Positions 1 through 64,000 of a stretch of 64,000 nt of DNA are shown here, piece after piece. Position numbers and translations under genes: made by a program. Each line of letters opens with the position of its first letter. Within the stretch, counting starts at the first letter, position 1. The stretch is from positions 3,534,001 to 3,598,000 of the forward strand of contig NZ_CP018082.1 of assembly GCF_001886715.1 (NCBI RefSeq), written 5' to 3'. The notes under the pieces are model-generated. The model was not told where the DNA came from, did no database searches, and worked only from the letters and a program-made list of their open reading frames with translations. The DNA comes from Nocardia mangyaensis (lineage in GTDB: Bacteria; Actinomycetota; Actinomycetes; Mycobacteriales; Mycobacteriaceae).

Positions 1-8
1 GTGAGGAC

Positions 9-1532
9 ATGGTGTCCCCCGAGATCGTGACCGCCGACGGAGTCGTGCGCGGTCGTGCGGGCCGTCGAGTAGCGCGCTGGCGCGCGCTACCGTATGCCGC
101 CGCACCCACAGGAGATTTGCGCTTGCGGGCGCCGCAACCGGTCCAGCCGTGGACGGGGGTGCGCGCGGCGACCGAGTTCTCCTTCGCCGCCGTGCAGAAC
201 CCCGGCGGCGCGCGCACCGGGCCGCGCACCTGGCAACCCACCGGCGAGGACTGCCTGACTCTGAATGTGACCGCTCCGGTGACACCCTCGGCATCGCCGC
301 GGCCGGTGCTGGTGTTCATCCACGGCGGCGGATATCTGCTCGGGACCTCGAGCATGTACTCCGGTGCCCGGCTGGCGTTGCGCGGTGATGTGATCGTCGT
401 GTCGGTGAACTACCGGCTCGGCGCCTTCGGCTACGTCGATTTCAGCGAATTCTCCACCGCGGAAAGACCATTCGACTCGAACCTGGGCCTGCGCGATCAG
501 GTCGCGGCCCTGGACTGGGTGCAGCGCAACATCGCCGCGTTCGGTGGCGATCCCGACAATGTCACCGTCTTCGGCGAATCGGCGGGCGCGCACGCCGTGA
601 TCACCCTGCTGGCGACGCCCGCGGCGCGCGGGCTGTTCCACCGGGCGATCGCGCAGAGCGCCCCCGCGGACTGGACGATGCGGCCCGAGGAAGCCGGCCG
701 CTTCGCGCACCGCTGCCTCGAGCGGCTCGGCGCCGACCCCACCGACGCCGCGACCGTTCTCAACGCCGTACCCGCGAGCGAACTCGGCCGCGCGGGCGAT
801 CGGGCGCTGGGCCGCGCCCTGCGCGAGGAACCGGGCAGCTTCCCGTATGCCCCGGTCGTCGACGGCGATTTCCTGCCCGAGGCACCCCTGGACGCGATCG
901 CCGCGGGCCGCGCCCATCCGGTGCCGCTGATCATCGGCACCAACCGTGACGAGGTGACCCTGTTCCAGCGCTTCGCCAAAACGGTCCCGCACACCCCACA
1001 GCAGCTCAGCACCGCCTTCGGCCGCTACGAACCGGGCGCCGAACAACAAGTGACCAGCCGCTATGCGGGCTATCCGGCCGCGCGGACCGCGGTGCGGGTG
1101 GCCAGTGATCTGATGTTCCTGCGCCCGACCCTGGCGGTGCTGGAAGGCCACAGTCGGCACGCGCCGACCTACGCCTACCGATTCGATTTCGCACCGCGCG
1201 CGCTGCGGCTGGCCGGACTCGGCGCCACCCACGCGCTCGACCTCGTGCCCGTCTTCGGCTGGGTCGACGGTCCGGTGGGCCGGGCCATGACTGCCGCCGG
1301 TGGCAGGCGGGGATTCCGCGCGGTCCAGGACTTCATGCAGGACAACTGGACCAGCTTCGCCCGCACCGGCCAACCGCAATCGAGCTGGCCGACCTACACC
1401 GCCGAACGCCGAGCCACCTGCATCATCGACCATCCACCGCGGGTGCTCATCGACCCGGACTCCGCGCAGCGCGAAGCCTGGCAGGGCATTCGGCTCGCCG
1501 AGACCGCCGTGGATCGGAAGAACGAGGCATGA
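9..1532 (+). CDS. Type B carboxylesterase (alpha/beta hydrolase)
   Basis: A 507-residue esterase of the carboxylesterase/para-nitrobenzyl esterase family, predicted to hydrolyse carboxylic esters in the cytoplasm (no signal peptide seen). The oxyanion HGGG motif lies near residues 105-108, the nucleophile motif GESAG carries Ser191, and GTNRDE near residue 312 supplies the likely acidic residue. Length is normal for bacterial members. Its stop overlaps the start of the carboxylic acid reductase gene by 4 bp, so the two are probably translationally coupled. The esterase may release acids for the reductase, which is inference. The start sits 8 bases from the window edge, so an upstream start cannot be excluded. 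Confidence 0.9.
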
Positions 1533-4500
1533 CCGTCGACGGCGGACACCTGGCGCGGCGCATCGAGGACCTCTACGCCAACGATGCGCAGATCCGGGCG
1601 GCCCGGCCCGACGAGGCGGTCCATGCCGCCGTCACCGCGCCCGGGCTGTCGCTGGCGCGCGTCGTCGCGACCGCGATGACCGGCTATGCCGAACGTCCGG
1701 CACTCGGTGCCCGGCGCACCGAACTGGTCCGTGACACGGCGACCGGCCGCGCCACCCGACGGCTGCTGCCGGAGTTCGAGCTGCGCAGCTATGGCGAGGT
1801 GTGGGAACGGGCTCGCGCGCTGGCCGCGGCGTGGCATGCCGATGGTTTCGTCGCGGGCGACTTCGTCACCATGCTCGGGTTCACCGGCGTCGACTACACG
1901 GTGCTCGATCTGGCCGCCATCCACCTCGGCGCGGTCGCGGTGCCCTGGCAATCCGGTGCCGGTCTCGCCCAGTTGCGTTCGATCCTCGACGAGACCGCGC
2001 CGCGGATCTTCGCGGTCGACACCGCCCACCTCGGCATCGCCGTCGACGCGGTCCTCGCCGGTTCGCCACCGCGCACCCTGGTCGTGTTCGACCACCACGC
2101 CGACGATGACGACCACCGCGACGCCCTCGCCGCCGCCCGCACCCGGCTCGGCGTCGCCGGGTCCACGACAGTGCTGCGCACGCTGGCCGACCTCGTCGAG
2201 CACGGCCGTCACGCCCCTGCCGCTCCGCTGTCCGAGCCCGCAGCGGGGGAGGATCCACTGGCACTGCTGATCTACACCTCGGGCAGTACCGGCACACCCA
2301 AGGGCGCGATGTACACCCAGCGACTGGTCGCGGTGGGCTGGCAGCCGCCACGTCCGCTGGCCGCGATCAACGTCAACTTCCTGCCGATGAGTCATATCGC
2401 CGCCCGGCTCACCCTCAACAGCGCGCTCGCCCGCGGTGGCACCGCCTATTTCGCCGCGGCGCCGGACATGTCAACCCTGTTCGAGGACATCGCGCTGGTG
2501 CGGCCCACCGAGATCTTCCTCGTGCCCCGCGTCTGCGACCTGATCCAGCAACGGTTCCGGTACGAAGTCGAACAGCGCGGCGGTCCCGACATCGATGCCG
2601 AGGTGCTCGCCGAACAGGTGCGGACCGAACTGCGCGAACAGTTCCTGGGCGGTCGCCTGCTGTCGGTACTGTGCGGCAGCGCGCCGATCGCACCCGACCT
2701 GCGCGTCTTCGTCGAATCGGTGCTGCAGCTGCGGCTGCACGACGGGTACGGCTCCACCGAGACCGGCGGCGGGGTCATCTTCGACACCAAGGTGATGCGT
2801 CCGCCGGTGCTGGACTACAAGCTCGTCGACGTGCCCGAACTCGGCTATTTCAGCACCGACAAGCCCTATCCGCGCGGGGAGCTGCTGCTCAAGACCACCA
2901 CCATGATCGCCGGGTACTACCGCCGCCCCGAGGTGACCGCCGAGGTGTTCGACGCCGACGGGTTCTGCCGCACCGGTGACGTGGTGGCCGAGCTCGCGCC
3001 CGACCGGCTCGCCTATGTCGACCGCCGCAACAATGTCCTCAAACTGTCCCAGGGCGAGTTCGTGACGGTGTCGCGGCTGGAAGCGATCTACGCCGGGGCC
3101 GATCTGGTGCATCAGATCTACGTCTACGGCAGCAGCGAACGGTCGTACCTGCTCGCGGTCGTCGTGCCGACCACCGCCGCGCTGGCCCTGCCCGCCGCGG
3201 AACTGCGTGGCGCGGTGCGGGCTTCGCTGCACAGGGCCGCGGCGGCGGCAGATCTCGAACCCTTCGAGATCCCGCGGGACTTCCTGCTGGAAACCGAACC
3301 GTTCACGGTCGCCGACGGGCTGCTCTCCGGCGTCGGGAAACTGTTGCGGCCGAAACTGAAACAGCGCTATGGCCACCGGCTCGAGGAGCTCTACGCGGCA
3401 GTGGCACGCGACCAGGACGACGAACTACAGCGCCTGCGCCGCGATGTATCCGGCCTGTCGGTGTCGGAGACCGTCGCCCGCGCGGCCCGCGCCGTGCTCG
3501 GCTGCGCGCCCGAGGACCTGCGCCCGGACGCGCGGCTGGCCGACCTGGGCGGGGATTCGCTGGCGGCACTGTCCTATTCGACGTTGCTGCGCGAACTGCT
3601 CGCCGTCGAGGTGCCGGTGAACGTGCTGCTCGGCCCGGACAGCGACCTGACCCGCATCGCCGACTACATCCGCCGCGAGCGCGAACCCGGCACGCGCAGA
3701 ACCGATGCCGACGCCGTCCACGGTGTCGGTGCCACCGAGATCCGTGCCGCCGACCTGGTGCTGGAGAAGTTCCTCGATGCTCCGACCCTCGCCGCGGCCG
3801 CTGCGCTGCCCGCGACCACCGCGGTGAACACCGTCCTGATCACCGGCGCGAACGGTTACCTCGGCAGGTTCCTGCTGCTGAGCTGGCTCGAACGCCTCGC
3901 CCCGCGCGGCGGCACCGTCATCTGCGTGGTGCGCGGCGCCGATGCCGCCGCGGCTCGCGCCCGCCTCGACGCGGCCTTCGACAGCGATGACGAGCTGAGC
4001 GAGAACTTCCTGCTCCTGGCGAAACAGGCATTGGAGGTGCTGCCCGGTGACATCGGCGAACCGGAACTCGGTCTGCCGCAGCCGGTGTGGCGGCGGCTGG
4101 CCGAACAGGTCGACCTGATCGTGCACTCGGCGGCCCTGGTGAACCACGTGCTGCCCTACGCGCAACTGTTCGGCCCGAATGTCGTCGGCACCGCCGAGAT
4201 CCTGCGGCTGGCCCTGACCGCGAAACGCACACCGGTGAGCTACCTGTCGACCGTGGCCGTCGCGGCGCAGGGGGAGACCTTCGCCGAGGATGGTGACGTG
4301 CGGGTGATGAGCCCGGTACGGCGCCTGGATCAGAGCTACGCCAACGGATACGGCAACAGCAAATGGGCCGGTGAGGTGCTGCTGCGTGAGGCGCAGCAGC
4401 GGTTCGGGCTGCCGGTGGCGGTGTTCCGTTCGGACATGATCCTGGCGCATTCACGCTATCGCGGGCAGCTCAATGTGCCCGATGTGTTCACCCGGTTGCT

Positions 4501-5017
4501 GCTGAGCGTGCTCCTCACCGGTCTGGCACCGAAGTCGTTCTACCGCACCGACTCCGACGGGAAGCGTCGGCGCGCACACTACGACGGACTGCCCGCCGAC
4601 TTCGTCGCCGCCGCGATCACCGACCTGGGTGCCGCCGCGACCAGCGGCTACCGGACCTACGATGTCGTCAATCCGCACGACGACGGCATCAGCCTCGATG
4701 TCTTCGTCGACTGGCTGATCGCGGCGGGCCACCGCATCGACCGCATCGACGACTACGACGACTGGTACGCCCGCATCGACGCCGCGCTGCGCGCACTGCC
4801 CGAACAGCAACGCAAACACACCCTGCTGCCCCTGCTGCACGCCCACCGGCGGCCGGGCCGCGCACTGCCCGGTTCGGCCCTGCCCGCCGACGGATTCCGG
4901 GCCGCGGTGCGCGCGGCGCGGATCGGCCCCGACCACGACATCCCCCACCTTGGCCCGGAACTCATCGGCAAGTACGTCCGCGACCTCACCGACCTCGGCC
5001 TGGTGGCGCCGACCTGA
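1529..5017 (+). CDS. car: Carboxylic acid reductase (CAR), three-domain
   Basis: ATP- and NADPH-dependent reduction of carboxylic acids to aldehydes. The 1162-residue length is typical for Nocardia and Mycobacterium CARs. The adenylation domain spans about residues 1-640, with the P-loop [11 protein letters not shown] near 247 and YGSTETGG near 405. The carrier domain has LGGDSLAAL with Ser677 as the phosphopantetheine site. The reductase domain is Rossmann-like, starting at [10 protein letters not shown] near 770, with a YGNSKW Tyr/Lys pair near 940. A phosphopantetheinyl transferase is needed for activity and is not in this window. It overlaps the upstream esterase by 4 bp (ATGA), indicating one operon. 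Substrate cannot be read from the sequence. Confidence 0.95.
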
Positions 5018-5021
5018 CCTG

Positions 5022-6794
5022 TCAGCCGTCGAGCAGGTGCGGCAGTCCGGCCCGGAACCGGTCGGCGTCGATGGCCTTGGCGGCGTCGAAGACGGGCAGC
5101 GAAACCAACGGCAGGATCGGTGCGCGGGGGGCGGGATCGTCGGCCGCGTCGAGGATCGCGTTGGCGACGGCGCGCCCGGATTCGTTGGCGCCCTCCATGG
5201 TCGCCAGGTCGATGTGGCTGCGCACGTGGTCGCCACCGAAGAACAGGTTCGGGATCGCGCAGTGGGCGTCGGGCCGGTTGTCGTAGGAGCCGACGGTGTT
5301 CACCAGCAGCGGGGTGGCGTTGTGGATCGCACCGCCGGACCAGGTGATGCCCGGATCGAGGTGCCAGGAGTGGATGTCCTCCTCCCGCAGCCAGCCGGTC
5401 CCGGTGTTCAGCCACGCCTGCAGCTGCGCCCAGACCTCGGTGGCGATCTCTTGCGCCGTGCACTCTTTCGCGGTCCGGCCGTAGCGGATGCCAGGGGTGT
5501 CCCAGTCGGAGATGTCGACCGAGAGGCACTCCACCACCGAACCGTCACCGTAGGTGGCCGCGAAATCGCCGACCCACATCGGCGCCTGGCGCAGTGCGGT
5601 GAGGGCCCAGGGCGAGCCGAGCGCGGCGATGTGGCCCTCGGGGATCTCGGTCGGGCGGCGCAGGAAGTACTGGATGCCGACCATCCAGTCGGTGTGCAGA
5701 CGACGGATGCCGTCCAGGCGTGGGTCGGCGTCGAGGATCGCGCCGCTGAGCAGCGGCGCTGCCCGCTCGACCGGCATCGCGCACACATAGTGGTCGGCGG
5801 TGACGGTGCTGGCGCTCGCCGTGCCGGTCACCGTGACCGAGGCGATCCGGCCACCGCGCAGGTGCAGAGCGCTCGCGCCCTGGCCGAGGACGAATCGCAC
5901 GCCGAGCGCGCGCAGGTGCTCGACCCACGGATCGATCCACGCGGCATTGGTCGGGCGGTTGAGAATCCGGTCGACCCCGCCGGAGAACTCGGGCACCACC
6001 CCGCTGCCGGCCAGGACCAGGGCCTCACCGATCGTGCCGATGGTGCGCGCGGAGCTGGTCTGCGGTTTCGCGGCGACGGTGATCCGGGTCAGCGCGTTGA
6101 CCAGGTATTTGCGATAGGCGGGCGACTTGCCCTCGGCGCGCATGATCTGCTCCCACGTCACGTACTCCCACTGCCCGAAGCGGCGCTCGGTGCTCGAGGT
6201 GAACCAGACGAGCATCTGCTTGGCGAAGAAGGCGAGTTCGTGCGCAGGCAGCTCCGGGACGAAGCCGAGCGTGCCGATGAGGTTGTTCTGCAACACCTCC
6301 GGGGTCAGCTGGCGTAGACCGCCGAGTTCGACGGGCAGGAAGATCGGCGGCAGATCCTGGAATCCGGCGATGGTGCCCTCGACCCGCACGAGATTGTCCA
6401 GTACCCCGTTCGGGTTGCCGGGGAACGGGATTCGGCTCATGGTGTCGGGCACGTTGCGGTAGCAGCCGGGGAAGAAGCGGAAGCCGTGCTCGCCGGGCAG
6501 GTCCTGTCTGCCCCCGGCGGCGGTGCCCGCCACGCCGAGACTGCGGGCCTTGCCGCCGAGGTAGGCGGGTTCGTAGACCGTCACCTGATAGCCGCGTTCG
6601 GCCAGTTCGTGCGCGGCGCTGAGCCCGGCCATCCCGCCGCCGAAGATCGCGACGGTCTTGCCGCCGGTGCGTAGCAGTGGGGAGCGGCGGGCCGCGCTCG
6701 CGACAGTCGGCGTGGTGATGGCCAGCGCGGCACCGGCGGTGAGTCCGGCGCGCAGCGCGGTGCGGCGGGTGATCGGGGGCAGTGGGTCAGACAT
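5022..6794 (-). CDS. Tat-exported FAD-dependent amine-oxidase/desaturase-like oxidoreductase
   Basis: A 590-residue flavoprotein. The N-terminus has a twin-arginine signal (TRRTALRAG, Arg10-Arg11) followed by an Ala-rich hydrophobic stretch ending near ASAA, so export by Tat is likely. The dinucleotide fold follows (VAIFGGGMAGLSAAHELAE), with a downstream Glu for ribose. The architecture resembles phytoene-desaturase/hydroxysqualene-dehydroxylase-like enzymes; the substrate is unknown. The ATG at 6794 is preferred because it places the Tat motif at the N-terminus, although the frame stays open to 7307. It overlaps the end of the upstream geranylgeranyl-reductase-like gene by 8 bp. It converges on the CAR gene with 4 bases between the stops. 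Confidence 0.85.
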   Translation of the reverse strand: MSDPLPPITRRTALRAGLTAGAALAITTPTVASAARRSPLLRTGGKTVAIFGGGMAGLSAAHELAERGYQVTVYEPAYLGGKARSLGVAGTAAGGRQDLPGEHGFRFFPGCYRNVPDTMSRIPFPGNPNGVLDNLVRVEGTIAGFQDLPPIFLPVELGGLRQLTPEVLQNNLIGTLGFVPELPAHELAFFAKQMLVWFTSSTERRFGQWEYVTWEQIMRAEGKSPAYRKYLVNALTRITVAAKPQTSSARTIGTIGEALVLAGSGVVPEFSGGVDRILNRPTNAAWIDPWVEHLRALGVRFVLGQGASALHLRGGRIASVTVTGTASASTVTADHYVCAMPVERAAPLLSGAILDADPRLDGIRRLHTDWMVGIQYFLRRPTEIPEGHIAALGSPWALTALRQAPMWVGDFAATYGDGSVVECLSVDISDWDTPGIRYGRTAKECTAQEIATEVWAQLQAWLNTGTGWLREEDIHSWHLDPGITWSGGAIHNATPLLVNTVGSYDNRPDAHCAIPNLFFGGDHVRSHIDLATMEGANESGRAVANAILDAADDPAPRAPILPLVSLPVFDAAKAIDADRFRAGLPHLLDG

Positions 6795-8214
6795 GCTGTT
6801 CTCCCAAGGCGGTGGAGCGCGCCGAGCGGGCCTCGGGCGGTGTGCTGGCGGGCGCGAGCGTGCCGCGCAGTGTTGTTCGCGTGGTGCGCCATTCGTGCGC
6901 GGCGCCGCGGATCTCGCGGGCGACGTCGGTGAACACGGCGGCGGCCGGCTGCCGGCGTAGCGCGCTGAGTAGCAGGCTCGTGGCGCGAACCGGGGTGGAC
7001 AGCTCGGCGGGGCGACGAGTGCGGGAGAAGATTCCCGTGGTGATCTCCGCCAGTTCGGGATCGGTGGCGGCTCGGCGATAGAGCTCGATCTCCATGGGGC
7101 GCATGGCTTCTCCGCGCGCCAGGCGGTTGGTCCAGTGGAAGATCTCGCGGCATTCGGCGATACGCCTGCGTTCCCACGCGGCCAGCGCCAAGTCCAGTGC
7201 GAGTGGGTCGTCGAGGACCTCGGTGACCGATTCGGCCAGGAGGCGTCCGTAGTGCAGGGCGTCGCGAATTCCTTGGGCGGTGACGGGGTCCTTGAAATGT
7301 CCGGCATCGCCGGGCAGTGCCCAGCCCGGGCCCGTGGAACGGCGGAAGTAGGAGGCCAGGTGGGTCGCCGCGCGGACGCGCCCGACCCGCTCGCAACCGC
7401 GCAGTCGCTCGGCCAGCGCCGGAATGCGTGCCACTGCTTCGGTATAGCGCCGCTCCGCCGCGCCGGGCCCCGGCCGGTCGCCGGTGGCCGGTGGTTGCAC
7501 CAGGCTCAGCACCAGGCCGTCATCGCAGGGGAACGCCGTGCCCAGATCGGCACCCTCGCGCCACTGCGCGGCGATGTGGCGGGCGCTGTCGACGGTGTCG
7601 CGCCAGTAGGCGAAGTAGCAGTCGCGACCGCTGGGCACCGACAGGAACGGCGACTCGGCACCCACCAGGCGGGCCACGGTGCTGCGCCGACCGTCCGCGC
7701 CGACGACCAGTGCGGCTCTGAGTTCGACCATCGCGCCGCCGCTGTCACGGTATCGCACTCCCGCGCATCGATTGTCCTCCCACACCAGCGATTCGACGCG
7801 ACACCGTTGCCGCACCTCGGCGCCCGCGGCTTTCGCGGTGCGCGCGAGAACGCCGTCGAGGCCGGTGCGCCGCACGCACAACGCGTAGTCGATGCCGTCC
7901 ACGGCGGGAAACGCCGTGCCGATACCGAACCCGGCGCCCTCGGCGTAGGCGCGGGTCAGTCGGGGTGCGCCGAGGGCGGTGACCTCGTCCAGTGCGCCGA
8001 GGCGTTGCAGTTCGGCGACCCCGGCGGGCCAGAGCAGGTGGGTGGACAGGGTGTCCGAGGGGAGAGTGGCGGCGTCGAGGACGACCACATCCCGGCCGGC
8101 CCTGGCCAGGGCCGCGGCGGTCGCCGAGCCCGCACAGCGCGCGCCGACCACGACGACGTCGGCCCACTCGATCGCAGTGACGGGGGAATGATCCATGGGA
8201 ACCGCCTCGGTCAT
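6787..8214 (-). CDS. Geranylgeranyl-reductase-family FAD oxidoreductase
   Basis: A 475-residue FAD-dependent enzyme of the GGR/PHBH-like fold. The N-terminal FAD motif is VVVGARCAGSATAAALARAG, followed by the ribose-binding acidic residue in VVLDAATLPSD. The GDAGH motif typical of this group occurs near residue 300. Members reduce isoprenoid double bonds or hydroxylate aromatic compounds; the specificity is open. It forms an operon with the downstream Tat flavoprotein (8 bp overlap). A perfect 17-bp inverted repeat lies just upstream of its start at 8221-8237 and a TetR gene diverges at 8377, suggesting repression by that regulator. A start six residues downstream (MDHSPV) is also possible. 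Confidence 0.85.
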   Translation of the reverse strand: MTEAVPMDHSPVTAIEWADVVVVGARCAGSATAAALARAGRDVVVLDAATLPSDTLSTHLLWPAGVAELQRLGALDEVTALGAPRLTRAYAEGAGFGIGTAFPAVDGIDYALCVRRTGLDGVLARTAKAAGAEVRQRCRVESLVWEDNRCAGVRYRDSGGAMVELRAALVVGADGRRSTVARLVGAESPFLSVPSGRDCYFAYWRDTVDSARHIAAQWREGADLGTAFPCDDGLVLSLVQPPATGDRPGPGAAERRYTEAVARIPALAERLRGCERVGRVRAATHLASYFRRSTGPGWALPGDAGHFKDPVTAQGIRDALHYGRLLAESVTEVLDDPLALDLALAAWERRRIAECREIFHWTNRLARGEAMRPMEIELYRRAATDPELAEITTGIFSRTRRPAELSTPVRATSLLLSALRRQPAAAVFTDVAREIRGAAHEWRTTRTTLRGTLAPASTPPEARSARSTALGEQHV

Positions 8215-8220
8215 CGCGTC

Positions 8221-8237
8221 TCGGACAGTGTGTCCGA
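8221..8237. promoter_or_regulatory. Palindromic operator between GGR-like gene and TetR gene
   Basis: TCGGACA-GTG-TGTCCGA, two perfect 7-bp arms with a 3-bp spacer, in the 162-bp divergent intergenic region and 6 bases upstream of the flavoprotein start. The size and position fit an operator of the adjacent TetR protein. The assignment to that regulator is inference. Confidence 0.6.
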
Positions 8238-8376
8238 TTCGATGATGAGGTGATGTCGGTCACATGTCAATAGCGCTCCGCGCCAAGGGGATTGCCGTGG
8301 CCGACGCCCTCTGACCGTCGGCCGGGCACAATGTGGGCATGGCCAATGCCCCCTCGATCCCGGCACCGGGCCGACG

Positions 8377-9015
8377 ATGCCCTCGCTGACCCGGGTTCCG
8401 CGCTCGGCGCGAAAACCCGCCGAGGACCGCCGGGTCGACTTCGAACGCCGGGTCCTGCGCGCGGTGGAAGAGCTACTCGCCGAAGGTATTCCGTTCACCG
8501 AGCTGGCCGTGCAGAAGATCGCCGCCGCCTCCGGCTCGGCCAGATCGACCTTCTACCGATACTTTCCGGACAAGAGCAGGCTGCTCATCCGGATGGCCGA
8601 GCTGGCGACCACGGACCTGTTCGCCGCCGCCGAACAGTGGTGGGCCGACGAACACGCCGATCGCCGTGCCGGAGTCGTGCGGGCGATCGGCGTGATGATC
8701 GAGGGCTTCCGCGCCCACCGCCATCTCCTACTGGCGCTGAGCGAGGTGGCCACCTATGACCGCGAGGTCGGCGCCTACTGGCGTTCGCGGGTCGCGACCT
8801 TCGCCGCACTGGTCCACACCCGCCTCGACGCCGACCGCGCCGCCGGCCGTCTCGCTGACGACCTGAATCCGACGGCGACCGCGCTGGTCCTCACCTCCAT
8901 GGTCGAGCGCACGATCACCGTTGCCTGCGGCCTCGACACCGGGATCAGCGACGAGGAGGTCGCCGAAGCGCTCGGCCGCGCCATCTGGCTCGTCGTCTAC
9001 GGAGACGCGCCCTGA
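8377..9015 (+). CDS. TetR/AcrR family regulator
   Basis: A 212-residue TetR-type repressor. The helix-turn-helix lies near residues 40-66, with the recognition segment GSARSTFYRYFPDKSRLL typical of the family. The C-terminal ligand domain is helical and unassigned. It is transcribed away from the GGR-like/Tat-flavoprotein operon across a short intergenic region holding a perfect palindrome, so it probably controls that operon and perhaps itself. The ligand is unknown but may be a lipid-like compound given the neighbours. ATG 8377 is the only start that leaves a normal N-terminal arm. Confidence 0.88.
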   Translation: MPSLTRVPRSARKPAEDRRVDFERRVLRAVEELLAEGIPFTELAVQKIAAASGSARSTFYRYFPDKSRLLIRMAELATTDLFAAAEQWWADEHADRRAGVVRAIGVMIEGFRAHRHLLLALSEVATYDREVGAYWRSRVATFAALVHTRLDADRAAGRLADDLNPTATALVLTSMVERTITVACGLDTGISDEEVAEALGRAIWLVVYGDAP

Positions 9016-9022
9016 TCCGCGC

Positions 9023-9274
9023 TCACGAACGCACCGCGGCGTCCGGGGCGAACGAGGTCAGGCCGACATCGCGGTAGCGGGTGACGAGCCACTGGTACGC
9101 CCGGCGGTTGCGGGCCATGGGGGAGTCGGTCAGGTCGGTCGGTAGCCGGTCGAAGGCGACGCGCAGCGCGGCGGTGATCATCTGGATTTCCCGGTCGTGG
9201 CGGCGCGTCCAGGTGATGGGCATCCGGGCGCGCACGTCGGGATGCATGATGCCGCAGCCGAGGATCATCACCAC
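9023..9274 (-). pseudogene. C-terminal remnant of a DUF2236 (MpaB-like oxygenase) gene
   Basis: An 83-codon stretch whose sequence (DVRARMPITWTRRHDRE, then LP-x-DLTDSPMARNRRAY) resembles the last part of DUF2236 oxygenase-like proteins, which are normally 250-400 residues long. The heme/His-containing body is absent. Upstream of about 9275 the frame runs into low-complexity Arg/Gly-rich codons that do not continue the family. It lies tail-to-tail with the TetR gene ending at 9015. It looks like one half of a divergent pair whose 5' parts were deleted. Family assignment is by eye and moderate. Confidence 0.5.
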
Positions 9275-9300
9275 ATGCGACAGCGCGGGCGAGCGATGCC

Positions 9301-9567
9301 ATGGCCGCGGTCGGCCGCGAACTGCGCCCCGACCCCGACCACGACCCCGACCACGACCCTCTCGATGCCGCGATGAGCGCCTACGCCCTGGTCAGCGGAG
9401 CCCTCGAACTCGTCGCCGTCTGGATGCGCGGGGAATTCGACACCGCCCGCGACCAGCTGACCGACCTCATCGCCCGCCAGTTGTTGCAGGCCGCCGAGTA
9501 CCCCAGGCCCGGCGGATTCGCCTCACGGCCGGGCGATCCATTCCCGCCAGCCGCCGTCGAGGACTAG
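9301..9567 (+). pseudogene. C-terminal remnant of a TetR regulator
   Basis: An open frame of 88 codons whose central part (SAYALVSGALELVAVWMRG followed by DQLTDLIARQLL) reads like the last two helices of a TetR ligand-binding domain. There is no helix-turn-helix. The preceding codons are a short tandem repeat encoding Asp-Pro-Asp-His units (12-bp unit, two copies, 9333-9356). The fragment faces away from the DUF2236 remnant, as TetR and DUF2236 genes often do, and both have lost their 5' ends at about 9275-9330. It is probably not expressed as a functional regulator. Confidence 0.45.
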
Positions 9568-9882
9568 GTCGGCCAGGCGGCGGTAGCCGCCGCTGCCCGG
9601 GTGGGCGCCATCGCCTGCCCGCGCTTCCTCGGCCCACCCAGGATCGTCGGCCAAAAGAGTTGTGATGTCGATGAATTCGGCGGGCAGGAATCGAGGCTCC
9701 ACCTCGGCCCAGCACCGGCGGCGGATATCGTCGGGGGTGTTGCGTCGGATACCCAGGTTGAAGGCCGTGATGTCGGTGCCTGTCTCCGCGAGGACGCGAC
9801 CGACCCAGCCGCGATACTCCGGGTCACCGATGCCCTGGACGAAGGAATCGCCGACGAAACAGATACGTAGATCTCCGCTCAC
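9523..9882 (-). pseudogene. SGNH/GDSL hydrolase with internal deletion
   Basis: 119 codons that begin like a normal SGNH hydrolase (ICFVGDSFVQGIGD, block I Ser) and end like one (GDGAHPGSGGYRRLADLV, block V Asp/His). Intact relatives are about 190-200 residues. The sequence passes from the RCWAEVEPRF segment directly into the penultimate block (EFIDITTLLADDPGWAEE), so the region with the Gly of block II and the Asn of block III (GxND) is missing. The frame is retained. It probably encodes an inactive protein. Its 3' end overlaps the TetR remnant on the other strand by 45 bp. Confidence 0.6.
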
Positions 9883-9927
9883 CGGGGGAACGTAGCAGGA
9901 GGTCGCGGCGCCGAGACGGGGGTGTTT

Positions 9928-10668
9928 TCAGATCAGCAGGCGACTGACCGGCGCGGCGGATACCTCAGCCGCGACGAAGCTCTCCTCGGCGACCATCTCG
10001 CGGAAGAGCTGATCGTCGACGGCGTCCATCACCGCGGCGGTCTGGCTCGCCATCACCCGCAGCGCGGTGATCTTGCGGTCCAGCCGCTCGGCCTGCAGTT
10101 CCAGGTGCAACGAGAGATGTTCGTGCGCAACGCCATCCGGACGCTCATTGCTCATGTACATGTTCCACTCCTCGTAGAGCGGCAGGAACCGGGCCAGCTT
10201 GTCCACCGTCGGTGTGGCATACAGCAGCCTGACCCGGCATCCGGTCTCGCGCCAGGCTCGGGTGACCCAGCGGTGCACCGCGATGTGGTCGGGGTGATAG
10301 GTCATGCCCTCCGGGCCGAAGGTGAGGATCGTGTCGGGCCGGACGTCCTCGACCAGCCGATCTGCCCAGTCCCGCCCAGCCGACTCGTGCCCGGACAACT
10401 CGCCGTCGGGAAGGCTGTACACCTCGTGCTCGTGTACGCCGAGCACCGCCATCGCCGCGGCGGCCTCCCATCGCCGGATCCGGCCGAGTCGCGTCGGCGT
10501 CCAGGTCGTGGGGTCCGAGGAACCCCTTTCGCCCGCACTGGCCGTCGCGCACACCACGCGCTGGCCGTTGTCGCTGGCGGCGGCCATGATCCCGGCCGCG
10601 AGATAGGTTTCGTCGTCCGGGTGCGCCCAGATCGACAGGATGGTTCCGAGTTCGGTGAGATCAGACAT
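9928..10668 (-). CDS. PIG-L/LmbE family deacetylase
   Basis: A 246-residue zinc-dependent N-deacetylase of the PIG-L family, related to mycothiol enzymes MshB/Mca. The metal-binding AHPDDE motif is near residues 16-21, and HPDHIAVHRWV near 125-135 gives the third ligand. These enzymes deacetylate GlcNAc-containing or similar amide substrates; which one here is unknown. ATG 10668 is chosen because it starts directly before the conserved ILSIWAHPDDE strand, although the frame extends upstream to 10860. It diverges from the acyl-CoA-dehydrogenase-like gene at 10772 across about 100 bp. Confidence 0.85.
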   Translation of the reverse strand: MSDLTELGTILSIWAHPDDETYLAAGIMAAASDNGQRVVCATASAGERGSSDPTTWTPTRLGRIRRWEAAAAMAVLGVHEHEVYSLPDGELSGHESAGRDWADRLVEDVRPDTILTFGPEGMTYHPDHIAVHRWVTRAWRETGCRVRLLYATPTVDKLARFLPLYEEWNMYMSNERPDGVAHEHLSLHLELQAERLDRKITALRVMASQTAAVMDAVDDQLFREMVAEESFVAAEVSAAPVSRLLI

Positions 10669-10771
10669 GGGGCCACTGTCCCGGCCGCCGCTGTCACCGC
10701 GCTGTCGCCACATCGACACCGAGAACAGCGCGTGACAGCGCCCTGACATCGGTGATGGTGACGCTGAACCC

Positions 10772-11947
10772 ATGACGAACACTCTCATCACCACAGCCAT
10801 CCCCGACGAGCTGCTCGACGCTTTCCGTGCCCGTGCGGGCGCACACGACCGCGACAACACCTACCTCGCCGACGACCTGGCCGACCTGCGCGCGATCGGA
10901 TACCTTGCCGCCGCAGTCCCCGTCGACCGTGGCGGCTGGGGCTTGTCGTTGGGCCAGCTGGCCGCCAGTCAGCGCCGCCTGGCTCGCTATGCCCCGGCCA
11001 CCGCCTTGGCGATGACCATGCACTCGTACTGGATCGGCGTCGCCACCGAGATGGAGCGCGCCGGTGACCGCTCACTCGAGTGGATCCACCACGAGGCCGT
11101 CGCAGGCGAGGTGATCGCCGCGGGCCACGCCGAGGCCGGCAACGACCTGCCCGTTCTCATGTCGACCTGCCGCGCCCGCCGCGTCGAGGGCGGCTATGTG
11201 TTCACCGGGCGCAAACAGTTCGGCTCCAACGGCCCGGCCTGGAAGTGGCTCGGTGCACACGGCGTCGACGCCGACGCTCCCGGCGGCCCGCACATCGTGC
11301 ATGCGTTCGTCGAACGAACCAGCCACGGCGTGCAGGTCGTCGACACCTGGGACACCCTCGGTATGCGCCCGACGCAAAGCCACGACACCGTGCTCACCGA
11401 GGTGTTCGTCCCCGACGAGCGCATCGGCTGTGTCGCGCCCGCCGGTGACGGCACCCACCCGTTCCTGGTCGGCATGACGATGTGGCCGCTGTCGCTGATG
11501 GCAGCGGTGTACTTGGGCATCGCCGACCGGGCGCTCGAACTGGCGTGTGCGGACGCCCGCCGCAAGAAGTCGGTGGCCATCGAGCGTGGCTCCTACGCCT
11601 ACAACCCGTTCGTGCAGCATCAGGTCGCGCAGATGTACCTCGAACTCGACGCCGCCTCCGCGGTGTTGGAGCGTTTCCTCCAGGACTGGCTGGGTGGCGT
11701 CGACCACGGCGAGGCGTGGGTGCCGAAGGTGTACTCGATGAAGTGGCGCGCCGTGGAGGCCGCCAAACGCGTGGTCGACATCGCACTCGACGTCAGTGGC
11801 GGTGCGGGCATGTTCCGCGGCAACGAACTCGAGCGACTCTACCGGGACGTGCGCTGCGGTGGCTTCCATCCCGCCAACGCCGCGCTCACCCACGAGTTGG
11901 TCGGCAAGGCGGCGCTCGGGCTGCTCGGCGAACAGCCGCGTTGGTAG
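10772..11947 (+). CDS. Acyl-CoA-dehydrogenase-family flavoenzyme
   Basis: A 391-residue protein with the acyl-CoA dehydrogenase fold: an N-terminal helical domain, a central beta domain (YVFTGRKQFGSNGP near 140) and a C-terminal helical domain ending in GGAGMFRGNELERLYRDVR. The tail (FHPANAALTHELVGKAALG) is like the DszC/flavin-monooxygenase-like branch, and I do not see a clear catalytic Glu. It may therefore be a dehydrogenase or a two-component monooxygenase. It diverges from the PIG-L gene. It ends 1 base before the stop of the convergent SARP gene, with no room for a classical terminator. Confidence 0.82.
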   Translation: MTNTLITTAIPDELLDAFRARAGAHDRDNTYLADDLADLRAIGYLAAAVPVDRGGWGLSLGQLAASQRRLARYAPATALAMTMHSYWIGVATEMERAGDRSLEWIHHEAVAGEVIAAGHAEAGNDLPVLMSTCRARRVEGGYVFTGRKQFGSNGPAWKWLGAHGVDADAPGGPHIVHAFVERTSHGVQVVDTWDTLGMRPTQSHDTVLTEVFVPDERIGCVAPAGDGTHPFLVGMTMWPLSLMAAVYLGIADRALELACADARRKKSVAIERGSYAYNPFVQHQVAQMYLELDAASAVLERFLQDWLGGVDHGEAWVPKVYSMKWRAVEAAKRVVDIALDVSGGAGMFRGNELERLYRDVRCGGFHPANAALTHELVGKAALGLLGEQPRW

Positions 11948-11948
11948 C

Positions 11949-14786
11949 TCAGAGTGCGCTCGAGACGTATTCGATGAGGTTGTCGCCGTCCATCGCGGCG
12001 CCGCGGCGGCGGGCGGTTTCGTACCGTTCGTCGCCGAGGGCCGCGCGCAGCCTCGCCGCGAGTTCGTCCATCGCGGTGCCGTCGGCGCCGCTGGGCCGCT
12101 GTCCGATCGGCGCCGCACGGATCGCGCCCTCCAGCAGTGCGGCGTCTTCGGGCCGACCCAGTCCTTCGAGCAGGTGTGCGATGGAGCGCAGCATCACCCA
12201 CTGTGTCGCCCACATGCCCGCGCGTCGCCAGTGACGGATGAGGCGTGGATAGGTGCTGGCGGCGCCGTCGTACCTGCCCGCGCGGACATCCAGCGAGGCC
12301 TTCGACGCGCCCGCGACGCCGGTGACGAACGTCGTCGCGGTGAGTTCGGCGATGTGTAAGGCCGTTTCGAGGCGTTCTCGGGCGAGTTCAGGGTCGGTGT
12401 CCAGGATCGCCTCGCCCGCGCAATACCAGGCGTAGGCCGCGTAGGGGGAGGTGTTGTCGCCCGTCTCGGCGATCAGTTCGGCGGCCAGCCCGGGCGCGTC
12501 CGGGTCGTGGGCGTAGCCGCGCACCATGATCGCGGTGCCCTGTGGAATCAGCCGATAGGCTCGGTCGCCCACCGCATCCGCCCGCTCGGCGGCTCGGTCG
12601 TACCAGCGAGCGGACTCCGCCAGCCTGCCCGCGAACAGCTCGTACACGCCGTTGGCCCCGAACACCCGGGCCGGCAGGGAATCCGCTGCGAGGTCGGCAC
12701 ATTCGATCGAGCGGCGAGCGCGTCTGCCCGACTCATCGATGTCGCCGACCATCCACGCTGCGTACGCGGCCACCGCCCACACCTGCGCCGCTACCTGCCC
12801 GATGTCCTCCGGTGCCGCCGCCAGCACCTGGTCGGCCCACCCCAGCACATCCGGTCGCAGCCGCAACAGACCGTAGTCCGACAGCGCCGCGACGATCCGC
12901 CCCGCCTCGCGCGGCTCCCCGTGTGCCAGCAGCCAGTCCAGCGCGCGATGCAACTCGCCGACGTGGTCATCGATCTCGCGAATCGCCGAACTTCCCGACA
13001 ACGCGAGCCGCTGGTTCGCCTGCTCGACCCAGACCACTGTGAAGTGCGCGTGTCGACCGTCCACGATCGTCTCCCGCCCCTCGGCCCGCAGCTGCTCCCT
13101 GCCGAATGCCCGCAACGTCTCGAGCAGCACATACCGCCGACCCGGATACCGCATGACCAGCGACCCCTCCACCAACTGCGTCAGCAGTTCGGCCACCTCG
13201 GTCACCGGCAGCTCACAGATCGCGGCCGCAGCGGCCACCTCGAACGACTCCGTGAACGCCGACAGCTCGGTGAACACCCGCCGGCGACGCTCGTCCAGCA
13301 ACGTGAACGACCACGCCACCGCCGCCGACAACGACCCGTGCCGAATCGATGTCCGATACCCCGCCGACAGGAACTCGAACGGTTGCTCCAACCCGGCCGC
13401 GATCTCGGCCAGGTCGTGCGAATACATCCGCGCCGCAGCCAACTCGATCGCCAACGGCAAGCCGTCCAGCCGCGCGACGATCCCCGCCACCTGCCGGGCC
13501 GCATCGCCCTCCACCACGCCCACAGCCCGCGCACGCTCCAGGAACAGCCGCACCGCAGCCGAATCCGGCCCGTCGGCTGGCAACGGCGGAACAGGACGCA
13601 CGTGTTCCCCCGCCGCGCGCAACCGCTCCCGACTCGTCGTCACCACCCGAACTCCCGCGCACCGAGCCATCAACTGCTCCACGAACCCGGCGATCGGCCC
13701 GAGCACATGTTCGCAGTTGTCGAGCAGCACCATCACTTCGGCGCCACCCACCACTGCCGCGACCCGCTCGACCAGCGGCACCCCTGGCCGTTGATCGATC
13801 CGCAGGCCCGCCGCGAGCGCCTCGTTCAGCGTCGCCGTCTCCACTCGCCCCAGCTCGCACAACATCACTGGGATTTCCGGCCGCGCCACCGCCAGCCGAT
13901 GTCCTAGTTCCAGCAACAGCCGCGTCTTCCCGACACCGCCGGGCCCTGCCAGCGTCAACAACCGGCATTCCCGCGTCAGCGCCACCAGTTCTGTCAGCAT
14001 CTCGTCGCGCCCGATCAGGGATGTCGGCGGCAACGGCAGCCGACTCTCCGGGGACCATTGCGCCATCCCCGCGGAATCCAGGATCCGGCGATGTGCGGCC
14101 GCGAGCTCGGGGGAGGGGTCGATGCCCAGCTCGTCGGCGAGCAGGCGGCGGAACTCGTCATAGATCCGCAGGGCGTCGGCGTGGCGGTCGGTGGCGACGA
14201 GGACGTCCATGAGCAGGGCGCGAGGGCGCTCACGGAGCGGGTGTTGGTCGACGAGGGCGCGCAGGTGGGCGGCGAGGCCGTCGGTGTCGCCTCTGGTGAG
14301 GCGGTGTTCCGCGGAGTACTCGCAGGCTCGGGTTCGGAGTTCCTCCCAGTGGGCGAGGTCGGGGGCGGCGTCGGGGTAGTCCTCCAGGTCTTGGTAGGCG
14401 GGGCCGCGCCAGCGGTCGAGAATGCGTTCCACTGTTCGGGTGTTCTCGACGGTCGGGTTCGCGAGCGCATCGGTGAGTTCATCGGCCTCGACATCGACCT
14501 TGTGTGGGTCCAGGCAGTAGCCGTCGGGGACCGAGGTGATGAGGTCGGGCAAGACCCGCCGCAATCGAGCGATCTGGTTGTGCAGCGCGGCCACCGGATC
14601 GGTGGGACCACCCGTCGGCCAGAGCAGTTCGATCGCGGCGTCGGCGGTGACCGTCCTGCCGCGACGCAGAATGAGCAGGCTCAGGAGTTTGCGTGGGAGT
14701 GTGCCGCCGGGGGTGACCTCGACACCGTCGAGCGTACGTGCGCGCAGCGGGCCGAGCACGTCGATCCGAAATCGACCAGATTTCAC
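11949..14786 (-). CDS. SARP/AfsR-type regulator with NB-ARC ATPase and TPR-like tail
   Basis: A 945-residue transcriptional regulator. Residues 1-95 form the OmpR-like DNA-binding domain (RFRIDVLGPL, then KLLSLLILRRGRTV). About 96-240 is the bacterial transcriptional activation domain (ADALRIYDEFRRLL). The NB-ARC ATPase begins near 265 with Walker A GPGGVGKTR and the Walker B-like VMVLLDNCEHVLG. The C-terminal 350 residues look like TPR-type helical repeats. GTG 14786 is preferred for its upstream GGAG at 8-base spacing; the long upstream extension to 14975 is Pro/Arg-rich and unlike the family. It may control nearby secondary or lipid metabolism genes, but no target is visible. Confidence 0.88.
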   Translation of the reverse strand: MKSGRFRIDVLGPLRARTLDGVEVTPGGTLPRKLLSLLILRRGRTVTADAAIELLWPTGGPTDPVAALHNQIARLRRVLPDLITSVPDGYCLDPHKVDVEADELTDALANPTVENTRTVERILDRWRGPAYQDLEDYPDAAPDLAHWEELRTRACEYSAEHRLTRGDTDGLAAHLRALVDQHPLRERPRALLMDVLVATDRHADALRIYDEFRRLLADELGIDPSPELAAAHRRILDSAGMAQWSPESRLPLPPTSLIGRDEMLTELVALTRECRLLTLAGPGGVGKTRLLLELGHRLAVARPEIPVMLCELGRVETATLNEALAAGLRIDQRPGVPLVERVAAVVGGAEVMVLLDNCEHVLGPIAGFVEQLMARCAGVRVVTTSRERLRAAGEHVRPVPPLPADGPDSAAVRLFLERARAVGVVEGDAARQVAGIVARLDGLPLAIELAAARMYSHDLAEIAAGLEQPFEFLSAGYRTSIRHGSLSAAVAWSFTLLDERRRRVFTELSAFTESFEVAAAAAICELPVTEVAELLTQLVEGSLVMRYPGRRYVLLETLRAFGREQLRAEGRETIVDGRHAHFTVVWVEQANQRLALSGSSAIREIDDHVGELHRALDWLLAHGEPREAGRIVAALSDYGLLRLRPDVLGWADQVLAAAPEDIGQVAAQVWAVAAYAAWMVGDIDESGRRARRSIECADLAADSLPARVFGANGVYELFAGRLAESARWYDRAAERADAVGDRAYRLIPQGTAIMVRGYAHDPDAPGLAAELIAETGDNTSPYAAYAWYCAGEAILDTDPELARERLETALHIAELTATTFVTGVAGASKASLDVRAGRYDGAASTYPRLIRHWRRAGMWATQWVMLRSIAHLLEGLGRPEDAALLEGAIRAAPIGQRPSGADGTAMDELAARLRAALGDERYETARRRGAAMDGDNLIEYVSSAL

Positions 14787-14987
14787 CGAGCTCACTCCGA
14801 GTGAAGGCGCAGGACAACCCGGCAAGTGTACTCGCGGGACTGCGACGCCGGGGCCCGGCGCGCCATCGCAGACCCGGCTGATGTGGTGCGACTGTGGCGG
14901 GCGAGAGTCTGCGGGCTCGCGTTGTTCTACGACAGTGCGTTCCTGTCCTGTTCCGGCTGCTCGCGGCCAGGTCATGACTCGCGCGAG

Positions 14988-15551
14988 CTATGGGGCCGTG
15001 ATGCGTTGGGCGGCAAGGACTGTCGCCGCACGCTGGGCCGCCAGCTGATCGCTGCCGGAGTGCTCGGCGGCGAAGCGGGCGCGGGTGGCGGTGGTGCGGG
15101 CCAGGTCGGTGAGCATGAGCAACAGCAGGGGAGCCGCTATGTCGGCGGTGATCAAGCCCGCGCGCTGGCCGCGGCGCAGTTCGGCGTGTTTGGTCTCGAG
15201 GGTGGCGCGCAGTGCCTGGGCGACGTGGTCGCCGGAGGGTTCCAGATCCGCCCAGGCCTGGAGGCGGGCGTTGTCGGGGTGGGCGACGAAGTGGTCGAAC
15301 AGGCGGCCGACGTAGGCGGGTACGTCCTCGGCGCTGAGGGCGGTCTCGGCGCTGACCTCACCGGTCCAGCGCTCGGTGACCGCGGCATAGAGTTCGTTCT
15401 TGCCGGGGAAATAGGCGTAGAGCCGGTCCTTGCTGGCACGTGCCGCCGCCGCGATCCGGTTGATCCGCGCGCCCGCGACGCCGTACCGCGCGAATTCCGC
15501 CTTCGCCGCGTCCAGTATTCGTTCCCTGGTCGCCGCTCCTGCCGCACGCAT
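14988..15551 (-). CDS. TetR family regulator of the DUF4334-ADH operon
   Basis: A 187-residue TetR protein with an N-terminal helix-turn-helix (residues about 8-55, ending ASKDRLYAYFPGKNELY). It diverges from the DUF4334/alcohol dehydrogenase operon that starts at 15644. The 92-bp intergenic region holds two inverted repeats sharing a CGAACC-N4-GGTT core, which are very likely its operators. The C-terminal domain is Ala/Leu-rich and its ligand is unknown. The start ATG 15551 has no competing upstream start in a conserved context. Confidence 0.88.
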   Translation of the reverse strand: MRAAGAATRERILDAAKAEFARYGVAGARINRIAAAARASKDRLYAYFPGKNELYAAVTERWTGEVSAETALSAEDVPAYVGRLFDHFVAHPDNARLQAWADLEPSGDHVAQALRATLETKHAELRRGQRAGLITADIAAPLLLLMLTDLARTTATRARFAAEHSGSDQLAAQRAATVLAAQRITAP

Positions 15552-15570
15552 GTCCGAATCGTACCCCTTG

Positions 15571-15588
15571 CCGAACCATCTGGTTCGG
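15571..15588. promoter_or_regulatory. Operator 1: inverted repeat CCGAACCA-TC-TGGTTCGG
   Basis: Perfect 8-bp arms with a 2-bp spacer, 20 bases upstream of the TetR start at 15551. It shares the core CGAACC-N4-GGTT with operator 2, and the two centres are 33 bp apart, about three helical turns. This fits two TetR dimers bound on the same DNA face. Confidence 0.65.
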
Positions 15589-15597
15589 AACTATGGT

Positions 15598-15627
15598 CGA
15601 TTCGCGAACCGCATGGTTGGCGAATCG
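15598..15627. promoter_or_regulatory. Operator 2: 13-bp near-perfect inverted repeat
   Basis: CGATTCGCGAACC-GCAT-GGTTGGCGAATCG. The 13-bp arms have one mismatch around a 4-bp spacer, 16 bases upstream of the DUF4334 start. Same core as operator 1. It probably overlaps the promoter or leader of the plus-strand operon. Confidence 0.65.
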
Positions 15628-15643
15628 GTGAGACGAGGACATG

Positions 15644-16114
15644 ATGGGCGCGGACAAGCCACGCTGGCAGCAACTCCGGGAACAGGCCGAGGGGGTCTCG
15701 ACCGCCGAACTGGACGACCTGTGGACGCGGCTACGCCCGGCTCGCGCCGAGGAGGTCCTCGGATCGTGGCGCGGCGACGCCTTTCAGACCGGTCATCCGC
15801 TGTGCCGGGCGCTGCCCGCGAGCCGGTGGTACGGCAAGGACTTCCTGGCCCTCGACGATGCCAAGCCGTTGATCTGCCGCGGCGAAGACGGCACGCTGTT
15901 CTCGAATGTCGAACTGGGACAGGGTGAGGCGACACTGTGGAACATCGAGTTCCGCGGCGAGGTCACCGCCACCATGGTCTACGACGGCCGCGCGGTGTTC
16001 GACCACTTCAAATGGCTCGACTCCACCACGCTGATGGGGATCATGAACGGGCGCGCCGAGCTGGTCCTGTCCCGCGGCGAGCACTTCTACTTCCTGCTGG
16101 AACGGGTGTCCTGA
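15644..16114 (+). CDS. GXWXG/DUF4334 domain protein
   Basis: A 156-residue cytoplasmic protein with the N-terminal GXWXG motif (LGSWRGDAF near residue 40) and a C-terminal DUF4334 beta-rich domain (YDGRAVFDHFKW). The biochemical role of the family is not established; members often lie in lipid or hydrocarbon catabolic clusters. ATG 15644 is chosen over the in-frame ATG at 15641 because GAGGA then has a better spacing. Its stop overlaps the dehydrogenase start by one base (TGATG), so the two are coupled. A longer paralogue lies at 22543-23076, on the other side of the monooxygenase operon. Confidence 0.85.
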   Translation: MGADKPRWQQLREQAEGVSTAELDDLWTRLRPARAEEVLGSWRGDAFQTGHPLCRALPASRWYGKDFLALDDAKPLICRGEDGTLFSNVELGQGEATLWNIEFRGEVTATMVYDGRAVFDHFKWLDSTTLMGIMNGRAELVLSRGEHFYFLLERVS

Positions 16115-17202
16115 TGCGCACCACGGCGGTCCTGTCGCGCGATCCCAAGGCGGACTTCTCGATCGAACCGGTCGAGATCGACGAACCCCGATCCGGGGAG
16201 ATCCTGGTGCGGATCACCGCGGCCGGGATCTGCCACACCGACCTGGCGACCCGCCGCGCCGGCGCCGCCGACCGGCCGGTCCTGCTCGGGCACGAGGGCG
16301 CCGGCCTGGTCGAAGCGGTCGGACCCGAGGTCCGCACTGTGCGGCCGGGCGACCCTGTGGTGCTCACCTTTCGGCACTGCGGCGCCTGCGCCAACTGCGC
16401 CGCGGATCGCCCGGCCTACTGTCTTCGGTCCGTCGCGCTCAACCAGTTCGGTCGCCGCGGCCACGACACCCCGCGGCTGACCGTCGACGGCGCGCCGATC
16501 CTGGACGGATTCTTCGGCCAGTCCAGCTTCGCCGGCTACGCGCTGACCACCCAGGACAACACCATCGTGGTCGACCCCGCGGTGGATCTGGCGCTGGCGG
16601 CCCCGTTCGGCTGTGGTTTCCAGACCGGCGCGGGCGCGGTGCTCAACGTGCTGCGTCCCGAGCCGGGAGCCTGGCTCGCGGTGTATGGCGCGGGCGCGGT
16701 CGGGATGGCCGCGCTACTGGCTGCCCGCTCCATCGCCGGAGTTCATGTGGCCGTCGTCGAAACCTCCGCCGCACGCAGGGAACTCGCGCTGGAGCTGGGT
16801 GCCGACGCCGCGCTCGACCCCGCCGACGGGGACACCGTGGCGCGGATCCGCGAACTCACCGGCGGCGGCGCGACCCACGCGCTGGACACCACCGGCATCC
16901 CGGCCGTGCTCGGGGAGGCCGTCGCCGCGCTCGGCATCGGTGCCACGGTGGTCGCCGTCGGCCTCGGGCTCGGCACACCGCCGATCGATGTCAGCGATAT
17001 CGTGCTGCGCGGCAAGACGATTCGTGGCTGCCTCGAAGGCGACAGTGTCCCGGCAACCTTCGTGCCGCAGCTGCTCGACCTGCACGCCGAAGGCCGGTTC
17101 CCGGTGGAGCGGCTCATCACGCGCTATCCGCACACCGACATCGCCACGGCCTTGGCCGACCAGCGCGCGGGCCGAGTGGTCAAGCCGGTGCTGACATGGT
17201 GA
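16114..17202 (+). CDS. Zinc-dependent alcohol dehydrogenase (MDR family)
   Basis: A 362-residue medium-chain dehydrogenase, close to aryl/long-chain alcohol dehydrogenases. The catalytic zinc Cys is in AGICHTDLATR (about residue 41) with His in LGHEGAG. The structural zinc site is CGACANCAADRPAYC (four Cys). The NAD(P) fold has AVYGAGAVGMAALLA near residue 195, and the acidic residue after strand 2 (VVETSAARRE) favours NAD. It is translationally coupled to the DUF4334 gene and overlaps the following TetR gene by 7 bp. It probably oxidises an alcohol produced in the same catabolic route. Confidence 0.92.
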   Translation: MRTTAVLSRDPKADFSIEPVEIDEPRSGEILVRITAAGICHTDLATRRAGAADRPVLLGHEGAGLVEAVGPEVRTVRPGDPVVLTFRHCGACANCAADRPAYCLRSVALNQFGRRGHDTPRLTVDGAPILDGFFGQSSFAGYALTTQDNTIVVDPAVDLALAAPFGCGFQTGAGAVLNVLRPEPGAWLAVYGAGAVGMAALLAARSIAGVHVAVVETSAARRELALELGADAALDPADGDTVARIRELTGGGATHALDTTGIPAVLGEAVAALGIGATVVAVGLGLGTPPIDVSDIVLRGKTIRGCLEGDSVPATFVPQLLDLHAEGRFPVERLITRYPHTDIATALADQRAGRVVKPVLTW

Positions 17203-17864
17203 GCGTGCTGCCCGGCGACACCCGCGCCGAGAGCGCCCGGGCCGAACGACGCCGGATCGTGCTCACCGCGGCGCGGGAGATCTTCGTGCGGCACGGCTAT
17301 CACGGTGCGAGCATGGACGACATCGGGATCAGGGCCGGGATGAGCAAACCGGTGCTGTACACGCACTTTCCGAGCAAACTCGACCTCTATCTGGCCGTGC
17401 TGCAGATCTATCTGGACCGCATGGTCGAGGGCACCCGGGAGGCACTGAACTCTCCGCCGGGCGAGCACAAGGTGCGGCGCGCTGTGCGCTCCTACTTCGA
17501 CTTCGTCGACCAGGACGCGGGCGGGCACACCCTGGTCTTCGAATCGGCGGTGCCCAGCGAACCGGTGGTGCGGTGGCGGGTGCGCAATGCCATGGCCGAA
17601 TGCGCGGTACTGGTGAGCGCCGAACTGCGCGCGGCGGGAATGCCGGACGCCCGGGCCTACACGTGCGCGTTCGGCCTGGTCGGGGCGAGTCACGCGGCCG
17701 CGCGCCACTGGCTCGACGCCGGGCGGCCGATTCCGAAGGACGACGCGATCGATACCACGGTCGCGCTGTACTGGACCGGGCTGTCCGGAATCCGGCAGGC
17801 GGCGGCTCAGTTCGCGGCGGCGGGCAACGGGGAGCCGTCGAGCAGGTCGTCGCTGGGGAGCTGA
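17196..17864 (+). CDS. TetR family regulator (third gene of DUF4334-ADH operon)
   Basis: A 222-residue TetR protein with helix-turn-helix near residues 25-70 (GYHGASMDDIGIRAGMSKPV, then LYTHFPSKLDLY). It overlaps the alcohol dehydrogenase by 7 bp and is therefore expressed with it. Its 3' end overlaps by 58 bp the 3' end of another TetR gene on the opposite strand, so both strands code there. It could be an autoregulator of this operon or control a distant target. Confidence 0.87.
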   Translation: MVSVLPGDTRAESARAERRRIVLTAAREIFVRHGYHGASMDDIGIRAGMSKPVLYTHFPSKLDLYLAVLQIYLDRMVEGTREALNSPPGEHKVRRAVRSYFDFVDQDAGGHTLVFESAVPSEPVVRWRVRNAMAECAVLVSAELRAAGMPDARAYTCAFGLVGASHAAARHWLDAGRPIPKDDAIDTTVALYWTGLSGIRQAAAQFAAAGNGEPSSRSSLGS

Positions 17865-18466
17865 CCCACCAGTACCGCCAGCGCGCGCTTCCAGCGCCGT
17901 ACGACGGCCTCGCGCTCACCGAGGGTGCCGGTGAGCATGGCCGTCATCGACAGACCGGTCAGCAGGTCGATGGTGAACTCGACCAGGATCTGCGCGCGCG
18001 GGTCCGAGGCGTAGGGCTCGCCGAGCACCTCGACATAGAGCCTGCGCATCTCGGTGAACACCCGCCGCTCCTCGTGCACGAGCCGTTCGCGCAGGTCGGC
18101 GTCGGTGCGCGCGGCGACCCACAGGTCCAGGGCGGTGAAGAAGGCCGGGCTGTTGAGGTCGCGCCAGGCCAGGTCGACGACGGACTGCAGCCGGTCGCGG
18201 CCGGGGGGGAGCAGTTCGGCCTCGTGCCGGAAACGCGCGAGGCGGATGTCGACGACCTCGGTGGTGGCCGCGATGAGCAGTTCGGCCCTGGTGGGGAAAT
18301 GGTGTTGCACGGTGCCGCGGGCCAGTCCGGTGCGTTCCTGCACCGCGCTCACCGTGGTGGCCGCGTAGCCGCGTTCGAGCAGGCATTCCGCGGTACAGGC
18401 CAAGATCCTGGCCCTGGTCGAGGCCCGGCGCTCGGCCTGGGTACGGCGGGGTCGTTGCACGGTCAC
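17807..18466 (-). CDS. TetR family regulator, divergent from the monooxygenase operon
   Basis: A 219-residue TetR protein. Arg-rich N-terminus (QRPRRTQAERRASTR), helix-turn-helix around residues 20-65 with TGLARGTVQHHFPTRAELL. GTG 18466 (or the GTG two codons later) gives a normal N-terminal arm; the frame runs on to 18580 without family similarity. It faces away from the hydrolase-monooxygenase-GMC operon starting at 18619 and is its likely regulator. Its last 58 bp overlap the convergent TetR gene. Confidence 0.86.
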   Translation of the reverse strand: MTVQRPRRTQAERRASTRARILACTAECLLERGYAATTVSAVQERTGLARGTVQHHFPTRAELLIAATTEVVDIRLARFRHEAELLPPGRDRLQSVVDLAWRDLNSPAFFTALDLWVAARTDADLRERLVHEERRVFTEMRRLYVEVLGEPYASDPRAQILVEFTIDLLTGLSMTAMLTGTLGEREAVVRRWKRALAVLVGQLPSDDLLDGSPLPAAAN

Positions 18467-18545
18467 CCGAGAAATCGTACGCCCTGACGGTTGGTCGCGG
18501 GATACTGTGACGGCGGTCTCGGCCTGGAACCGACGATATCCGCTA

Positions 18546-18574
18546 TTGACGACGAGCGTCCGAGCTGATGCAAT
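18546..18574 (+). promoter_or_regulatory. Candidate sigma-70-type promoter for the hydrolase-monooxygenase operon
   Basis: TTGACG at 18546-18551, a 17-base spacer, and TGCAAT at 18569-18574 (4 of 6 to TATAAT), 45 bases upstream of the hydrolase ATG. The local region is less GC-rich than its surroundings. Predicted from spacing and consensus only. Confidence 0.4.
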
Positions 18575-18618
18575 CAACAAACCGTACGCAGTAACTGTTT
18601 CCTGGATGAAGGGCTGCG

Positions 18619-19419
18619 ATGACGCAGATCTCCCACAGTCGCCGAGGCAGCGGCTCGCCGATCGTGCTCGTGCACGGCCTCGGGAGTCGCTGGCAGGTGT
18701 TCACGCCGATCCTGGACCGACTCGCCGAACAGCACGAGGTGATCGCGGTCGATCTCCCCGGCTTCGGTGAATCCCCCGCACAGGACACGGTGCGGCCCGG
18801 TCCGCGCGGCTACGCCGACTGGCTCACCGGATGGCTGTCCGACAACGACATCCGCCGCCCGCACGTGGTCGGCAGTTCGATGGGCGGTGGCATCGCGATC
18901 GAACTCGGCCGCGCCGGGGTGGCCTCGGCGGTCACCGCCTTCTCCCCGGTCGGCTTCTACGGCACCGCCGGACGCCGCTGGACCCATGGCCTGCTCACCG
19001 GGATGCGTGGCGCCGCCCGCCTCGCCGGTCCCGCCCTCGGCCGGGCGGTCGATCACCGGATCGGCCGATTCGCGCTGCTCTCGGCGATGTTCGGCAAGCC
19101 CGATCGCGTCACCCCCGCGGCGGCGCGGATCGACCTGGCCGGACTCGCCGGTGCCACGGCGTTCACCGCGGCCCGCGACGACTTCGCCAACTACACGCTG
19201 AGTGTGGGTGAGGACCTCGGCGCGCTGCGCGAGATCCCGGTGACCATCGCCTGGGGCACTCGCGACGTCGTGCTGATCCACCGCACGCAGAGCGAGCGGG
19301 CCCGTGCGGTGCTGCCGTTCGCGCGGCACGTGGACCTGCCCGGCTGTGGGCACCTGCCCTTCAGCGACGAACCGGACGGGTGCGCGCGCCTGGTCCTCGA
19401 GAACGTGAGGCAGATGTGA
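18619..19419 (+). CDS. Alpha/beta hydrolase
   Basis: A 266-residue alpha/beta hydrolase. The oxyanion HGLG motif is near residue 20, the nucleophile elbow GSSMGG near residue 92, the acid in WGTRDVV near 218 and the His in GCGHLPF near 245. GAAGGG five bases before the ATG is the ribosome site. The GTGA junction overlaps the monooxygenase start by 4 bp. Next to a Baeyer-Villiger-type enzyme, it may hydrolyse the ester or lactone made by that enzyme; this is inference. Confidence 0.9.
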   Translation: MTQISHSRRGSGSPIVLVHGLGSRWQVFTPILDRLAEQHEVIAVDLPGFGESPAQDTVRPGPRGYADWLTGWLSDNDIRRPHVVGSSMGGGIAIELGRAGVASAVTAFSPVGFYGTAGRRWTHGLLTGMRGAARLAGPALGRAVDHRIGRFALLSAMFGKPDRVTPAAARIDLAGLAGATAFTAARDDFANYTLSVGEDLGALREIPVTIAWGTRDVVLIHRTQSERARAVLPFARHVDLPGCGHLPFSDEPDGCARLVLENVRQM

Positions 19420-20864
19420 AGCCGTCGGTCGCGGTCATCGGAAGCGGATTCGGCGGTCTCGCCGCTGTCATCGAGTTGAAGAAGCAGGGCTTCGACGACA
19501 TCGTCGTGTTCGAGAAGGCCGACGAGGTCGGTGGCGTGTGGCGGGAGAACACCTATCCCGGCGCCGCCTGCGATGTGCCCTCGCCGTTCTACTCCTATTC
19601 CTTCGAGCCGAATCCGCGCTGGCCGCATCGGTTCTCACGGCAGCCGGTGATTCTCGACTACATCCGGCACGTCGCCGACAAATACGACGTCCGCCGTCAC
19701 ATCCGCTTCGGGACCGAAGTCCTCGGCGCCGCCTTCGACGAGGCGACAGGGAAGTGGACCGTCGAGTTGAGCACGGGGGAGCCCGTGGTCGTCGACGTGC
19801 TGGTCTCGGCGGTCGGTCAGCTGTCACGGCCCGCGCTGCCGGCTATCGAGGGCCGCGACACCTTCGGCGGCACCAGCTTCCACTCCGCGCAGTGGAATCA
19901 CGACGTCGATCTGACCGGCAAGCGGGTGGCCGTGATCGGTACCGGGGCCAGCGCGATCCAGTTCGTGCCCGAGATCCAGCCGCGGGTGCACGCTCTGACG
20001 CTGTTCCAGCGGACCGCGCCCTACATCATCCCGCGCCCGGATCGCGAGTTCTCCGCGCGGCACCACCGGGTGTTCGAGAAACTGCCGGTGACCGAGCTGG
20101 CCGAGCGCGGCACCTGGTACGGCGTGGTCGAAGGACTCAGCCTGGCCTGGGTCTACGCCAAGCCGCTCGCCGCCGCGATCCGGGCGGTGTCCAAGTGGCA
20201 CATGCGCAGGCAGACCGCGGCCAAGCCCGGCCTGTTCGAGAAGGTGTGGCCGGACTACGCGATCGGGTGCAAGCGGATCCTGTTCTCCGACAACTACCTT
20301 CCCGCGCTCGCGGAGCCGAATGCCGAGGTGGTGACCGAGCGGATCGCCGAGATCACGCCGACGGGTGTGCGCACCGCCGACGGACGCGAGCACGAGGTCG
20401 ACGTGATCATCTGGGGGACCGGGTTCAAGACGACGGAGTTCCTCGCGCCCATGGCGGTCACCGGTATCGGCGGTCATCCGCTGACCGAGGAGTGGCGCGA
20501 GGGCGCGCACGCCTACTTCGGCATGACCGTGCCGCAATTTCCGAATCTGTTCCTGATGTACGGCCCCAACACCAACACCGGTGGCGGGTCGATCATCTAC
20601 TTCCTGGAGGCGCAGGCGAAGTACCTGGGCCGCTACGTCGCCCATCTCGCCGCGACCGGTGGCGCGCTGGCCGTGCGGCGCGAGGTCGAGAAAGCCTACG
20701 ACGCGCGCATCCAGACAGAGCTCACCAGCAGCGTGTGGAGTCAGTGTTCGTCGTGGTATCGCCAGGCCGACGGCCGGATCACCACCAACTGGCCGCTGCT
20801 GGGCATCCAATACAAGAAGCAGGCGCGGTTCGACCCCGCCGATTACGAGGTGATGGCTCGATGA
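19416..20864 (+). CDS. Flavin-containing (Baeyer-Villiger-type) monooxygenase
   Basis: A 482-residue class B flavoprotein monooxygenase. FAD motif AVIGSGFGGLAAVIEL at the N-terminus, NADPH motif VAVIGTGASAIQFVPEI near residue 170, and between them FGGTSFHSAQW, matching the FxGxxxHxxxW Baeyer-Villiger fingerprint. It would insert oxygen into a ketone to give an ester or lactone using NADPH and O2. GTG 19416 is chosen because the FAD motif starts at once and it overlaps the hydrolase stop by 4 bp. It is coupled to the downstream GMC gene by an ATGA overlap. The gene set recalls the mycobacterial mymA region, but the match is only at family level. Confidence 0.9.
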   Translation: MKPSVAVIGSGFGGLAAVIELKKQGFDDIVVFEKADEVGGVWRENTYPGAACDVPSPFYSYSFEPNPRWPHRFSRQPVILDYIRHVADKYDVRRHIRFGTEVLGAAFDEATGKWTVELSTGEPVVVDVLVSAVGQLSRPALPAIEGRDTFGGTSFHSAQWNHDVDLTGKRVAVIGTGASAIQFVPEIQPRVHALTLFQRTAPYIIPRPDREFSARHHRVFEKLPVTELAERGTWYGVVEGLSLAWVYAKPLAAAIRAVSKWHMRRQTAAKPGLFEKVWPDYAIGCKRILFSDNYLPALAEPNAEVVTERIAEITPTGVRTADGREHEVDVIIWGTGFKTTEFLAPMAVTGIGGHPLTEEWREGAHAYFGMTVPQFPNLFLMYGPNTNTGGGSIIYFLEAQAKYLGRYVAHLAATGGALAVRREVEKAYDARIQTELTSSVWSQCSSWYRQADGRITTNWPLLGIQYKKQARFDPADYEVMAR

Positions 20865-22525
20865 GTACCTATGACTACGACGTGATCGTCGTCGGCTCCG
20901 GATTCGGCGGAAGCGTGAGCGCGCTGCGCCTGACCGAGAAGGGGTACCGGGTCGGCGTTCTCGAATCCGGGCGCCGCTGGGATGCCGACACCTACCCGAA
21001 GACCAACTGGAACATCCCCAAGGCGATCTGGGCGCCGCGGCTCGGGCTGACCGGTCCGCAGCGGATCAGCGCGCTCGGCAAGTGCCTGGTGTTCAGTGGG
21101 GCAGGCGTCGGCGGTGGGTCGCTGATCTACGGCAACACCCTCTACGAGCCGCTGCCGGAGTTCTATCGCGATCGAGCCTGGGCGCACATCACCGACTGGA
21201 AGACCGAACTCGCGCCGTACTACGACCAGGCCAAACGGATGCTCGGCGTGGTCGAGAACCCGCGGCTGGGCCCGAAAGACGAAGTGCTGCTCCAGGTCGC
21301 GCGTACGCTCGACGTCGCCGACACCTTCCACCGGACTCACGTGGGCGTCTTCTTCAACGAGGGCAAGGAGGGCGTCGAGGTCGACGATCCGTACTTCGGC
21401 GGGGTCGGCCCGCGCCGGGCCGGATGCATCCACTGCTCGGAATGCTTCACCGGCTGCAAGCACAACGCCAAGAACACCACCACGCTGAACTACCTGCACC
21501 TGGCGGAAAGCAAAGGCGCGCAAGTGCATCCGCTGACGACGGTGACCTCGGTCGCCCCGGACGGGCAGGGTGGGTATCGGGTGGAGACCGTGCAGTCCAA
21601 CGGCTGGCTGCGCAAGCAGCGTCGCACCTTCAGCGCCGAACAGGTGGTGTTCGCCGCGGCCGCCCTCGGCACCCAGAAGCTACTGCACAAGCTGCGCGGT
21701 GACGGCACCTTGCCCGCACTGTCCCCACGCCTCGGGGAACTGACCCGCAGTAATTCCGAGGCGATCATCGGCGTCACCAGCAAATCGCGCCGCGACTTCG
21801 CCCAGGGCGTCGCGATCACCTCCTCGATCCACCCGGAACCGCAGACCCACGTCGAGGTCTGCACCTACGGCAAGGGGCAGAACGCGCTGTTCCTGCAAAC
21901 CGTGCCGATGGTCGACGGTGGCGCGTTCCGGTTCCTGCGGCTGCTGCTGACCATCCTGCTGCACCCGATCCAGTTCCTGCGCTCGCAGAACGCGCACGGC
22001 GCCTCGGACCGGTCGGTGATCCTGCTGGTCATGCAGTCGCTGGACAACTCGCTGACCTCGTATCTGAAGGGGCGGCGGATGGTCACCAAGCAAGGCGGCG
22101 GGGAACCCAATCCCGAGTGGATTCCGCTGGCGCACGACATCGCCCGCCGCTACGCCGCCGAATCCGACGCCATCAGCGGCAACATCGCCACCGACATCTT
22201 CAACATCCCCGCCACCGCGCACTACATCGGCGGCTGCACCATCGGCGACTCCCGCGACACCGGGGTGATCGACGGCTACCAGCGCGTCTACGGCTATCCG
22301 GGGCTGCACATCGCCGACGGCAGCGCGATCACCGCCAATCTCGGCGTGAACCCCTCGCTCACCATCACCGCGCAGGCCGAACGCGCGATGGCCTACTGGC
22401 CCAACAAGGGCGAGCCGGACCCGCGGCCCGAACTCGGAAACGCCTACCAGCGGATCAACCCCGTCGTGCCTGCTCGACCGGCCGTGCCCGCATCCGCGCC
22501 CGGCGCCCTGCGCCTGCCCGTCTGA
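20861..22525 (+). CDS. GMC-type FAD oxidoreductase, cholesterol-oxidase (ChoD)-like
   Basis: A 554-residue GMC oxidoreductase. FAD motif VIVVGSGFGGSVSALRLTEK at residues 7-26, then SGAGVGGGSLIYGN. A Cys-rich stretch (CIHCSECFTGCKHNAKNT) near residue 190 and the C-terminal HYIGGCTIG and NLGVNPSLTITA segments match the actinobacterial ChoD-like group. No signal peptide is seen, unlike secreted cholesterol oxidases. It likely oxidises a sterol or alcohol with FAD. The ATGA overlap with the monooxygenase stop makes it the third coupled gene in the operon. Confidence 0.9.
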   Translation: MSTYDYDVIVVGSGFGGSVSALRLTEKGYRVGVLESGRRWDADTYPKTNWNIPKAIWAPRLGLTGPQRISALGKCLVFSGAGVGGGSLIYGNTLYEPLPEFYRDRAWAHITDWKTELAPYYDQAKRMLGVVENPRLGPKDEVLLQVARTLDVADTFHRTHVGVFFNEGKEGVEVDDPYFGGVGPRRAGCIHCSECFTGCKHNAKNTTTLNYLHLAESKGAQVHPLTTVTSVAPDGQGGYRVETVQSNGWLRKQRRTFSAEQVVFAAAALGTQKLLHKLRGDGTLPALSPRLGELTRSNSEAIIGVTSKSRRDFAQGVAITSSIHPEPQTHVEVCTYGKGQNALFLQTVPMVDGGAFRFLRLLLTILLHPIQFLRSQNAHGASDRSVILLVMQSLDNSLTSYLKGRRMVTKQGGGEPNPEWIPLAHDIARRYAAESDAISGNIATDIFNIPATAHYIGGCTIGDSRDTGVIDGYQRVYGYPGLHIADGSAITANLGVNPSLTITAQAERAMAYWPNKGEPDPRPELGNAYQRINPVVPARPAVPASAPGALRLPV

Positions 22526-22542
22526 ACCCCTCGGAGGACTTC

Positions 22543-23076
22543 GTGACCGCGACCGATCAACTCACCGGGCTCGAGCCCACCTGCACCCGCGAGGCCGCAC
22601 TCGCCTTCTTCGACAGCCTGCCGCCGGTTCCCGTCACCGACCTGACCGGGCGCTGGCACGGCCGTGAGCTGGCCACCGGCCACCGGCTCGACGGTCTGCT
22701 CGAGGCCTCGGGCTGGTACGGCAAGCAGTTCGAGGACGCCGAGCGGGTGCACCCGCTGCTGTTCTGCGATCCCGGCGGCGACATCTTCGCCGTCGACCCG
22801 AAGCGGGTCCCGCTCGGCGTCGCCGACAAGGTGCCGACCGCGCTCGTCGACCGAGGACGCGGCCTGCTCGGCGTGCTCAAGCCGGCACTGCGTACCCGCA
22901 GGTACCGGGCGCGACTGCGGTCGGTGGAACACCGCGGGGTGGTGACCACGGCGATGGTCTACGACCACCTGCCGATCATCGACGTGTTCCGGCGCGTCGA
23001 CGAGAACACCGTGCTCGGCGTCATGGACTTCCGCGACATCCCCGAACCGTACTTCTTCGTCCTCGCTCGCGACTGA
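22543..23076 (+). CDS. GXWXG/DUF4334 domain protein (paralogue)
   Basis: A 177-residue protein with the GXWXG motif (TGRWHGRELATGH near residue 38) and a DUF4334 C-terminal domain (TAMVYDHLPIIDVFRRVDEN). It is about 20 residues longer than the paralogue at 15644-16114, the extra sequence lying mid-protein. GTG 22543 is supported by GGAGGA at 4-base spacing and follows the GMC stop by 17 bases, so it is the fourth gene of that operon. The function of the family is unknown; placement argues for a role in the same oxidative pathway. Confidence 0.85.
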   Translation: MTATDQLTGLEPTCTREAALAFFDSLPPVPVTDLTGRWHGRELATGHRLDGLLEASGWYGKQFEDAERVHPLLFCDPGGDIFAVDPKRVPLGVADKVPTALVDRGRGLLGVLKPALRTRRYRARLRSVEHRGVVTTAMVYDHLPIIDVFRRVDENTVLGVMDFRDIPEPYFFVLARD

Positions 23077-23159
23077 GCGGGCGATTCGGGGTTGTCCCGG
23101 ATGTGCCGACGGTGCTCGCGGGCCAGACTGGGCAGGAGTCGGTCGATGAGAGGGAGCGG

Positions 23160-23819
23160 ATGAGACAGCCCAGTGGTGCCGAGATCGCGGCGATCTACGA
23201 CAAGAACGCGGCGGCCTACGATCAGCAGATCGGGTGGTTCGAGCGGGTGGTGCTCGGCGACGCGCGCCGCTGGGTCACCGCGCTGGCCACCGGGAAAGTG
23301 GTGGAGTTCGCCGTCGGCACCGGGTTGAATCTGCCGCACTACGGCGCCGAGGTCCGACAGGTCATCGGGATCGACCTGTCCTCGCGGATGCTCGGCATCG
23401 CGGGCGAACGCGTGCGCAGCCTCGGGCTGGCCCATGTCCAGCTGCGCCAGGGCGACGTGCAGGACATCGACCTGCCCGATGCCACGGTCGACACGGTCGT
23501 GTCGACCTTCAGCTTCTGCACCGTGCCCGATCCGGGTCGCGCGGCCGAGGAGGCGTTCCGCCTCCTGGCGCCGGGCGGACGGTTCGTCCTGGCCGAGCAC
23601 GGACCGGCCACCTCCGCACCGTGGCGCATGCTGCTGCGCCTGGCCCAGCCACTGGCCCTGCGCTTCAGTGCCGACCATCTGCTGCGCGACCCGATCCCGT
23701 ACCTGACCGCCGCCGGGTTCGTCATCGAGCAATCCCATCGCGGCGGACGTGGCGGCATCACCTTCCGTGTGCTCGCCCGCAAACCGGGCCAGGACCGGGA
23801 CCGTTCGGATCATCAGTGA
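23160..23819 (+). CDS. Class I SAM-dependent methyltransferase (UbiE/PmtA-like)
   Basis: A 219-residue methyltransferase. SAM motif I is VVEFAVGTGLNLPHY near residue 47, motif II IGIDLSSRM, and motif post-I QGDVQDIDLPDATVDTVVS. The C-terminal part (APGGRFVLAEHG, then RDPIPYLTAAGFVIE) is like phospholipid or quinone methyltransferases. ATG 23160 has GGGAG upstream and leaves a standard N-terminus; the frame extends to 23103. It lies 84 bases after the DUF4334 gene on the same strand and may be the last gene of that operon. Confidence 0.87.
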   Translation: MRQPSGAEIAAIYDKNAAAYDQQIGWFERVVLGDARRWVTALATGKVVEFAVGTGLNLPHYGAEVRQVIGIDLSSRMLGIAGERVRSLGLAHVQLRQGDVQDIDLPDATVDTVVSTFSFCTVPDPGRAAEEAFRLLAPGGRFVLAEHGPATSAPWRMLLRLAQPLALRFSADHLLRDPIPYLTAAGFVIEQSHRGGRGGITFRVLARKPGQDRDRSDHQ

Positions 23820-23842
23820 TTGACGGCCCCGAACCCGGGTAG
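23818..23842 (+). promoter_or_regulatory. SigF-type promoter candidate (GATT-N15-GGGTAG)
   Basis: GATT at 23818-23821 and GGGTAG at 23837-23842 with exactly 15 bases between, near the mycobacterial SigF consensus GTTT-N15/16-GGGTAT. It sits 38 bases upstream of the small membrane protein start, 1.5 kb upstream of the SigF-like gene. One -35 and one -10 base differ from consensus. Confidence 0.45.
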
Positions 23843-23879
23843 GCTGCGAATAGGGAAACCACCGAAAGGACGGTCGGCC

Positions 23880-24182
23880 ATGAACGCCACCAGCCCTTCC
23901 CATGAGCACCATTTCCCCGACAACGACCGCACCACCCGATCGCACGTCGGAGAATCGATCGAGGACTATCTGAACTGGCCGGGCCTGCTCTTGGTCGGCA
24001 TCGGCATCGTCGCCCTCGCCGCCACGCTGACCGCGGCAGGCTACGGGTTCGCGGGTTGGGCGTTGATCGCCGGAATCACCAGTGGTGTCTGCCTGCTCGC
24101 CGGGGTCTTGATCGTGCTCGCCGAACACAGTCGAATCAAAGGGCTCGAAGGGCTTCGCCTGCGCGATCCACGCGGGCATTGA
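23880..24182 (+). CDS. Small two-helix membrane protein
   Basis: A 100-residue protein with a hydrophilic His/Asp-rich N-terminus containing a GESIED-x-x-NWPGL motif, two transmembrane helices (residues about 36-57 and 60-82) and a short basic/Arg-containing tail. GAAAGGA precedes the ATG by 9 bases. A paralogue with the same motif and helices is encoded at 29606-29863 on the other strand. No function is known to me. A SigF-type promoter candidate lies just upstream, so it may belong to the stress regulon. Confidence 0.75.
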   Translation: MNATSPSHEHHFPDNDRTTRSHVGESIEDYLNWPGLLLVGIGIVALAATLTAAGYGFAGWALIAGITSGVCLLAGVLIVLAEHSRIKGLEGLRLRDPRGH

Positions 24183-24622
24183 CGACAGCTCCGGAGCGCT
24201 GACCAGGTAAGATCGCCATCGATACGGGCGGTCCGGTGTTGATGGCTGTGCGTACGGAAGTTTGCGGTGAAACATCGTTGGCGATCCGATGACGGATCGT
24301 GGGCGCTGTTGGGGTATGGGCGACCGGGTAGCCACCCAGTGTCGACGTTCCGACGACACAACGTGAGGTGAGAACACCATGAACGAACGGTCCAGGGACG
24401 GCAACATCACCGAAGGCGCTCAGCCGAACTGCACCGCGAGCGCGAACGTCTGCACCAGGACGACGACAACTAGCGCCTGACGAATCATCCAGCCTGTCGG
24501 TGGCGAGAGCTCACCGGTGGGCCGGATCTCCTAATCCGTCGGCCTCCGCCGATCGGCCATCGGCGAGGGTCGAGCCCGTTCGACCGGTACGGTCCGGCGG
24601 GACGGGCGGCGGAAGCCGTGGA
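24183..24622. other. 440-bp region with at most one tiny gene
   Basis: Between the two small membrane protein genes. It contains one weak open frame of 33 codons (24379-24480) and otherwise no coding signal that I can support. A GGGTAT hexamer occurs at 24314-24319 without a convincing -35 at SigF spacing. No terminator-like hairpin with a T run was seen. Confidence 0.4.
24379..24480 (+). CDS. Possible 33-residue small protein, or frameshifted remnant
   Basis: ATG with GGTGAG six bases upstream opens a 33-codon frame. Its second half has unusual composition (many Thr), while the other frame from about 24411 gives a charged helix-like sequence (AELHRERERLHQDDDN then stop) that looks more protein-like but has no start. 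A single-base shift near 24410 would join the two. Real, frameshifted or non-coding cannot be decided here. Confidence 0.22.
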   Translation: MNERSRDGNITEGAQPNCTASANVCTRTTTTSA

Positions 24623-24835
24623 ATGATCGGCGACATGAGTGGACAGACGAGCACAAACCGACTGCTAGGTCTGTTCGGCGGCGTCGCGATCATCATGTTG
24701 CTCGCCAACTGGAGCCTGATGCGGGCGGTCGCGTTCGCGGTGATCTGGTCGATCGCCGCGGTGGTGTTGCTGGTGCGCGACCGTCGCCGGGCAGCGCAAT
24801 CCCCGGCGACGAATAGCTCGGCCATCGACGGGTAA
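24623..24835 (+). CDS. Small membrane protein
   Basis: A 70-residue protein (66 if the ATG at 24635 is used). Two hydrophobic segments: GLFGGVAIIMLLANWSLM and AVAFAVIWSIAAVVLLV, followed by a basic RDRRRAAQ stretch and a polar tail, so the C-terminus is probably cytoplasmic. GGAAG seven bases before 24623 favours that start. No family recognised. It sits 40 bases upstream of the anti-sigma gene and may be co-transcribed with it. Confidence 0.55.
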   Translation: MIGDMSGQTSTNRLLGLFGGVAIIMLLANWSLMRAVAFAVIWSIAAVVLLVRDRRRAAQSPATNSSAIDG

Positions 24836-24875
24836 CCTGCGACCACGAACGGCGGAGGTGAACGAGGGAGGCGGC

Positions 24876-25313
24876 ATGCGGGCAGAAGATCGCGATACCG
24901 CACCCCGGTCGACCTCGGTCGGCTTCCAGGTCCCCGCCCAGCTCGATCAGCTGACCATGGTGCACGCGCTCGCCGAGACCGTGCTGCTCGTCGGCGGATT
25001 CGCCCTCGACGAGGTCACCGACCTGCTGCTCGCCGTGGACGAGGTGGTGACCGCGCTGGTGTTGGTCGCGGTGCCGGACTCGCTCATCGACTGCGCGTTC
25101 ACCGGGGGCGACGGCGCGCTCGGCGCCCGCATCACCGCAGTGTCGCACACCGATTCCCCGATCGACGAACACGCCTTCGGCTGGCACGTCGTCGCCACCC
25201 TCACCGACGCCCTGCGCACCGAGAACGCCGCCTTCGACCCGGACCACAACGGGTATCCGACCACGGTCGAATTCGGCTGGATCCGCCGCTCGCACGGCCC
25301 CTCCACCATCTGA
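24876..25313 (+). CDS. rsbW: Anti-sigma factor, UsfX/RsbW-like GHKL protein
   Basis: A 145-residue protein resembling Mycobacterium tuberculosis UsfX (RsbW), the SigF antagonist. The key stretch is LLLAVDEVVTALVLVAVPDS, equivalent to the UsfX AVDEVCT segment. The classical N-box Asn of RsbW kinases is absent, as in UsfX. The C-terminal DEHAFGWHVVATLTD corresponds to the ATP-lid region. GGGAGG five bases before the ATG supports the start. It is 87 bp upstream of the SigF-like gene, the usual order, so it probably holds that sigma factor inactive until stress. A paralogue lies at 27312-27743. Confidence 0.82.
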   Translation: MRAEDRDTAPRSTSVGFQVPAQLDQLTMVHALAETVLLVGGFALDEVTDLLLAVDEVVTALVLVAVPDSLIDCAFTGGDGALGARITAVSHTDSPIDEHAFGWHVVATLTDALRTENAAFDPDHNGYPTTVEFGWIRRSHGPSTI

Positions 25314-25360
25314 CCGACACCACGGAGATCGCTCCGAGGGGAGTACTCTCGGTAGCGATC

Positions 25361-25366
25361 GGGTAT
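25361..25366 (+). promoter_or_regulatory. GGGTAT hexamer upstream of sigF-like gene
   Basis: A perfect SigF-type -10 hexamer, 35 bases before the sigma factor ATG, in the gap after the anti-sigma gene. No GTTT is found at 15-17 bases upstream (the bases are GGAGTA), so an autoregulatory promoter is only possible, not shown. Confidence 0.3.
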
Positions 25367-25400
25367 CCCTCGTTCATCCGAAGCCACCGAATGGAGGCAC

Positions 25401-26240
25401 ATGGTGAGTACCGGGGAAGCGACGACAACCCAGAACACGACGGCACGGCGGTCACATTCGCGCGGCGACAGCTACGACAACATCGAGCCGTGGTTCGAGA
25501 AGCTGCGCGCCATGCCGCAAGGCGATCCGCACTACGACGACCTCCGCGAAGAGGTCATCCGGCTGAGTCTGCCGCTGGCCGATCACATCGCGCGCAAGTT
25601 CACCGGACGCGGCGAGCAGTTCGACGATCTGGAGCAGACGGCCCGGGTCGGGCTGGTCCTCGCCGTCGATCGCTACGACGTGAGCCGGGGCTCCTCGTTC
25701 CTGTCCTTCGCGATTCCGACGATCATGGGTGAGGTGCGCAGGCACTTCCGTGATCACACGTGGGCGGTGCGCGTCCCGCGCCGGCTCAAGGAGATCCAGC
25801 TCAGGATCGGCCCGGCCACCGAGGAACTGTCCCAGCGGCTGGGCAGGCTGCCCAATGCCCGCGAGCTCGCCGACGAACTCGAGGTCGACCTGATCGAGGT
25901 CACCCGCACGCTGGTCGCGGGCAACGGCTATCAGACCAACTCGATCGATGGTGTCACCCAGGACGATCGGGACAACTCCTCCCAGCCCATCACCGACACC
26001 CTCGGTGTCGAGGAGCCCTGCTATCAGCTCACCGAGGACGCGATGGCGGTGCGCCCGCTGATCGCCGCGCTGCCCGCCGAGGGGCGGCGAGTGTTGATCA
26101 TGCGGTTCTACGAGTCCAGGACACAGAACCAGATCGCCGAGGCTCTCGGCGTGTCCCAGATGCAGGTCTCGCGCATCCTGTCGCGCACCCTGCGCTCATT
26201 GCGCGACGAGGCACTGGAAGAACACACTTCCGTGTCGTGA
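25401..26240 (+). CDS. sigF: SigF/SigB-type alternative sigma factor (group 3)
   Basis: A 279-residue sigma-70-family factor of the SigF/B/G type. Region 2 spans about residues 50-120 (DHIARKFTGRGEQFDDLEQ, then FLSFAIPTIMGEVRRHFRD), region 3 about 130-200, and region 4 ends with RFYESRTQNQIAEALGVSQM and QVSRILSRTLRSLRDE, nearly identical in layout to mycobacterial SigF. GGAGG stands three bases before the ATG and six before an in-frame GTG at 25404; either could start. It probably directs RNA polymerase to GTTT-N15-GGGTAT promoters for stress and envelope genes, under control of the neighbouring UsfX-like and STAS proteins. Confidence 0.9.
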   Translation: MVSTGEATTTQNTTARRSHSRGDSYDNIEPWFEKLRAMPQGDPHYDDLREEVIRLSLPLADHIARKFTGRGEQFDDLEQTARVGLVLAVDRYDVSRGSSFLSFAIPTIMGEVRRHFRDHTWAVRVPRRLKEIQLRIGPATEELSQRLGRLPNARELADELEVDLIEVTRTLVAGNGYQTNSIDGVTQDDRDNSSQPITDTLGVEEPCYQLTEDAMAVRPLIAALPAEGRRVLIMRFYESRTQNQIAEALGVSQMQVSRILSRTLRSLRDEALEEHTSVS

Positions 26241-26377
26241 CAGCAGCCGTTCCGCGTGCCAGACTTGTTCCAGGTTGAGACTTCCAGCCGACCCCCGGTT
26301 CTCGTGCGTTACCCACCGGACAGTCGGTCAGAGCTGTCGGCACGCGGGAATCGGGACCCTGTCGCACAGGAGGTTCT

Positions 26378-26800
26378 ATGTCTGTCGTCACGGATCGCAG
26401 GCGTTCCAGCCGACTCCGCTGGTACGGCGGATCCTCGCATCGCGACGAAGCCTCTCTGCGCATCGACGAGCCCGGCAGACACGGCTGCTGGGTACTGCGG
26501 GCGGGCTGTGAACTGGACGCGGCGCGCCAGCCGCAGTTCTCGGCGTTGTTGGCTCGGTCGATTCGTTCAGGCGCGCACGTGGTGGTGCTCGATCTGCGCG
26601 GCACCGATTTCCTGAGCATCCGGGTGGCCGCGCTGTTGGGCCAGGCCAAATCCGACGCCTGGGACCACGGCGTCGAACTGCGATTGCTCACCGGCGGTGT
26701 GGAGGTCGAGCGGGCGCTCGAGCTCGCCGGCGTGCGGCCACTGTTCCGGTACTACCTGTCGGTGGACGACGCGACGAGTTCAGAAACCGGCCAGGGCTGA
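26378..26800 (+). CDS. STAS-domain anti-sigma-factor antagonist
   Basis: A 140-residue protein. Residues about 25-130 form a STAS domain: VLRAGCELDAARQPQF, then VVVLDLRGTDFLSIRVAALL, then GVELRLLTGGVEVERALELAG. The Ser in DFLSIRV is near the usual phosphorylated position, although the classical DS(S/T) is altered. AGGAGG precedes the ATG with good spacing. It probably binds one of the UsfX-like anti-sigma factors and releases SigF. Its last 21 bp overlap the convergent lipoprotein gene. Confidence 0.8.
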   Translation: MSVVTDRRRSSRLRWYGGSSHRDEASLRIDEPGRHGCWVLRAGCELDAARQPQFSALLARSIRSGAHVVVLDLRGTDFLSIRVAALLGQAKSDAWDHGVELRLLTGGVEVERALELAGVRPLFRYYLSVDDATSSETGQG

Positions 26801-27163
26801 GGCCAGATCGGGCACTTCGAGGATCTGGATCGCCCGCTCGCGCACCTCGGGGCAGTGCTGGCTGGTCACCGTGTCGATCACCGCTCGATTGCGGGTCACC
26901 GCGGCATTGATGCCGCCGCTGCGCGCCGCCCAGTTGTGCACGGTGCCGTTGAACGACACCTTCGCCACCGCCGTGCCCTGGGTGCGCCAGTTGTCGAGTT
27001 CGGGCGCGATCATGTCGCACAGGTGCGCCGCGGCCTCGTCGGAGACCTCGGGGGAGTCCGCGGGTACCGGCGGGAGCCCGGGTTCGGGGGCTTCGGTGCT
27101 GGTCGCGCATCCGGTGAGGGCGAGAACGCCGATCAGGACGGCACCCGCTAGGCGTCTGGTCAT
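26780..27163 (-). CDS. Small lipoprotein, SigF-region
   Basis: A 127-residue secreted lipoprotein: basic start MTRRLAG, hydrophobic core and lipobox LTGC with Cys19. The mature part (AAAHLCDMIAPELDNWRTQG, then VTSQHCPEVRERAIQILEV) has two Cys that could pair and resembles short actinobacterial lipoproteins of unknown function. ATG 27163 is the only start placing the lipobox correctly; the frame runs on to 27646 as shadow. It diverges from the second anti-sigma gene, and a SigF-type promoter on this strand (27208-27232) precedes it by 44 bases. Confidence 0.78.
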   Translation of the reverse strand: MTRRLAGAVLIGVLALTGCATSTEAPEPGLPPVPADSPEVSDEAAAHLCDMIAPELDNWRTQGTAVAKVSFNGTVHNWAARSGGINAAVTRNRAVIDTVTSQHCPEVRERAIQILEVPDLASALAGF

Positions 27164-27207
27164 GGCGAGATCATCTCCGTTCGCCGTAGTTGTCCTGCTG
27201 TGGGCGA

Positions 27208-27232
27208 ATGCCCCGCGCCGACGCGACCAAAC
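27208..27232 (-). promoter_or_regulatory. SigF-type promoter (GTTT-N15-GGGCAT), minus strand
   Basis: On the minus strand GTTT (27232-27229), 15 bases, then GGGCAT (27213-27208); one base from the consensus -10. It would transcribe the lipoprotein gene. Its -35 lies in a palindrome shared with the plus-strand promoter. Confidence 0.6.
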
Positions 27233-27235
27233 GGC

Positions 27236-27260
27236 GTTTGGCCGACGGTATCGAGGGTAG
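27236..27260 (+). promoter_or_regulatory. SigF-type promoter (GTTT-N15-GGGTAG), plus strand
   Basis: GTTT at 27236-27239, 15 bases, GGGTAG at 27255-27260; one base from GGGTAT. It lies 51 bases upstream of the second anti-sigma GTG. The 15-base palindrome CCAAACGGCGTTTGG (27227-27241) supplies the -35 element of both divergent promoters. Confidence 0.65.
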
Positions 27261-27311
27261 GCGCTGGGAGACCCACTCCGGCGGAAACGACATCCTGGGA
27301 GGAGGTACGCC

Positions 27312-27743
27312 GTGGTTTCGAGCGAGCGGATCATCGCGGATTCACGACAGTCGGCCTCGGTCCACGTCCGGATCGGCGCGGAGCTCGGGCAGCTGGTACT
27401 GGTCCGCGCCATCGCCGAAACAGCCGCCCTCCTTTCCGAATTCACCCTCGACGAGGTGGCCGACATACGCATGGCGCTCGACGAGGCGGCCACCTGCCTG
27501 ATACTGGCCGCCGCGCCCGGATCGCAGATCCGGTGCGAGTTCATCGCCGACGGTTTCCGGATGCGGATCACCGTGCGGGGGGTGTGCGCCGAGCCCGACC
27601 CGGTCAACGAATCGGGGCTCGGCTGGAATGTGCTCCACACGATCACCGACCACTTGGCGGTCGAACACGCGCCTTATGACACGGTCCGTAGTGGTTGGCC
27701 GGTGGTCGTGACGTTCAGTCGCGTGCGGCGGCTGCATCGGTGA
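27312..27743 (+). CDS. Second UsfX/RsbW-like anti-sigma factor
   Basis: A 143-residue paralogue of the protein at 24876-25313. The core MALDEAATCLILAAAPGSQI again matches the UsfX DEVCT segment and lacks the N-box Asn, and SGLGWNVLHTITDHLAVEHA matches the C-terminal segment. GTG 27312 has GGAGG six bases upstream. A strong SigF-type promoter precedes it, so it would provide negative feedback on SigF or act on another sigma factor. It overlaps by 29 bp the 3' end of the convergent iron-enzyme gene. Confidence 0.8.
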   Translation: MVSSERIIADSRQSASVHVRIGAELGQLVLVRAIAETAALLSEFTLDEVADIRMALDEAATCLILAAAPGSQIRCEFIADGFRMRITVRGVCAEPDPVNESGLGWNVLHTITDHLAVEHAPYDTVRSGWPVVVTFSRVRRLHR

Positions 27744-28731
27744 CCGGATCGTTCCGCAGCAGTGAGCTTCGTCCCGCGCGCCAACAGGTCAGCACGTGGT
27801 CGGCGAAGCGGTCCTCGAGCAGGGTGGTGGCCTGGATGCCGAACACGATGGTCGCGGCCGAATCCGGTTCTCCGGCAAGTAGTTCGGCGATCACCTCGCG
27901 GCGAATCACCTGCTCGTGCACGGCGTCGGCCTCGACGTGCTCGGTGTAGAAGTGCTCGCACGCCGGATGCGGGAGCAGGGTGCGCGCCAAGGCCGCGAGC
28001 CGACGCGAGGCGGGCGAGGAGGTGATCTCGGTGGCGGCGAAATGGCCCACCGAGGCGGCGCGCAGAGCGCGGTGCAGGCCGAACAGCGACATCATGTCGA
28101 CCAGGGCGAGCATGGGCGCGGGGACGACGTCGAGATAGTGCAGGTAGCCCGGCTCGAGCTCGGCGCCGGCCAGCAGATCGGCGAACAGCTGCGCGTGGAC
28201 GCGGTCGCCCCGGCCGCCGCCGAACTCGTCGAACTCCACCGCGACCAGCGCCGCTTTCGCCAGCCCGCGTAACCGGGGGATGACCCACGCATTGGGGTCG
28301 GCCTCGATGTGGTGGTAGATCGACCGGTGCACGAAGTATTCGCGGAGGTGATCGGGGGTCCCCTGGTCGGCGAGGAATCCGGCGATCCCGTCGGTGTCGC
28401 GGGTCGGTTCGAGCAGCCGATCGAGTTCGGTGTCGACGTCGTCGCCGCCGGGTACATCAGCGCGCAGGGCGGTGAGGAAAGACTGTTCCAGGTCGCGACG
28501 CAGGCGCAAGAGGTCTGGATCCCATTCCCAGTTCTCGTCGACCTCAGCGAAGCCCTGGTAGTGCAATTCGTAGCAGGTGTGCAGCGCCAGCAGCAGGTCC
28601 TCGCCGTAGGGATCGGCGTTGGTCGCCAGGGGCGCGCCCGATCCCGGTGGGCCCGTGAGCAATTCGGTCACGGCGGCGGAGAGCTCGCCGCGCGGGAGGG
28701 GCAGGCGGCGGGTTTCGGCGGTGCTGGTCAT
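27715..28731 (-). CDS. Iron-containing redox enzyme (heme-oxygenase-like diiron fold)
   Basis: A 338-residue all-helical protein of the iron-containing redox enzyme family. Acidic/His pairs expected for a diiron site are seen: HTCYELHYQGF near residue 52, HRSIYHHIEADPNAW near 133, VEFDEFGGGR near 157 and HPACEHFYTEHVEADAVHEQ near 265. The substrate is unknown. ATG 28731 overlaps the CDGSH gene stop by 4 bp. The operon order (membrane protein, methyltransferase, CDGSH, this gene) suggests a redox or iron-sulfur linked role, with the CDGSH protein as possible electron carrier. Confidence 0.82.
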   Translation of the reverse strand: MTSTAETRRLPLPRGELSAAVTELLTGPPGSGAPLATNADPYGEDLLLALHTCYELHYQGFAEVDENWEWDPDLLRLRRDLEQSFLTALRADVPGGDDVDTELDRLLEPTRDTDGIAGFLADQGTPDHLREYFVHRSIYHHIEADPNAWVIPRLRGLAKAALVAVEFDEFGGGRGDRVHAQLFADLLAGAELEPGYLHYLDVVPAPMLALVDMMSLFGLHRALRAASVGHFAATEITSSPASRRLAALARTLLPHPACEHFYTEHVEADAVHEQVIRREVIAELLAGEPDSAATIVFGIQATTLLEDRFADHVLTCWRAGRSSLLRNDPVTDAAAARD

Positions 28732-28973
28732 CGGTCGGTACTCCCGGATTCTCGGCGGTGTGTGCGCCGGTGGCTGGTGTCGCAGAGCGGGTAGATCGCC
28801 GAGCGACGGCACAGGCACAGCGCGACCCGGAAGCGGTCGCAGTGCAGCACGGTGCCGTCGGCGGTGACCAGGTCGATCGGGCCGTCGACGAGGGCGGGAC
28901 CGTCGTCGGTGAGCACGATCCGTCGGCGATCAGGCGAGGTCGACGACGGCGGGATATGAGGTTCGCTCGACAC
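28728..28973 (-). CDS. CDGSH-type iron-sulfur protein
   Basis: An 81-residue protein with a CDGSH-like [2Fe-2S] motif near its C-terminus: CLCRRSAIYPLCDTSH, giving Cys-x-Cys, Cys and His ligands with the usual Pro. The central CDG is CDT here. GTG 28973 overlaps the upstream methyltransferase by 44 bp; a shorter start at GTG in the segment IVLTDDGP would reduce the overlap and fits some homologues. It shares an ATGA junction with the diiron-type enzyme and probably passes electrons to it. Confidence 0.8.
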   Translation of the reverse strand: MSSEPHIPPSSTSPDRRRIVLTDDGPALVDGPIDLVTADGTVLHCDRFRVALCLCRRSAIYPLCDTSHRRTHRRESGSTDR

Positions 28974-29604
28974 GGATCACCACCAGTCGCTCGTCGTCCT
29001 GTCCGGGGGCGATGAGGCCGTGGGCGGCCAGCCAGCGAGCGCGGGCCCGCAACACCGGGCCGAACGGGACGGTGCCCGCGGCGATCACCGATGCTCGCGC
29101 CCCGTGGTCACGCAACTGGGCCAGGCTCCGATCGGTATCGCTGATCGCCGAGTGCACAATCAACCCGACGCCGCGATCGGTGAGCAGGTCCGGCAGTGTC
29201 GCGCACAACCGGTCGAGGACGCTCCGGCCGCTCGGGCCGGCATCCCAGGCCAGCGCTGCCCCGTCGCCGCGATCCCGCACGGCGGGTACATACGGCGGAT
29301 TGGCCAGCACCACGTCGAAACGTGGCAAGTGCAGGGCGGCGGCGAAATCGCCGTGCAACAACCGTATCGGCACCCCCCGCAACCGGCAGTTCAGCCACGT
29401 CGACAGCAACGCGTTGCGCGACAAGTCGACCGCGGTGACACTGCAGGCCCCGGCCCTGGCCGCAGCGAGTGCCACCACGCCGGTGCCCGCGCACACCTCG
29501 AGCACTCGGCCGCCGCGCAGCCCCGGAAGCTCGCGCAGCGCGCGTGCCAGCAGCCAGGTGTCGGCCTGAGGGCGGTAGACACCTGGCGCTCGGAAGACGA
29601 TCAC
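28930..29604 (-). CDS. HemK/PrmC-like N5-glutamine methyltransferase
   Basis: A 224-residue SAM-dependent methyltransferase. Motif I is VLEVCAGTGVVALAAARAG near residue 35, and the signature NPPYVP near residue 103 marks the HemK/Mtq2/RlmG group that methylates Gln or Asn side chains or exocyclic amines. It is shorter than PrmC and lacks its N-terminal helical domain, so release factor is not a certain target. GTG 29604 begins one base after the stop of the small membrane protein, so the genes are co-transcribed. Confidence 0.85.
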   Translation of the reverse strand: MIVFRAPGVYRPQADTWLLARALRELPGLRGGRVLEVCAGTGVVALAAARAGACSVTAVDLSRNALLSTWLNCRLRGVPIRLLHGDFAAALHLPRFDVVLANPPYVPAVRDRGDGAALAWDAGPSGRSVLDRLCATLPDLLTDRGVGLIVHSAISDTDRSLAQLRDHGARASVIAAGTVPFGPVLRARARWLAAHGLIAPGQDDERLVVIRVERTSYPAVVDLA

Positions 29605-29605
29605 C

Positions 29606-29863
29606 TCACCGGGCCTTCACCCGGCGATGCTCGGCCACCACGATGCCGATGCCACCCAGCAGGCACACCCCGCACAACGCGCCGGCGATCACCGCCCACC
29701 CCGCGAACCCGTATCCGGCCGCGGTGAGCGTCAGCGCGAGCAGGACCAAACCCACCGCGACGAGGGCGAGGCCGGGCCAATTGCGGGTGTCCTCGATGGA
29801 TTCGCCCGCGTGCGGGCGAATGGTCCGGGACTCGTCGGGGAATTCGTGGTCGGGCTGGTTCAT
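29606..29863 (-). CDS. Small two-helix membrane protein (paralogue)
   Basis: An 85-residue paralogue of the protein at 23880-24182. Both share an acidic N-terminus, GESIED-x-x-NWPGL, a first helix, the TLTAAGYGFAGWA hinge, a second helix and an AEH-R-x-K tail. First gene of the operon with the methyltransferase, CDGSH and diiron-type enzymes. GAAAGGA precedes the ATG. Function unknown. The pair of copies on opposite strands 5.4 kb apart suggests an old duplication. Confidence 0.75.
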   Translation of the reverse strand: MNQPDHEFPDESRTIRPHAGESIEDTRNWPGLALVAVGLVLLALTLTAAGYGFAGWAVIAGALCGVCLLGGIGIVVAEHRRVKAR

Positions 29864-30013
29864 CAGGTGCGTTCCTTTCGCTGCTGCGTCACGGTCTTGT
29901 TCTCGACATGCCCCGATCTCGGCGAAACAATCAGCGACCGCGATTGTGTGGACCGGAGACGGCGGACGACCCTAGGATCGGCGGGATCGTGTCCTGGTCG
30001 TGGGGGGATTGTT

Positions 30014-31156
30014 GTGTCAGCGGTATTCCGGGGTTCGGGCGGCGAGCCGGCCTCCGAATCGGTCGGGCGTCTCCTCGACGAGATCGACGAACTCGTCGAG
30101 GAGAGCATGCGCGGCGGGGAACCGCGGACCGGCTACAACTTCGGCGATCCGAGCTATCCGCCCTGCCCGAATCCGCACTGCACCGAACCGTGGCACGGGC
30201 TCGCGGTCACCGCGCGGATGGCGTTCATGCGCGACTACAGCGGTCTGGACCCGGACTACGACTACGACACCGACGACAGTCCGGTGCTGTGTGCGGGATC
30301 GGCCCGTGCCGGGGGCTGGCAGCCCGCGCCGGAGGACGTGATCGAGGCGTGGCGGGCTGCCCAACTGGCGACGTTCTCGGAGTGGACCGAACCGGAGGTT
30401 CCCGCGCCCGAGACGCCGGTGGCCCGGGCCGAGAAGCTGTGGACCGCGCTGGCCAGGCCTGCGGTGTTGATCGTGGTCGTGAGCTGGCTGATCGCGCTGG
30501 TGTCGATGCTGCTGCCGCCCGCGCAGTGGCGCTGGCTGACCATCGGTGTCGGCATCATGGCGCCGATGTGGTTCGGCTGGCTCTATGCTCGGGCCGAGAC
30601 GATCTTGCCCGCCGGCTACGCGCGTCGACGCCTGCGCGCCCGCCCGACCGCGCTGGCCGCCGCGGCACTGATGATCGTGGTCGGTTGGATACCCGCGCAC
30701 TGGGGAAGGTCCGCACCCGCCGACGCCGGTGACGTGCGGGCGGGGTACTTCGCGCTCCTCGTCGCCTGCGCGGTCGCGTGCCTCGGCCATGCCGTGGTAC
30801 AGGTGGGACGCGTACGACTACGCGCGAGCGCCGAGCAGGAGGAGTTCGACGCGGCCGAGCACGGCGAGAGTCTGTATCTGCGTGGTTTCGGCTGGATGCT
30901 GTTCGTCCTGCCGATCACCCTCCTGTTCGGCTGGATCGTGGGATATTTCGCGTTCCAGCCGGCGGCGATGTGGGCGGCCGTCGCGCTCGTCACGGTGATC
31001 GTCGCGACCTTCTTCCTCGAGGCCGCGGTGGTGAAGATCGTCACGAAAGCCCATGATTCCGTAGATATCCCGATGATCGTGTTCTTCACGATCGGGATCG
31101 GCGCGCTGCTGGTGTGGTCGGTACTCCGCCTTGCCGCCGCACCGCTGCGCCTGTGA
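30014..31156 (+). CDS. Multi-pass membrane protein with N-terminal Cys/His motif
   Basis: A 380-residue protein. Residues 1-125 are soluble and acidic and contain CPNPHCTEPWHGLAVTARM, a Cys/His cluster also found in small actinobacterial and phage proteins, possibly zinc-binding. From about residue 148 there are six or so transmembrane helices (for example VLIVVVSWLIALVSMLL and TLLFGWIVGYFAF). GTG 30014 is chosen because a GGGGGG run lies six bases upstream. It is divergent from the small membrane protein operon. The family is not recognised; it looks lineage-specific. Confidence 0.72.
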   Translation: MSAVFRGSGGEPASESVGRLLDEIDELVEESMRGGEPRTGYNFGDPSYPPCPNPHCTEPWHGLAVTARMAFMRDYSGLDPDYDYDTDDSPVLCAGSARAGGWQPAPEDVIEAWRAAQLATFSEWTEPEVPAPETPVARAEKLWTALARPAVLIVVVSWLIALVSMLLPPAQWRWLTIGVGIMAPMWFGWLYARAETILPAGYARRRLRARPTALAAAALMIVVGWIPAHWGRSAPADAGDVRAGYFALLVACAVACLGHAVVQVGRVRLRASAEQEEFDAAEHGESLYLRGFGWMLFVLPITLLFGWIVGYFAFQPAAMWAAVALVTVIVATFFLEAAVVKIVTKAHDSVDIPMIVFFTIGIGALLVWSVLRLAAAPLRL

Positions 31157-31189
31157 GGTGTCCCCAGTTCGCTCCGACCGAAGGTTGAC

Positions 31190-32734
31190 ATGACCCCAAC
31201 CACCGATCAGCCGCCGACGATCACCTGCGGCGGTCGTGTCCGCCGGCAGGCAGAGGCCCATCACCGGGCGGGTCTGCTCGCCACCGCGCTGCTGGGCGCC
31301 GGGGTCGAACGCGGGGAACGGGTCGCGGTGATGGCTCGCAACGACATCGAGTTCCTCGAGGTCTGCCTCGCCATCGCCTCCGCCGGGGCCAACCCGGTAC
31401 CGATCAACACCCGCTGGCGGGCCGGTGAGGTGGCGCATGTACTGGCCGACTGCGCACCGCGGATTGTCTTCGCGCACACCGAATTCGTGCCGGTCGTCGA
31501 AGACGCGCTGAGCCGGGCCGGGCTCGACGCGCCCGTCGTCGAGATCGCCATGCCGACGGAGACGCTCGTCGAAGCCGGGCTCGACCCCGCAGGGGCGACG
31601 CCGACCGGACGCCACCGGCTGTTCGAGGAGTGGATCGCCACCCAGCACACGCCGGTCGGCCATCTCGAGGGCGCGGTGGCCGATTCGATGGGCCTGATCT
31701 ACACCTCGGGCACCACCGGTACGCCCAAAGGCGTACTGCGTGAACGGATGACGCCGCACCAGCTGCTCTCGATCGCGGGTGGCATCGCGCAGCGGATGGG
31801 CTTGGCGCCGGGCGGGCGGATGCTGGTGGCCGGGCCGATGTATCACACCTCGCCGAACGCGGTCGCCGTGCTCGCGCTGCGGATGGGCACCGACATCACC
31901 ATCATGCCGCGCTGGGACAGCGAACGGTTCCTGCAGCTGGTCGCCCAGCACCGCATTCAACAGGCGAAGATTGTGCCGACCATGCTCTCGCGGCTGCTGT
32001 CACTGCCCGAGGAGGTCCGGCACCGCTACGACATCTCCTCGCTCAGCCATCTCATCCACTCCGCGGCGCCGTGCCCACCGGCGATCAAACGCGCCGCCAT
32101 CGACTGGTTCGGCGAGGCCGTCATCGAGTACTTCGGCTCGACCGAGACCGGCACGATCACCTGGATCGGGGCGCGGGAGTGGCTGGCGCATCCGGGCAGT
32201 GTCGGCCGACCGGTCGACGGGTCGGCGGTGGCGATCCTCGACGAGGAGGGCACCGCGCTGCCCGCCGGGCGGACCGGACGCGTCTACGTGCGCGGCGCCG
32301 ACTACTGGCCCGCCTTCGGCTACCTGCACCGCGAGGGCGCGGTGACCGCACACGACGACCTGATCTGGGTAGGCGACACCGGTCACCTCGATGCCGACGG
32401 TTTCCTCTTTCTGACCGGTCGTTCCAGTGAGATCGTGATCCGCGGCGGGGTCAACATCTCGCCGGCCGAGATCGAGAACGCCGTGATGGCGATACCGGCG
32501 GTCGAGGATGTCGCGGTGTTCGGCGTGCCCTCCGGCGATGATCTGGGAGAAGCGCTGGTGGCGTATGTGGTGCCGCGGCCGGGATTCTCGCTGGATGCCG
32601 ACGAGGTGCGCGCCAGGCTGACTGGTGAGCTGGCGAACTACAAAGTGCCCTCGGAGATTCGCATCGTCGACACGGTGCCGCGCGACGACTCGGGAAAGAT
32701 CTACAAGCGCGAGCTGCGCGACTCCCACCGCTGA
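31190..32734 (+). CDS. Acyl-CoA synthetase (AMP-forming)
   Basis: A 514-residue ANL-superfamily ligase that activates a carboxylic acid as acyl-AMP and then acyl-CoA. P-loop YTSGTTGTPKG near residue 171, YFGSTETG near 314, WVGDTGHLDADG near 392, and the catalytic Lys in DSGKIYKREL near residue 503. Length is normal. It follows the membrane protein by 33 bases on the same strand. Substrate unknown. Downstream, on the opposite strand, is a truncated sirtuin remnant. Confidence 0.9.
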   Translation: MTPTTDQPPTITCGGRVRRQAEAHHRAGLLATALLGAGVERGERVAVMARNDIEFLEVCLAIASAGANPVPINTRWRAGEVAHVLADCAPRIVFAHTEFVPVVEDALSRAGLDAPVVEIAMPTETLVEAGLDPAGATPTGRHRLFEEWIATQHTPVGHLEGAVADSMGLIYTSGTTGTPKGVLRERMTPHQLLSIAGGIAQRMGLAPGGRMLVAGPMYHTSPNAVAVLALRMGTDITIMPRWDSERFLQLVAQHRIQQAKIVPTMLSRLLSLPEEVRHRYDISSLSHLIHSAAPCPPAIKRAAIDWFGEAVIEYFGSTETGTITWIGAREWLAHPGSVGRPVDGSAVAILDEEGTALPAGRTGRVYVRGADYWPAFGYLHREGAVTAHDDLIWVGDTGHLDADGFLFLTGRSSEIVIRGGVNISPAEIENAVMAIPAVEDVAVFGVPSGDDLGEALVAYVVPRPGFSLDADEVRARLTGELANYKVPSEIRIVDTVPRDDSGKIYKRELRDSHR

Positions 32735-32770
32735 GCACCGTGGAGCGGCGAAGGCGGGGCGCCGGCGTCA

Positions 32771-32970
32771 GGGCGGCATGGGGCTCGGCGCGCCAGGCCG
32801 GGTGCTCGGCGCGCATGAGCCAGGACCGGCGGCGGATGTCGGGGTCGCGCAGGTAGTGGTCGGAGGTGACCAGCTTCTCGGCGTCGGGGTCGCGCTGCCA
32901 CAGTCCGTTCGGGTCGCGATAGTCGGGGATGCCGCTGTCGGTGGAGACATCGGCGCCACGGTATTTCCCC
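32771..32970 (-). pseudogene. Sir2-type NAD-dependent deacetylase, N-terminal remnant
   Basis: Translating the minus strand gives about 65 residues closely matching the start of class sirtuins: GADVSTDSGIPDYR (the NAD-binding GAGxS..GIPDYR motif, with Gly replaced by Asp), then the segments DPDAEKLVT, DPDIRRRSW and PAWRAEPHAA. The match stops abruptly at about 32771; the rest of the catalytic domain (QN-x-D, HG and zinc Cys) is absent. There is no proper start upstream. It lies in the 308-bp gap between the acyl-CoA synthetase and the SCO6745-type gene and explains that gap. Confidence 0.75.
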
Positions 32971-33042
32971 GAACCCGACCCGATCTGACTATTGAACGCT
33001 AAAGTCTGCTGGGAACGGACTTACAGCGGAAGGTGGCAGACG

Positions 33043-33780
33043 ATGACGGCGGCAGCGGTCAAACAGCAGGTGCTCGAACTCGGCGGGGCGTTCATGCTCT
33101 CGCGCGAGGCCCGGCAGTTCGGCACCGATACCGGGGTGCCCGGCTTCCACGGCGCCTACACGCGCGGCCGGGGCGGGGTGCTCGGCGAAGTGGACGCCGA
33201 TGTCGTCACCGCGGCCTTCGGATTCTTCGAACCCGCTTGTGTCCGTGCGGCATGGGAATCGGTGCCGCTGCCCGCCGACAAGGCGGCCGCGGCGTACCTG
33301 AACGCCTGTCAGGAGTTCGGTCGCCGCAAACTGGCTGCCTTCGAGCAGTCCGACCGGCTGGCCGAGCTGTTGGGGCGCGTGGTCGCGGCCGCCTCGCCGG
33401 TGGCCGTGCCGTTGTTCGCGGGGTGGCGGGCGATGCCGGTCGCCGAGGACGGGCGCGGGGCGGTCCTGCAGTTGACGCATGTGCTGCGAGAGCTGCGCGG
33501 TGGCTTGCACCTGCTCGCCGTCACCGCGCAGGGGCTGACCCCGTTGCAGTCGGTGCTGATCGCCGGATCGCCGGTCTCCAACGGTCCGAACCAGGCGCGA
33601 CTCCTCGGCTGGAACGAACCGTTCGAGACGATCACCGACGACCAGCGGGCGCGCTGGACGGCGGCGGAGGCGGTGACCGACGCGCTCATCGCGCCCTGCT
33701 TCGAGGTCCTCGACGCTGACGAGAGTGCCGAACTGGTCACTCTGATGACCGCCGCGCACCGAGTCGCGTTGGTGCGCTAG
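33043..33780 (+). CDS. SCO6745-type helical protein (possible regulator)
   Basis: A 245-residue, mostly helical protein of the SCO6745-like actinobacterial family: FMLSREARQFGTDTG near the N-terminus, then FHGAYTRGRGGVLGEVDADV and the C-terminal WNEPFETITDDQRARW. Function of the family is not established to my knowledge; some members sit next to DNA-binding or lipid genes. No membrane segment or signal. ATG 33043 has GGAAGG upstream. It ends 5 bases before the convergent PPK2 stop. Confidence 0.7.
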   Translation: MTAAAVKQQVLELGGAFMLSREARQFGTDTGVPGFHGAYTRGRGGVLGEVDADVVTAAFGFFEPACVRAAWESVPLPADKAAAAYLNACQEFGRRKLAAFEQSDRLAELLGRVVAAASPVAVPLFAGWRAMPVAEDGRGAVLQLTHVLRELRGGLHLLAVTAQGLTPLQSVLIAGSPVSNGPNQARLLGWNEPFETITDDQRARWTAAEAVTDALIAPCFEVLDADESAELVTLMTAAHRVALVR

Positions 33781-33785
33781 GTCGT

Positions 33786-34742
33786 TCAGGACCCGAGGAC
33801 GTCGCGTCCCCGGCCCACGATGAGCGGGTCGGCGGCGCCGACGATCTCGTCATCCTTGTTCTCGTAGTCGAAGCGCTCGAGTACGTGGCGCATCGCGTTG
33901 AGCCGGGCGCGCTTCTTGTCGTTGCTCTTGACCACGATCCACGGCGCGTGATCGGTGTCGGTGTGCTCGAAGTTCTCTTCCTTGGCGGCGGTGTACTGCT
34001 CCCACTTGTCCAGTGAGGCCAGGTCCATCGGCGAGAGCTTCCACTGTCGGACCGGGTCGACCTGCCGGATGGCAAAGCGGGTGCGCTGCTCCAGCAGCGA
34101 CACCGAGAACCAGAACTTCACCAGGTCGATGCCGTCGTCGACGAGCATGCGCTCGAACAGCGGCACCTGGGCCAGGAAGCGGCGATGCTGTTCGGGCGTG
34201 CAGAAACCCATCACCCGTTCGACACCGGCGCGGTTGTACCAGGACCGGTCGAACAGTACGAGCTCACCGGCGGCGGGCAGATGCTCGACATAGCGCTGGA
34301 AGTACCACTGGGTCGACTCGCGCGCCGAGGGCTTCTCCAACGCGGCCACCCGCGCGCCACGCGGATTCAGGTGCTCCATGAAGCGTTTGATGGTGCCGCC
34401 CTTGCCCGCGGCGTCGCGTCCTTCGAAGACGATGACGATGCGGCGACCGGTCGCCTTCACCCAGTTCTGCAGTTTCAGCAGCTCGATCTGCAGCAATCGT
34501 TTGTCGGCCTCGTACTGCAGACGCGAGAGGCGCTCGTCGTAGGGGTAGCCCTCGCGCCAGGTGTCGACGATCAGGCCACCGGGTTCGGTGAGCAGGATCG
34601 GATCGTCGTCGTCGGTGTCGTCGACGGAGAACGCGGTGGTGTCGGCGAGATCCACCGCGGTCGCGAGATCGGCGATCTCGCTGATCGCGCGCGGGATCGT
34701 GCGTGTCTCGAGCTCGGTCATCCAGGGGACGGTAAACGACAT
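33786..34742 (-). CDS. ppk2: Polyphosphate kinase 2 (PPK2)
   Basis: A 318-residue class I PPK2 that moves phosphate between polyphosphate and nucleotides (ADP/GDP direction is typical). Walker A FEGRDAAGKGGTIKRF near residue 112, lid module and Walker B LVLFDRSWYNRAGVE near 165, and CTPEQHRRFL. A poorly conserved acidic N-terminus (DDTDDDDP) precedes the core. Starts at 34742 or at the Met seven codons later (34721) are both possible; neither has a clear ribosome site. It stands alone, divergent from the secreted protein gene. Confidence 0.93.
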   Translation of the reverse strand: MSFTVPWMTELETRTIPRAISEIADLATAVDLADTTAFSVDDTDDDDPILLTEPGGLIVDTWREGYPYDERLSRLQYEADKRLLQIELLKLQNWVKATGRRIVIVFEGRDAAGKGGTIKRFMEHLNPRGARVAALEKPSARESTQWYFQRYVEHLPAAGELVLFDRSWYNRAGVERVMGFCTPEQHRRFLAQVPLFERMLVDDGIDLVKFWFSVSLLEQRTRFAIRQVDPVRQWKLSPMDLASLDKWEQYTAAKEENFEHTDTDHAPWIVVKSNDKKRARLNAMRHVLERFDYENKDDEIVGAADPLIVGRGRDVLGS

Positions 34743-34913
34743 GCGTGACGCGGGGGTGAACACGCGGTGTGGACGGTTTCCGCTGTCGACCTGGATCGAA
34801 CTGAACGACTGTCCAAGTTGGGCAAGTGTTCATATAACCGGCACTGTTTCGGCAACCGCGAGGTCCTACGTTCGGAGCGCACGTTCGCCCGTTCGAGCCG
34901 GAGATCACCGCGC

Positions 34914-36137
34914 ATGCGCTTGCCCCTGTCCCGACTGACCGCCTCCTGCGTCGGCAGTCTCACCGCACTCACCCTGGTCGCGGGCCTGCTGCTCGCGCCG
35001 GGGGCGCACGCCGAGCCTGTCGAGACGCTGGCCTCGACCCCGGTCGTCGACGCGCCGCAGTTGTGCGTCAGTGGTGCGCCGACTTTCGACGACGTGGTCA
35101 CCGCCGCCGCCTCCGTCGTGCGCGGGATTGTCGGGCCCGCCGACCTCACGGCCTACGACCAGCGGGTCGCCGACGTGCGCGCGGCGTTGGCCGCGGCACG
35201 GGTGCACCGCGACGGGCTGCCCAGACACCCGGAACTGGTCGGCGCCCGGCCCGCCGAGCTCGACGATCCGATCGTCACCTACATCGTGAACGGCCTCGAT
35301 GCGGTGCGCACCGGCCGCATCGACGAGACGATGTCGGTCTCGCAGTTGACGGTCAACGACGCGATCGAGGTGTTCGTCCTCGCGACCGGCATCGTCAAGA
35401 TTCCGGCGAAGCTCGCCGCGGGCATGGTGCCCACGGTCGGGTTCTTTCTCAAACCGGTCGTCAGTGCGATGTTCACCGGAACCGCAGCGCTGGCCCGCGC
35501 GGTGCAGAACTCGATCGAGGCGGGTTGCCTCGCCCCGAACGTGTATCCGCCGCTGGTGCTCGACGAGCCCACGGTGGTGCCGGTGCCGGTGCCCCAGCCG
35601 ATCCGCGATCTCGCCGCCCTGGTGATGACCGCGGACGGCACCTGCACGCCCGTCGCCGAACTGACCATGGCGACCGTGGTCGAGCGCACCCGCGCCTTCC
35701 TCGACAGCGGCGCGGTGGATATGGACCGGGTCGCGATGAACGAGGCCGCCGACACGCTGCAGGAGTTCCTCGCGGCCAACCGGGTGGCCAAGGTGATGCT
35801 GATGCGGCGCGCTGACGATCTCGGGCCGCTGGTCGAGGCACTGGACATGGGTCCGGTGACGTTCCTGGCCAACCTCGGCGCCGATCTGGCCGAGGGGACC
35901 GCGCTCGACACCGTGCCGCTCGCACAGGTTCGGGTCGAGAACGCCTACGATCTGGCGACGTTGAGCCTCGACATCGCCAGTCTGCTGTTCTCGGCGGGCA
36001 CCTCGATCGCCGGGTTCGCCGGAGTCGCCGAGACGATCACCACGCCGCTGTCGATCGTGCAGAAGCTGGTGTTCGCACCGACCGACTACGGCGCGCCGAT
36101 CGTGCGGGGTGTCATGCAGTCGATGTGCGCGATCTAG
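34914..36137 (+). CDS. Secreted protein of unknown function
   Basis: A 407-residue protein with a Sec signal peptide (MRLPLSRLTASCVGSLTALT, hydrophobic core, cleavage likely after AHA at about residue 33). The mature chain is helical and contains four Cys that could form disulfides (for example QLCVSG, AGCLAP, GTCTPV and MQSMCAI). A proline-rich hinge PTVVPVPVPQP lies mid-protein. This is typical of envelope proteins of Nocardia and Mycobacterium, but no family was recognised. GGAG ten bases upstream supports the start. Confidence 0.72.
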   Translation: MRLPLSRLTASCVGSLTALTLVAGLLLAPGAHAEPVETLASTPVVDAPQLCVSGAPTFDDVVTAAASVVRGIVGPADLTAYDQRVADVRAALAAARVHRDGLPRHPELVGARPAELDDPIVTYIVNGLDAVRTGRIDETMSVSQLTVNDAIEVFVLATGIVKIPAKLAAGMVPTVGFFLKPVVSAMFTGTAALARAVQNSIEAGCLAPNVYPPLVLDEPTVVPVPVPQPIRDLAALVMTADGTCTPVAELTMATVVERTRAFLDSGAVDMDRVAMNEAADTLQEFLAANRVAKVMLMRRADDLGPLVEALDMGPVTFLANLGADLAEGTALDTVPLAQVRVENAYDLATLSLDIASLLFSAGTSIAGFAGVAETITTPLSIVQKLVFAPTDYGAPIVRGVMQSMCAI

Positions 36138-36212
36138 GTCCGCGCGGCGCGTGCGAGTGCCATTGTGTTTCGATCAGGTCAGTTGTCCAGAACCTCTAGT
36201 CAGAAGGTGAGC

Positions 36213-37301
36213 ATGCACGAGCAGAACCCGGCCGGTATCGGCCGTCGGGAAGTCCTCGCGGGCACGGCCGGAGTCCTCGCCGGCCTGACCCTGGTGGGTC
36301 TCACGCCCGCAGCGGCGGTCCCCGCCGAGGTGACCAAGTTCGCGCCGCGGGCCGGACAGAACGTGCGCGTGCTGATCACCGGCGACGCCGGCACCGGCAC
36401 CCGCACTCAGTGGGCGGTCGCCGACGCGGCCAGGGAATTCCATGCGCGCGAACCGTTCTCGCTGGCGGTAGGTCTGGGCGACAACATCTATGAATCGGGT
36501 CCGACCGGACCCGACGACATCCAGTTCGCCACGAAGTTCGAAGATCCCAACGCGGGGCTGGACTTCCCGTGGGCCATGGTGCTCGGCAACCACGACACCA
36601 GCGCGATCTTTCCTGGCGACGGCGGCTGGCTGGCCCGCGGCAACCACGAGGTCGAGTATCACGCCAGGTCGGCCCGCTGGTGGATGCCGAGCCGCTACTA
36701 CTCGGTGCGAGTGCCCGAACAGAACCCCGTCGTGGAGTTCTTCATCCTCGACATCAACCCTCTCGCCGCCTACATCCCGCCGTTGCTCGACCCCTACTGG
36801 GCGGTCGACGGCCCCTACATGAACGAACAACGTGCCTGGCTCGACCGCGCGCTGGCCGAATCACCGGCGAAGTGGAAGATCGCCTGTACCCACCACCCCT
36901 ACCTCAGCAACGGCCCGCACGGCGACGCGGGCAACTACGAGGGTTTGCCGATCGAACCACTCAACGGCGTGCACGCCAAGCGCTTCTTCGAAGACCATGT
37001 GCTGGGCAAGGTCTCGTTCCTGCTGTCGGGCCACGACCACACGCTGCAGGTGCTCGAACCGACCCCGGAAACCAAAGGCACCCGCCAGCTCGTCTCCGGT
37101 GCGGCGGCCAAGACCACAGGCGGCCACGGCGCCCTGACCGGATCCTCAGCGGGCCCGGCCCACCCCGCCCTGTTCGACACCCAGGACGAACTGGGCTTCA
37201 TGGTCATGGACCTCAGCCCGGACGCGGTCAACCTGCGCGTGGTGACCGTCGACCTGGCCTCGGGCACCAGCACCGAGGTGTTCGACCGCCGCCTGGGCTG
37301 A
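36213..37301 (+). CDS. Tat-exported metallophosphoesterase (acid-phosphatase-like)
   Basis: A 362-residue calcineurin-type phosphoesterase. Twin-arginine signal (GRREVLAGTAG, Arg11-Arg12) with a hydrophobic stretch ending near AAAVPA. Metal-site motifs in order: TGDAGTG, GLGDNIYESG, LGNHDT, ACTHHPYLS and SGHDH. The layout matches purple-acid-phosphatase/tartrate-resistant phosphatase-like enzymes that release phosphate outside the cell. AGAAGG gives the correct spacing to ATG 36213. It follows the secreted protein by about 75 bases and converges with the dual-ATPase operon. Confidence 0.88.
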   Translation: MHEQNPAGIGRREVLAGTAGVLAGLTLVGLTPAAAVPAEVTKFAPRAGQNVRVLITGDAGTGTRTQWAVADAAREFHAREPFSLAVGLGDNIYESGPTGPDDIQFATKFEDPNAGLDFPWAMVLGNHDTSAIFPGDGGWLARGNHEVEYHARSARWWMPSRYYSVRVPEQNPVVEFFILDINPLAAYIPPLLDPYWAVDGPYMNEQRAWLDRALAESPAKWKIACTHHPYLSNGPHGDAGNYEGLPIEPLNGVHAKRFFEDHVLGKVSFLLSGHDHTLQVLEPTPETKGTRQLVSGAAAKTTGGHGALTGSSAGPAHPALFDTQDELGFMVMDLSPDAVNLRVVTVDLASGTSTEVFDRRLG

Positions 37302-37320
37302 CGGTCGAACACCGCGCGGA

Positions 37321-40300
37321 TCAGTCCTGTTCGGGTCTGGCCCGTCGCAGGACCTCGTCCTCGGTGAGCGCGCTGGCTGGATGGTGGCTCAGGCACATCG
37401 GTGCGCTGAGCTTGCCGAAGCCCGCTCCTTCGGTGGCGCCGTAGAACCGGCCGGCGGGCAGGCGGGCGACATCGTCGATGCGGCCGCCCTTGGCCCTGGC
37501 CAGTTCGGCGGCGGCCTGGATCTGGACCGGCGAGTTGAGCAGTCCGAAGAACTGGGTGGCCGCGTTCCCGGTGACCAAGTTGTGCAACGCTTTCGGGGCC
37601 TGGGTCGCGTAGACCATGCCGAGACCGTATTTGCGGGCCTGGGTCGCCAGCTTCAGGGTGCTCTCGGTGGACGCGGTGCTGCCTCGCGACGGGACGAAGG
37701 TCTGGGCCTCGTCGAGCACGAGGAGACCACCCAGCGGGCGATCGCCGGCGGGATGGCGCTTGATCCAGGCGAACAGCGCCAATTGCAGTTGATTGACGAA
37801 GGTCTGGCGCTGCTCGTCGGTCGGCAATCCGATGCAGCTGATCACCGAGACTCGGGCGTGTTTGCCCGGTGCGGGGGTGAGCAGCATGCCCGGGTCCAGT
37901 CGCACGCCCGCGCCACCGAAGACGGGGTCGTTGATCATCGCCGCCTTGAGTTCCTCGGCCATGCCCTCGGCGAGGCGGTGGGCGTCTCTGATGGTGCTGA
38001 TGTTCTCGGGCAGATCGCCGAGCAGCGTGACGAATTCGCCGAGATCGCTGCCGCCGCGGCGGGCGAAGTGGGTCAGCGCCTCGGTGAGCACGGCCTTGCC
38101 GGTGCCGACCCGGCGCGCGGTGAGTCCGGCGCGGGGGACCAGGCCCGCGACGGAGGCATCGATCGAGGTGCGGAACTCGTCCGGATCATCGAGCACGCCA
38201 CCGAAATCCGGTAGGGGATTGAGGGCGAGTGGTCGGCCTGCCTCGCGGCGCGGTGTCCAGACGACCACGTCGGTTCCGGCGAAGTACTGATCGGCGCGGG
38301 CGATGTCGCCCGGGCTCCAGCCGGGCGGTGGCGACGGCCACGGGTCACCCAGGCGCGCCAGGTCGTTGTTGCTGTCGATGAGGATCGAGGACACGCCGTG
38401 GAGGGCGGCCTCCTCGACCAGCCTGCGCAGCAGCACGGTCTTGCCGGAGCCGCTGCCCGCGAAGACGGCGGTGTGTTTGCGCAGCAGGACCAGCGGGACG
38501 GTGAAGGGTGTGCCGTGCTCGACATGGTGGCCGAGCAGGACCGACGGTGGCGCGTCGGCGTCACCAGGCAGCGGATGCGGGGGAGCGGGGAGCAGCCGGC
38601 GCGTGGTCGGCTCGGCGAGCGGTGGATCCGCGAGCTGTGTCGTGCCCGATGCCGTTGCTGCGGTCGGTGCGTCGGCCGGTGGCGACGGTGCTCGATCCGG
38701 CTCGACCAGCTCCGGGCGCCGCGTGGCCGCGGGGCCGAGACTCAACACCGTGGCCAGCAGCTGTGATCGGCTCGCCGGGCGTCGGATCGCGAGCCAGCTC
38801 AGGAATCCGGGCCTGGCCGCGGCGGACATCGCCCCGAGGGCGGAGAACGTCCGGATGTCGTCCTCGGAGACAGGCACCGCCACCCCGTGCGCCGCTTCGA
38901 ACTCGGCCAGCGTGGCGGCGGTGACGGGCCCGCTGGAGAACGGGGTGTTCCGCAGAATGATCAGATGCCGTTTCGGTGCCTTTTCGTGCAGACCGGCTTC
39001 CAGACTCGCCGAGCGCAACCGGGTGAGCACCGCGCGATGATGTGGATGGCTGATCGCGCGAAAACCCCAGTGCTCCTCCGCCTCACTGGCTTCGTCGAGC
39101 GTGTGGCGCAACCGTGCGTGCAGGGCGGGGCGAACGATGGTCGCCGGATCGACGGTGAGGGCGAACCCCTCGTCGCGCCGTTCGAGAGTGTAGACCGTGA
39201 GCGCGGCATTGAGCAGCGCGAACATGCGTTCGTCCTCGTAGGTCGGATCGAACGGGGACACGACGTCGGCCTCCGCGCGCAGGCGCGCGAATTCCTCGTC
39301 GAGTGTGGCCAGTTCGCCGACAGCCGACGGGGCGACCTGCGCGCGATCCACGGTCGAGGCGCGGAAATGCGTCATTTCGGAGACCTCGTCGGTGGCCAGG
39401 CAGTCGCGGACGTGTTCCTCGACCCGCTGCAGCAGCCGCCGCGGCGTGAAGTTCGCGGTGTCGGTGTCCTCGAAGGCGATCGGGAGCACCGGCCACGTCG
39501 GATACGGCGGCACGAAACCGATCTCGCCGTACAGGCCGCCGAGATGACCTTCGACGATGGCGGTCGCCACATCGACACTGGGCAGCTTGGTCGACAGTTC
39601 GAGCACCGTGAATCGATCGGCCGCCGAATTCACCGCGCGGGTCTCGAGCAGCTCCCACGATTTCGGAATGCAGGCCGCCACGATGATCGTCCGGGTCGTC
39701 TCCTCCCGCATCGCCATGAGCCCGTCGGCCAGCCGGTTGGCCAGTGAATCCTCGTCGATCTGATCCGACTGGGCGATGACGCTGTCGATCTGGTCGATGG
39801 CCAGCACGACGGGCCCGGTGAGGGCGAACAGCCGTGAGAGGTGCTGGAAGGTCAACTGCGGCACACAGTTGCGCTCGCGAAACCCCCATTCCGCGCGCTC
39901 GGCGTCCTCGATGCCGTCGGCGAGGACGAGGAAGCTGTGCCCGATCTCGCGCAGCTGCCCTTTCGCCTGGTAGAGGACCAGCGCCCGCAGCGTGTCCTGG
40001 CACTGCTGCATCGCCTGGACATCGAGATCCTCCACCCGCGAGAGGAATTCGTCGAGATCGGCCCGGGTGACCCGCAGCGTGCCGCGCAGCCGCATACGCA
40101 GTTCCTGGTCGCAGCCGCTGCGCTCGGCCAGTACCCCGAGCATCCGGCCCAGCTGCCCGCCGTCGGCGCCGAGCAGCTGGCTGACGACACCGTGCACCGC
40201 GCCCGCCCAGAACGACTTGCCGTCGATCAGTTTGGGCATGAAGAACGCGCCGCCGCTGTCCTGGACGTGCTGACGCAGCCAACCGAGCATGTGGGTCTTG

Positions 40301-40506
40301 CCGACGCCACGCTCACCGCTGAGCACCAACCCGGTCGGGGTGCTGCGCGGTCGCGCCACGGCCGCGGCGACGGCGCGGGTGATCTCCCCGACGGCGCGCG
40401 GGTGCAGTCCGTCGACGTGATGGCTCAGCGGGCTCCAGATCTCGTCGGGGCCGAGCGCGCTGCTGAACTGGATCGAGGCGAGGGCATGATGGTGCTCCTC
40501 GTTCAC
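37321..40506 (-). CDS. Giant dual P-loop ATPase (AAA-like plus HerA/FtsK-like)
   Basis: A 1061-residue cytoplasmic protein with two ATPase modules. The N-terminal module (about 30-400) has Walker A SGERGVGKTH at 63-72 and Walker B VVLAIDQIDS at 233-242, in ORC/KAP-like style. A less conserved middle part (about 400-650) contains a Pro-rich linker. The C-terminal module (about 660-1061) is HerA-like: FAGSGSGKTVLL near 683, LLVLDEAQTFVP near 928, then QARKYGLGMVYATQAP. Such DNA-pumping ATPases work in DNA processing or anti-phage defence; nuclease partners are not visible. GTG 40506 overlaps the stop of the wHTH gene by 4 bp. The extension to 40899 is shadow. Confidence 0.82.
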   Translation of the reverse strand: MNEEHHHALASIQFSSALGPDEIWSPLSHHVDGLHPRAVGEITRAVAAAVARPRSTPTGLVLSGERGVGKTHMLGWLRQHVQDSGGAFFMPKLIDGKSFWAGAVHGVVSQLLGADGGQLGRMLGVLAERSGCDQELRMRLRGTLRVTRADLDEFLSRVEDLDVQAMQQCQDTLRALVLYQAKGQLREIGHSFLVLADGIEDAERAEWGFRERNCVPQLTFQHLSRLFALTGPVVLAIDQIDSVIAQSDQIDEDSLANRLADGLMAMREETTRTIIVAACIPKSWELLETRAVNSAADRFTVLELSTKLPSVDVATAIVEGHLGGLYGEIGFVPPYPTWPVLPIAFEDTDTANFTPRRLLQRVEEHVRDCLATDEVSEMTHFRASTVDRAQVAPSAVGELATLDEEFARLRAEADVVSPFDPTYEDERMFALLNAALTVYTLERRDEGFALTVDPATIVRPALHARLRHTLDEASEAEEHWGFRAISHPHHRAVLTRLRSASLEAGLHEKAPKRHLIILRNTPFSSGPVTAATLAEFEAAHGVAVPVSEDDIRTFSALGAMSAAARPGFLSWLAIRRPASRSQLLATVLSLGPAATRRPELVEPDRAPSPPADAPTAATASGTTQLADPPLAEPTTRRLLPAPPHPLPGDADAPPSVLLGHHVEHGTPFTVPLVLLRKHTAVFAGSGSGKTVLLRRLVEEAALHGVSSILIDSNNDLARLGDPWPSPPPGWSPGDIARADQYFAGTDVVVWTPRREAGRPLALNPLPDFGGVLDDPDEFRTSIDASVAGLVPRAGLTARRVGTGKAVLTEALTHFARRGGSDLGEFVTLLGDLPENISTIRDAHRLAEGMAEELKAAMINDPVFGGAGVRLDPGMLLTPAPGKHARVSVISCIGLPTDEQRQTFVNQLQLALFAWIKRHPAGDRPLGGLLVLDEAQTFVPSRGSTASTESTLKLATQARKYGLGMVYATQAPKALHNLVTGNAATQFFGLLNSPVQIQAAAELARAKGGRIDDVARLPAGRFYGATEGAGFGKLSAPMCLSHHPASALTEDEVLRRARPEQD

Positions 40507-41111
40507 CGTGCCCCCTCGATCGTGAGCAGATGTCGCGGGGTCCCGCCCAGCACGACCGCCGCGTCCAGATCCGCGTCGGTGAGAGTCTTCTGATCTGCTT
40601 CCGACCGCACATGAACACCGTCGCGCCGGGCGAGCAGTTCCAGTGCCCGGTCGAAGTCGCCGCGCGGCAGACCGTCGAGGCGCTCGCGCAGCACCGCGAG
40701 GCGCACCGGTGCGCCGCTGCCACGGGTGACGTGGGTGTAGGCCGCTTCCACCTGGCCCGCCACATCGGGCCGGAACAGCTCGGCCAGCGCGTGACCGGAG
40801 TCGCCGAGGTAGCGGCCGAGCCCGGCGAGCACCGCGTAGAGCGCACCGCCCGCGGGGCCGGAGCGGTCCGGGCGTTGGGCGCCGAGTTCGGCGACACACC
40901 GGACGGCGCCACGGTCGGTGAGTTCGTGGACATAGGCACGGTTGACCAGCGTGCTGGTGACCAGGCCCAGGTCGTTGAGGTTGCGACGGTACCTGCCGTC
41001 GAGTTTGAGTCCGGCGATGGCGTGCAGCTCGGCATTGGTGAGTTCACGCGCTTCGGCCATCAAGACGAGCAGCACACAGCGCTCGGTCAGCGTCAATCGG
41101 TCATCGGACAT
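40503..41111 (-). CDS. Winged-helix-like partner of the dual ATPase
   Basis: A 202-residue protein. Its first 70 residues (LTLTERCVLLVLMAEARELT, ELHAIAGLKLDGRYRRNLND and LGLVTS) read as a winged helix; a second helical repeat (VRLAVLRERLDGLPRGDFDR) has the same shape near residue 150. It may bind DNA or act as a subunit or adaptor of the ATPase, to which it is coupled by a GTGA overlap. No named family was recognised. ATG 41111 lies 31 bases after the frameshifted upstream gene. Confidence 0.7.
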   Translation of the reverse strand: MSDDRLTLTERCVLLVLMAEARELTNAELHAIAGLKLDGRYRRNLNDLGLVTSTLVNRAYVHELTDRGAVRCVAELGAQRPDRSGPAGGALYAVLAGLGRYLGDSGHALAELFRPDVAGQVEAAYTHVTRGSGAPVRLAVLRERLDGLPRGDFDRALELLARRDGVHVRSEADQKTLTDADLDAAVVLGGTPRHLLTIEGAR

Positions 41112-41142
41112 GGCTGTCCCCGTTTCTTCTCTGAGGTGGTGG

Positions 41143-41536
41143 TCATGGGTGGTGCACGGTGAAACCATCTGCCGCCGTGACGATTCCGGTCGGGCGCGCG
41201 ATGCGCGCGATCGGGCCGTGGACGCCGACCGAGTGCCACAGGGGTAGCTGGTCCGCGCGTTTGACCACCGCGCGCAGCCGCTCACCCGAACTGGGCGGGA
41301 AAGCCACGGATTCCTCGGTGCGAGGCAGGCGTAGCGACCAGCGGAAACGCAGGTCGAAGGCGGACACGCCGCCGAGGTCTGCCAGCGCGTTCACCGAGGA
41401 GGAGGCGTCGAGTCGGCGGAGGTCGGCGACCGCGCCGGCGGGTGTCTCTCGGGGACAGGCGCGCTTCGGTGCGCAGCGAGGTGTAGTAGCCGATGTCGGC
41501 GCCGAATGTGCCCTGGTGGTTACGTGTGTCGAGCAA
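41143..41536 (-). pseudogene. Frameshifted first gene of the dual-ATPase operon
   Basis: Two overlapping frames join into one coherent protein of about 130 residues if one base is removed from the run of four Cs on the coding strand (GGGG at 41451-41454 on the plus strand). The 5' frame starts at TTG 41536 with GGGGGA upstream and gives LDTRNHQGTFGADIGYYTSL. The 3' frame continues as NALADLGGVSAFDLRFRWSL and LPLWHSVGVHGPIARIARP. No family recognised. Either a true loss of function, a programmed shift, or an assembly error in a homopolymer. Confidence 0.6.
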
Positions 41537-41600
41537 CGAATCCCCCTACGAGCAGCGCGCAGACCCCGCGTGACGAGAACACTGTAGCCAAATCTCGAGC

Positions 41601-41633
41601 AGCAGTAGGTGTTTCGACGCCATGCCTACTGCT
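41601..41633. repeat. Perfect 9-bp inverted repeat upstream of the ATPase operon
   Basis: AGCAGTAGG, 15-base loop, CCTACTGCT. It lies 65 bases upstream of the TTG start of the frameshifted gene and 107 bases after the stop of the ADP-ribosylglycohydrolase. It could be a regulator site or a weak hairpin terminator; no T run follows. The rest of the 203-bp gap shows nothing else. Confidence 0.45.
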
Positions 41634-41739
41634 TCTGGGCACAACGACTGGATGTGGCGGTCGATGGCATCGCGGTCACCGCTGAGGGCGACCTCGACCA
41701 CCACCCTCGAACTCGCCTGAGGTGTGTTGCCCGTGATCG

Positions 41740-42657
41740 TCAGGACACTCGGCGATCAGCTGCCCACGAAGGCAAGGGCTCGCGGGCCGACAGCCACGAC
41801 TCCGGGACTCCGCGGATCGTGTCGCGCTCACCGATGCCGGTGTGCGCTGCCACTATTCCGCCGACGATCGCGGCGGTGGTGTCGACATCGCCGCCTGCCT
41901 CGACACAGGCGGTGATCGCCGCGGGATAGTCGGTGAGGTAGGTGGCTGCGGCCCACAGTGCGAACGGAACCGTGTCCTGCGCGCTGACCGATGCGCCGTT
42001 GCCCAGCGAGTAGGCGGCCTCGGCGACGGAGCGTCCGAGTTGTCGTCGGGCACGTCGGACTCCTTCCGAGGTCCGGCCGTCCACCAGGTACGGGCCGACT
42101 GCGTCGAGCAATTCCTCTGGTGCGCAGCTTCTTCCGCGCGTAGCGGCCGCGTGACTCGCCGCAACGGCGACCGCCATGGCGCCGACGATGGCTTCCGGGT
42201 GGCGGTGGGTGACCTCGGCGGACGACGCGGCTTCGGTGGCCGCTCGGTCGGGGTCGCCCGCGAAGTGGGCGCCGAGTGGGGCCACTCGCATCGCGGCACC
42301 GTTGCCCCAGGAGCCACGGCCACCGAAGGCCGCGCCCGCGGCCCCGGACCACGGGCGGCCATCGCGGATCTCGTGCAGCACCACCACGGTGCCACCGCCG
42401 TAGCCGCGATAGGGCTCGCAGCGGTCGGCGAACAGGGCGGCGAGGGTGTCACGGTCGATGTGACCGAGGAGTTGGATCTGTTCGTGGACCGAGCAGGCCA
42501 TTTCGGTGTCGTCGGTCCACGGCCACGGGGCGGCAGGTGGGCTGCCGTCACGGAGCTCGGGGAACGAGCGACCGGGAACGAAGAACTGTGCTCCTAGCGC
42601 GTCTCCGACGGAAAGACCGTCGAGGCTGTCGCGAGCGATATCGGGAACCGGCGTCAT
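41740..42657 (-). CDS. ADP-ribosylglycohydrolase family protein
   Basis: A 305-residue ARH/DraG-type hydrolase that would remove ADP-ribose from proteins or nucleic acids. Motifs: SLDGLSVGDALGAQF at the N-terminus, WTDDTEMA (Mg-binding Thr-Asp-Asp) near residue 48, GRGSWGNGAAMRVAPLG near 118, and GGDVDTTAAIVGGIVAAHTG near 262. All metal ligands are present, so it is probably active. Last gene of the STM401x cluster, joined to the radical SAM gene by an ATGA overlap. The context suggests ADP-ribosylation is part of the system. Confidence 0.9.
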   Translation of the reverse strand: MTPVPDIARDSLDGLSVGDALGAQFFVPGRSFPELRDGSPPAAPWPWTDDTEMACSVHEQIQLLGHIDRDTLAALFADRCEPYRGYGGGTVVVLHEIRDGRPWSGAAGAAFGGRGSWGNGAAMRVAPLGAHFAGDPDRAATEAASSAEVTHRHPEAIVGAMAVAVAASHAAATRGRSCAPEELLDAVGPYLVDGRTSEGVRRARRQLGRSVAEAAYSLGNGASVSAQDTVPFALWAAATYLTDYPAAITACVEAGGDVDTTAAIVGGIVAAHTGIGERDTIRGVPESWLSAREPLPSWAADRRVS

Positions 42658-43595
42658 ACGGTGTCGAATTGTGTCAGTTCCCGGCTGACCGGCGCAATGC
42701 GTGTCGACGTGGGCGCCTCGGTAGGGCGCGGCTGTCGGGGCAGCTCGACGGGCGAACGCGCCGGAATCCGTTCCAGGACTCCACCGGCGAACACGTCGTA
42801 CAGCGGCAGGGTTTCGAGGTGGACGTAGCCGATGTGGCAGTCGCACACCGCGAGCGGGCAGGTGCGGGGTGCGAGGGTGGCGCGGTAGGAGCCGTCGTAG
42901 AGGTTGCCCAAAGGGGTGGGGACGAAATGGCAGCGGCGGACGGTTCCTTCACCGTCGACCGAGATCACCGAAGAGCCGGTGCGGCACCGTGCTCCGGCTG
43001 AGCGGTGGGGGTGGCGGCTGAACGGGAACAGTTCGTCGATGGCGGTCCAGTCGGCGGCTTGATCGTCGGTGTAGGTGTGGCCGTCGGCGGCATTGACCCA
43101 GAGATAGACGTGGTCGGGCAGGTCGGCACGCAGGCGGCGGGCATGGTCGAGGTGCTCGGGCAGCCCGACGATACCGACGCTGAACCGGATGCCCTGGGCG
43201 GCAAGACGTTCGGCCTTGTCCAGGAATCGTCGATACGGTGTCTGACCGGGGTGGTAGGTACACCAGAGGGCCAGGATGCCGGGATCGGCCTCGGCGGTCC
43301 ATTCGATCCGGCCGCCGAGGTTGGTCTGGATCGCGACGCGATCGATGTGGGGCTGCCGCGACAGCTCGACCAAGGCCTTGCGATACCACGACCGCACCAG
43401 AGCTTCGCCCCAGGGCGTGAACAGCACCGCGAGCCGGTCATCGGTCTGCGCGCACGCCCAGTCGGTGAAGCGTTGCAGCGCGGCGCGATCGGCGCGCAGC
43501 TGTGCGGTGCTGTCACGGCGTTTGGCGAAGGGGCAGTACGGGCAGTCGTAGTCGCACGAGGACAGCGGCCCGCGGTAGAGGATCGTCAGGTCCAT
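42654..43595 (-). CDS. STM4011-family radical SAM protein
   Basis: A 313-residue radical SAM protein. The cluster motif is CDYDCPYC (Cys14, Cys18, Cys21) in the N-terminal strand-loop. Additional Cys in the C-terminal half (GARCRTG, VRRCHF and CPLAVCDCHIGY) could bind a further cluster, as in SPASM-type proteins, or form an auxiliary site. Substrate unknown. It overlaps the STM4012-like start side by one base (TGATG) and the ADP-ribosylglycohydrolase start by 4 bp. Assignment to STM4011 rests on the combination of motif, length and neighbours. Confidence 0.85.
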   Translation of the reverse strand: MDLTILYRGPLSSCDYDCPYCPFAKRRDSTAQLRADRAALQRFTDWACAQTDDRLAVLFTPWGEALVRSWYRKALVELSRQPHIDRVAIQTNLGGRIEWTAEADPGILALWCTYHPGQTPYRRFLDKAERLAAQGIRFSVGIVGLPEHLDHARRLRADLPDHVYLWVNAADGHTYTDDQAADWTAIDELFPFSRHPHRSAGARCRTGSSVISVDGEGTVRRCHFVPTPLGNLYDGSYRATLAPRTCPLAVCDCHIGYVHLETLPLYDVFAGGVLERIPARSPVELPRQPRPTEAPTSTRIAPVSRELTQFDTV

Positions 43596-44932
43596 CAGCG
43601 CAGCTCGTAGGCGGCCATGGCGGCACGCACGTCGGGGGAGAAGAAGCCGGGGCCGATGGCGTCGGAGTAGGCCAGGCCCGCCGGGGACAGGCGCAGCAGT
43701 TCGGCGCCGGTCTCGGCGAGCCAGCCGCGACCGGCGAGTGCGTGCAACTGTTCACCGAAGTGATCCCAGGGATCGGCGCCGAAGCGTCGGCGGTAGTCCG
43801 CGACGGGCAGGCCCTCGGTTTGCAGCAGTGATTGCAGCAGGTGCCTGCGTGCGGCTTCGTCGCCATCGATCACCCGGCCGTGCACGGCCGAACCGAAATC
43901 CGTGGTGGCGACGTAGCTGTCGATGATGCCGCGGACTTCGCGCAGCTCGACGGCATAGTCGAAGGAGTAGTGCAGTCGGGAGGTGTAGGAGCGGGCGCCG
44001 CAGCCGAGCCCGATCATGCCGTCGGTCTGGCAGGCGTAGTCGTCCGGGCCCTGGGGCGGGGCGTCGCCGCGGCGGAACATGCGCATGGACACCTGCTGGT
44101 AGCCCTGCGCCAGCAGGTGATCGCGGCCCTGAGCGTAGCGGGCGAGCCGCTCCCGATCCCAGTCCTGTTCGGCGACATCGAGATCGGCGTGCCTGGCCAG
44201 CCCCGTGAGCGGGCGCACATAGAGCGGGTACAGGTAGATCTCCTCAGGCCGCCACGCCAGCGCCGCGTCGAGGGAGTGCCGCCAGCTCGCGGCGGTCTGG
44301 CCGTCGATGCCGTAGATCAGGTCGATGTTGAGCACCGGAATCCCCGCGTCGCGGATTCGGCCCAGTGCGGCTTCGACATCGGCGCGGCGCTGCGGTCGCA
44401 CCGCCGCGCGGGCCTCCTCGTCGACGAAGCTCTGCACGCCCAAGCTGAGCCGGGTCGCACCGCGCTCGGCGAGCACAGCCAGCCGGTCGGCGGTGCAGGT
44501 CGACGGGGACGCTTCCACCGAGAGCGGGATCGCGCGCAGATCCGCGCCCATGATCTGTTCGGCGATATCGCACAGCCTGGTCAGCTCACCCGCGTCGAGA
44601 AAGGTCGGCGTGCCGCCGCCGAAGGCAGCATTGGCGAACCGGGGCGATTCGGCCTCGCCCAATGCCGCGCGGACGGCGGTGGCCTGGCGGGCGAGGGCGT
44701 CGAGATAGCGGCCGGTCAGGTCGGCCGGTGCCCCGACTCTGGTGAACAGATTGCAGAAGCCGCAGCGCACCTCACAGAACGGGATGTGCAGATACAGCGA
44801 GAGTGCGGAACGGGATTCGCCCGCCCAGACGCGGGCGAGCGCGGGGCGATCCGGCAGCGGACGGTAGGCGGTCTTGTGCGGGTAGGCGTAGACGTAGTTC
44901 TGATACGGGCGAGGTAGGGCGGTGTCGATCAT
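43595..44932 (-). CDS. STM4012-family radical SAM protein (HemN-like)
   Basis: A 445-residue protein resembling coproporphyrinogen dehydrogenase/HemW. Radical SAM motif CEVRCGFC near residue 53, SAM-binding AFGGGTPTFLD near 108 and LSLGVQSF near 165, then NIDLIYGIDGQTA. The C-terminal winged part (LRLSPAGLAYSDAI) is HemN-like. It need not make heme; such proteins can methylate or carry heme. ATG 44932 has GGAG upstream and overlaps the preceding gene by 4 bp. Confidence 0.87.
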   Translation of the reverse strand: MIDTALPRPYQNYVYAYPHKTAYRPLPDRPALARVWAGESRSALSLYLHIPFCEVRCGFCNLFTRVGAPADLTGRYLDALARQATAVRAALGEAESPRFANAAFGGGTPTFLDAGELTRLCDIAEQIMGADLRAIPLSVEASPSTCTADRLAVLAERGATRLSLGVQSFVDEEARAAVRPQRRADVEAALGRIRDAGIPVLNIDLIYGIDGQTAASWRHSLDAALAWRPEEIYLYPLYVRPLTGLARHADLDVAEQDWDRERLARYAQGRDHLLAQGYQQVSMRMFRRGDAPPQGPDDYACQTDGMIGLGCGARSYTSRLHYSFDYAVELREVRGIIDSYVATTDFGSAVHGRVIDGDEAARRHLLQSLLQTEGLPVADYRRRFGADPWDHFGEQLHALAGRGWLAETGAELLRLSPAGLAYSDAIGPGFFSPDVRAAMAAYELR

Positions 44933-45765
44933 GGTGACGGCTCCAGGAAGAAGTGGCTGTAGGGGACCGTCCAGACGCTCTCGTGGCCGAGCCGGTGACC
45001 GGTGTATCCGTCGTCGCCGTAGGCGGTGCCGTGGTCGGAGCACACGATCGCGAAGCAGCGGCGACGCGACCGCATCACCTCGAACAGACGTCCGACCTGG
45101 GTGTCGATGTATTCCAGTGCGGCGGCGTGAGTTTCGCGGCTGTCCCCGGCCGCACGGGTGGCGCCCGGCAGGTGGAACCAGTTCGGTTGGTGCAGCGCGG
45201 AGGCGTTGAGGAACAGGAAGATCCGCTGCTCGTCGGGCAGGGCGGCGACCGCCTGCTCGGCGCACGCCACCTGAGCCTCGAACGAAGTCGGCGAGGCCAC
45301 GGAGAACTCCGGCTCCCAGTGACTCTCCGCGAACAGGCCGGGCAGCACGCTGCCGAGCGCACCCTGCTTGTTGAAGAATCCGACGCCGCCGATACAGACG
45401 GTGTGATAGCCACGGCCGGCCAGGGCAGTCACGAGATCGGGTTCGTCGAAGACGAAGGTGCCCTCGGCGGTGGTCTCACTGCCGGCGAAACGCGCGGCGA
45501 ACAGTCGTGGATGCGGGCCGGGCGCGGCCGGAGTGGGCAGGAAACCGGCGAAGATGGCTTGGTGGGAGGCGTAGGTGAAACTGCCGGGCGCGTGCCTGCG
45601 CTGCCAGCGGCCCTCGGGCAGGTGGGCCGACAGGGTCGGTAGGCGGCCTGCCGCGGCGAGTTCGACGGCGACGTCGTAGCGCAAGGTGTCGAGGGTGAGC
45701 AGCAGGAGGTCGTCGCGGCCGATGACCTCGGTCATGTCGGGTCGCGTCAGCGTGGGTTCGGTCAT
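44929..45765 (-). CDS. STM4013/SEN3800-type sulfatase-fold hydrolase
   Basis: A 278-residue metallo-hydrolase of the alkaline phosphatase/sulfatase superfamily. Metal ligands are visible in LLLLTLDTLRYD at the N-terminus and CSDHGTAYG plus GHRLGHE at the C-terminus. The sulfatase Cys/Ser-x-Pro-x-Arg motif is absent; the Thr/Ser in GSFTYASHQA is a candidate nucleophile. It may cleave a phosphate or phosphodiester. ATGA overlaps on both sides bind it into the operon. ATG 45765 overlaps the ATP-grasp stop. Confidence 0.82.
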   Translation of the reverse strand: MTEPTLTRPDMTEVIGRDDLLLLTLDTLRYDVAVELAAAGRLPTLSAHLPEGRWQRRHAPGSFTYASHQAIFAGFLPTPAAPGPHPRLFAARFAGSETTAEGTFVFDEPDLVTALAGRGYHTVCIGGVGFFNKQGALGSVLPGLFAESHWEPEFSVASPTSFEAQVACAEQAVAALPDEQRIFLFLNASALHQPNWFHLPGATRAAGDSRETHAAALEYIDTQVGRLFEVMRSRRRCFAIVCSDHGTAYGDDGYTGHRLGHESVWTVPYSHFFLEPSP

Positions 45766-46856
45766 CGAAGGGGTCCGATCGTGGCCGGTCGCGGTGTCGC
45801 GGCCGCGAAGCGGGACGCGGCGGACAGCTGCGCCGCGTAGGTGTCGAGCCCCTCGGCGGAGCTGCCGGGGAGCCCGGTCAGTCCCGGCAACAGGTCGCCG
45901 AAGGCGTTGACCTCGCCGACCGTGAACCGGCGCCAGCCGAGACCGGGCAGCAGGTCGACCCCGACACAGAGGGTATCCGAGAAGCACGCGGCGGCGTGTT
46001 CACAGATCGTCATCGCCTCCGCCCACCGCGCACCCACCGCGGCCCGGACCGCGTCGAGGTCGCCGCGCGCGCCGCCCAGGTGCAGATTGGTCATCGGCGA
46101 GCGACTGGTGCGGACGACGACATGGGTGGCACGGCCCGCGATGACGACCACGCGCAGGTCGGCGGACCGCCCACCGAGCGTGGCCTTGGGAATCCAGCGC
46201 TCGAGGTGCAGGCCGTCGGGTGCGAGCCGGTCCACGATCGCGGCGATCGTCGACTCGTCCTGGTAGCGGCGCACGCGCAGCGAATTGTGCAACGCGCCGT
46301 CACGATCCACCTCGACCGAGGTGCTGGCCTGCCAGCGTCCCGAGGTCGTCGACTCGACAGCGAGAACGCCCGAGGCCGAGGACCCGTGGGCGAGTTTGAC
46401 GAACACCCGCGACATTCCGGCCGCGCGCATCCGCTCCCGCACATCGGTCCAGCCTCGCAGCGGGCCGGCCGCCGGTGCAGGCGGGACCGGGACACCCGCG
46501 GCAGCGAGTCGTGCGTGGCAGCGCCGCTTGTCGAACAGCACGGCCAGATCTGCCGGGTCGTCGAGGCGTCGACCACCGCGCAGGGACCGCACGGCCCCGA
46601 CGAAGTTCGCGTACCAGCGGGCGGAACCCTCCACGCGCGTCGGCTCGGGCACACCGCGCAAGAGTGCATCGACTGCCGGATTCTCGCCGGGAGAGTCCAG
46701 CCGGACGAACTCGTCGTCGGCGAAGCCGTGACCGCCCTCGGTCAACACCGCGTGCCAGGCGACGACCCGGGGCGCGGCGTGTCCGGCGGCGAGCACCGCG
46801 TCGGTGAACAGCCGGACCCGCCGGTTCTCGGCGTTGCCGACCACCGCCCATCGCAT
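45762..46856 (-). CDS. STM4014-family ATP-grasp protein
   Basis: A 364-residue ATP-grasp-type protein. The N-terminal Rossmann-like segment (RWAVVGNAENRRVRLF) is followed by the ATP-binding half: SRVFVKLAHGSSASGVLAVE near residue 150, DLRVVVIAG near 232, and the metal-binding FTVGEVNAFGDLLPG near 320. Such ligases make amide or peptide-like bonds to a carboxylate. In this operon it might modify a peptide or the leucine-rich-repeat protein; that is inference. It starts 6 bases after the leucine-rich-repeat gene. Confidence 0.82.
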   Translation of the reverse strand: MRWAVVGNAENRRVRLFTDAVLAAGHAAPRVVAWHAVLTEGGHGFADDEFVRLDSPGENPAVDALLRGVPEPTRVEGSARWYANFVGAVRSLRGGRRLDDPADLAVLFDKRRCHARLAAAGVPVPPAPAAGPLRGWTDVRERMRAAGMSRVFVKLAHGSSASGVLAVESTTSGRWQASTSVEVDRDGALHNSLRVRRYQDESTIAAIVDRLAPDGLHLERWIPKATLGGRSADLRVVVIAGRATHVVVRTSRSPMTNLHLGGARGDLDAVRAAVGARWAEAMTICEHAAACFSDTLCVGVDLLPGLGWRRFTVGEVNAFGDLLPGLTGLPGSSAEGLDTYAAQLSAASRFAAATPRPATIGPLR

Positions 46857-46862
46857 GTCAGT

Positions 46863-47843
46863 TCACTCGCCGACCGCGACGAATCGCCAGACCGAGCCGT
46901 CGTCGTCCTCGTCCTCGTCGGCGTCGTCGACCGCCAGATTCAGTTCGACACCGGCTGCGGTGAGGGTGTCGGTCAAGCGGGCACCGAGCTCGGAACTCAC
47001 GTAGTTGTGGTGCAGGTCCAGCGATGTCAGGTGGGTCAGAGGCTGGCCGCCGAGCAGGGCCGCGACGCCGTCGTCGGTGAGCACCCCCATCGACAGGTCG
47101 AGTTCGTCGAGCCGCGCGACGACCGGCGCCGAGGCCACCGCCGCGCAGATGACGTCCTGGATCTCGCTGTTGCGCAGGGCCAGTCGCTTCAGACTCGGCA
47201 GCCGGTCACCGGACAGAATCGGGGCGAGGTCGTCGACATCGCTGTCGCCACCGTATTCGGAGGTGCCGAGCCACAGTTCGAGATCGACCAGGGCGGGTAG
47301 CTCGCTGGCCGCGACACCGCGCACCACCGTGACTGGCAGACCGCCGGCCTCCACCGTCAGCTTGCGCAGGCTCTCGTGCCGGACCGTGGTGAACTCGAGG
47401 CGCTCCCCGCCGCGCACGCCCAGCTCCTCGAGCGCGGGAAACGCCTCGAGCAGGCGGGTCACCTCGCCCTGATTGATCCAGGAGATCTCGCATTCCTCGC
47501 CGATGATGTCGCCCACGAACACCGCACGCAGTGCCGGAAGCTGTTCGCGGGCGGCAACGATGGCCTCGATCGCGCCGTCGGGGCGGTTCTCGTAGGCATC
47601 GGTCCAGGAACCGACGATGATGGCCCGCACCGCACCGGGGTCGACGGTGTCGAGGAACCGGGCGAACGCGTCCTCCCAGGATTCCGGCGCTTCGTAGGAA
47701 TCGACGGCGATCCGCCACGCCACCGAGTCCGCGGCGGGCAGCGATCGCACGGCCGCCGCCTGGTTCTCGGCGTCCTTCTCCGGGTCGGGGAAGGTGTAGG
47801 CGGGCAGGCCGCCCCACTCGCGCAGATGATCTCCGATGGTCAT
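46863..47843 (-). CDS. STM4015-family leucine-rich-repeat protein
   Basis: A 326-residue protein, first gene of the cluster. Its second half contains leucine-rich repeats (LPALVDLELWLGTSEYGGDS, LPSLKRLALRNSEIQDVI, LDELDLSMGVLTDDGVAALL and LTSLDLHHNYVSSELGARL). A short acidic segment (DDADEDEDDD) precedes the C-terminus. No signal peptide, so it is cytoplasmic, and it probably binds a protein or peptide partner. It is divergent from the unknown gene at 47998 across about 150 bp that would hold both promoters. Confidence 0.82.
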   Translation of the reverse strand: MTIGDHLREWGGLPAYTFPDPEKDAENQAAAVRSLPAADSVAWRIAVDSYEAPESWEDAFARFLDTVDPGAVRAIIVGSWTDAYENRPDGAIEAIVAAREQLPALRAVFVGDIIGEECEISWINQGEVTRLLEAFPALEELGVRGGERLEFTTVRHESLRKLTVEAGGLPVTVVRGVAASELPALVDLELWLGTSEYGGDSDVDDLAPILSGDRLPSLKRLALRNSEIQDVICAAVASAPVVARLDELDLSMGVLTDDGVAALLGGQPLTHLTSLDLHHNYVSSELGARLTDTLTAAGVELNLAVDDADEDEDDDGSVWRFVAVGE

Positions 47844-47997
47844 GTGTTCCCGCCCCTTCTGGCGTCGTGCCGTGTTCGCGACAGCTGCTTTCTACCAAGG
47901 CCCGCCGACAATTCCGGCGCCGGGCCGACTTGTCGGGACCTGCCGCTACCGTCCTGGCCAACGGCAGCGAAACGCGGGCCGTGGCGGGAGGAGAATC

Positions 47998-48324
47998 ATG
48001 TATCGACAAGGCGATGTGCTCATCGTCGCGCTGGCCGAGCACGCGGTGCCCGAGCACGCGCGTGCCGCGATGGGGGAGAAGCGCGATGGCCGGGGGCGGT
48101 TGGTGCTGGCGCTCGGCGAGGTGACCGGGCACGCGCACGCGATCGCCGGCCCCGGCCGATTGATCAGGGAGGCCGGGGCTTTCGGCCCGATGCTGCTGCA
48201 CCTGCCCGAGGGCGGGCGGGTCGTGCACGAGGAACACGCGGCCATCGGATTACCGAAAGGCTGGTACCGGGTGGTCCGCCAGCGTGAGTACGTCCCCGGT
48301 TCGGTCCGGGTGGTGGCCGACTGA
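47998..48324 (+). CDS. Unknown 108-residue protein, divergent from STM401x cluster
   Basis: A short basic/His-rich protein: MYRQGDVLIVALAEH, then LALGEVTGHAHAIAGPGR, LPEGGRVVHEEHAAIGLPKG and QREYVPGSVRVV. It could fold as a small beta barrel with several His in a metal-like site, but no family was recognised. GGGAGGAG stands just before the ATG with normal spacing. Its stop overlaps the start of the DUF6745 gene by one base, so the pair is coupled. Confidence 0.68.
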   Translation: MYRQGDVLIVALAEHAVPEHARAAMGEKRDGRGRLVLALGEVTGHAHAIAGPGRLIREAGAFGPMLLHLPEGGRVVHEEHAAIGLPKGWYRVVRQREYVPGSVRVVAD

Positions 48325-49370
48325 TGACGCGCAACCTTTCGGCGACAACGGAAACGAGCATCGAGACGACGCCGCGAGACTGGCGTGCGGTGGCGGCCGC
48401 GACGGGTAGTGGTGACCGGACGGCGGCAGAGGCCGGCGTGCGGCTGGCCTACACCCGCGCCGGGCTGGCCGAACCGGAGCGGATCGTGTGGGCCGCCTCG
48501 CCGTTGGCGGCTGTCGAGCTGCTGACCTCGGGCAGCATCGCGCCAGGAGCTCCTGTCCGGGAGGCCGTGCGCAACGGTCCATGGGCCGCCGAACGCGCGC
48601 GCCTGCACACCGCGCTCGGCACGAACGGCTACAGCGCGCACTGGCGGGCCACCGGCGCGGACCTGTGGGACCTGACGAATTCGGTGGTGGAACGCATCCG
48701 GGCCGGTGTCATCGACGCCGCGGCCGGTGATCGCAAGCGGGAACGGCAGATCCGGGTACTGCTGCTCGACGCCGTCCTCGGCCAGCACGAGGCCGCCTGG
48801 CTCAGCGCCTACGACACCGCGCCCGGTCATCCCCTCGACGGTGTCGCCGCGGTGGCCGCGCAGGCAGGCTGGTGGTGGCCCTATGCGAAGGTGGCGGTGA
48901 TCACCGAGCGGCCGCTCGAGCTTCACCGCGACGAAGCCGGACGACTGGACCGCGGCGACGGACCTGCCCTGGCGTACGCCGACGGCTTCGTTCTGCACGC
49001 CTGGCGTGGAATGCCGGTCACTGCCGAGTTCCTCGACAGCTTGCGCTCGCTGACCCCGCAGCGGATCCGGGAGGAGGAGAACGCGGAACTGCGCCGGGTG
49101 ATGCTCGAGTACTACGGCTACGACCGCTATCTCACCGAATCCGACGCCCGCCCCCTGCACCGCGATGAAACAGGCATCTTGTGGCGAATAGCGCTCGACG
49201 GCGACGAGGACGTGGTCATGGTCGAAGTGGTCAACTCCACCCCCGAACCCGACGGCGCCTACCGCACCTACTGGCTCCGCGTCCCACCCACCACCCGCAC
49301 CGCCCGCGAGGGCGTCGCCTGGACCTTCGGCTTGGGTGCCGACATCTACGAACCGCTCCAGCAGACCTGA
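48324..49370 (+). CDS. DUF6745 domain protein
   Basis: A 348-residue protein that I associate with DUF6745, which occurs in actinobacterial genomes with no assigned function. The first 130 residues are helical; then GWWWPYAKVAVITERPLELH and RLDRGDGPALAYADGF, and a conserved end (VVEVVNSTPEPDGAYRTYWL, RVPPTTRTAREGVAWTF). It is coupled to the 108-residue gene and divergent from the STM401x operon; the pair may belong to the same locus. Nothing indicates a catalytic activity. Confidence 0.72.
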   Translation: MTRNLSATTETSIETTPRDWRAVAAATGSGDRTAAEAGVRLAYTRAGLAEPERIVWAASPLAAVELLTSGSIAPGAPVREAVRNGPWAAERARLHTALGTNGYSAHWRATGADLWDLTNSVVERIRAGVIDAAAGDRKRERQIRVLLLDAVLGQHEAAWLSAYDTAPGHPLDGVAAVAAQAGWWWPYAKVAVITERPLELHRDEAGRLDRGDGPALAYADGFVLHAWRGMPVTAEFLDSLRSLTPQRIREEENAELRRVMLEYYGYDRYLTESDARPLHRDETGILWRIALDGDEDVVMVEVVNSTPEPDGAYRTYWLRVPPTTRTAREGVAWTFGLGADIYEPLQQT

Positions 49371-49393
49371 GCCGCGGCCCCTATCGTCATCTC

Positions 49394-49942
49394 GTGAACG
49401 CGCACGTCAATGGCCCCGCTCCGGCCGACCTCAGCTACGGGCCTGCCGGTGCCACGACACCGGGCGAGGCGGAGTGGGGCGTGTCGGCGCCAGGATTCCG
49501 GCGGTTCGAGCAGACCGTGGTGATCGGTCGTGGTGACGACACCTGGGTAATGGTTCGCGGGGCGGTTCTGGAGTGGGAGATCAAGCGCCGCAGTGGGTTC
49601 CGAGTGCTGCCGCAAGGTGGTGCGGGGGAACAGGTCGCTGTGGGTTCGGAGTATCGCATCGTGGCCGGGTGGGGGCCGGTCACTGTCCACGAACCCGTGC
49701 GGGTGGTGGCCGTGGTCGACACCTCCGACCGCTGCGGGTTCGCCTACGGCACTCTGCCGGGCCATCCGGTATCGGGTGAGGAGGCGTTCGTGGTGCACCG
49801 CTGCGCTGATGGGACGGTGTCGTTGACTCTGCGCTCGCTCACCAGGGCCGCGCCAGATGGCCTCTGGCGGCAAGTATTTCCCGCGTTGCTCCTGGCGCAA
49901 TGGTTCTTTCGGCGGCGTTACCTGCGCGCGCTGGTTCGATAG
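49394..49942 (+). CDS. DUF1990 family protein
   Basis: A 182-residue protein of the DUF1990 family: LSYGPAGATTP, RRFEQTVVIGRGDDTWVMV, then WGPVTVHEPVRVVAVVD and FAYGTLPGHPVSGEEAFVVH, typical of the family. The function is unknown; the fold is probably START/PYR-like. GTG 49394 keeps 15 residues before the conserved LSYGP motif; no clear ribosome site. It follows the DUF6745 gene by 23 bases and might be co-transcribed with it, though it also occurs alone elsewhere. Confidence 0.82.
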   Translation: MNAHVNGPAPADLSYGPAGATTPGEAEWGVSAPGFRRFEQTVVIGRGDDTWVMVRGAVLEWEIKRRSGFRVLPQGGAGEQVAVGSEYRIVAGWGPVTVHEPVRVVAVVDTSDRCGFAYGTLPGHPVSGEEAFVVHRCADGTVSLTLRSLTRAAPDGLWRQVFPALLLAQWFFRRRYLRALVR

Positions 49943-50063
49943 CGCGCGGGTGGATCAGCGCTGTGCACGATGGGACGTGGTGGTGAGGAATTCGGTGACC
50001 GCGGCGACGGTGGGTTGGTCCAGCACGGACAGGACGTAGACGGACGATCTGCCCGCGTCGGTG

Positions 50064-51023
50064 TCACCGCCCGAATCGCTCCACGACGATCCGTGCGACC
50101 AGGGCACGGTGATCGGCTCCAGGCAGGTCGACGGTCTCGACGGCCGTCGCGTGCGCGTCGGCGAGCAGGAAATGGTCGATGCCGACCAGCGGCGGGAAGC
50201 GTTTGTCGGTGGGATAGGTACGCAGGTGACCCGCACCCGCCTGGGCGGCGGCATCGGCGAAACGGTCAGAGGCCATGGCGCGGAACCGGGCGTGATCGTG
50301 CGTGGCGTTGAAATCGCCACCGACGATGACCGGGCGATCGGTGGGAGCGCGGCGCAGGATGGCGTGCAGGCGGGCCAGTTCGGCGGCCCAGACCCCACTG
50401 TCATAGATCGGTGGGACCGGATGGAAGGCGTAGACCGCGACCGGCCCGGCTTCGGGGATCTGCGCGGTCGCCGAGATCTGATGGAGAACGAAACCGTCGT
50501 ACTCCACGGTGTCCGAAAGCGGATACCGGCTCCAGATCCCGGTGCCGCTCGCGGTCTGCCCGGGGGCGAGGTACCGGTGGGGCAGGAGCCGGTCGAGACC
50601 GGCGCGAGACAGGTCGTCGACGGCAGTTCGCGTGAGTTCGTTGACCGTGAGCAGCGCGATGTCGCGCGTGCGCACCTGCTCGACCAGCGCGGTCGGATCG
50701 GCGCCGTCGAACAGCAGATTGGCCTGCATGGCCACGATCGCGTGCCCGTCCCTGCCACCGTCGGCGACATACAACGGCACCTGAGTCGCCGCCCCGACCG
50801 CGGTGACCAGCACCGCGACCCCGGCCCCTAGCCACTGCCGCGCCGCCGCGAACCCGACCACACCGAGCACAGCGACGGCCATCAGATACGGTGCGCCCGA
50901 GGCCGCCAGCACCAGCGGCTCCGCGGGCCAGTGCAGGAAGTGCAGGGCGATCCCGACGACTCCGGCCAGCGTGGCTGCACCGGCCGAGCCGACGATCCCG
51001 ATCCGAACCACCCGCGCGCTCAT
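50064..51023 (-). CDS. Membrane-anchored endonuclease/exonuclease/phosphatase family protein
   Basis: A 319-residue protein: three or four N-terminal transmembrane helices (residues about 8-85) and a C-terminal EEP domain. Catalytic motifs NLLFDGAD, LTVNELTR (Glu), VIVGGDFNATHDHARF (Asp and Asn) and GADHRALVARI (Asp-His) are all present. Such enzymes cleave phosphodiester or phospholipid-like substrates outside the membrane. ATG 51023 sits directly before the first helix; the frame continues upstream to 51401 without similarity. It diverges from the peptidase gene. Confidence 0.88.
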   Translation of the reverse strand: MSARVVRIGIVGSAGAATLAGVVGIALHFLHWPAEPLVLAASGAPYLMAVAVLGVVGFAAARQWLGAGVAVLVTAVGAATQVPLYVADGGRDGHAIVAMQANLLFDGADPTALVEQVRTRDIALLTVNELTRTAVDDLSRAGLDRLLPHRYLAPGQTASGTGIWSRYPLSDTVEYDGFVLHQISATAQIPEAGPVAVYAFHPVPPIYDSGVWAAELARLHAILRRAPTDRPVIVGGDFNATHDHARFRAMASDRFADAAAQAGAGHLRTYPTDKRFPPLVGIDHFLLADAHATAVETVDLPGADHRALVARIVVERFGR

Positions 51024-51180
51024 CGAGCAAGCCAAACACACGACCCGTTTCGCGGACGAATGCGGCGGGAATTCCGCTCGGCCCGAGTCCGAATCGCGTG
51101 GCGGCGGCCGACAGCGCGGAATCCGCGCGAGCCAGGGGAGGTGGCGCGGGGTGGACGCGCGGGGTGGTAGGAAGGGAAAC

Positions 51181-52542
51181 GTGTCGGCATCTGGCGAGAA
51201 TTCTGGTTCGAACGGTCGATCCCGCGCGGTGGACGAGGTGGTGGAGCTGGTCAGCGCGCTGATCCGGTTCGACACCTCCAATACCGGTGAGCTGGCGACC
51301 ACCAAGGGCGAACGCGAATGCGCGCAGTGGGTGGCCGAGCAGCTCCAGGAAGTCGGGTACGAGACCGAATACGTCGAGTCGGGCGCGCCCGGCCGCGGCA
51401 ATGTGTTCGCGCGCTTGAAGGGCGCCGACCCGAGCCGCGGCGCGCTGATGATCCATGGCCACCTCGACGTGGTGCCCGCCGAGGCTGCCGACTGGAGCGT
51501 GCACCCGTTCTCCGGCGCGGTACGCGACGGCTACGTGTGGGGTCGCGGCGCGATCGACATGAAGGACATGGTCGGCATGACGCTGGCCCTGGCCCGCCAG
51601 TTCAAGGCCGAGGGTACGGTGCCGCCGCGCGATCTGGTGTTCGCGTTCCTGGCCGACGAGGAGAACGGCGGCAGATGGGGTTCGCAGTGGCTGGCCGACA
51701 ACCGGCCCGACCTGTTCGACGGCGTCACCGAGGCGGTCGGTGAGGTCGGCGGCTTCTCGCTGACCGTGCCCCGCCCCGACGGCTCCGAACGCAGGCTCTA
51801 CCTCGTCGAGACCGCCGAGAAGGGCCTGGGCTGGATGCGGTTGCGCGCCAAGGCCCGTGCCGGCCACGGCTCGTTCCTGCACGACGACAACGCGGTCACC
51901 ATCCTCGCCGAAGCCGTCGCCCGGTTGGGCCGCCACACCTTCCCGGTGGTGCTCTCGGACTCGGTGGCCGAATTCCTCGCTGCCGTCAGCGAGGAGTCCG
52001 GCCTGCACTTCGACCCGCATGGCCCCGACATCGAGGGTCAGCTGGCCAAGCTCGGCACCATCTCCCGCATCATCGGCGCGACCCTGCGCGACACCGCGAA
52101 CCCGACGATGCTGCAGGCCGGCTACAAGGCCAATGTCATCCCGCAGACCGCGGAGGCCGTGGTCGACTGCCGCGTCGTGCCGGGCCGACAGGCGGCGTTC
52201 GAACGCGAGGTCGACGAGCTGATCGGCCCCGATGTCGAGCGCGAGTGGATCACCAAACTGGATTCCTACGAGACCACCTTCGACGGCCACCTCGTCGACG
52301 CCATGAATGACGCCGTGCTCGCCCACGATGCCCACGGCCGCACCGTGCCCTACATGCTCTCCGGCGGCACCGACGCGAAAGCGTTCGCCCGCTTGGGTAT
52401 TCGCTGCTTCGGCTTCGCGCCCCTGCAGCTGCCGCCCGACCTGGACTTCACCGCCCTGTTCCACGGGGTGGACGAGCGGGTGCCGGTGCACTCACTGGAA
52501 TTCGGCACCCGGGTGCTGGAACACTTCCTCCTGCACAGCTGA
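51181..52542 (+). CDS. M20 family metallopeptidase
   Basis: A 453-residue peptidase/deacylase of the M20/M25/M40 family, like mycobacterial Rv2522c. Metal ligands: [12 protein letters not shown] near residue 98, [10 protein letters not shown] near 122, [12 protein letters not shown] near 160 and [14 protein letters not shown] near 440. Dimerisation lid around 200-310. No signal peptide, so a cytoplasmic dipeptidase or acyl-amino-acid hydrolase is likely. GGAAGGGA precedes GTG 51181. The phosphatidylethanolamine-binding-like gene follows by 34 bases. Confidence 0.9.
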
Positions 52543-52576
52543 TCGCCGAGCAACCGACCACGATTCGGAGACGCCC

Positions 52577-53104
52577 ATGAGCCACAACCCCTATGACGCA
52601 CTGCCCCAGGTCCCCTCGTTCACCGTCACCTCCACCGACATCGCCGACGGTCAGCCGTTGGCCGGCGACCAGGTGTCGGGTGTGTTCGGGGCGGGGGGCA
52701 AGGACATCTCACCTCAGCTGAGCTGGTCGGGCTTTCCCGCAGCGACCCAGAGCTTCGTGGTGACGGTCTACGACCCCGATGCCCCCACCGCGGCTGGGTT
52801 CTGGCACTGGGCCGTCGCCAACATCCCGGCGTCGGTGACCGAGCTCGACGCCGGCGCGGGCAGCGAAGGCGGCACTCTGCCCGCCGGTGCTGTCACCCTG
52901 CGCAACGACGGCGGCTTCCCCGGCTTCGTCGGGGCCGCCCCGCCGCCCGGCCACGGCCCGCACCGCTACTTCGTCGTCGTGCACGCGGTCGACGTGCCCG
53001 CACTCGAGGTCGGACCGGACGCGTCACCGGCATTCCTCGGCTTCAACCTGTTCTCACACACCCTCGCCAGGGCCACCCTGATCGGGACCCACGAACAGCA
53101 CTGA
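52577..53104 (+). CDS. YbhB/YbcL (PEBP-like) protein
   Basis: A 175-residue protein of the Raf-kinase-inhibitor/PEBP-like family. Conserved motifs: [12 protein letters not shown] near residue 47, [19 protein letters not shown] near 66, and [14 protein letters not shown] near 130. The mycobacterial relatives are lipid-binding or lipoproteins; this one has no signal peptide. Function in bacteria is unclear. GGAG precedes the ATG by 6 bases. An 18-bp perfect hairpin lies just after the stop. Confidence 0.9.
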
Positions 53105-53112
53105 CGCGAACA

Positions 53113-53154
53113 CGAGGGTGGCCCCCGGGAGCGAACTCCCGGGGGCCACCCTCG
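53113..53154. terminator. Strong hairpin between convergent genes
   Basis: CGAGGGTGGCCCCCGGGA, six-base loop GCGAAC, and its exact complement: an 18-bp perfect stem. It stands 9 bases after the PEBP stop and 10 bases before the FadD stop, so it probably terminates both strands. No long T run, as usual in actinobacteria. Confidence 0.85.
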
Positions 53155-53163
53155 TCATCGGGC

Positions 53164-54990
53164 CTACTTCACATCGGTGACGTGCTCCGGCGGCGTCGCC
53201 GCGTAGAGCTCCTCGATGGTCGTGGCGTACTTGTTCGCGATCGGGGTGCGCTTGAGCGACATCTTCGGGGTCAGCTCGTCACCACCGGGCTCCCACAGTG
53301 TCTCCACGATGACGAAGCGCTTGATCTGCTCCACCCGTGAGAGTTTGCGGTTGCCCGCCTGCACGGCTTCGGTGACCTCGTCGACGATCTCCTTGCGGCG
53401 GGCGAGCTCGGCGTGGGTGGCGTCGGTGGCGCCGAACTCCTTGGCGCGCAGGGCCGCCACATCGGGGTCGAGCATGATCAGCGCGGTGATGTAGGGGCGT
53501 GCGTCGCCGATCGCGACAGCCTGGCCGATCATCGAGGAGGCGGCCTTCATGGCGTTCTCGATGTTGGAGGGGGCGATGTTCTTGCCCGCCTCGCTGATGA
53601 TCAGTTCCTTCTTGCGGTCGACGATGCGCAGGTAGCCGTCGGCGTCGAGGGTGCCGATGTCACCGGTGTGCAGCCAGCCCGCGTCATCGATCGCCTCGGC
53701 GGTCTTCTCGGGCATGTTGCGGTAGCCGGGGGTGATGATCGGACCGCGGATGAGCACCTCACCGTCGGCGTCGAGGCGCAATTCCACCCCGTCCATCACG
53801 CGACCGACCGAGCCGGGTCGCGGCTTGTCGATCTCGGTGAAGGTGCCGACACCGGTGGTCTCCGACATGCCCCACACCTCGCTGACCGCGAAACCGAGGC
53901 CGAGGAAGTATTCGAGGGTCTCCGGCGGTACCGGCGCCGCGCCGGACGCGGCGACCTTCAGCTCGGCGAAGCCGAGCGCCGCACGCAGCTTCGACAGCAC
54001 CAGCGCGTCGGCGATCTTGTGCTGCACGCTCAGCAGCAGCGAGGAACCCTCGCCGGCGAGCTTCGCTCGTGCCTGCGTGACACCGACCCCGATCGACCAG
54101 TTGGCCAGCGCCTTCTTCACCGGGCTCGGCTCGACCGCGAGCTTGTTCTCGATGCCCGCCTTGATCTTCTGCCACACCCGTGGCACCCCGAAGAACACGG
54201 TGGGGCGGGCATCGGGCAGGGCGGCCGCGATCTCGCGCGGGTCCGGCACCGTGGTGATCTGGATGCCGGTGAGCAGGCTCATCGCGTGCGCGGAGATGCG
54301 GTCGGCGACGTGCGCGGCGGGCAGGTACGACACCGCGCGGTCGTCGAAACCGACCGGCAGCGGACCCTGCACCAGGCCGACGACCTGGGCGATCACATTG
54401 CTCTGGGTGAGCTCGACGCCCTTGGACGGGCCGGTGGTGCCCGAGGTGTAGATCAGGGTGGCCAGATCGCTGGATTTCACCGCCTGCCAGGCCGCGTCGA
54501 AGTCGAAATCGGGCGCCGGGTCCGACTCGAGGTCGGCCAGGGTGATGGTGCCCTCGGCGGTGCCGTCGACCAGGACGGTGTGCTCGGTGTCGGCACCCGC
54601 CTCCCGGAGGACGTCGAGGAACGCCTGCTCGGTGACGACCACCTTGTTGCCCGCGTTGGCGAACACGTGCGCGATCTGCTCTGCGGAGCTGGTGTTGTAT
54701 ACCGAGAACGGCGTGGCGCCCAGGTGCAGCGCGGCGGTGTCGATGAGGTTGAATTCGGGGCGGTTGGTGAGCATGATGCCGACCGCGTCACCGTGTCCGA
54801 CACCGAGTTTGGCCAACCCCGCGGCCAGCGCTCGCACCCGCGTCGCGTACTCGGCCCAGGTGATCTCCTGGGTGCCGCCGACGGTGCGCAAGGCGATCTG
54901 GTCGGGCCGCAAGGCGGCAGTCTGCTGGAAGGCGGCGGGCACGGTGTGCACCGTGACGCCGGAAGCGTGCGCGAAACCGATGTCTGTCAT
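53164..54990 (-). CDS. Long-chain fatty acid-CoA ligase (FadD15-like)
   Basis: A 608-residue AMP-forming ligase. P-loop IYTSGTTGPSKGVELTQ near residue 176, EVWGMSETTG near 340, GDIGTLDADGYLRIVDRKKE near 425 and the catalytic-Lys region KMSLKRTPIANKYATTIEEL near 580. Size and motif order match the long FadD15/ACSL branch for long-chain fatty acids. AGGAAT stands immediately before ATG 54990; the frame extends ten codons upstream to 55020. Convergent with the PEBP gene across the hairpin. Confidence 0.93.
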   Translation of the reverse strand: MTDIGFAHASGVTVHTVPAAFQQTAALRPDQIALRTVGGTQEITWAEYATRVRALAAGLAKLGVGHGDAVGIMLTNRPEFNLIDTAALHLGATPFSVYNTSSAEQIAHVFANAGNKVVVTEQAFLDVLREAGADTEHTVLVDGTAEGTITLADLESDPAPDFDFDAAWQAVKSSDLATLIYTSGTTGPSKGVELTQSNVIAQVVGLVQGPLPVGFDDRAVSYLPAAHVADRISAHAMSLLTGIQITTVPDPREIAAALPDARPTVFFGVPRVWQKIKAGIENKLAVEPSPVKKALANWSIGVGVTQARAKLAGEGSSLLLSVQHKIADALVLSKLRAALGFAELKVAASGAAPVPPETLEYFLGLGFAVSEVWGMSETTGVGTFTEIDKPRPGSVGRVMDGVELRLDADGEVLIRGPIITPGYRNMPEKTAEAIDDAGWLHTGDIGTLDADGYLRIVDRKKELIISEAGKNIAPSNIENAMKAASSMIGQAVAIGDARPYITALIMLDPDVAALRAKEFGATDATHAELARRKEIVDEVTEAVQAGNRKLSRVEQIKRFVIVETLWEPGGDELTPKMSLKRTPIANKYATTIEELYAATPPEHVTDVK

Positions 54991-55120
54991 ATTCCTGTTC
55001 CCGATAGGCCGTGCGGACACCGAGCCAATGCGAGAAGTGCTGTCTCATCGTCTCGAGCGATGGGCATCACAGTGGCGCGGCTCACCCATCGTAACCGGAC
55101 ATACGGGATTGTGGCGGTGG

Positions 55121-55870
55121 TTACCCTCGACCGCCGAATCGGGGCCACCTGCGCCACCACGGCCGATCCGGTGCGGTGAGGGGTGGCCGGGCGGCCGGGC
55201 CGGGGGTGTACTGCGGTGCCCACGGTGCGAAATCACGGGGAATCATGTGCCTGCGACGGCGCACTTTGGCATCCAGATAGCGGCGTCCCCGCTCGGTGTC
55301 GAGCCGGATCGCCAGCGGGATCACTTCGACCGAGATGCCCTGCTCGGTCAGCGCGCGGACCTTGTCGGGGTTGTTGGTCAGCAGGCGCACCTGGTGCAGG
55401 CCGAGGTCGAGCAGGGTCTTGGCGACGAGTTCGTAGCGGCGGGTGTCGGGCTCGAGGCCGAGCCGCTCGTAGCTGTCGAAGGTGTCGAGGTCGAAACGCT
55501 CGCTGGTCCGGTAGCCGATCGCCTTCCAGATCAGCCCGGCGCCGCGGCCCTCCTGCTCGAGGTAGACCAGCACACCGGCGCCCTCGGCCTGGATCAGATC
55601 CATCGACCGGGCCAGTTCGGGGCCGCAGTCGCAGTCATCGGAGCCCAGCGCGTCGCCGTAGAGGCAGCGGGAGTGAACGCGGACCAGCGGCTGGGGGCCG
55701 GGTTCGCCGAAGACCAGGGCGTAGCCACCGTCGGTGGGGTCGTCGATGGTGTGCACCTGCACGCGGATCTGTTCGCCGTTGCGGCTGAACAGGTGTTCCG
55801 GGCGGAGATCGTCTGCGCCTCGTCCGGCCGCCGTACCTGGCGTGACCTGGACGGACTCGATGATCGTCAA
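55121..55870 (-). CDS. ribA: GTP cyclohydrolase II (RibA-like)
   Basis: A 249-residue homologue of GTP cyclohydrolase II, which opens GTP toward riboflavin or deazaflavin products. Zinc Cys motif HSRCLYGDALGSDDCDCG near residue 66 and EGRGAGLIWK near 106 (catalytic Arg region), then RRYELVAKTLLDLGLHQVRL and LLTNNP. The residue before CDCG is Asp instead of the usual Arg. C-terminal Pro/Arg tail of about 40 residues is extra. It stands alone here, so it may serve a secondary pathway rather than the main riboflavin operon. ATG 55870. Confidence 0.88.
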   Translation of the reverse strand: MTIIESVQVTPGTAAGRGADDLRPEHLFSRNGEQIRVQVHTIDDPTDGGYALVFGEPGPQPLVRVHSRCLYGDALGSDDCDCGPELARSMDLIQAEGAGVLVYLEQEGRGAGLIWKAIGYRTSERFDLDTFDSYERLGLEPDTRRYELVAKTLLDLGLHQVRLLTNNPDKVRALTEQGISVEVIPLAIRLDTERGRRYLDAKVRRRRHMIPRDFAPWAPQYTPGPAARPPLTAPDRPWWRRWPRFGGRG

Positions 55871-55968
55871 GCGCTCCTCCGAGAATGTGGCGCACCGGGC
55901 GAACCGCTGCGAGGACCGTATGAGCAGGGCAACGGCGCGACTCTACTCCGGGCCCGATGCCGGACACA

Positions 55969-57468
55969 TCACCTGTCTGTCGCGGCGATGTTACGAGTGC
56001 CGCCGCCCTCGGGCGCGTGCAGCGCGACGATTCGTTCGATCTCGGCGCGCCGTGGCAACGAGTCCGAGAACGCGACGAGCTTCTGTGTCGGGACCATCGC
56101 GGCGGTGGCGAATTCGAAATCCGCCGCGGTGAGCTCTCCGTCGGTGGCGATCACGCGATAGGCCAGCGCGCCCGCGAACGCCGCGGCGGCGCCGGCGGAA
56201 GCCTTGAGCACGCGGGGGAAGTGGTCGATGACGATGTCGGCGTCGTCGGAATACACCGTGCACCGGAATCCATCGACCGCGCACACGGTGGACACGCCGA
56301 GCCCGCGCAGCCGGATCGCGGTGTCGGCGGAGGAGGCGGTGTGCACCTCGGGCAGCAGTGCGTCGAGTTCGACGGTGGTGCCGACGAGATAGTCGACCAC
56401 GTCGAGATACGGGTACAACCCTTGCGGCACAGCCATGCTCGGCGTCGGGCAGACGATGACCCTCGGCCGTTCGGGCAGTTCGCGGATGAGCGCGAGTACC
56501 TGTTCGACGAGCGGGGAGCGCTCGAAAGTGAGTACGACAACCGCCGAATCGGCGAGCGCGACATGGATGTCGGGGCTGCGCAGGTCCTCCTCGCTCAGCT
56601 GGACGCGAGGGTCGTGGCAGCCGATGAGGCGCACTTCGCCACCGGGATTCATGATCACAGCGGTGACCAGTGTGGGGGCGTCCGGCCGGATCCGGACCAG
56701 GTCGGTGCGCACGCCGCTGTCGGTGAGCAGGTCGAGTACCCGGGCACCATCGGCGTCCCGACCGATGGCCGCGATCAGGTGAACATCGAGGCCGAGGACG
56801 GCGGCGGCCACCGCGCGGTTGAGTCCCTTGCCGCCCGGGGCACCGACGAAGCTGGCCGCGACGGGGGACTGATCGGCGGGAAAGGTGTCCACGCGGTAGA
56901 TGTGGTCGATCACCGCGTCGCCCACCACGGTGACGGTCGCACCGCGCGACGGGGTCGAGGGCGGGACCGGTGAGTGTGCGGGGGTGCGTGGCTCGGCGCT
57001 GAGCGCGGCGGCCAGTGTGGTGAGCGCCGCGTGTTCGGAGTAGGTGCGCAGGCGTTTGACCGTGGGTGCCTCGATCGCGGGTTCGGCGCCGATCGCGGCG
57101 TGCAGCGCTGTCCAGTGTTCGGCGAGGTATTCACGGCGGGCGCCGAGGACGACGGCGTAGAGCCGGTCGGGGTCGATGTCGGTTGTCGTGCTGTCGCGCA
57201 GCAGCCCGAGGGCGAGGATCGCGTCGACGATGAGCAGCTCGGCTGGTGGCAACTGCCGCGCCTGTTCGCGCAACACCGGCAGGATCGCGTCCTCCCGCGG
57301 CACCCCACCACGTTCGGCATGGCGAGCGACAACCGGCAGATCGAGCAGGGAGTCCACGTCGATCTCGGTGTGCCGCAGGCGATCTGCGCTGAGCCCGGCG
57401 AACTTGCCCAGTCGTGCGAGGATGCCGCGGACGACATCGGTTCGTGGGTCTTGCGGAACCATCGGCAC
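55969..57468 (-). CDS. PfkB-fold protein with N-terminal helical domain; likely inactive kinase
   Basis: A 499-residue protein. The first 165 residues are a helical domain of unknown family. From about 175 a ribokinase/PfkB domain follows: VTVVGDAVIDHIYRVDTF, GAPGGKGLNRAVAAA (GGxGxN substrate motif kept), and a C-terminal motif reading KASAGAAAAFAGAL in place of DTTGAGDxFxGAL. The catalytic Asp is Ala, so sugar binding without phosphoryl transfer is likely. GTG 57468 has GGAGG eight bases upstream; TTG 57483 is the other option. It may act as a sugar-sensing regulator. Confidence 0.75.
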   Translation of the reverse strand: MPMVPQDPRTDVVRGILARLGKFAGLSADRLRHTEIDVDSLLDLPVVARHAERGGVPREDAILPVLREQARQLPPAELLIVDAILALGLLRDSTTTDIDPDRLYAVVLGARREYLAEHWTALHAAIGAEPAIEAPTVKRLRTYSEHAALTTLAAALSAEPRTPAHSPVPPSTPSRGATVTVVGDAVIDHIYRVDTFPADQSPVAASFVGAPGGKGLNRAVAAAVLGLDVHLIAAIGRDADGARVLDLLTDSGVRTDLVRIRPDAPTLVTAVIMNPGGEVRLIGCHDPRVQLSEEDLRSPDIHVALADSAVVVLTFERSPLVEQVLALIRELPERPRVIVCPTPSMAVPQGLYPYLDVVDYLVGTTVELDALLPEVHTASSADTAIRLRGLGVSTVCAVDGFRCTVYSDDADIVIDHFPRVLKASAGAAAAFAGALAYRVIATDGELTAADFEFATAAMVPTQKLVAFSDSLPRRAEIERIVALHAPEGGGTRNIAATDR

Positions 57469-57816
57469 GCGATCGACCTCCAAGAGTCGGACGAAGGTGG
57501 TTTATCCACCGGCTCCTCGGGCAATTACCAATTTACAACGGCAATTGACCGCAGCGAAGGGCAAATGCCACACTGGAATTGGCGAGGTATCGCCCACCAG
57601 ACCGGCCCGGGAAGTCTGGTGCAGACAACCACCGACCCGTCCGCCGGACACTGTCTGATTCCCCTACGCGACGAGTTCGCCCCGTATCTGGCGGGCTCTC
57701 GGTGCAGACGGCGCCACCGCCGATGCGCTTGCCGAACGCGACCCGCTCAGACGTGGCGCGTTCCGCATCCCAGGAAACGGGAGCGGCGACTCCCCTTCGT
57801 GGAATCGGAGCCTCCG
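57469..57816. other. 348-bp intergenic region
   Basis: Between the divergent PfkB-like and 131-residue protein genes. The first half is AT-richer (about 57500-57570). GTTT (57500) followed after 15 bases by GGGCAA (57519) faintly resembles a SigF promoter, but the -10 has only 4 of 6 matches and lies 290 bases from the next start. No gene or stable hairpin was recognised. Confidence 0.4.
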
Positions 57817-58212
57817 ATGACCATTCACCTCACCCCGGACGACATGCGCAGCACGCGCACCCCCGAATGCGCCGTTCGCACCGGCGCCGACCCCGAGGTG
57901 TGGCAGCTCAGCTGGCTGCCCGAGCGCACCCTCACTCGCAAGCAGGCCTTCGCGGGCATGCAGCTCGACGAGCTGCTCAGCGATCCCCACACCGTGCTCG
58001 ACACCCGGGCCCACGCCCAGATCGAGTTCTGCGCCGCCGGTCTCGGCATCGCCTGGACAGAGGCCGCGGGCCGACTGTTCCTTCGGATGCTCGAGCGTCT
58101 CGACGGCGACCCCGAGGAGGTGGCCGGTCAGCCGACGCCAACCGGCCGACCGCGCACCGCGACCTGGCTGTTCGCCCATCCCGACGCGACCCGGCGCGTG
58201 GTTCTGGGCTGA
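57817..58212 (+). CDS. Unknown conserved-looking protein
   Basis: A 131-residue soluble protein with no recognised domain. The sequence is balanced and helical in places (LTRKQAFAGMQLDELLSDPH, LGIAWTEAAGRLFLRMLERL) and ends WLFAHPDATRRVVLG. GGAG seven bases before the ATG. Codon use is like the neighbours. It stands alone, convergent with pyrD, separated from it by five bases. The frame is open far upstream, but no start before 57817 has a ribosome site. Confidence 0.65.
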   Translation: MTIHLTPDDMRSTRTPECAVRTGADPEVWQLSWLPERTLTRKQAFAGMQLDELLSDPHTVLDTRAHAQIEFCAAGLGIAWTEAAGRLFLRMLERLDGDPEEVAGQPTPTGRPRTATWLFAHPDATRRVVLG

Positions 58213-58217
58213 GGACC

Positions 58218-59297
58218 TCAGGCCGAGTGCGTGCGGTGCTCGGCGCCGACCGCGTCGGCCAGGGAGGCGAAGCCGCCCGCGCGCAGCTGGGCGGCGATGC
58301 CACGATGGATGCGGGTGGTCCAGAAGGGCCCGCCGTAGATGAAGCCGGTGTAGCCCTGCAGCAGGGTGGCACCAGCGAGGATGCGCTGCCAGGCCTGCTC
58401 GGGGTTTTCGATGCCGCCCACCGAGATCAGCACGACCTGATCGCCGACGCGGGCGTAGAGGCGGCGCAGCACTTCCAGGGAACGCACGGCGACCGGCGCA
58501 CCGGACAGCCCGCCCGCGCCCATCGCCTCGACCTCGGCAGCGGGAGTCCGCAGCCCGGTGCGGCGGATGGTGGTGTTGGTGGCCACGATGCCGGCCAAGC
58601 CCAGTTCGACCGCGAGATCGGCGACGGCGTCGATGTCGTCGTCGGACAGGTCGGGGGCGATCTTCACCAGCACCGGCACCGAGACCGAAGCCAGGACGGC
58701 CTGCAGAATCGGGCGCAGCGACTCCACCGCCTGCAGATCGCGCAGACCGGGGGTATTGGGGGAGGAGACGTTCACCACGACGAAGTCGGCCAGCGGGCCG
58801 AGCAGTCGCGCGCTGGTCGCGTAATCGCCTGCGGCGTCCTCGGGTTCGACGACCTTGGTCTTGCCGATGTTCGCGCCGATCGGAACACTCGGGTGTGCGC
58901 CGTGTAGTCGGGCCGCGGCCGCGGCCGCGCCGTGATTGTTGAAACCCATCCGGTTGATCAGGCCGTGGTCGGCGGGGAGCCGGAACAGGCGCGGGGCCGG
59001 GTTGCCGGGCTGCGCGCGAGCAGTGACGGTACCGATCTCGGCGAAACCGAATCCCAGCGAGCCCCAGACGTTCGCGCCGTCGGCGTTCTTGTCGAAACCG
59101 GCGGCCAGGCCGAGCGGGGCGGGAAAATCGACACCGAACGCGGTGGTGGCCAGGATCGGATCCTCGACGACGGTCAGCTTGCGGGCCAGCCAGCGGGTCG
59201 GCGGGAACCAGGTTCCGAACCGCAACGCGCTGAAGACCAGGTGATGCGCCTGCTCCGGCGGGATCAGGAACATCAGGCGTAATAGCAGGGCGTACAT
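58218..59297 (-). CDS. pyrD: Dihydroorotate dehydrogenase, quinone-dependent (class 2)
   Basis: A 359-residue enzyme of de novo pyrimidine synthesis, oxidising dihydroorotate to orotate with FMN and passing electrons to quinone. N-terminal membrane-associated helices ([20 protein letters not shown]), [13 protein letters not shown] near 60, GFNNHGAAA near 115, the catalytic Ser in [14 protein letters not shown] near 172, [11 protein letters not shown] near 210 and ISVGGI near 293. Complete. ATG 59297; the DUF5703 gene is 7 bases upstream on the same strand. Confidence 0.95.
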
Positions 59298-59304
59298 GAT
59301 CGGC

Positions 59305-59559
59305 TCACAATCCGGGTTCGGGCACAGGCAGGACGGCGTTCTTGCGGCGGCGCAACAACACCCGGCGGCTGCCGTCGGTGTAGGCGCGCACGCGCGACAG
59401 TTCCCAGCCACCGAATTCGGCCTGAATGGCCAGCCGCATCGAGGCGGTGACCCGGGTGACCTCGGGTGGCAGCCGCAGCGGCACGTACTCGTAGTCGTCG
59501 TTGCTGGTCTCCCAGCTCGGCGGAACCGCCGAGCGCGAACCGCGAGATCTGGCTGCCAT
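59305..59559 (-). CDS. DUF5703 family protein
   Basis: An 84-residue protein with [20 protein letters not shown] followed by [20 protein letters not shown] and VLLRRRKN, matching the DUF5703 family of actinobacteria. It is basic and small; its function is unknown. It often sits beside pyrD, as here (7-base gap). ATG 59559 overlaps the propeller lipoprotein stop by one base, so three genes share an operon. Confidence 0.85.
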
Positions 59560-60569
59560 CACTGCCCTCTCTTCCGCTCGTCCGCCCCGATCCGCTGCAG
59601 ACCGTCGCCGGTGGCCGAGGCCACGAACAGGTCGCCGGTGCGTTCGTCGACGGTCACCGCGTCGGGCTGGCGCAGGGTCGGGAACCGCCCCACCTCGACA
59701 CCGATCCCGGTCGACAGGTCGAAGCCGAGGACCTCGTTGCTCTGCGTGCAGGTCACCCACACCGTGTCCGAACGCGGATCGTAGGCGAGCGCGTAAGGCG
59801 ATGATGCTACCGGGAAACGCTGCCGCAGGACGAGCGGACCGGCCGTGTAGACCAGCAGTTCCCCGCCCGCGGTGTCGGTGACGATGATGCGACCCTGCGC
59901 GTCGGCCACGGCGTTGACCGCGCCGTCGCCGGCGCGCAGCATCAGGCCGAGCGCGTCCTCGCGCACGCCGACGACGGCGGTCTGCTTGCGGTCGAGCACG
60001 GTGATTTCCTCGCCCGTGAGGGCGATCGCGTCGGCCGAGACCAAGCCGGTGACGGTGCGCGCGACACTGCCGTCGGTGTTCAGTTCGTGGATCGAGCCGT
60101 CGGCGGTGCCGACGACGAGCGTGCCGTCGCTGCGGGTTTGCACGCTCTGCACATCACCGTCGACGGGGAGCTCGGTGACCGTGCCGGTGGCGGCGTCGAC
60201 CCGCAGGATCCGGTTCGCCGCGGCAACGAGGACTTCGCCCGGCTGACCTTGAGCGAGTGCGGCGCCCGCGGCGGGCAGGGTGATCGTGCGCGCCTCGGCC
60301 GGCGCGGCGGGATCGGTCAGGGTCAGCGCGGTGCCCGCGGTGTCGAGTGCGGCCAGGCGACCGGTCTCGCGCTCGGCGAGCAGCGCCTTCGTCGCGGCGG
60401 CGGGATAGACCTGTCCCGCGGGCGTGACGGTGGTCGCGGGGGAGACGGCCGCGGTGGCCGGTTCCCTCGTCGGCACATTGGGGCCGTTGTCCTCACCGGA
60501 GCATCCGGTCAGCACCACCAGTGCCGCCACGCCGACCAACGCTGAGGCGACCGAGCCGCGAGGGCGCAT
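59559..60569 (-). CDS. Beta-propeller lipoprotein (YncE/NHL-like)
   Basis: A 336-residue secreted lipoprotein: signal core ALVGVAALVVLTGC with lipobox LTGC (Cys23). A Thr/Pro-rich linker follows, then repeated blades of the type DGTLVVGTADGSIHELNTDG, RIIVTDTAGGELLVYTAG and YDPRSDTVWVTCTQSNEVLG, like YncE/SMP-30 propellers. It is anchored outside the membrane and its ligand is unknown. First gene of the pyrD operon. An imperfect 16-bp palindrome (60685-60700) lies in the divergent region upstream. Confidence 0.85.
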   Translation of the reverse strand: MRPRGSVASALVGVAALVVLTGCSGEDNGPNVPTREPATAAVSPATTVTPAGQVYPAAATKALLAERETGRLAALDTAGTALTLTDPAAPAEARTITLPAAGAALAQGQPGEVLVAAANRILRVDAATGTVTELPVDGDVQSVQTRSDGTLVVGTADGSIHELNTDGSVARTVTGLVSADAIALTGEEITVLDRKQTAVVGVREDALGLMLRAGDGAVNAVADAQGRIIVTDTAGGELLVYTAGPLVLRQRFPVASSPYALAYDPRSDTVWVTCTQSNEVLGFDLSTGIGVEVGRFPTLRQPDAVTVDERTGDLFVASATGDGLQRIGADERKRGQ

Positions 60570-60684
60570 GCACCGAACTCCTTTAACTCCGCACGAGATG
60601 ACCGCTGATCACCATCTGACCATGATGACTCACCGGTAGCTCCGACCGGGTGGGCGCGTCGGGACCGTCGGTACCACAAGTTAC

Positions 60685-60700
60685 TGTTGACACGTCGACA
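60685..60700. promoter_or_regulatory. Near-palindrome TGTTGAC-AC-GTCGACA
   Basis: Arms of 7 bases with one mismatch, 35 bases upstream of the 60735 start, in the divergent region between the pyrD and MMPL operons. It contains TTGACA, a perfect -35 hexamer, but no clear -10 at 17 bases. Candidate operator or promoter; low certainty. Confidence 0.3.
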
Positions 60701-60734
60701 AATGATCGCCAGGCAGCGGCAGGAGATCCGAACG

Positions 60735-61091
60735 ATGACCGACCGGACACCAGTGGGTTTCGATATCGACGACATCTCGGTCGGTCCGTTCGCCCACGGC
60801 TTCGGCACCACCGACGACGGTCACCCCTTCGCCTTCCGCACCCGCCGCGCCACCCTCACCGTGGAGATCTACCGCGCCGACCTGGGCGATGCCGTGCCCG
60901 AAGCCCAGGACGTGGTGGCCCAGGCGCAGGCTCAGGTCACCGACATCGACCTCGGCGACGAACGCAGTGTCGCCGCGTTCGTGCGCGATCTGCTGCCCGA
61001 CGCGACCCCGGTTCCGGCGGCCGCGAGCAGGGACACCACGACCATGCGCGGCATACTGGGCCGAATCAGTGCCGCAATTGATGGTATGTAG
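60735..61091 (+). CDS. Unknown 118-residue protein, first gene of the MMPL operon
   Basis: A soluble protein of mixed alpha/beta type: VGFDIDDISVGPFAHGFGTT, FRTRRATLTVEIYRADLGDA, then a helical QDVVAQAQAQVTDI and a C-terminal MRGILGRISAAI. No membrane helix or signal. AGGAG precedes the ATG at nine bases; earlier TTG in the same frame lacks one. The lipoprotein gene starts at the base after its stop, so the two are co-translated. Family not recognised. Confidence 0.65.
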   Translation: MTDRTPVGFDIDDISVGPFAHGFGTTDDGHPFAFRTRRATLTVEIYRADLGDAVPEAQDVVAQAQAQVTDIDLGDERSVAAFVRDLLPDATPVPAAASRDTTTMRGILGRISAAIDGM

Positions 61092-61631
61092 ATGGTGATG
61101 TCTTCCACACTTTTCGCCAGGGCCGCTGCGGCCACTGCCTGCCTCACGGCCCTCGTCGTCCTCACCGCCTGCGGTGGTGGCGCCGACGAGGCCTCGGTCG
61201 ACGCCGCACGGTCCTCGGCCAACGCCTCCCTCGCCTCCTCGGTCGCGGTTTCGGCCAGCAAGGCCAATGTGCCGCTGCCCACCGCCGCCGAACTCGACGC
61301 GCAGATCAAGAGCGCGCTCGACCCGAACCTGCCCGATGCCGAGCGCACCGACCTGATCGAGGACGGCGACGCGTTCTCCGACGCCATCCCCGACATGTAC
61401 AAGGCGCTGCGGGACAACCCGCACGCGGTCTACGGCGTCGTCGACCCGGTCTTCGACAACCGCGACGGCACCCTGACCGCCACCATGCGCCTGGACAAAG
61501 ACGGTTCGGGCACCAATATCCGCACCACGATCGTGCATTTCGTGCTGCTCGACGGGAAGTGGAAGATCTCGCGCACCGATCTGTGCGGCATCCTGCGCTC
61601 GGCTGACTACCGCACCGCCGCCTGCGGCTGA
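61092..61631 (+). CDS. MTB12-like lipoprotein
   Basis: A 179-residue lipoprotein: hydrophobic start ending at the lipobox LTAC (Cys27). The mature part matches the low-molecular-weight antigen MTB12 domain: LPTAAELDAQIKSALDPNLP, DAERTDLIEDGDAF and IVHFVLLDGKWKISRTDLCG. Function of the family is unknown; in mycobacteria it is secreted and antigenic. The start could also be the ATG at 61098. The MMPL gene follows two bases after its stop, which suggests they act together at the envelope. Confidence 0.82.
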   Translation: MVMSSTLFARAAAATACLTALVVLTACGGGADEASVDAARSSANASLASSVAVSASKANVPLPTAAELDAQIKSALDPNLPDAERTDLIEDGDAFSDAIPDMYKALRDNPHAVYGVVDPVFDNRDGTLTATMRLDKDGSGTNIRTTIVHFVLLDGKWKISRTDLCGILRSADYRTAACG

Positions 61632-61633
61632 GC

Positions 61634-63730
61634 ATGCGGGAATCGCGATCGATGCGGTGGGGCCGGTTCGTCCACCGCCACCGCTTCCTGGTGCTCGGAC
61701 TGTTCGTGTTCACCGTGCTGGTCTCGGGCTGGTTCGGCCGCGACCTGGCCGACCGCTACACCCAGGAAGGCTGGTTCGACGAGAGCAGCGAGTCGGTGGC
61801 GGCCTCGAAACTGGCCGACGACACCTTCGGTCGCGACACCGACGGCGACCTGATCGTCATCTACACCGCCCCACCGGGTGCCACCGTCGACGACGCCGGT
61901 GTGCGTGGGCCGGTCATGGCCGCACTCGACGATCTGCGCGCCGACCACGGCGAACGCATCCAGAAGATCGACAGCTACTGGGACAGCCCGTTCTCTGCGA
62001 ACGCCTCGGACGAGAGCAAACAGCACGCCTTCGCCAGCATCGGGCTGGCCGGGGGTGGTGGCACCGCCACGGTCGAGAACTATCTGGCGCTCAAACCACA
62101 CCTGAACGCCGGTGTGCCCGGCGGCGGCCCCGGTGGGACGACAGTGCAGCTGGCCGGGCTGCAGCCGGTCGTCGAGGGCATCAACATCGGCATGCAGCAC
62201 GACATCCGGCGCGCGGAGATGATCGCGCTGCCGATCGTGGCCGTGCTGCTGTACTTCGTGTTCGGCGGGTTGGTCGGCGCGTTGCTGCCGGTGCTGATCG
62301 GTGGGCTCACCATTCTCGGCACCTCCGGGATCCTGCGGCTGCTCACTGCCCACATCGAGGTCAACGTTTTCGCCAGCGCGGTGATGACGCTGGTCGCGCT
62401 GGGTCTGGCGATCGACTACGGACTGTTCACGGTGACCAGATTCCGGGAGGAACTGGCCGCGGGTCGCGATGTGGAAGAGGCGACCGCGCGCACCGTCGCC
62501 ACCGCCGGGCGGACGGTTCTCTTCTCGGCGGGCATCATCGCGATCAGCCTCGGCGCGCTGTTCATCTTTCCCAACGGCGTGCTGCGATCAGTGCCTTACG
62601 GCGGCATCTCGGCGGTCATGCTGGCGGCCCTGTTGTCGGTGACCGCCCTGCCCGCCGCGCTGAGCATCGCCGGGCGGCGCATCGACTGGCTCGGCTGGAA
62701 ACGGTTTTCCCGCAGCAAGACCGAGGCCCAGATCGACGCCGGGTTCTTCTCCCGGCTCGCGCAGTGGTCGATGCGGCGGCCGTGGGCGGTGGTGATCCCG
62801 ATCGTGCTCGGTCTGCTGGCGTTGAGTATTCCGTTGCGCCACATCGAGTTCGGCGGGATCAGCGAGAAGTACCTCGCCGCCGACAACCCCGCGCGGGTGG
62901 CGCAGGAGGACTTCGACCACCTGTTCCCCGGATTCCGGACCGAACCGTTGAAGATGGTCGTGGTCGGTGCCTCCCCGCAGCAGCTCGGTGACATCCGCTA
63001 CGAGGCCAATCAGATTCCCGGGTTGACCGGTCGCTTCGAGCCCGCCGCGCCCACGAAGGACGACGTGAACGTCCTTTCGGCCGGACTCGACGACAAACGC
63101 GACGCCGACCGGGTGATCGACGCACTCCGTGACCTCCCGGAACCACCGGGCGTGCAGATCATGGTCGCCGGAATCCCGGCGCTCGAACGCGACAGCATCA
63201 ACGGACTGATCGACGGGCTGCCCCTGTTGTTGGCGATCCTGATCGCGGCGGCGCTGGCATTGATGATCGTGGCGTTCCGGTCGGTGATCCTGGCGCTGAA
63301 GGCCGTCGCGATGAGCGCGTTGAGCCTAGTGTCAACCCTGGGTGTGCTGACGTGGATCTTCGTGCAGGGCCACGGATCGGAGGTCTTCGCCTTCACGCCG
63401 GGGCCACTGATGTTCGCTGTGGTGGCACTGATCGTCACGGTGATCTTCGGCCTGTCCACCGACTACGAGGTGTTCCTGCTGTCCCGGATCGCGGAGAAAC
63501 GCGCCTCCGGCGCCGACGCGACCGAATCCATCCGCTACGGCGTCGCCCACACCGGCAGCGTCATCACCTCCGCGGCCGCGATCCTGATCGTGGTGACCGG
63601 CGCGTTCGGCTTCTCGGATCTGGTCCTGATGAAATACATCGCCTACGGCATGATCGTGGCGCTGATCATCGACGCCACCATCATTCGCATGGTGCTGACC
63701 CCGGCCCTACTCAAGATCATCTGGCGGTAG
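61634..63730 (+). CDS. MMPL family (RND-type) transporter
   Basis: A 698-residue MmpL-like protein that would export lipids or drugs using the proton gradient. One N-terminal helix (FLVLGLFVFTVLVSGWFG), a periplasmic domain, then helices in two homologous halves. The first half has ALGLAIDYGLFTVTRFREEL with the conserved Asp-Tyr, the second VIFGLSTDYEVFLLSRIAEK. Shorter than mycobacterial MmpL3, similar to the short MMPLs of Nocardia. Its 3' end overlaps the convergent regulator by 14 bp. Substrate unknown. Confidence 0.92.
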   Translation: MRESRSMRWGRFVHRHRFLVLGLFVFTVLVSGWFGRDLADRYTQEGWFDESSESVAASKLADDTFGRDTDGDLIVIYTAPPGATVDDAGVRGPVMAALDDLRADHGERIQKIDSYWDSPFSANASDESKQHAFASIGLAGGGGTATVENYLALKPHLNAGVPGGGPGGTTVQLAGLQPVVEGINIGMQHDIRRAEMIALPIVAVLLYFVFGGLVGALLPVLIGGLTILGTSGILRLLTAHIEVNVFASAVMTLVALGLAIDYGLFTVTRFREELAAGRDVEEATARTVATAGRTVLFSAGIIAISLGALFIFPNGVLRSVPYGGISAVMLAALLSVTALPAALSIAGRRIDWLGWKRFSRSKTEAQIDAGFFSRLAQWSMRRPWAVVIPIVLGLLALSIPLRHIEFGGISEKYLAADNPARVAQEDFDHLFPGFRTEPLKMVVVGASPQQLGDIRYEANQIPGLTGRFEPAAPTKDDVNVLSAGLDDKRDADRVIDALRDLPEPPGVQIMVAGIPALERDSINGLIDGLPLLLAILIAAALALMIVAFRSVILALKAVAMSALSLVSTLGVLTWIFVQGHGSEVFAFTPGPLMFAVVALIVTVIFGLSTDYEVFLLSRIAEKRASGADATESIRYGVAHTGSVITSAAAILIVVTGAFGFSDLVLMKYIAYGMIVALIIDATIIRMVLTPALLKIIWR

Positions 63731-64000
63731 CCGACCCACCCTGCTCGTAGCTCCCGTCGTCGGCGCTGCGGGGAAGGTCGGGATCGGCGGCGCCCTCGGC
63801 GTATTCGTCGGCGAAGGTGCTCGCGCCGAGTACGGCGCTCGCCGTGGCGGTGATTCGGTCGACGTCGAAGCGTTCCCCGGGCGGGAGCGCCGCGCCGACG
63901 GTGCGGCGGGTGGCGTCGGCGGCCCCGAGGAGCCGGGCCGCCCAGCCGGGTTCGCCGAGGATCGAGTGGGCCCCTGCCAGGCCCTCCAGGGTGAGAGCGA
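63717..64000 (-). CDS. C-terminal end of a large helical-repeat regulator (partial)
   Basis: The last 94 codons of a gene whose 5' part is beyond the window. The sequence ALTLEGLAGAHSILGEPGWA, ARLLGAADATRRTVGAALPP, then RFDVDRITATASAVLG is typical of the TPR-like tail of LuxR/AfsR-type ATPase regulators. It ends in an acidic, Gly-containing tail and TGA at 63719-63717. Its stop lies inside the MMPL gene (14 bp convergent overlap). The exact class cannot be told from the fragment. Confidence 0.7.
   Translation of the reverse strand, partial: ALTLEGLAGAHSILGEPGWAARLLGAADATRRTVGAALPPGERFDVDRITATASAVLGASTFADEYAEGAADPDLPRSADDGSYEQGGSATAR

Follow-up and report, generated by a model that had tools for sequence, protein, structure and literature searches.

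Gene content of the STM4011-STM4015 locus

The window analysed, a stretch of 64,000 nucleotides from Nocardia mangyaensis, harbored six open frames between 41740 and 47843, all on the minus strand. The six genes named by the first-pass annotation were confirmed by these frames together with NCBIfam and Pfam matches, and all five STM families exceeded their NCBIfam curated cut-offs, in order. A divergent gene pair preceded them. The features are as follows.

46863..47843, minus strand: STM4015-family leucine-rich-repeat (LRR) protein, 326 aa, proposed substrate/carrier (NCBIfam NF038076, 384.8 bits, cut-off 275)
46866..46889, minus strand: C-terminal tail WRFVAVGE of STM4015 with its terminal Glu, proposed ligation site
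46890..46934, minus strand: acidic flexible linker of STM4015, residues 304-318 (low pLDDT; variable in length and sequence)
45762..46856, minus strand: STM4014-family ATP-grasp ligase, 364 aa, LysX/RimK-like (NF038074, 445.9 bits, cut-off 175)
44929..45765, minus strand: STM4013-family alkaline-phosphatase-superfamily hydrolase, 278 aa (NF038075, 420.9 bits, cut-off 250)
43595..44932, minus strand: STM4012-family HemN-like radical SAM enzyme, 445 aa (NF006067, 631.6 bits, cut-off 380)
42654..43595, minus strand: STM4011-family radical SAM enzyme, 313 aa, with extra C-terminal cysteines (NF038073, 405.9 bits, cut-off 200)
41740..42657, minus strand: ADP-ribosylglycohydrolase (ARH) gene (Pfam PF03747 ADP_ribosyl_GH, 182.8 bits, cut-off 26.2)
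47844..47997, no strand: divergent intergenic region of 154 bp between the operon and the accessory pair
47998..48324, plus strand: 108-aa protein 'GHAH', accessory module gene 1 (alignment; invariant HxH and H-x-E-H residues)
48324..49370, plus strand: DUF6745 protein, 348 aa, accessory module gene 2 (Pfam PF20530, 380.8 bits; alignment)

The genes had been described as coupled in series by overlaps of 1-4 bp, which held for four of the five junctions (4, 4, 1 and 4 bp in order after STM4014, the last between STM4011 and ARH), whereas STM4015 and STM4014 were separated by a 6-bp gap. For ARH, the ATG at 42657 was a likelier start than the GTG of the longest ORF.

All five STM genes occurred together in 75 of 80 named loci, far exceeding chance, and the families had members in Actinomycetota, Deinococcota, Pseudomonadota, Bacillota and Bacteroidota. 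Two loci lay on viral contigs; one of these carried the full set of five genes, and its tail was of the Bacteroides type. The operon gave no DNA match in phages. Close relatives of the Salmonella cluster were found in none of 5,426 complete E. coli genomes. For the five NCBIfam families, of which the five window genes are members, neither model name nor model type gives a function, and a literature search returned no functional study of STM4011-STM4015; the terminal Glu and the LysX/RimK link described below are added here.

The ARH gene, previously described as fused to the cluster, was a separate gene and looks like a bystander, a local addition translationally coupled here. It was present in 1 of 70 named loci and, where other Nocardia clusters left room downstream, in 1 of 35, two surveys that overlap and whose positives (L025 and L183) apparently represent one genome, and on these counts it was rejected as a core gene. 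The plasmid clusters read had no annotated ARH, nor did a profile detect one there, and in seven close Nocardia loci tblastn recovered none from up to 4 kb past STM4011 (only 868 bases being searchable in L022). The first-pass annotation had suggested that the pathway adds or removes ADP-ribose with ARH as a core part. This reading is favored by the 4-bp overlap with STM4011 in the window, by an ARH following STM4011 in one other Nocardia, and by ATP-grasp ligases with adjoining ARH described for other families (in the part of PMC4431377 consulted). The survey of gene neighborhoods, which that annotation had itself put forward as a check, displayed ARH as rarely linked to the cluster elsewhere; the ADP-ribose reading is largely refuted and now scarcely credible, and a misleading lead is removed.

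The GHAH and DUF6745 pair, missed earlier, was a common neighbor of the cluster (67 of 80 named loci). Eleven named loci had neither gene; for these, DUF6745 was found in two of nine assemblies and not in the one plasmid record searched. The pair was therefore rejected as an essential core and is dispensable. It also occurred with no cluster nearby in Deinococcus ficus, Skermanella and the Microcystis phage LMM01, and among 198 actinobacterial genomes DUF6745 was present in six, four times beside STM4015. GHAH had no sequence relative in the PDB, and the best PDB match of DUF6745 reached only E 0.99.

The C-terminus of STM4015

The last residue of STM4015 was Glu in all 337 distinct sequences compared, from several phyla, and in every cluster representative at 70, 60, 50 and 40% identity (60, 23, 10 and 3 sequences, respectively). 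Positions -2 to -8 were variable, and the last residue of STM4014, STM4013 and STM4011 was not fixed. A fixed last residue is no proof by itself: 74 of 75 closed GHAH frames ended in D, and 69 of 73 closed DUF6745 frames in T. The control genes were also sampled less broadly than STM4015, both in number and in diversity of sequences (at 60% identity, 3 to 6 representatives vs 23). A regular expression for the tail matched 145 of 154 STM4015 frames and, in the loci retrieved, none of 22,838 frames of other genes; in the genome of the window a tail pattern matched STM4015 only. The sole exception met to the Glu end was a metagenome protein (P0308) in which STM4015 reads through into STM4014, the tail thus being internal. 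In two proteins with two STM4015 domains per chain, the inner copy was tailless and the chain-terminal copy was tailed.

The AlphaFold model of STM4015 had a mean pLDDT of 91.8, with most of the LRR domain above 90, and the means of 10-residue blocks fell to 71, 52 and 55 from residue 301 on. In the model, the LRR domain is followed by a tail, mostly acidic and with little predicted order, that bears the terminal Glu. The nearest solved structure was 2RA8, a structural genomics entry (Bacteroides fragilis Q64V53) that is itself a member of the STM4015 family (E 2.6e-108), and the other fold neighbors were LRR proteins. The 2RA8 chain reads PMITE followed by eight further residues; a difference from it is the N-terminal WGR domain carried by many Bacteroidota-like STM4015 proteins. 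No paper naming 2RA8 or Q64V53 was obtained in the literature search.

Among plasmid records with STM4015, STM4014 was present on 13 of 14 and, at the cut-offs used, on no other record. A Calothrix plasmid, searched as the plasmid record alone, carried STM4015 and no STM4014. Clusters with tandem STM4015 encoded up to four copies per one STM4014 ligase. One Nocardia cluster lacked STM4015, and its genome encoded a lone tailed STM4015 elsewhere.

Binding is a common role of the LRR fold, and the tail could accordingly be a mere docking signal: STM4015 would recruit STM4014-STM4011, whose target would be a small molecule or a different protein, and nothing would be bonded to the Glu. The LRR fold neighbors and the tail kept by the lone Nocardia STM4015 agree with such a role. 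A signal, however, need not end at the exact chain end, nor vanish when another domain follows, and the nearest relatives of STM4014 use a protein C-terminus, which leaves docking without ligation rather unlikely.

The candidate ligase and the putative remodelling enzymes

By sequence profile and predicted fold, STM4014 was closest to LysX/ArgX and RimK. Profile matches of STM4014 to LysX/RimK in the PDB ran through two weak stretches of 13-15 bits each, with Vip1 kinase (E 0.0011) and D-Ala-D-Ala ligase (0.0012) just below the cut-off. Its predicted-fold neighbors were LysX, ArgX and RimK; with VIA-align, LysX ranked 2.0 ahead of PPIP5K2 (20.3), while the lowest RimK row (20.8) tied with PPIP5K2. 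Two of the five structure models of STM4014 were poor (mean pLDDT 71). The kinship is one of fold and sequence: NCBIfam calls the STM4014 family only, and neither a LysX nor a RimK equivalog. The first-pass annotation had proposed a modification pathway with the repeat protein as substrate, and this part gained support, since the conserved C-terminal Glu of STM4015 and the LysX/RimK-like STM4014 together suggest both the site and the ligase.

The other enzymes may act on an attached group. The best PDB profile match of STM4013 was a nucleotide pyrophosphatase/phosphodiesterase (7n1s, E 1.1e-8), and the motif FT[YFW]xxH was found in 121 of 121 frames. Its earlier description as 'sulfatase-fold' fits the fold, but the residue at the aligned nucleophile position is Thr, as in phosphodiesterases; a sulfatase proper, which we take to carry a Cys/Ser formylglycine nucleophile, was rejected on that ground. 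STM4012 matched HemN (1olt, E 2e-54) and NocN (9p2u, E 3e-32), and the fourth Cys that we take to be a feature of HemN was absent in all 122 STM4012 frames. A HemN-like decarboxylation of a Glu side chain by STM4012 was considered, with this Cys missing. With regard to the immunity role conjectured in the first-pass annotation, the PADLOC models of anti-phage defence returned one match among the core genes, STM4012 to PDC-M51A (33.5 bits, E 4.8e-9). For STM4011 the only solved relative found was the RiPP enzyme SkfB (6efn, E 1.9e-4).

SkfB brings to mind a graspetide-like RiPP, in which STM4014 would cross-link side chains within the acidic tail before modification by the radical SAM enzymes. 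The graspetide ligase PsnB was indeed second in the Foldseek search of STM4014 (E 1.9e-10), and its absence among the best 50 VIA-align rows excludes nothing. The tail and linker, however, held no conserved Ser, Thr or Lys partner, the terminal Glu being their sole invariant residue, and we regard this route as very improbable.

Proposed pathway and comparison with known systems

We infer, with somewhat better than even confidence, that STM4014 ligates a compound at the terminal Glu of STM4015, whatever the fate of the product. LysX and ArgX act on the Glu with which LysW ends (PMC4490483 and PMC9303977, as far as consulted), and RimK on the C-terminus of ribosomal protein S6 (PMC10092738, likewise in part). 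Counted for ligation were the conserved Glu behind variable positions, the tail found at the chain end only in the two-domain proteins and in no frames of other genes, its low model confidence, the plasmid records shared by STM4014 and STM4015, the Nocardia genome with a lone tailed STM4015, and charge: the enzymes of amino-group carrier protein (AmCP) systems pair by charge with their acidic carrier (consulted part of PMC9303977), and the median net charge was -31.5 for STM4015 (142 frames) vs +4 for STM4014 (123 frames). Counted against it were the internal tail of P0308, the Calothrix plasmid with STM4015 and no STM4014, the poor STM4014 models, the weak profile stretches with Vip1 kinase and D-Ala-D-Ala ligase close behind, the tie of the lowest RimK row with PPIP5K2, and the second rank of PsnB in Foldseek.

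STM4011-STM4015 would then form a pathway of protein modification that has the STM4015 C-terminus at its centre. The folded LRR domain of this very acidic protein would serve as a docking platform, and the flexible tail would present the conserved Glu. STM4014 would activate a Glu carboxylate with ATP and couple a small compound to it through the amino group of that compound; the attached group (or the tail) would next undergo radical chemistry by STM4011 and STM4012, and STM4013 would cleave or transfer a phosphoryl group on it. The order of these steps and the fate of the product are our reconstruction.

Pfam and NCBIfam scans found neither a peptidase nor an amidohydrolase in the cluster, and one ligase may face up to four tandem STM4015 copies; we therefore consider retention of the group on STM4015, as a working modification, somewhat more likely than its release as a free metabolite. 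Both observations weigh against the form of the ligation reading in which STM4015 is an amino-group carrier protein whose terminal Glu would tether a building block by its gamma-carboxylate until STM4011-STM4013 have converted it and it is released free, as does the size of a 300-aa LRR protein beside a small LysW-like carrier. The ligase type, the terminal residue and the acidic carrier with a slightly positive ligase are as in LysW systems, and we hold this form, which is part of the ligation reading, to be unlikely. More tentatively, retention on STM4015 could define a new carrier class with a protein-bound cofactor: a small molecule attached by the ATP-grasp ligase to the chain-terminal Glu of an LRR scaffold would be turned into a prosthetic group by two radical SAM enzymes, kept and presented by the LRR domain, one enzyme set serving several paralogous scaffolds. 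This is possible, and we would not yet expect it.

With a candidate substrate, an exact residue and a ligase named, five families known by Salmonella locus names become one testable pathway. LysW and LysX/ArgX share with it the conserved Glu end, the acidic carrier and the LysX-type ATP-grasp ligase (LysW side from the consulted parts of PMC4490483 and PMC9303977); they differ in the small LysW-like carrier domain, where STM4015 is a 326-aa LRR protein, and in their lysine/arginine pathway enzymes, where the STM cluster encodes two radical SAM enzymes and a phosphodiesterase-like hydrolase. With RimK, STM4014 shares the ATP-grasp fold and the R...(S/T)NLH loop, and modification at the C-terminus (PMC10092738, in part) resembles the site proposed in STM4015. 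The target of RimK is S6 (RpsF), whereas here the linked protein with a C-terminal Glu is STM4015, and dedicated radical SAM partners are present. In the pearlins (3-thiaglutamate and relatives), a group is added at the C-terminus and remodelled while tethered (consulted parts of PMC9303977, PMC9016710 and PMC11962472), much as proposed here. They rely on an aminoacyl-tRNA-dependent PEARL ligase and a short peptide, in contrast to an ATP-grasp ligase and a large folded protein, and Pfam and NCBIfam scans of ten window proteins found no PEARL (LanB-like) ligase. If true, the proposed pathway would place tethering at a C-terminus not just in small carriers and ribosomal protein S6 but also in large LRR proteins coupled to radical chemistry.

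Conservation of the STM4011-STM4015 cluster and its neighbours

The five NCBIfam families known by the Salmonella locus names STM4011 to STM4015 were encoded in the window as a single series, followed by an ADP-ribosylglycohydrolase (ARH). In transcription order, the genes were:

47843-46863 (-): STM4015, leucine-rich-repeat (LRR) protein, first gene
46856-45762 (-): STM4014, ATP-grasp ligase, second gene
45765-44929 (-): STM4013, alkaline-phosphatase-superfamily hydrolase, third gene
44932-43595 (-): STM4012, radical SAM enzyme, fourth gene
43595-42654 (-): STM4011, radical SAM enzyme, fifth gene
42657-41740 (-): ADP-ribosylglycohydrolase, last gene

The five STM proteins all passed their NCBIfam cut-offs widely, and ARH passed Pfam PF03747. 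The serial coupling by 1-4 bp overlaps described in the first-pass annotation holds for four junctions (4, 4, 1 and 4 bp) and fails between STM4015 and STM4014, which are separated by a 6-bp gap. Immediately downstream of the operon comes a 260-aa frame (40503-41285, -) with no family match in Pfam or NCBIfam, followed by a large AAA/HerA-like ATPase that overlaps it (37324-40650, -). The host genome (7.31 Mb) is a single contig.

Named loci around STM4015 relatives (the best 80 of at least 567 confirmed) came nearly all from Nocardia and Streptomyces, the remainder from other actinobacteria, and the closest relatives among them were from Nocardia (79-81% identity), which places the window in this genus. 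Profile models made from the window genes and their plasmid relatives located all five STM genes in 75 of these 80 loci. Three incomplete loci (L063, L070, L085) were cut by short contigs, one (L058) was a lone STM4015, and L078 lacked a local STM4014 that was present in its genome. In a separate draw of 118 Nocardia genomes, 37 encoded STM4014. One Nocardia cluster (L195) had no STM4015, and its genome carries the lone tailed STM4015 of L058 elsewhere, the two loci being assigned to one genome because the genome entries behind them give identical STM4014 coordinates. STM4014 was found on 13 of 14 plasmid records bearing STM4015, the exception being a Calothrix plasmid, and on no plasmid record without STM4015 (cut-offs 1e-5 and 1e-10).

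The Bacteroides finegoldii plasmid cluster (L017) yielded just low-scoring pieces of STM4013 and STM4012, and in L095 STM4014 was in three pieces, reflecting either decay or sequencing error. A Salmonella record (L015) has the cluster flanked by ompL on one side and, on the other, by a HAD hydrolase adjoining sulfoquinovose genes; complete genomes of E. coli (5,426 searched) gave no near DNA match to it.

ARH had been put forward as part of the cluster, which the surveys contradict. Among the best 80 loci, after exclusion of four without STM4011 and six too short, ARH followed the cluster in one (L025) of 70 having STM4011 plus at least 1.2 kb behind it. It was also found in one (L183) of 35 regions with room, from 36 STM4014-bearing Nocardia genomes other than that of the window. 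The two surveys have genomes in common, and L183 and L025 are apparently the same genome. In the plasmid clusters read, ARH was neither annotated nor detected by profile. The profile behind all these counts came from a single sequence and could have missed a very distant ARH. On these surveys, ARH is judged not to be part of the STM4011-STM4015 system. A second ADP-ribosylglycohydrolase is encoded far from the cluster in the same genome (G000:C1, the window's contig, 2046377-2047174).

An accessory pair, GHAH (108 aa, named for its motif) and DUF6745, absent from the first-pass annotation, is encoded divergently from STM4015 at a distance of 154 bp (47998-49370, +). Both genes were present in 67 of the best 80 named loci and in 30 of 36 Nocardia regions, and stood beside the cluster in other gene orders in Deinococcus and Methylobacterium. 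From the 11 named loci with neither gene, nine assemblies were searched and two contained DUF6745. The pair also occurs with no cluster nearby in other bacteria, as well as in Microcystis phage LMM01 (gp175, gp174), away from any cluster. It is thus accessory to the cluster. Invariant HxH and H-x-E-H residues in the GHAH alignment are suggestive of a putative metal site.

The C-terminal glutamate of STM4015

Glutamate was the last residue of STM4015 in every set compared: 12 of 12 proteins in a first alignment, all 105 closed frames of an initial set (in which another frame was truncated by the end of its contig), 11 of 11 frames in a third set and 37 of 37 in the Nocardia regions. The same held for the best 120 of 3016 hits and, with non-actinobacterial seeds, for the best 120 of 1683 (120/120 each). 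Terminal Glu was found in 337 of 337 sequences counted as distinct strings, some of which could represent a single protein given two start sites. Minimum pairwise identity in their alignment was 24%, and all representatives at 70, 60, 50 and 40% identity (60, 23, 10 and 3, respectively) kept the residue. Position -2 (G/T/S/A), -3, -4 and those further in were variable, as was the length of the mostly acidic linker before the tail. Predicted confidence was low in the tail (10-residue block means of 71, 52 and 55) and above 90 in most of the LRR domain. Within the fetched loci, a regular expression for the tail matched 145 of 154 STM4015 frames and none of the remaining 22,838 frames. Where one chain carries a pair of STM4015 domains, as in two proteins, the tail is missing from the inner domain and kept on the outer one. 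As a counter-example, STM4015 reads through into STM4014 in a metagenome protein (P0308) among 120 listed STM4014 relatives.

Last residues were also conserved in the controls, which span less diversity than STM4015 (GHAH, D in 74 of 75 closed frames; DUF6745, T in 69 of 73), so that the terminal Glu is suggestive rather than decisive. In many listed STM4015 proteins (e.g., P0128, P0220), Bacteroidota included, the LRR is preceded by a WGR domain (PF05406) at the N-terminus.

Enzymes and proposed modification of STM4015

STM4013 best matched a nucleotide pyrophosphatase/phosphodiesterase among PDB profiles (7n1s, E 1.1e-8). In all 121 frames, the position aligned with the nucleophile is Thr and a DHGT motif is present. 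A phosphohydrolase or phosphotransferase is the more probable assignment for STM4013, ahead of a sulfatase. STM4012 resembles HemN (1olt, 2e-54; NocN, 3e-32), and CxxxCxxC is present in all but one of its 122 frames. STM4011 combined CxxxCxxC with a conserved C-terminal cysteine set (121/121 frames), and its C-terminal part matched SkfB. STM4014 and STM4013 were fused in one chain in three listed proteins from metagenome sources (P0253, P0258, P0340).

We propose, with somewhat better than even confidence, that STM4014 would join an amine onto the terminal Glu of STM4015, and that STM4011, STM4012 and STM4013 would remodel the adduct on STM4015. No peptidase was found among the cluster genes in Pfam and NCBIfam scans, and STM4015 is repeated in tandem in some clusters, with as many as four copies in L089; we therefore lean towards a product that stays on STM4015 rather than being released.

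The literature search covered open-licence papers. Among these, the locus and family names turned up just in passing table entries, STM4013.S where sigma-54 binding sites are tabulated and STM4015 in a positive-selection study. None of the open-licence papers was found to bring together radical SAM, leucine-rich repeat, ATP-grasp and RiPP. Median net charge was -31.5 for STM4015 versus +4 for STM4014, and a strongly negative STM4015 with a slightly positive STM4014 fits the electrostatics published for carrier systems.
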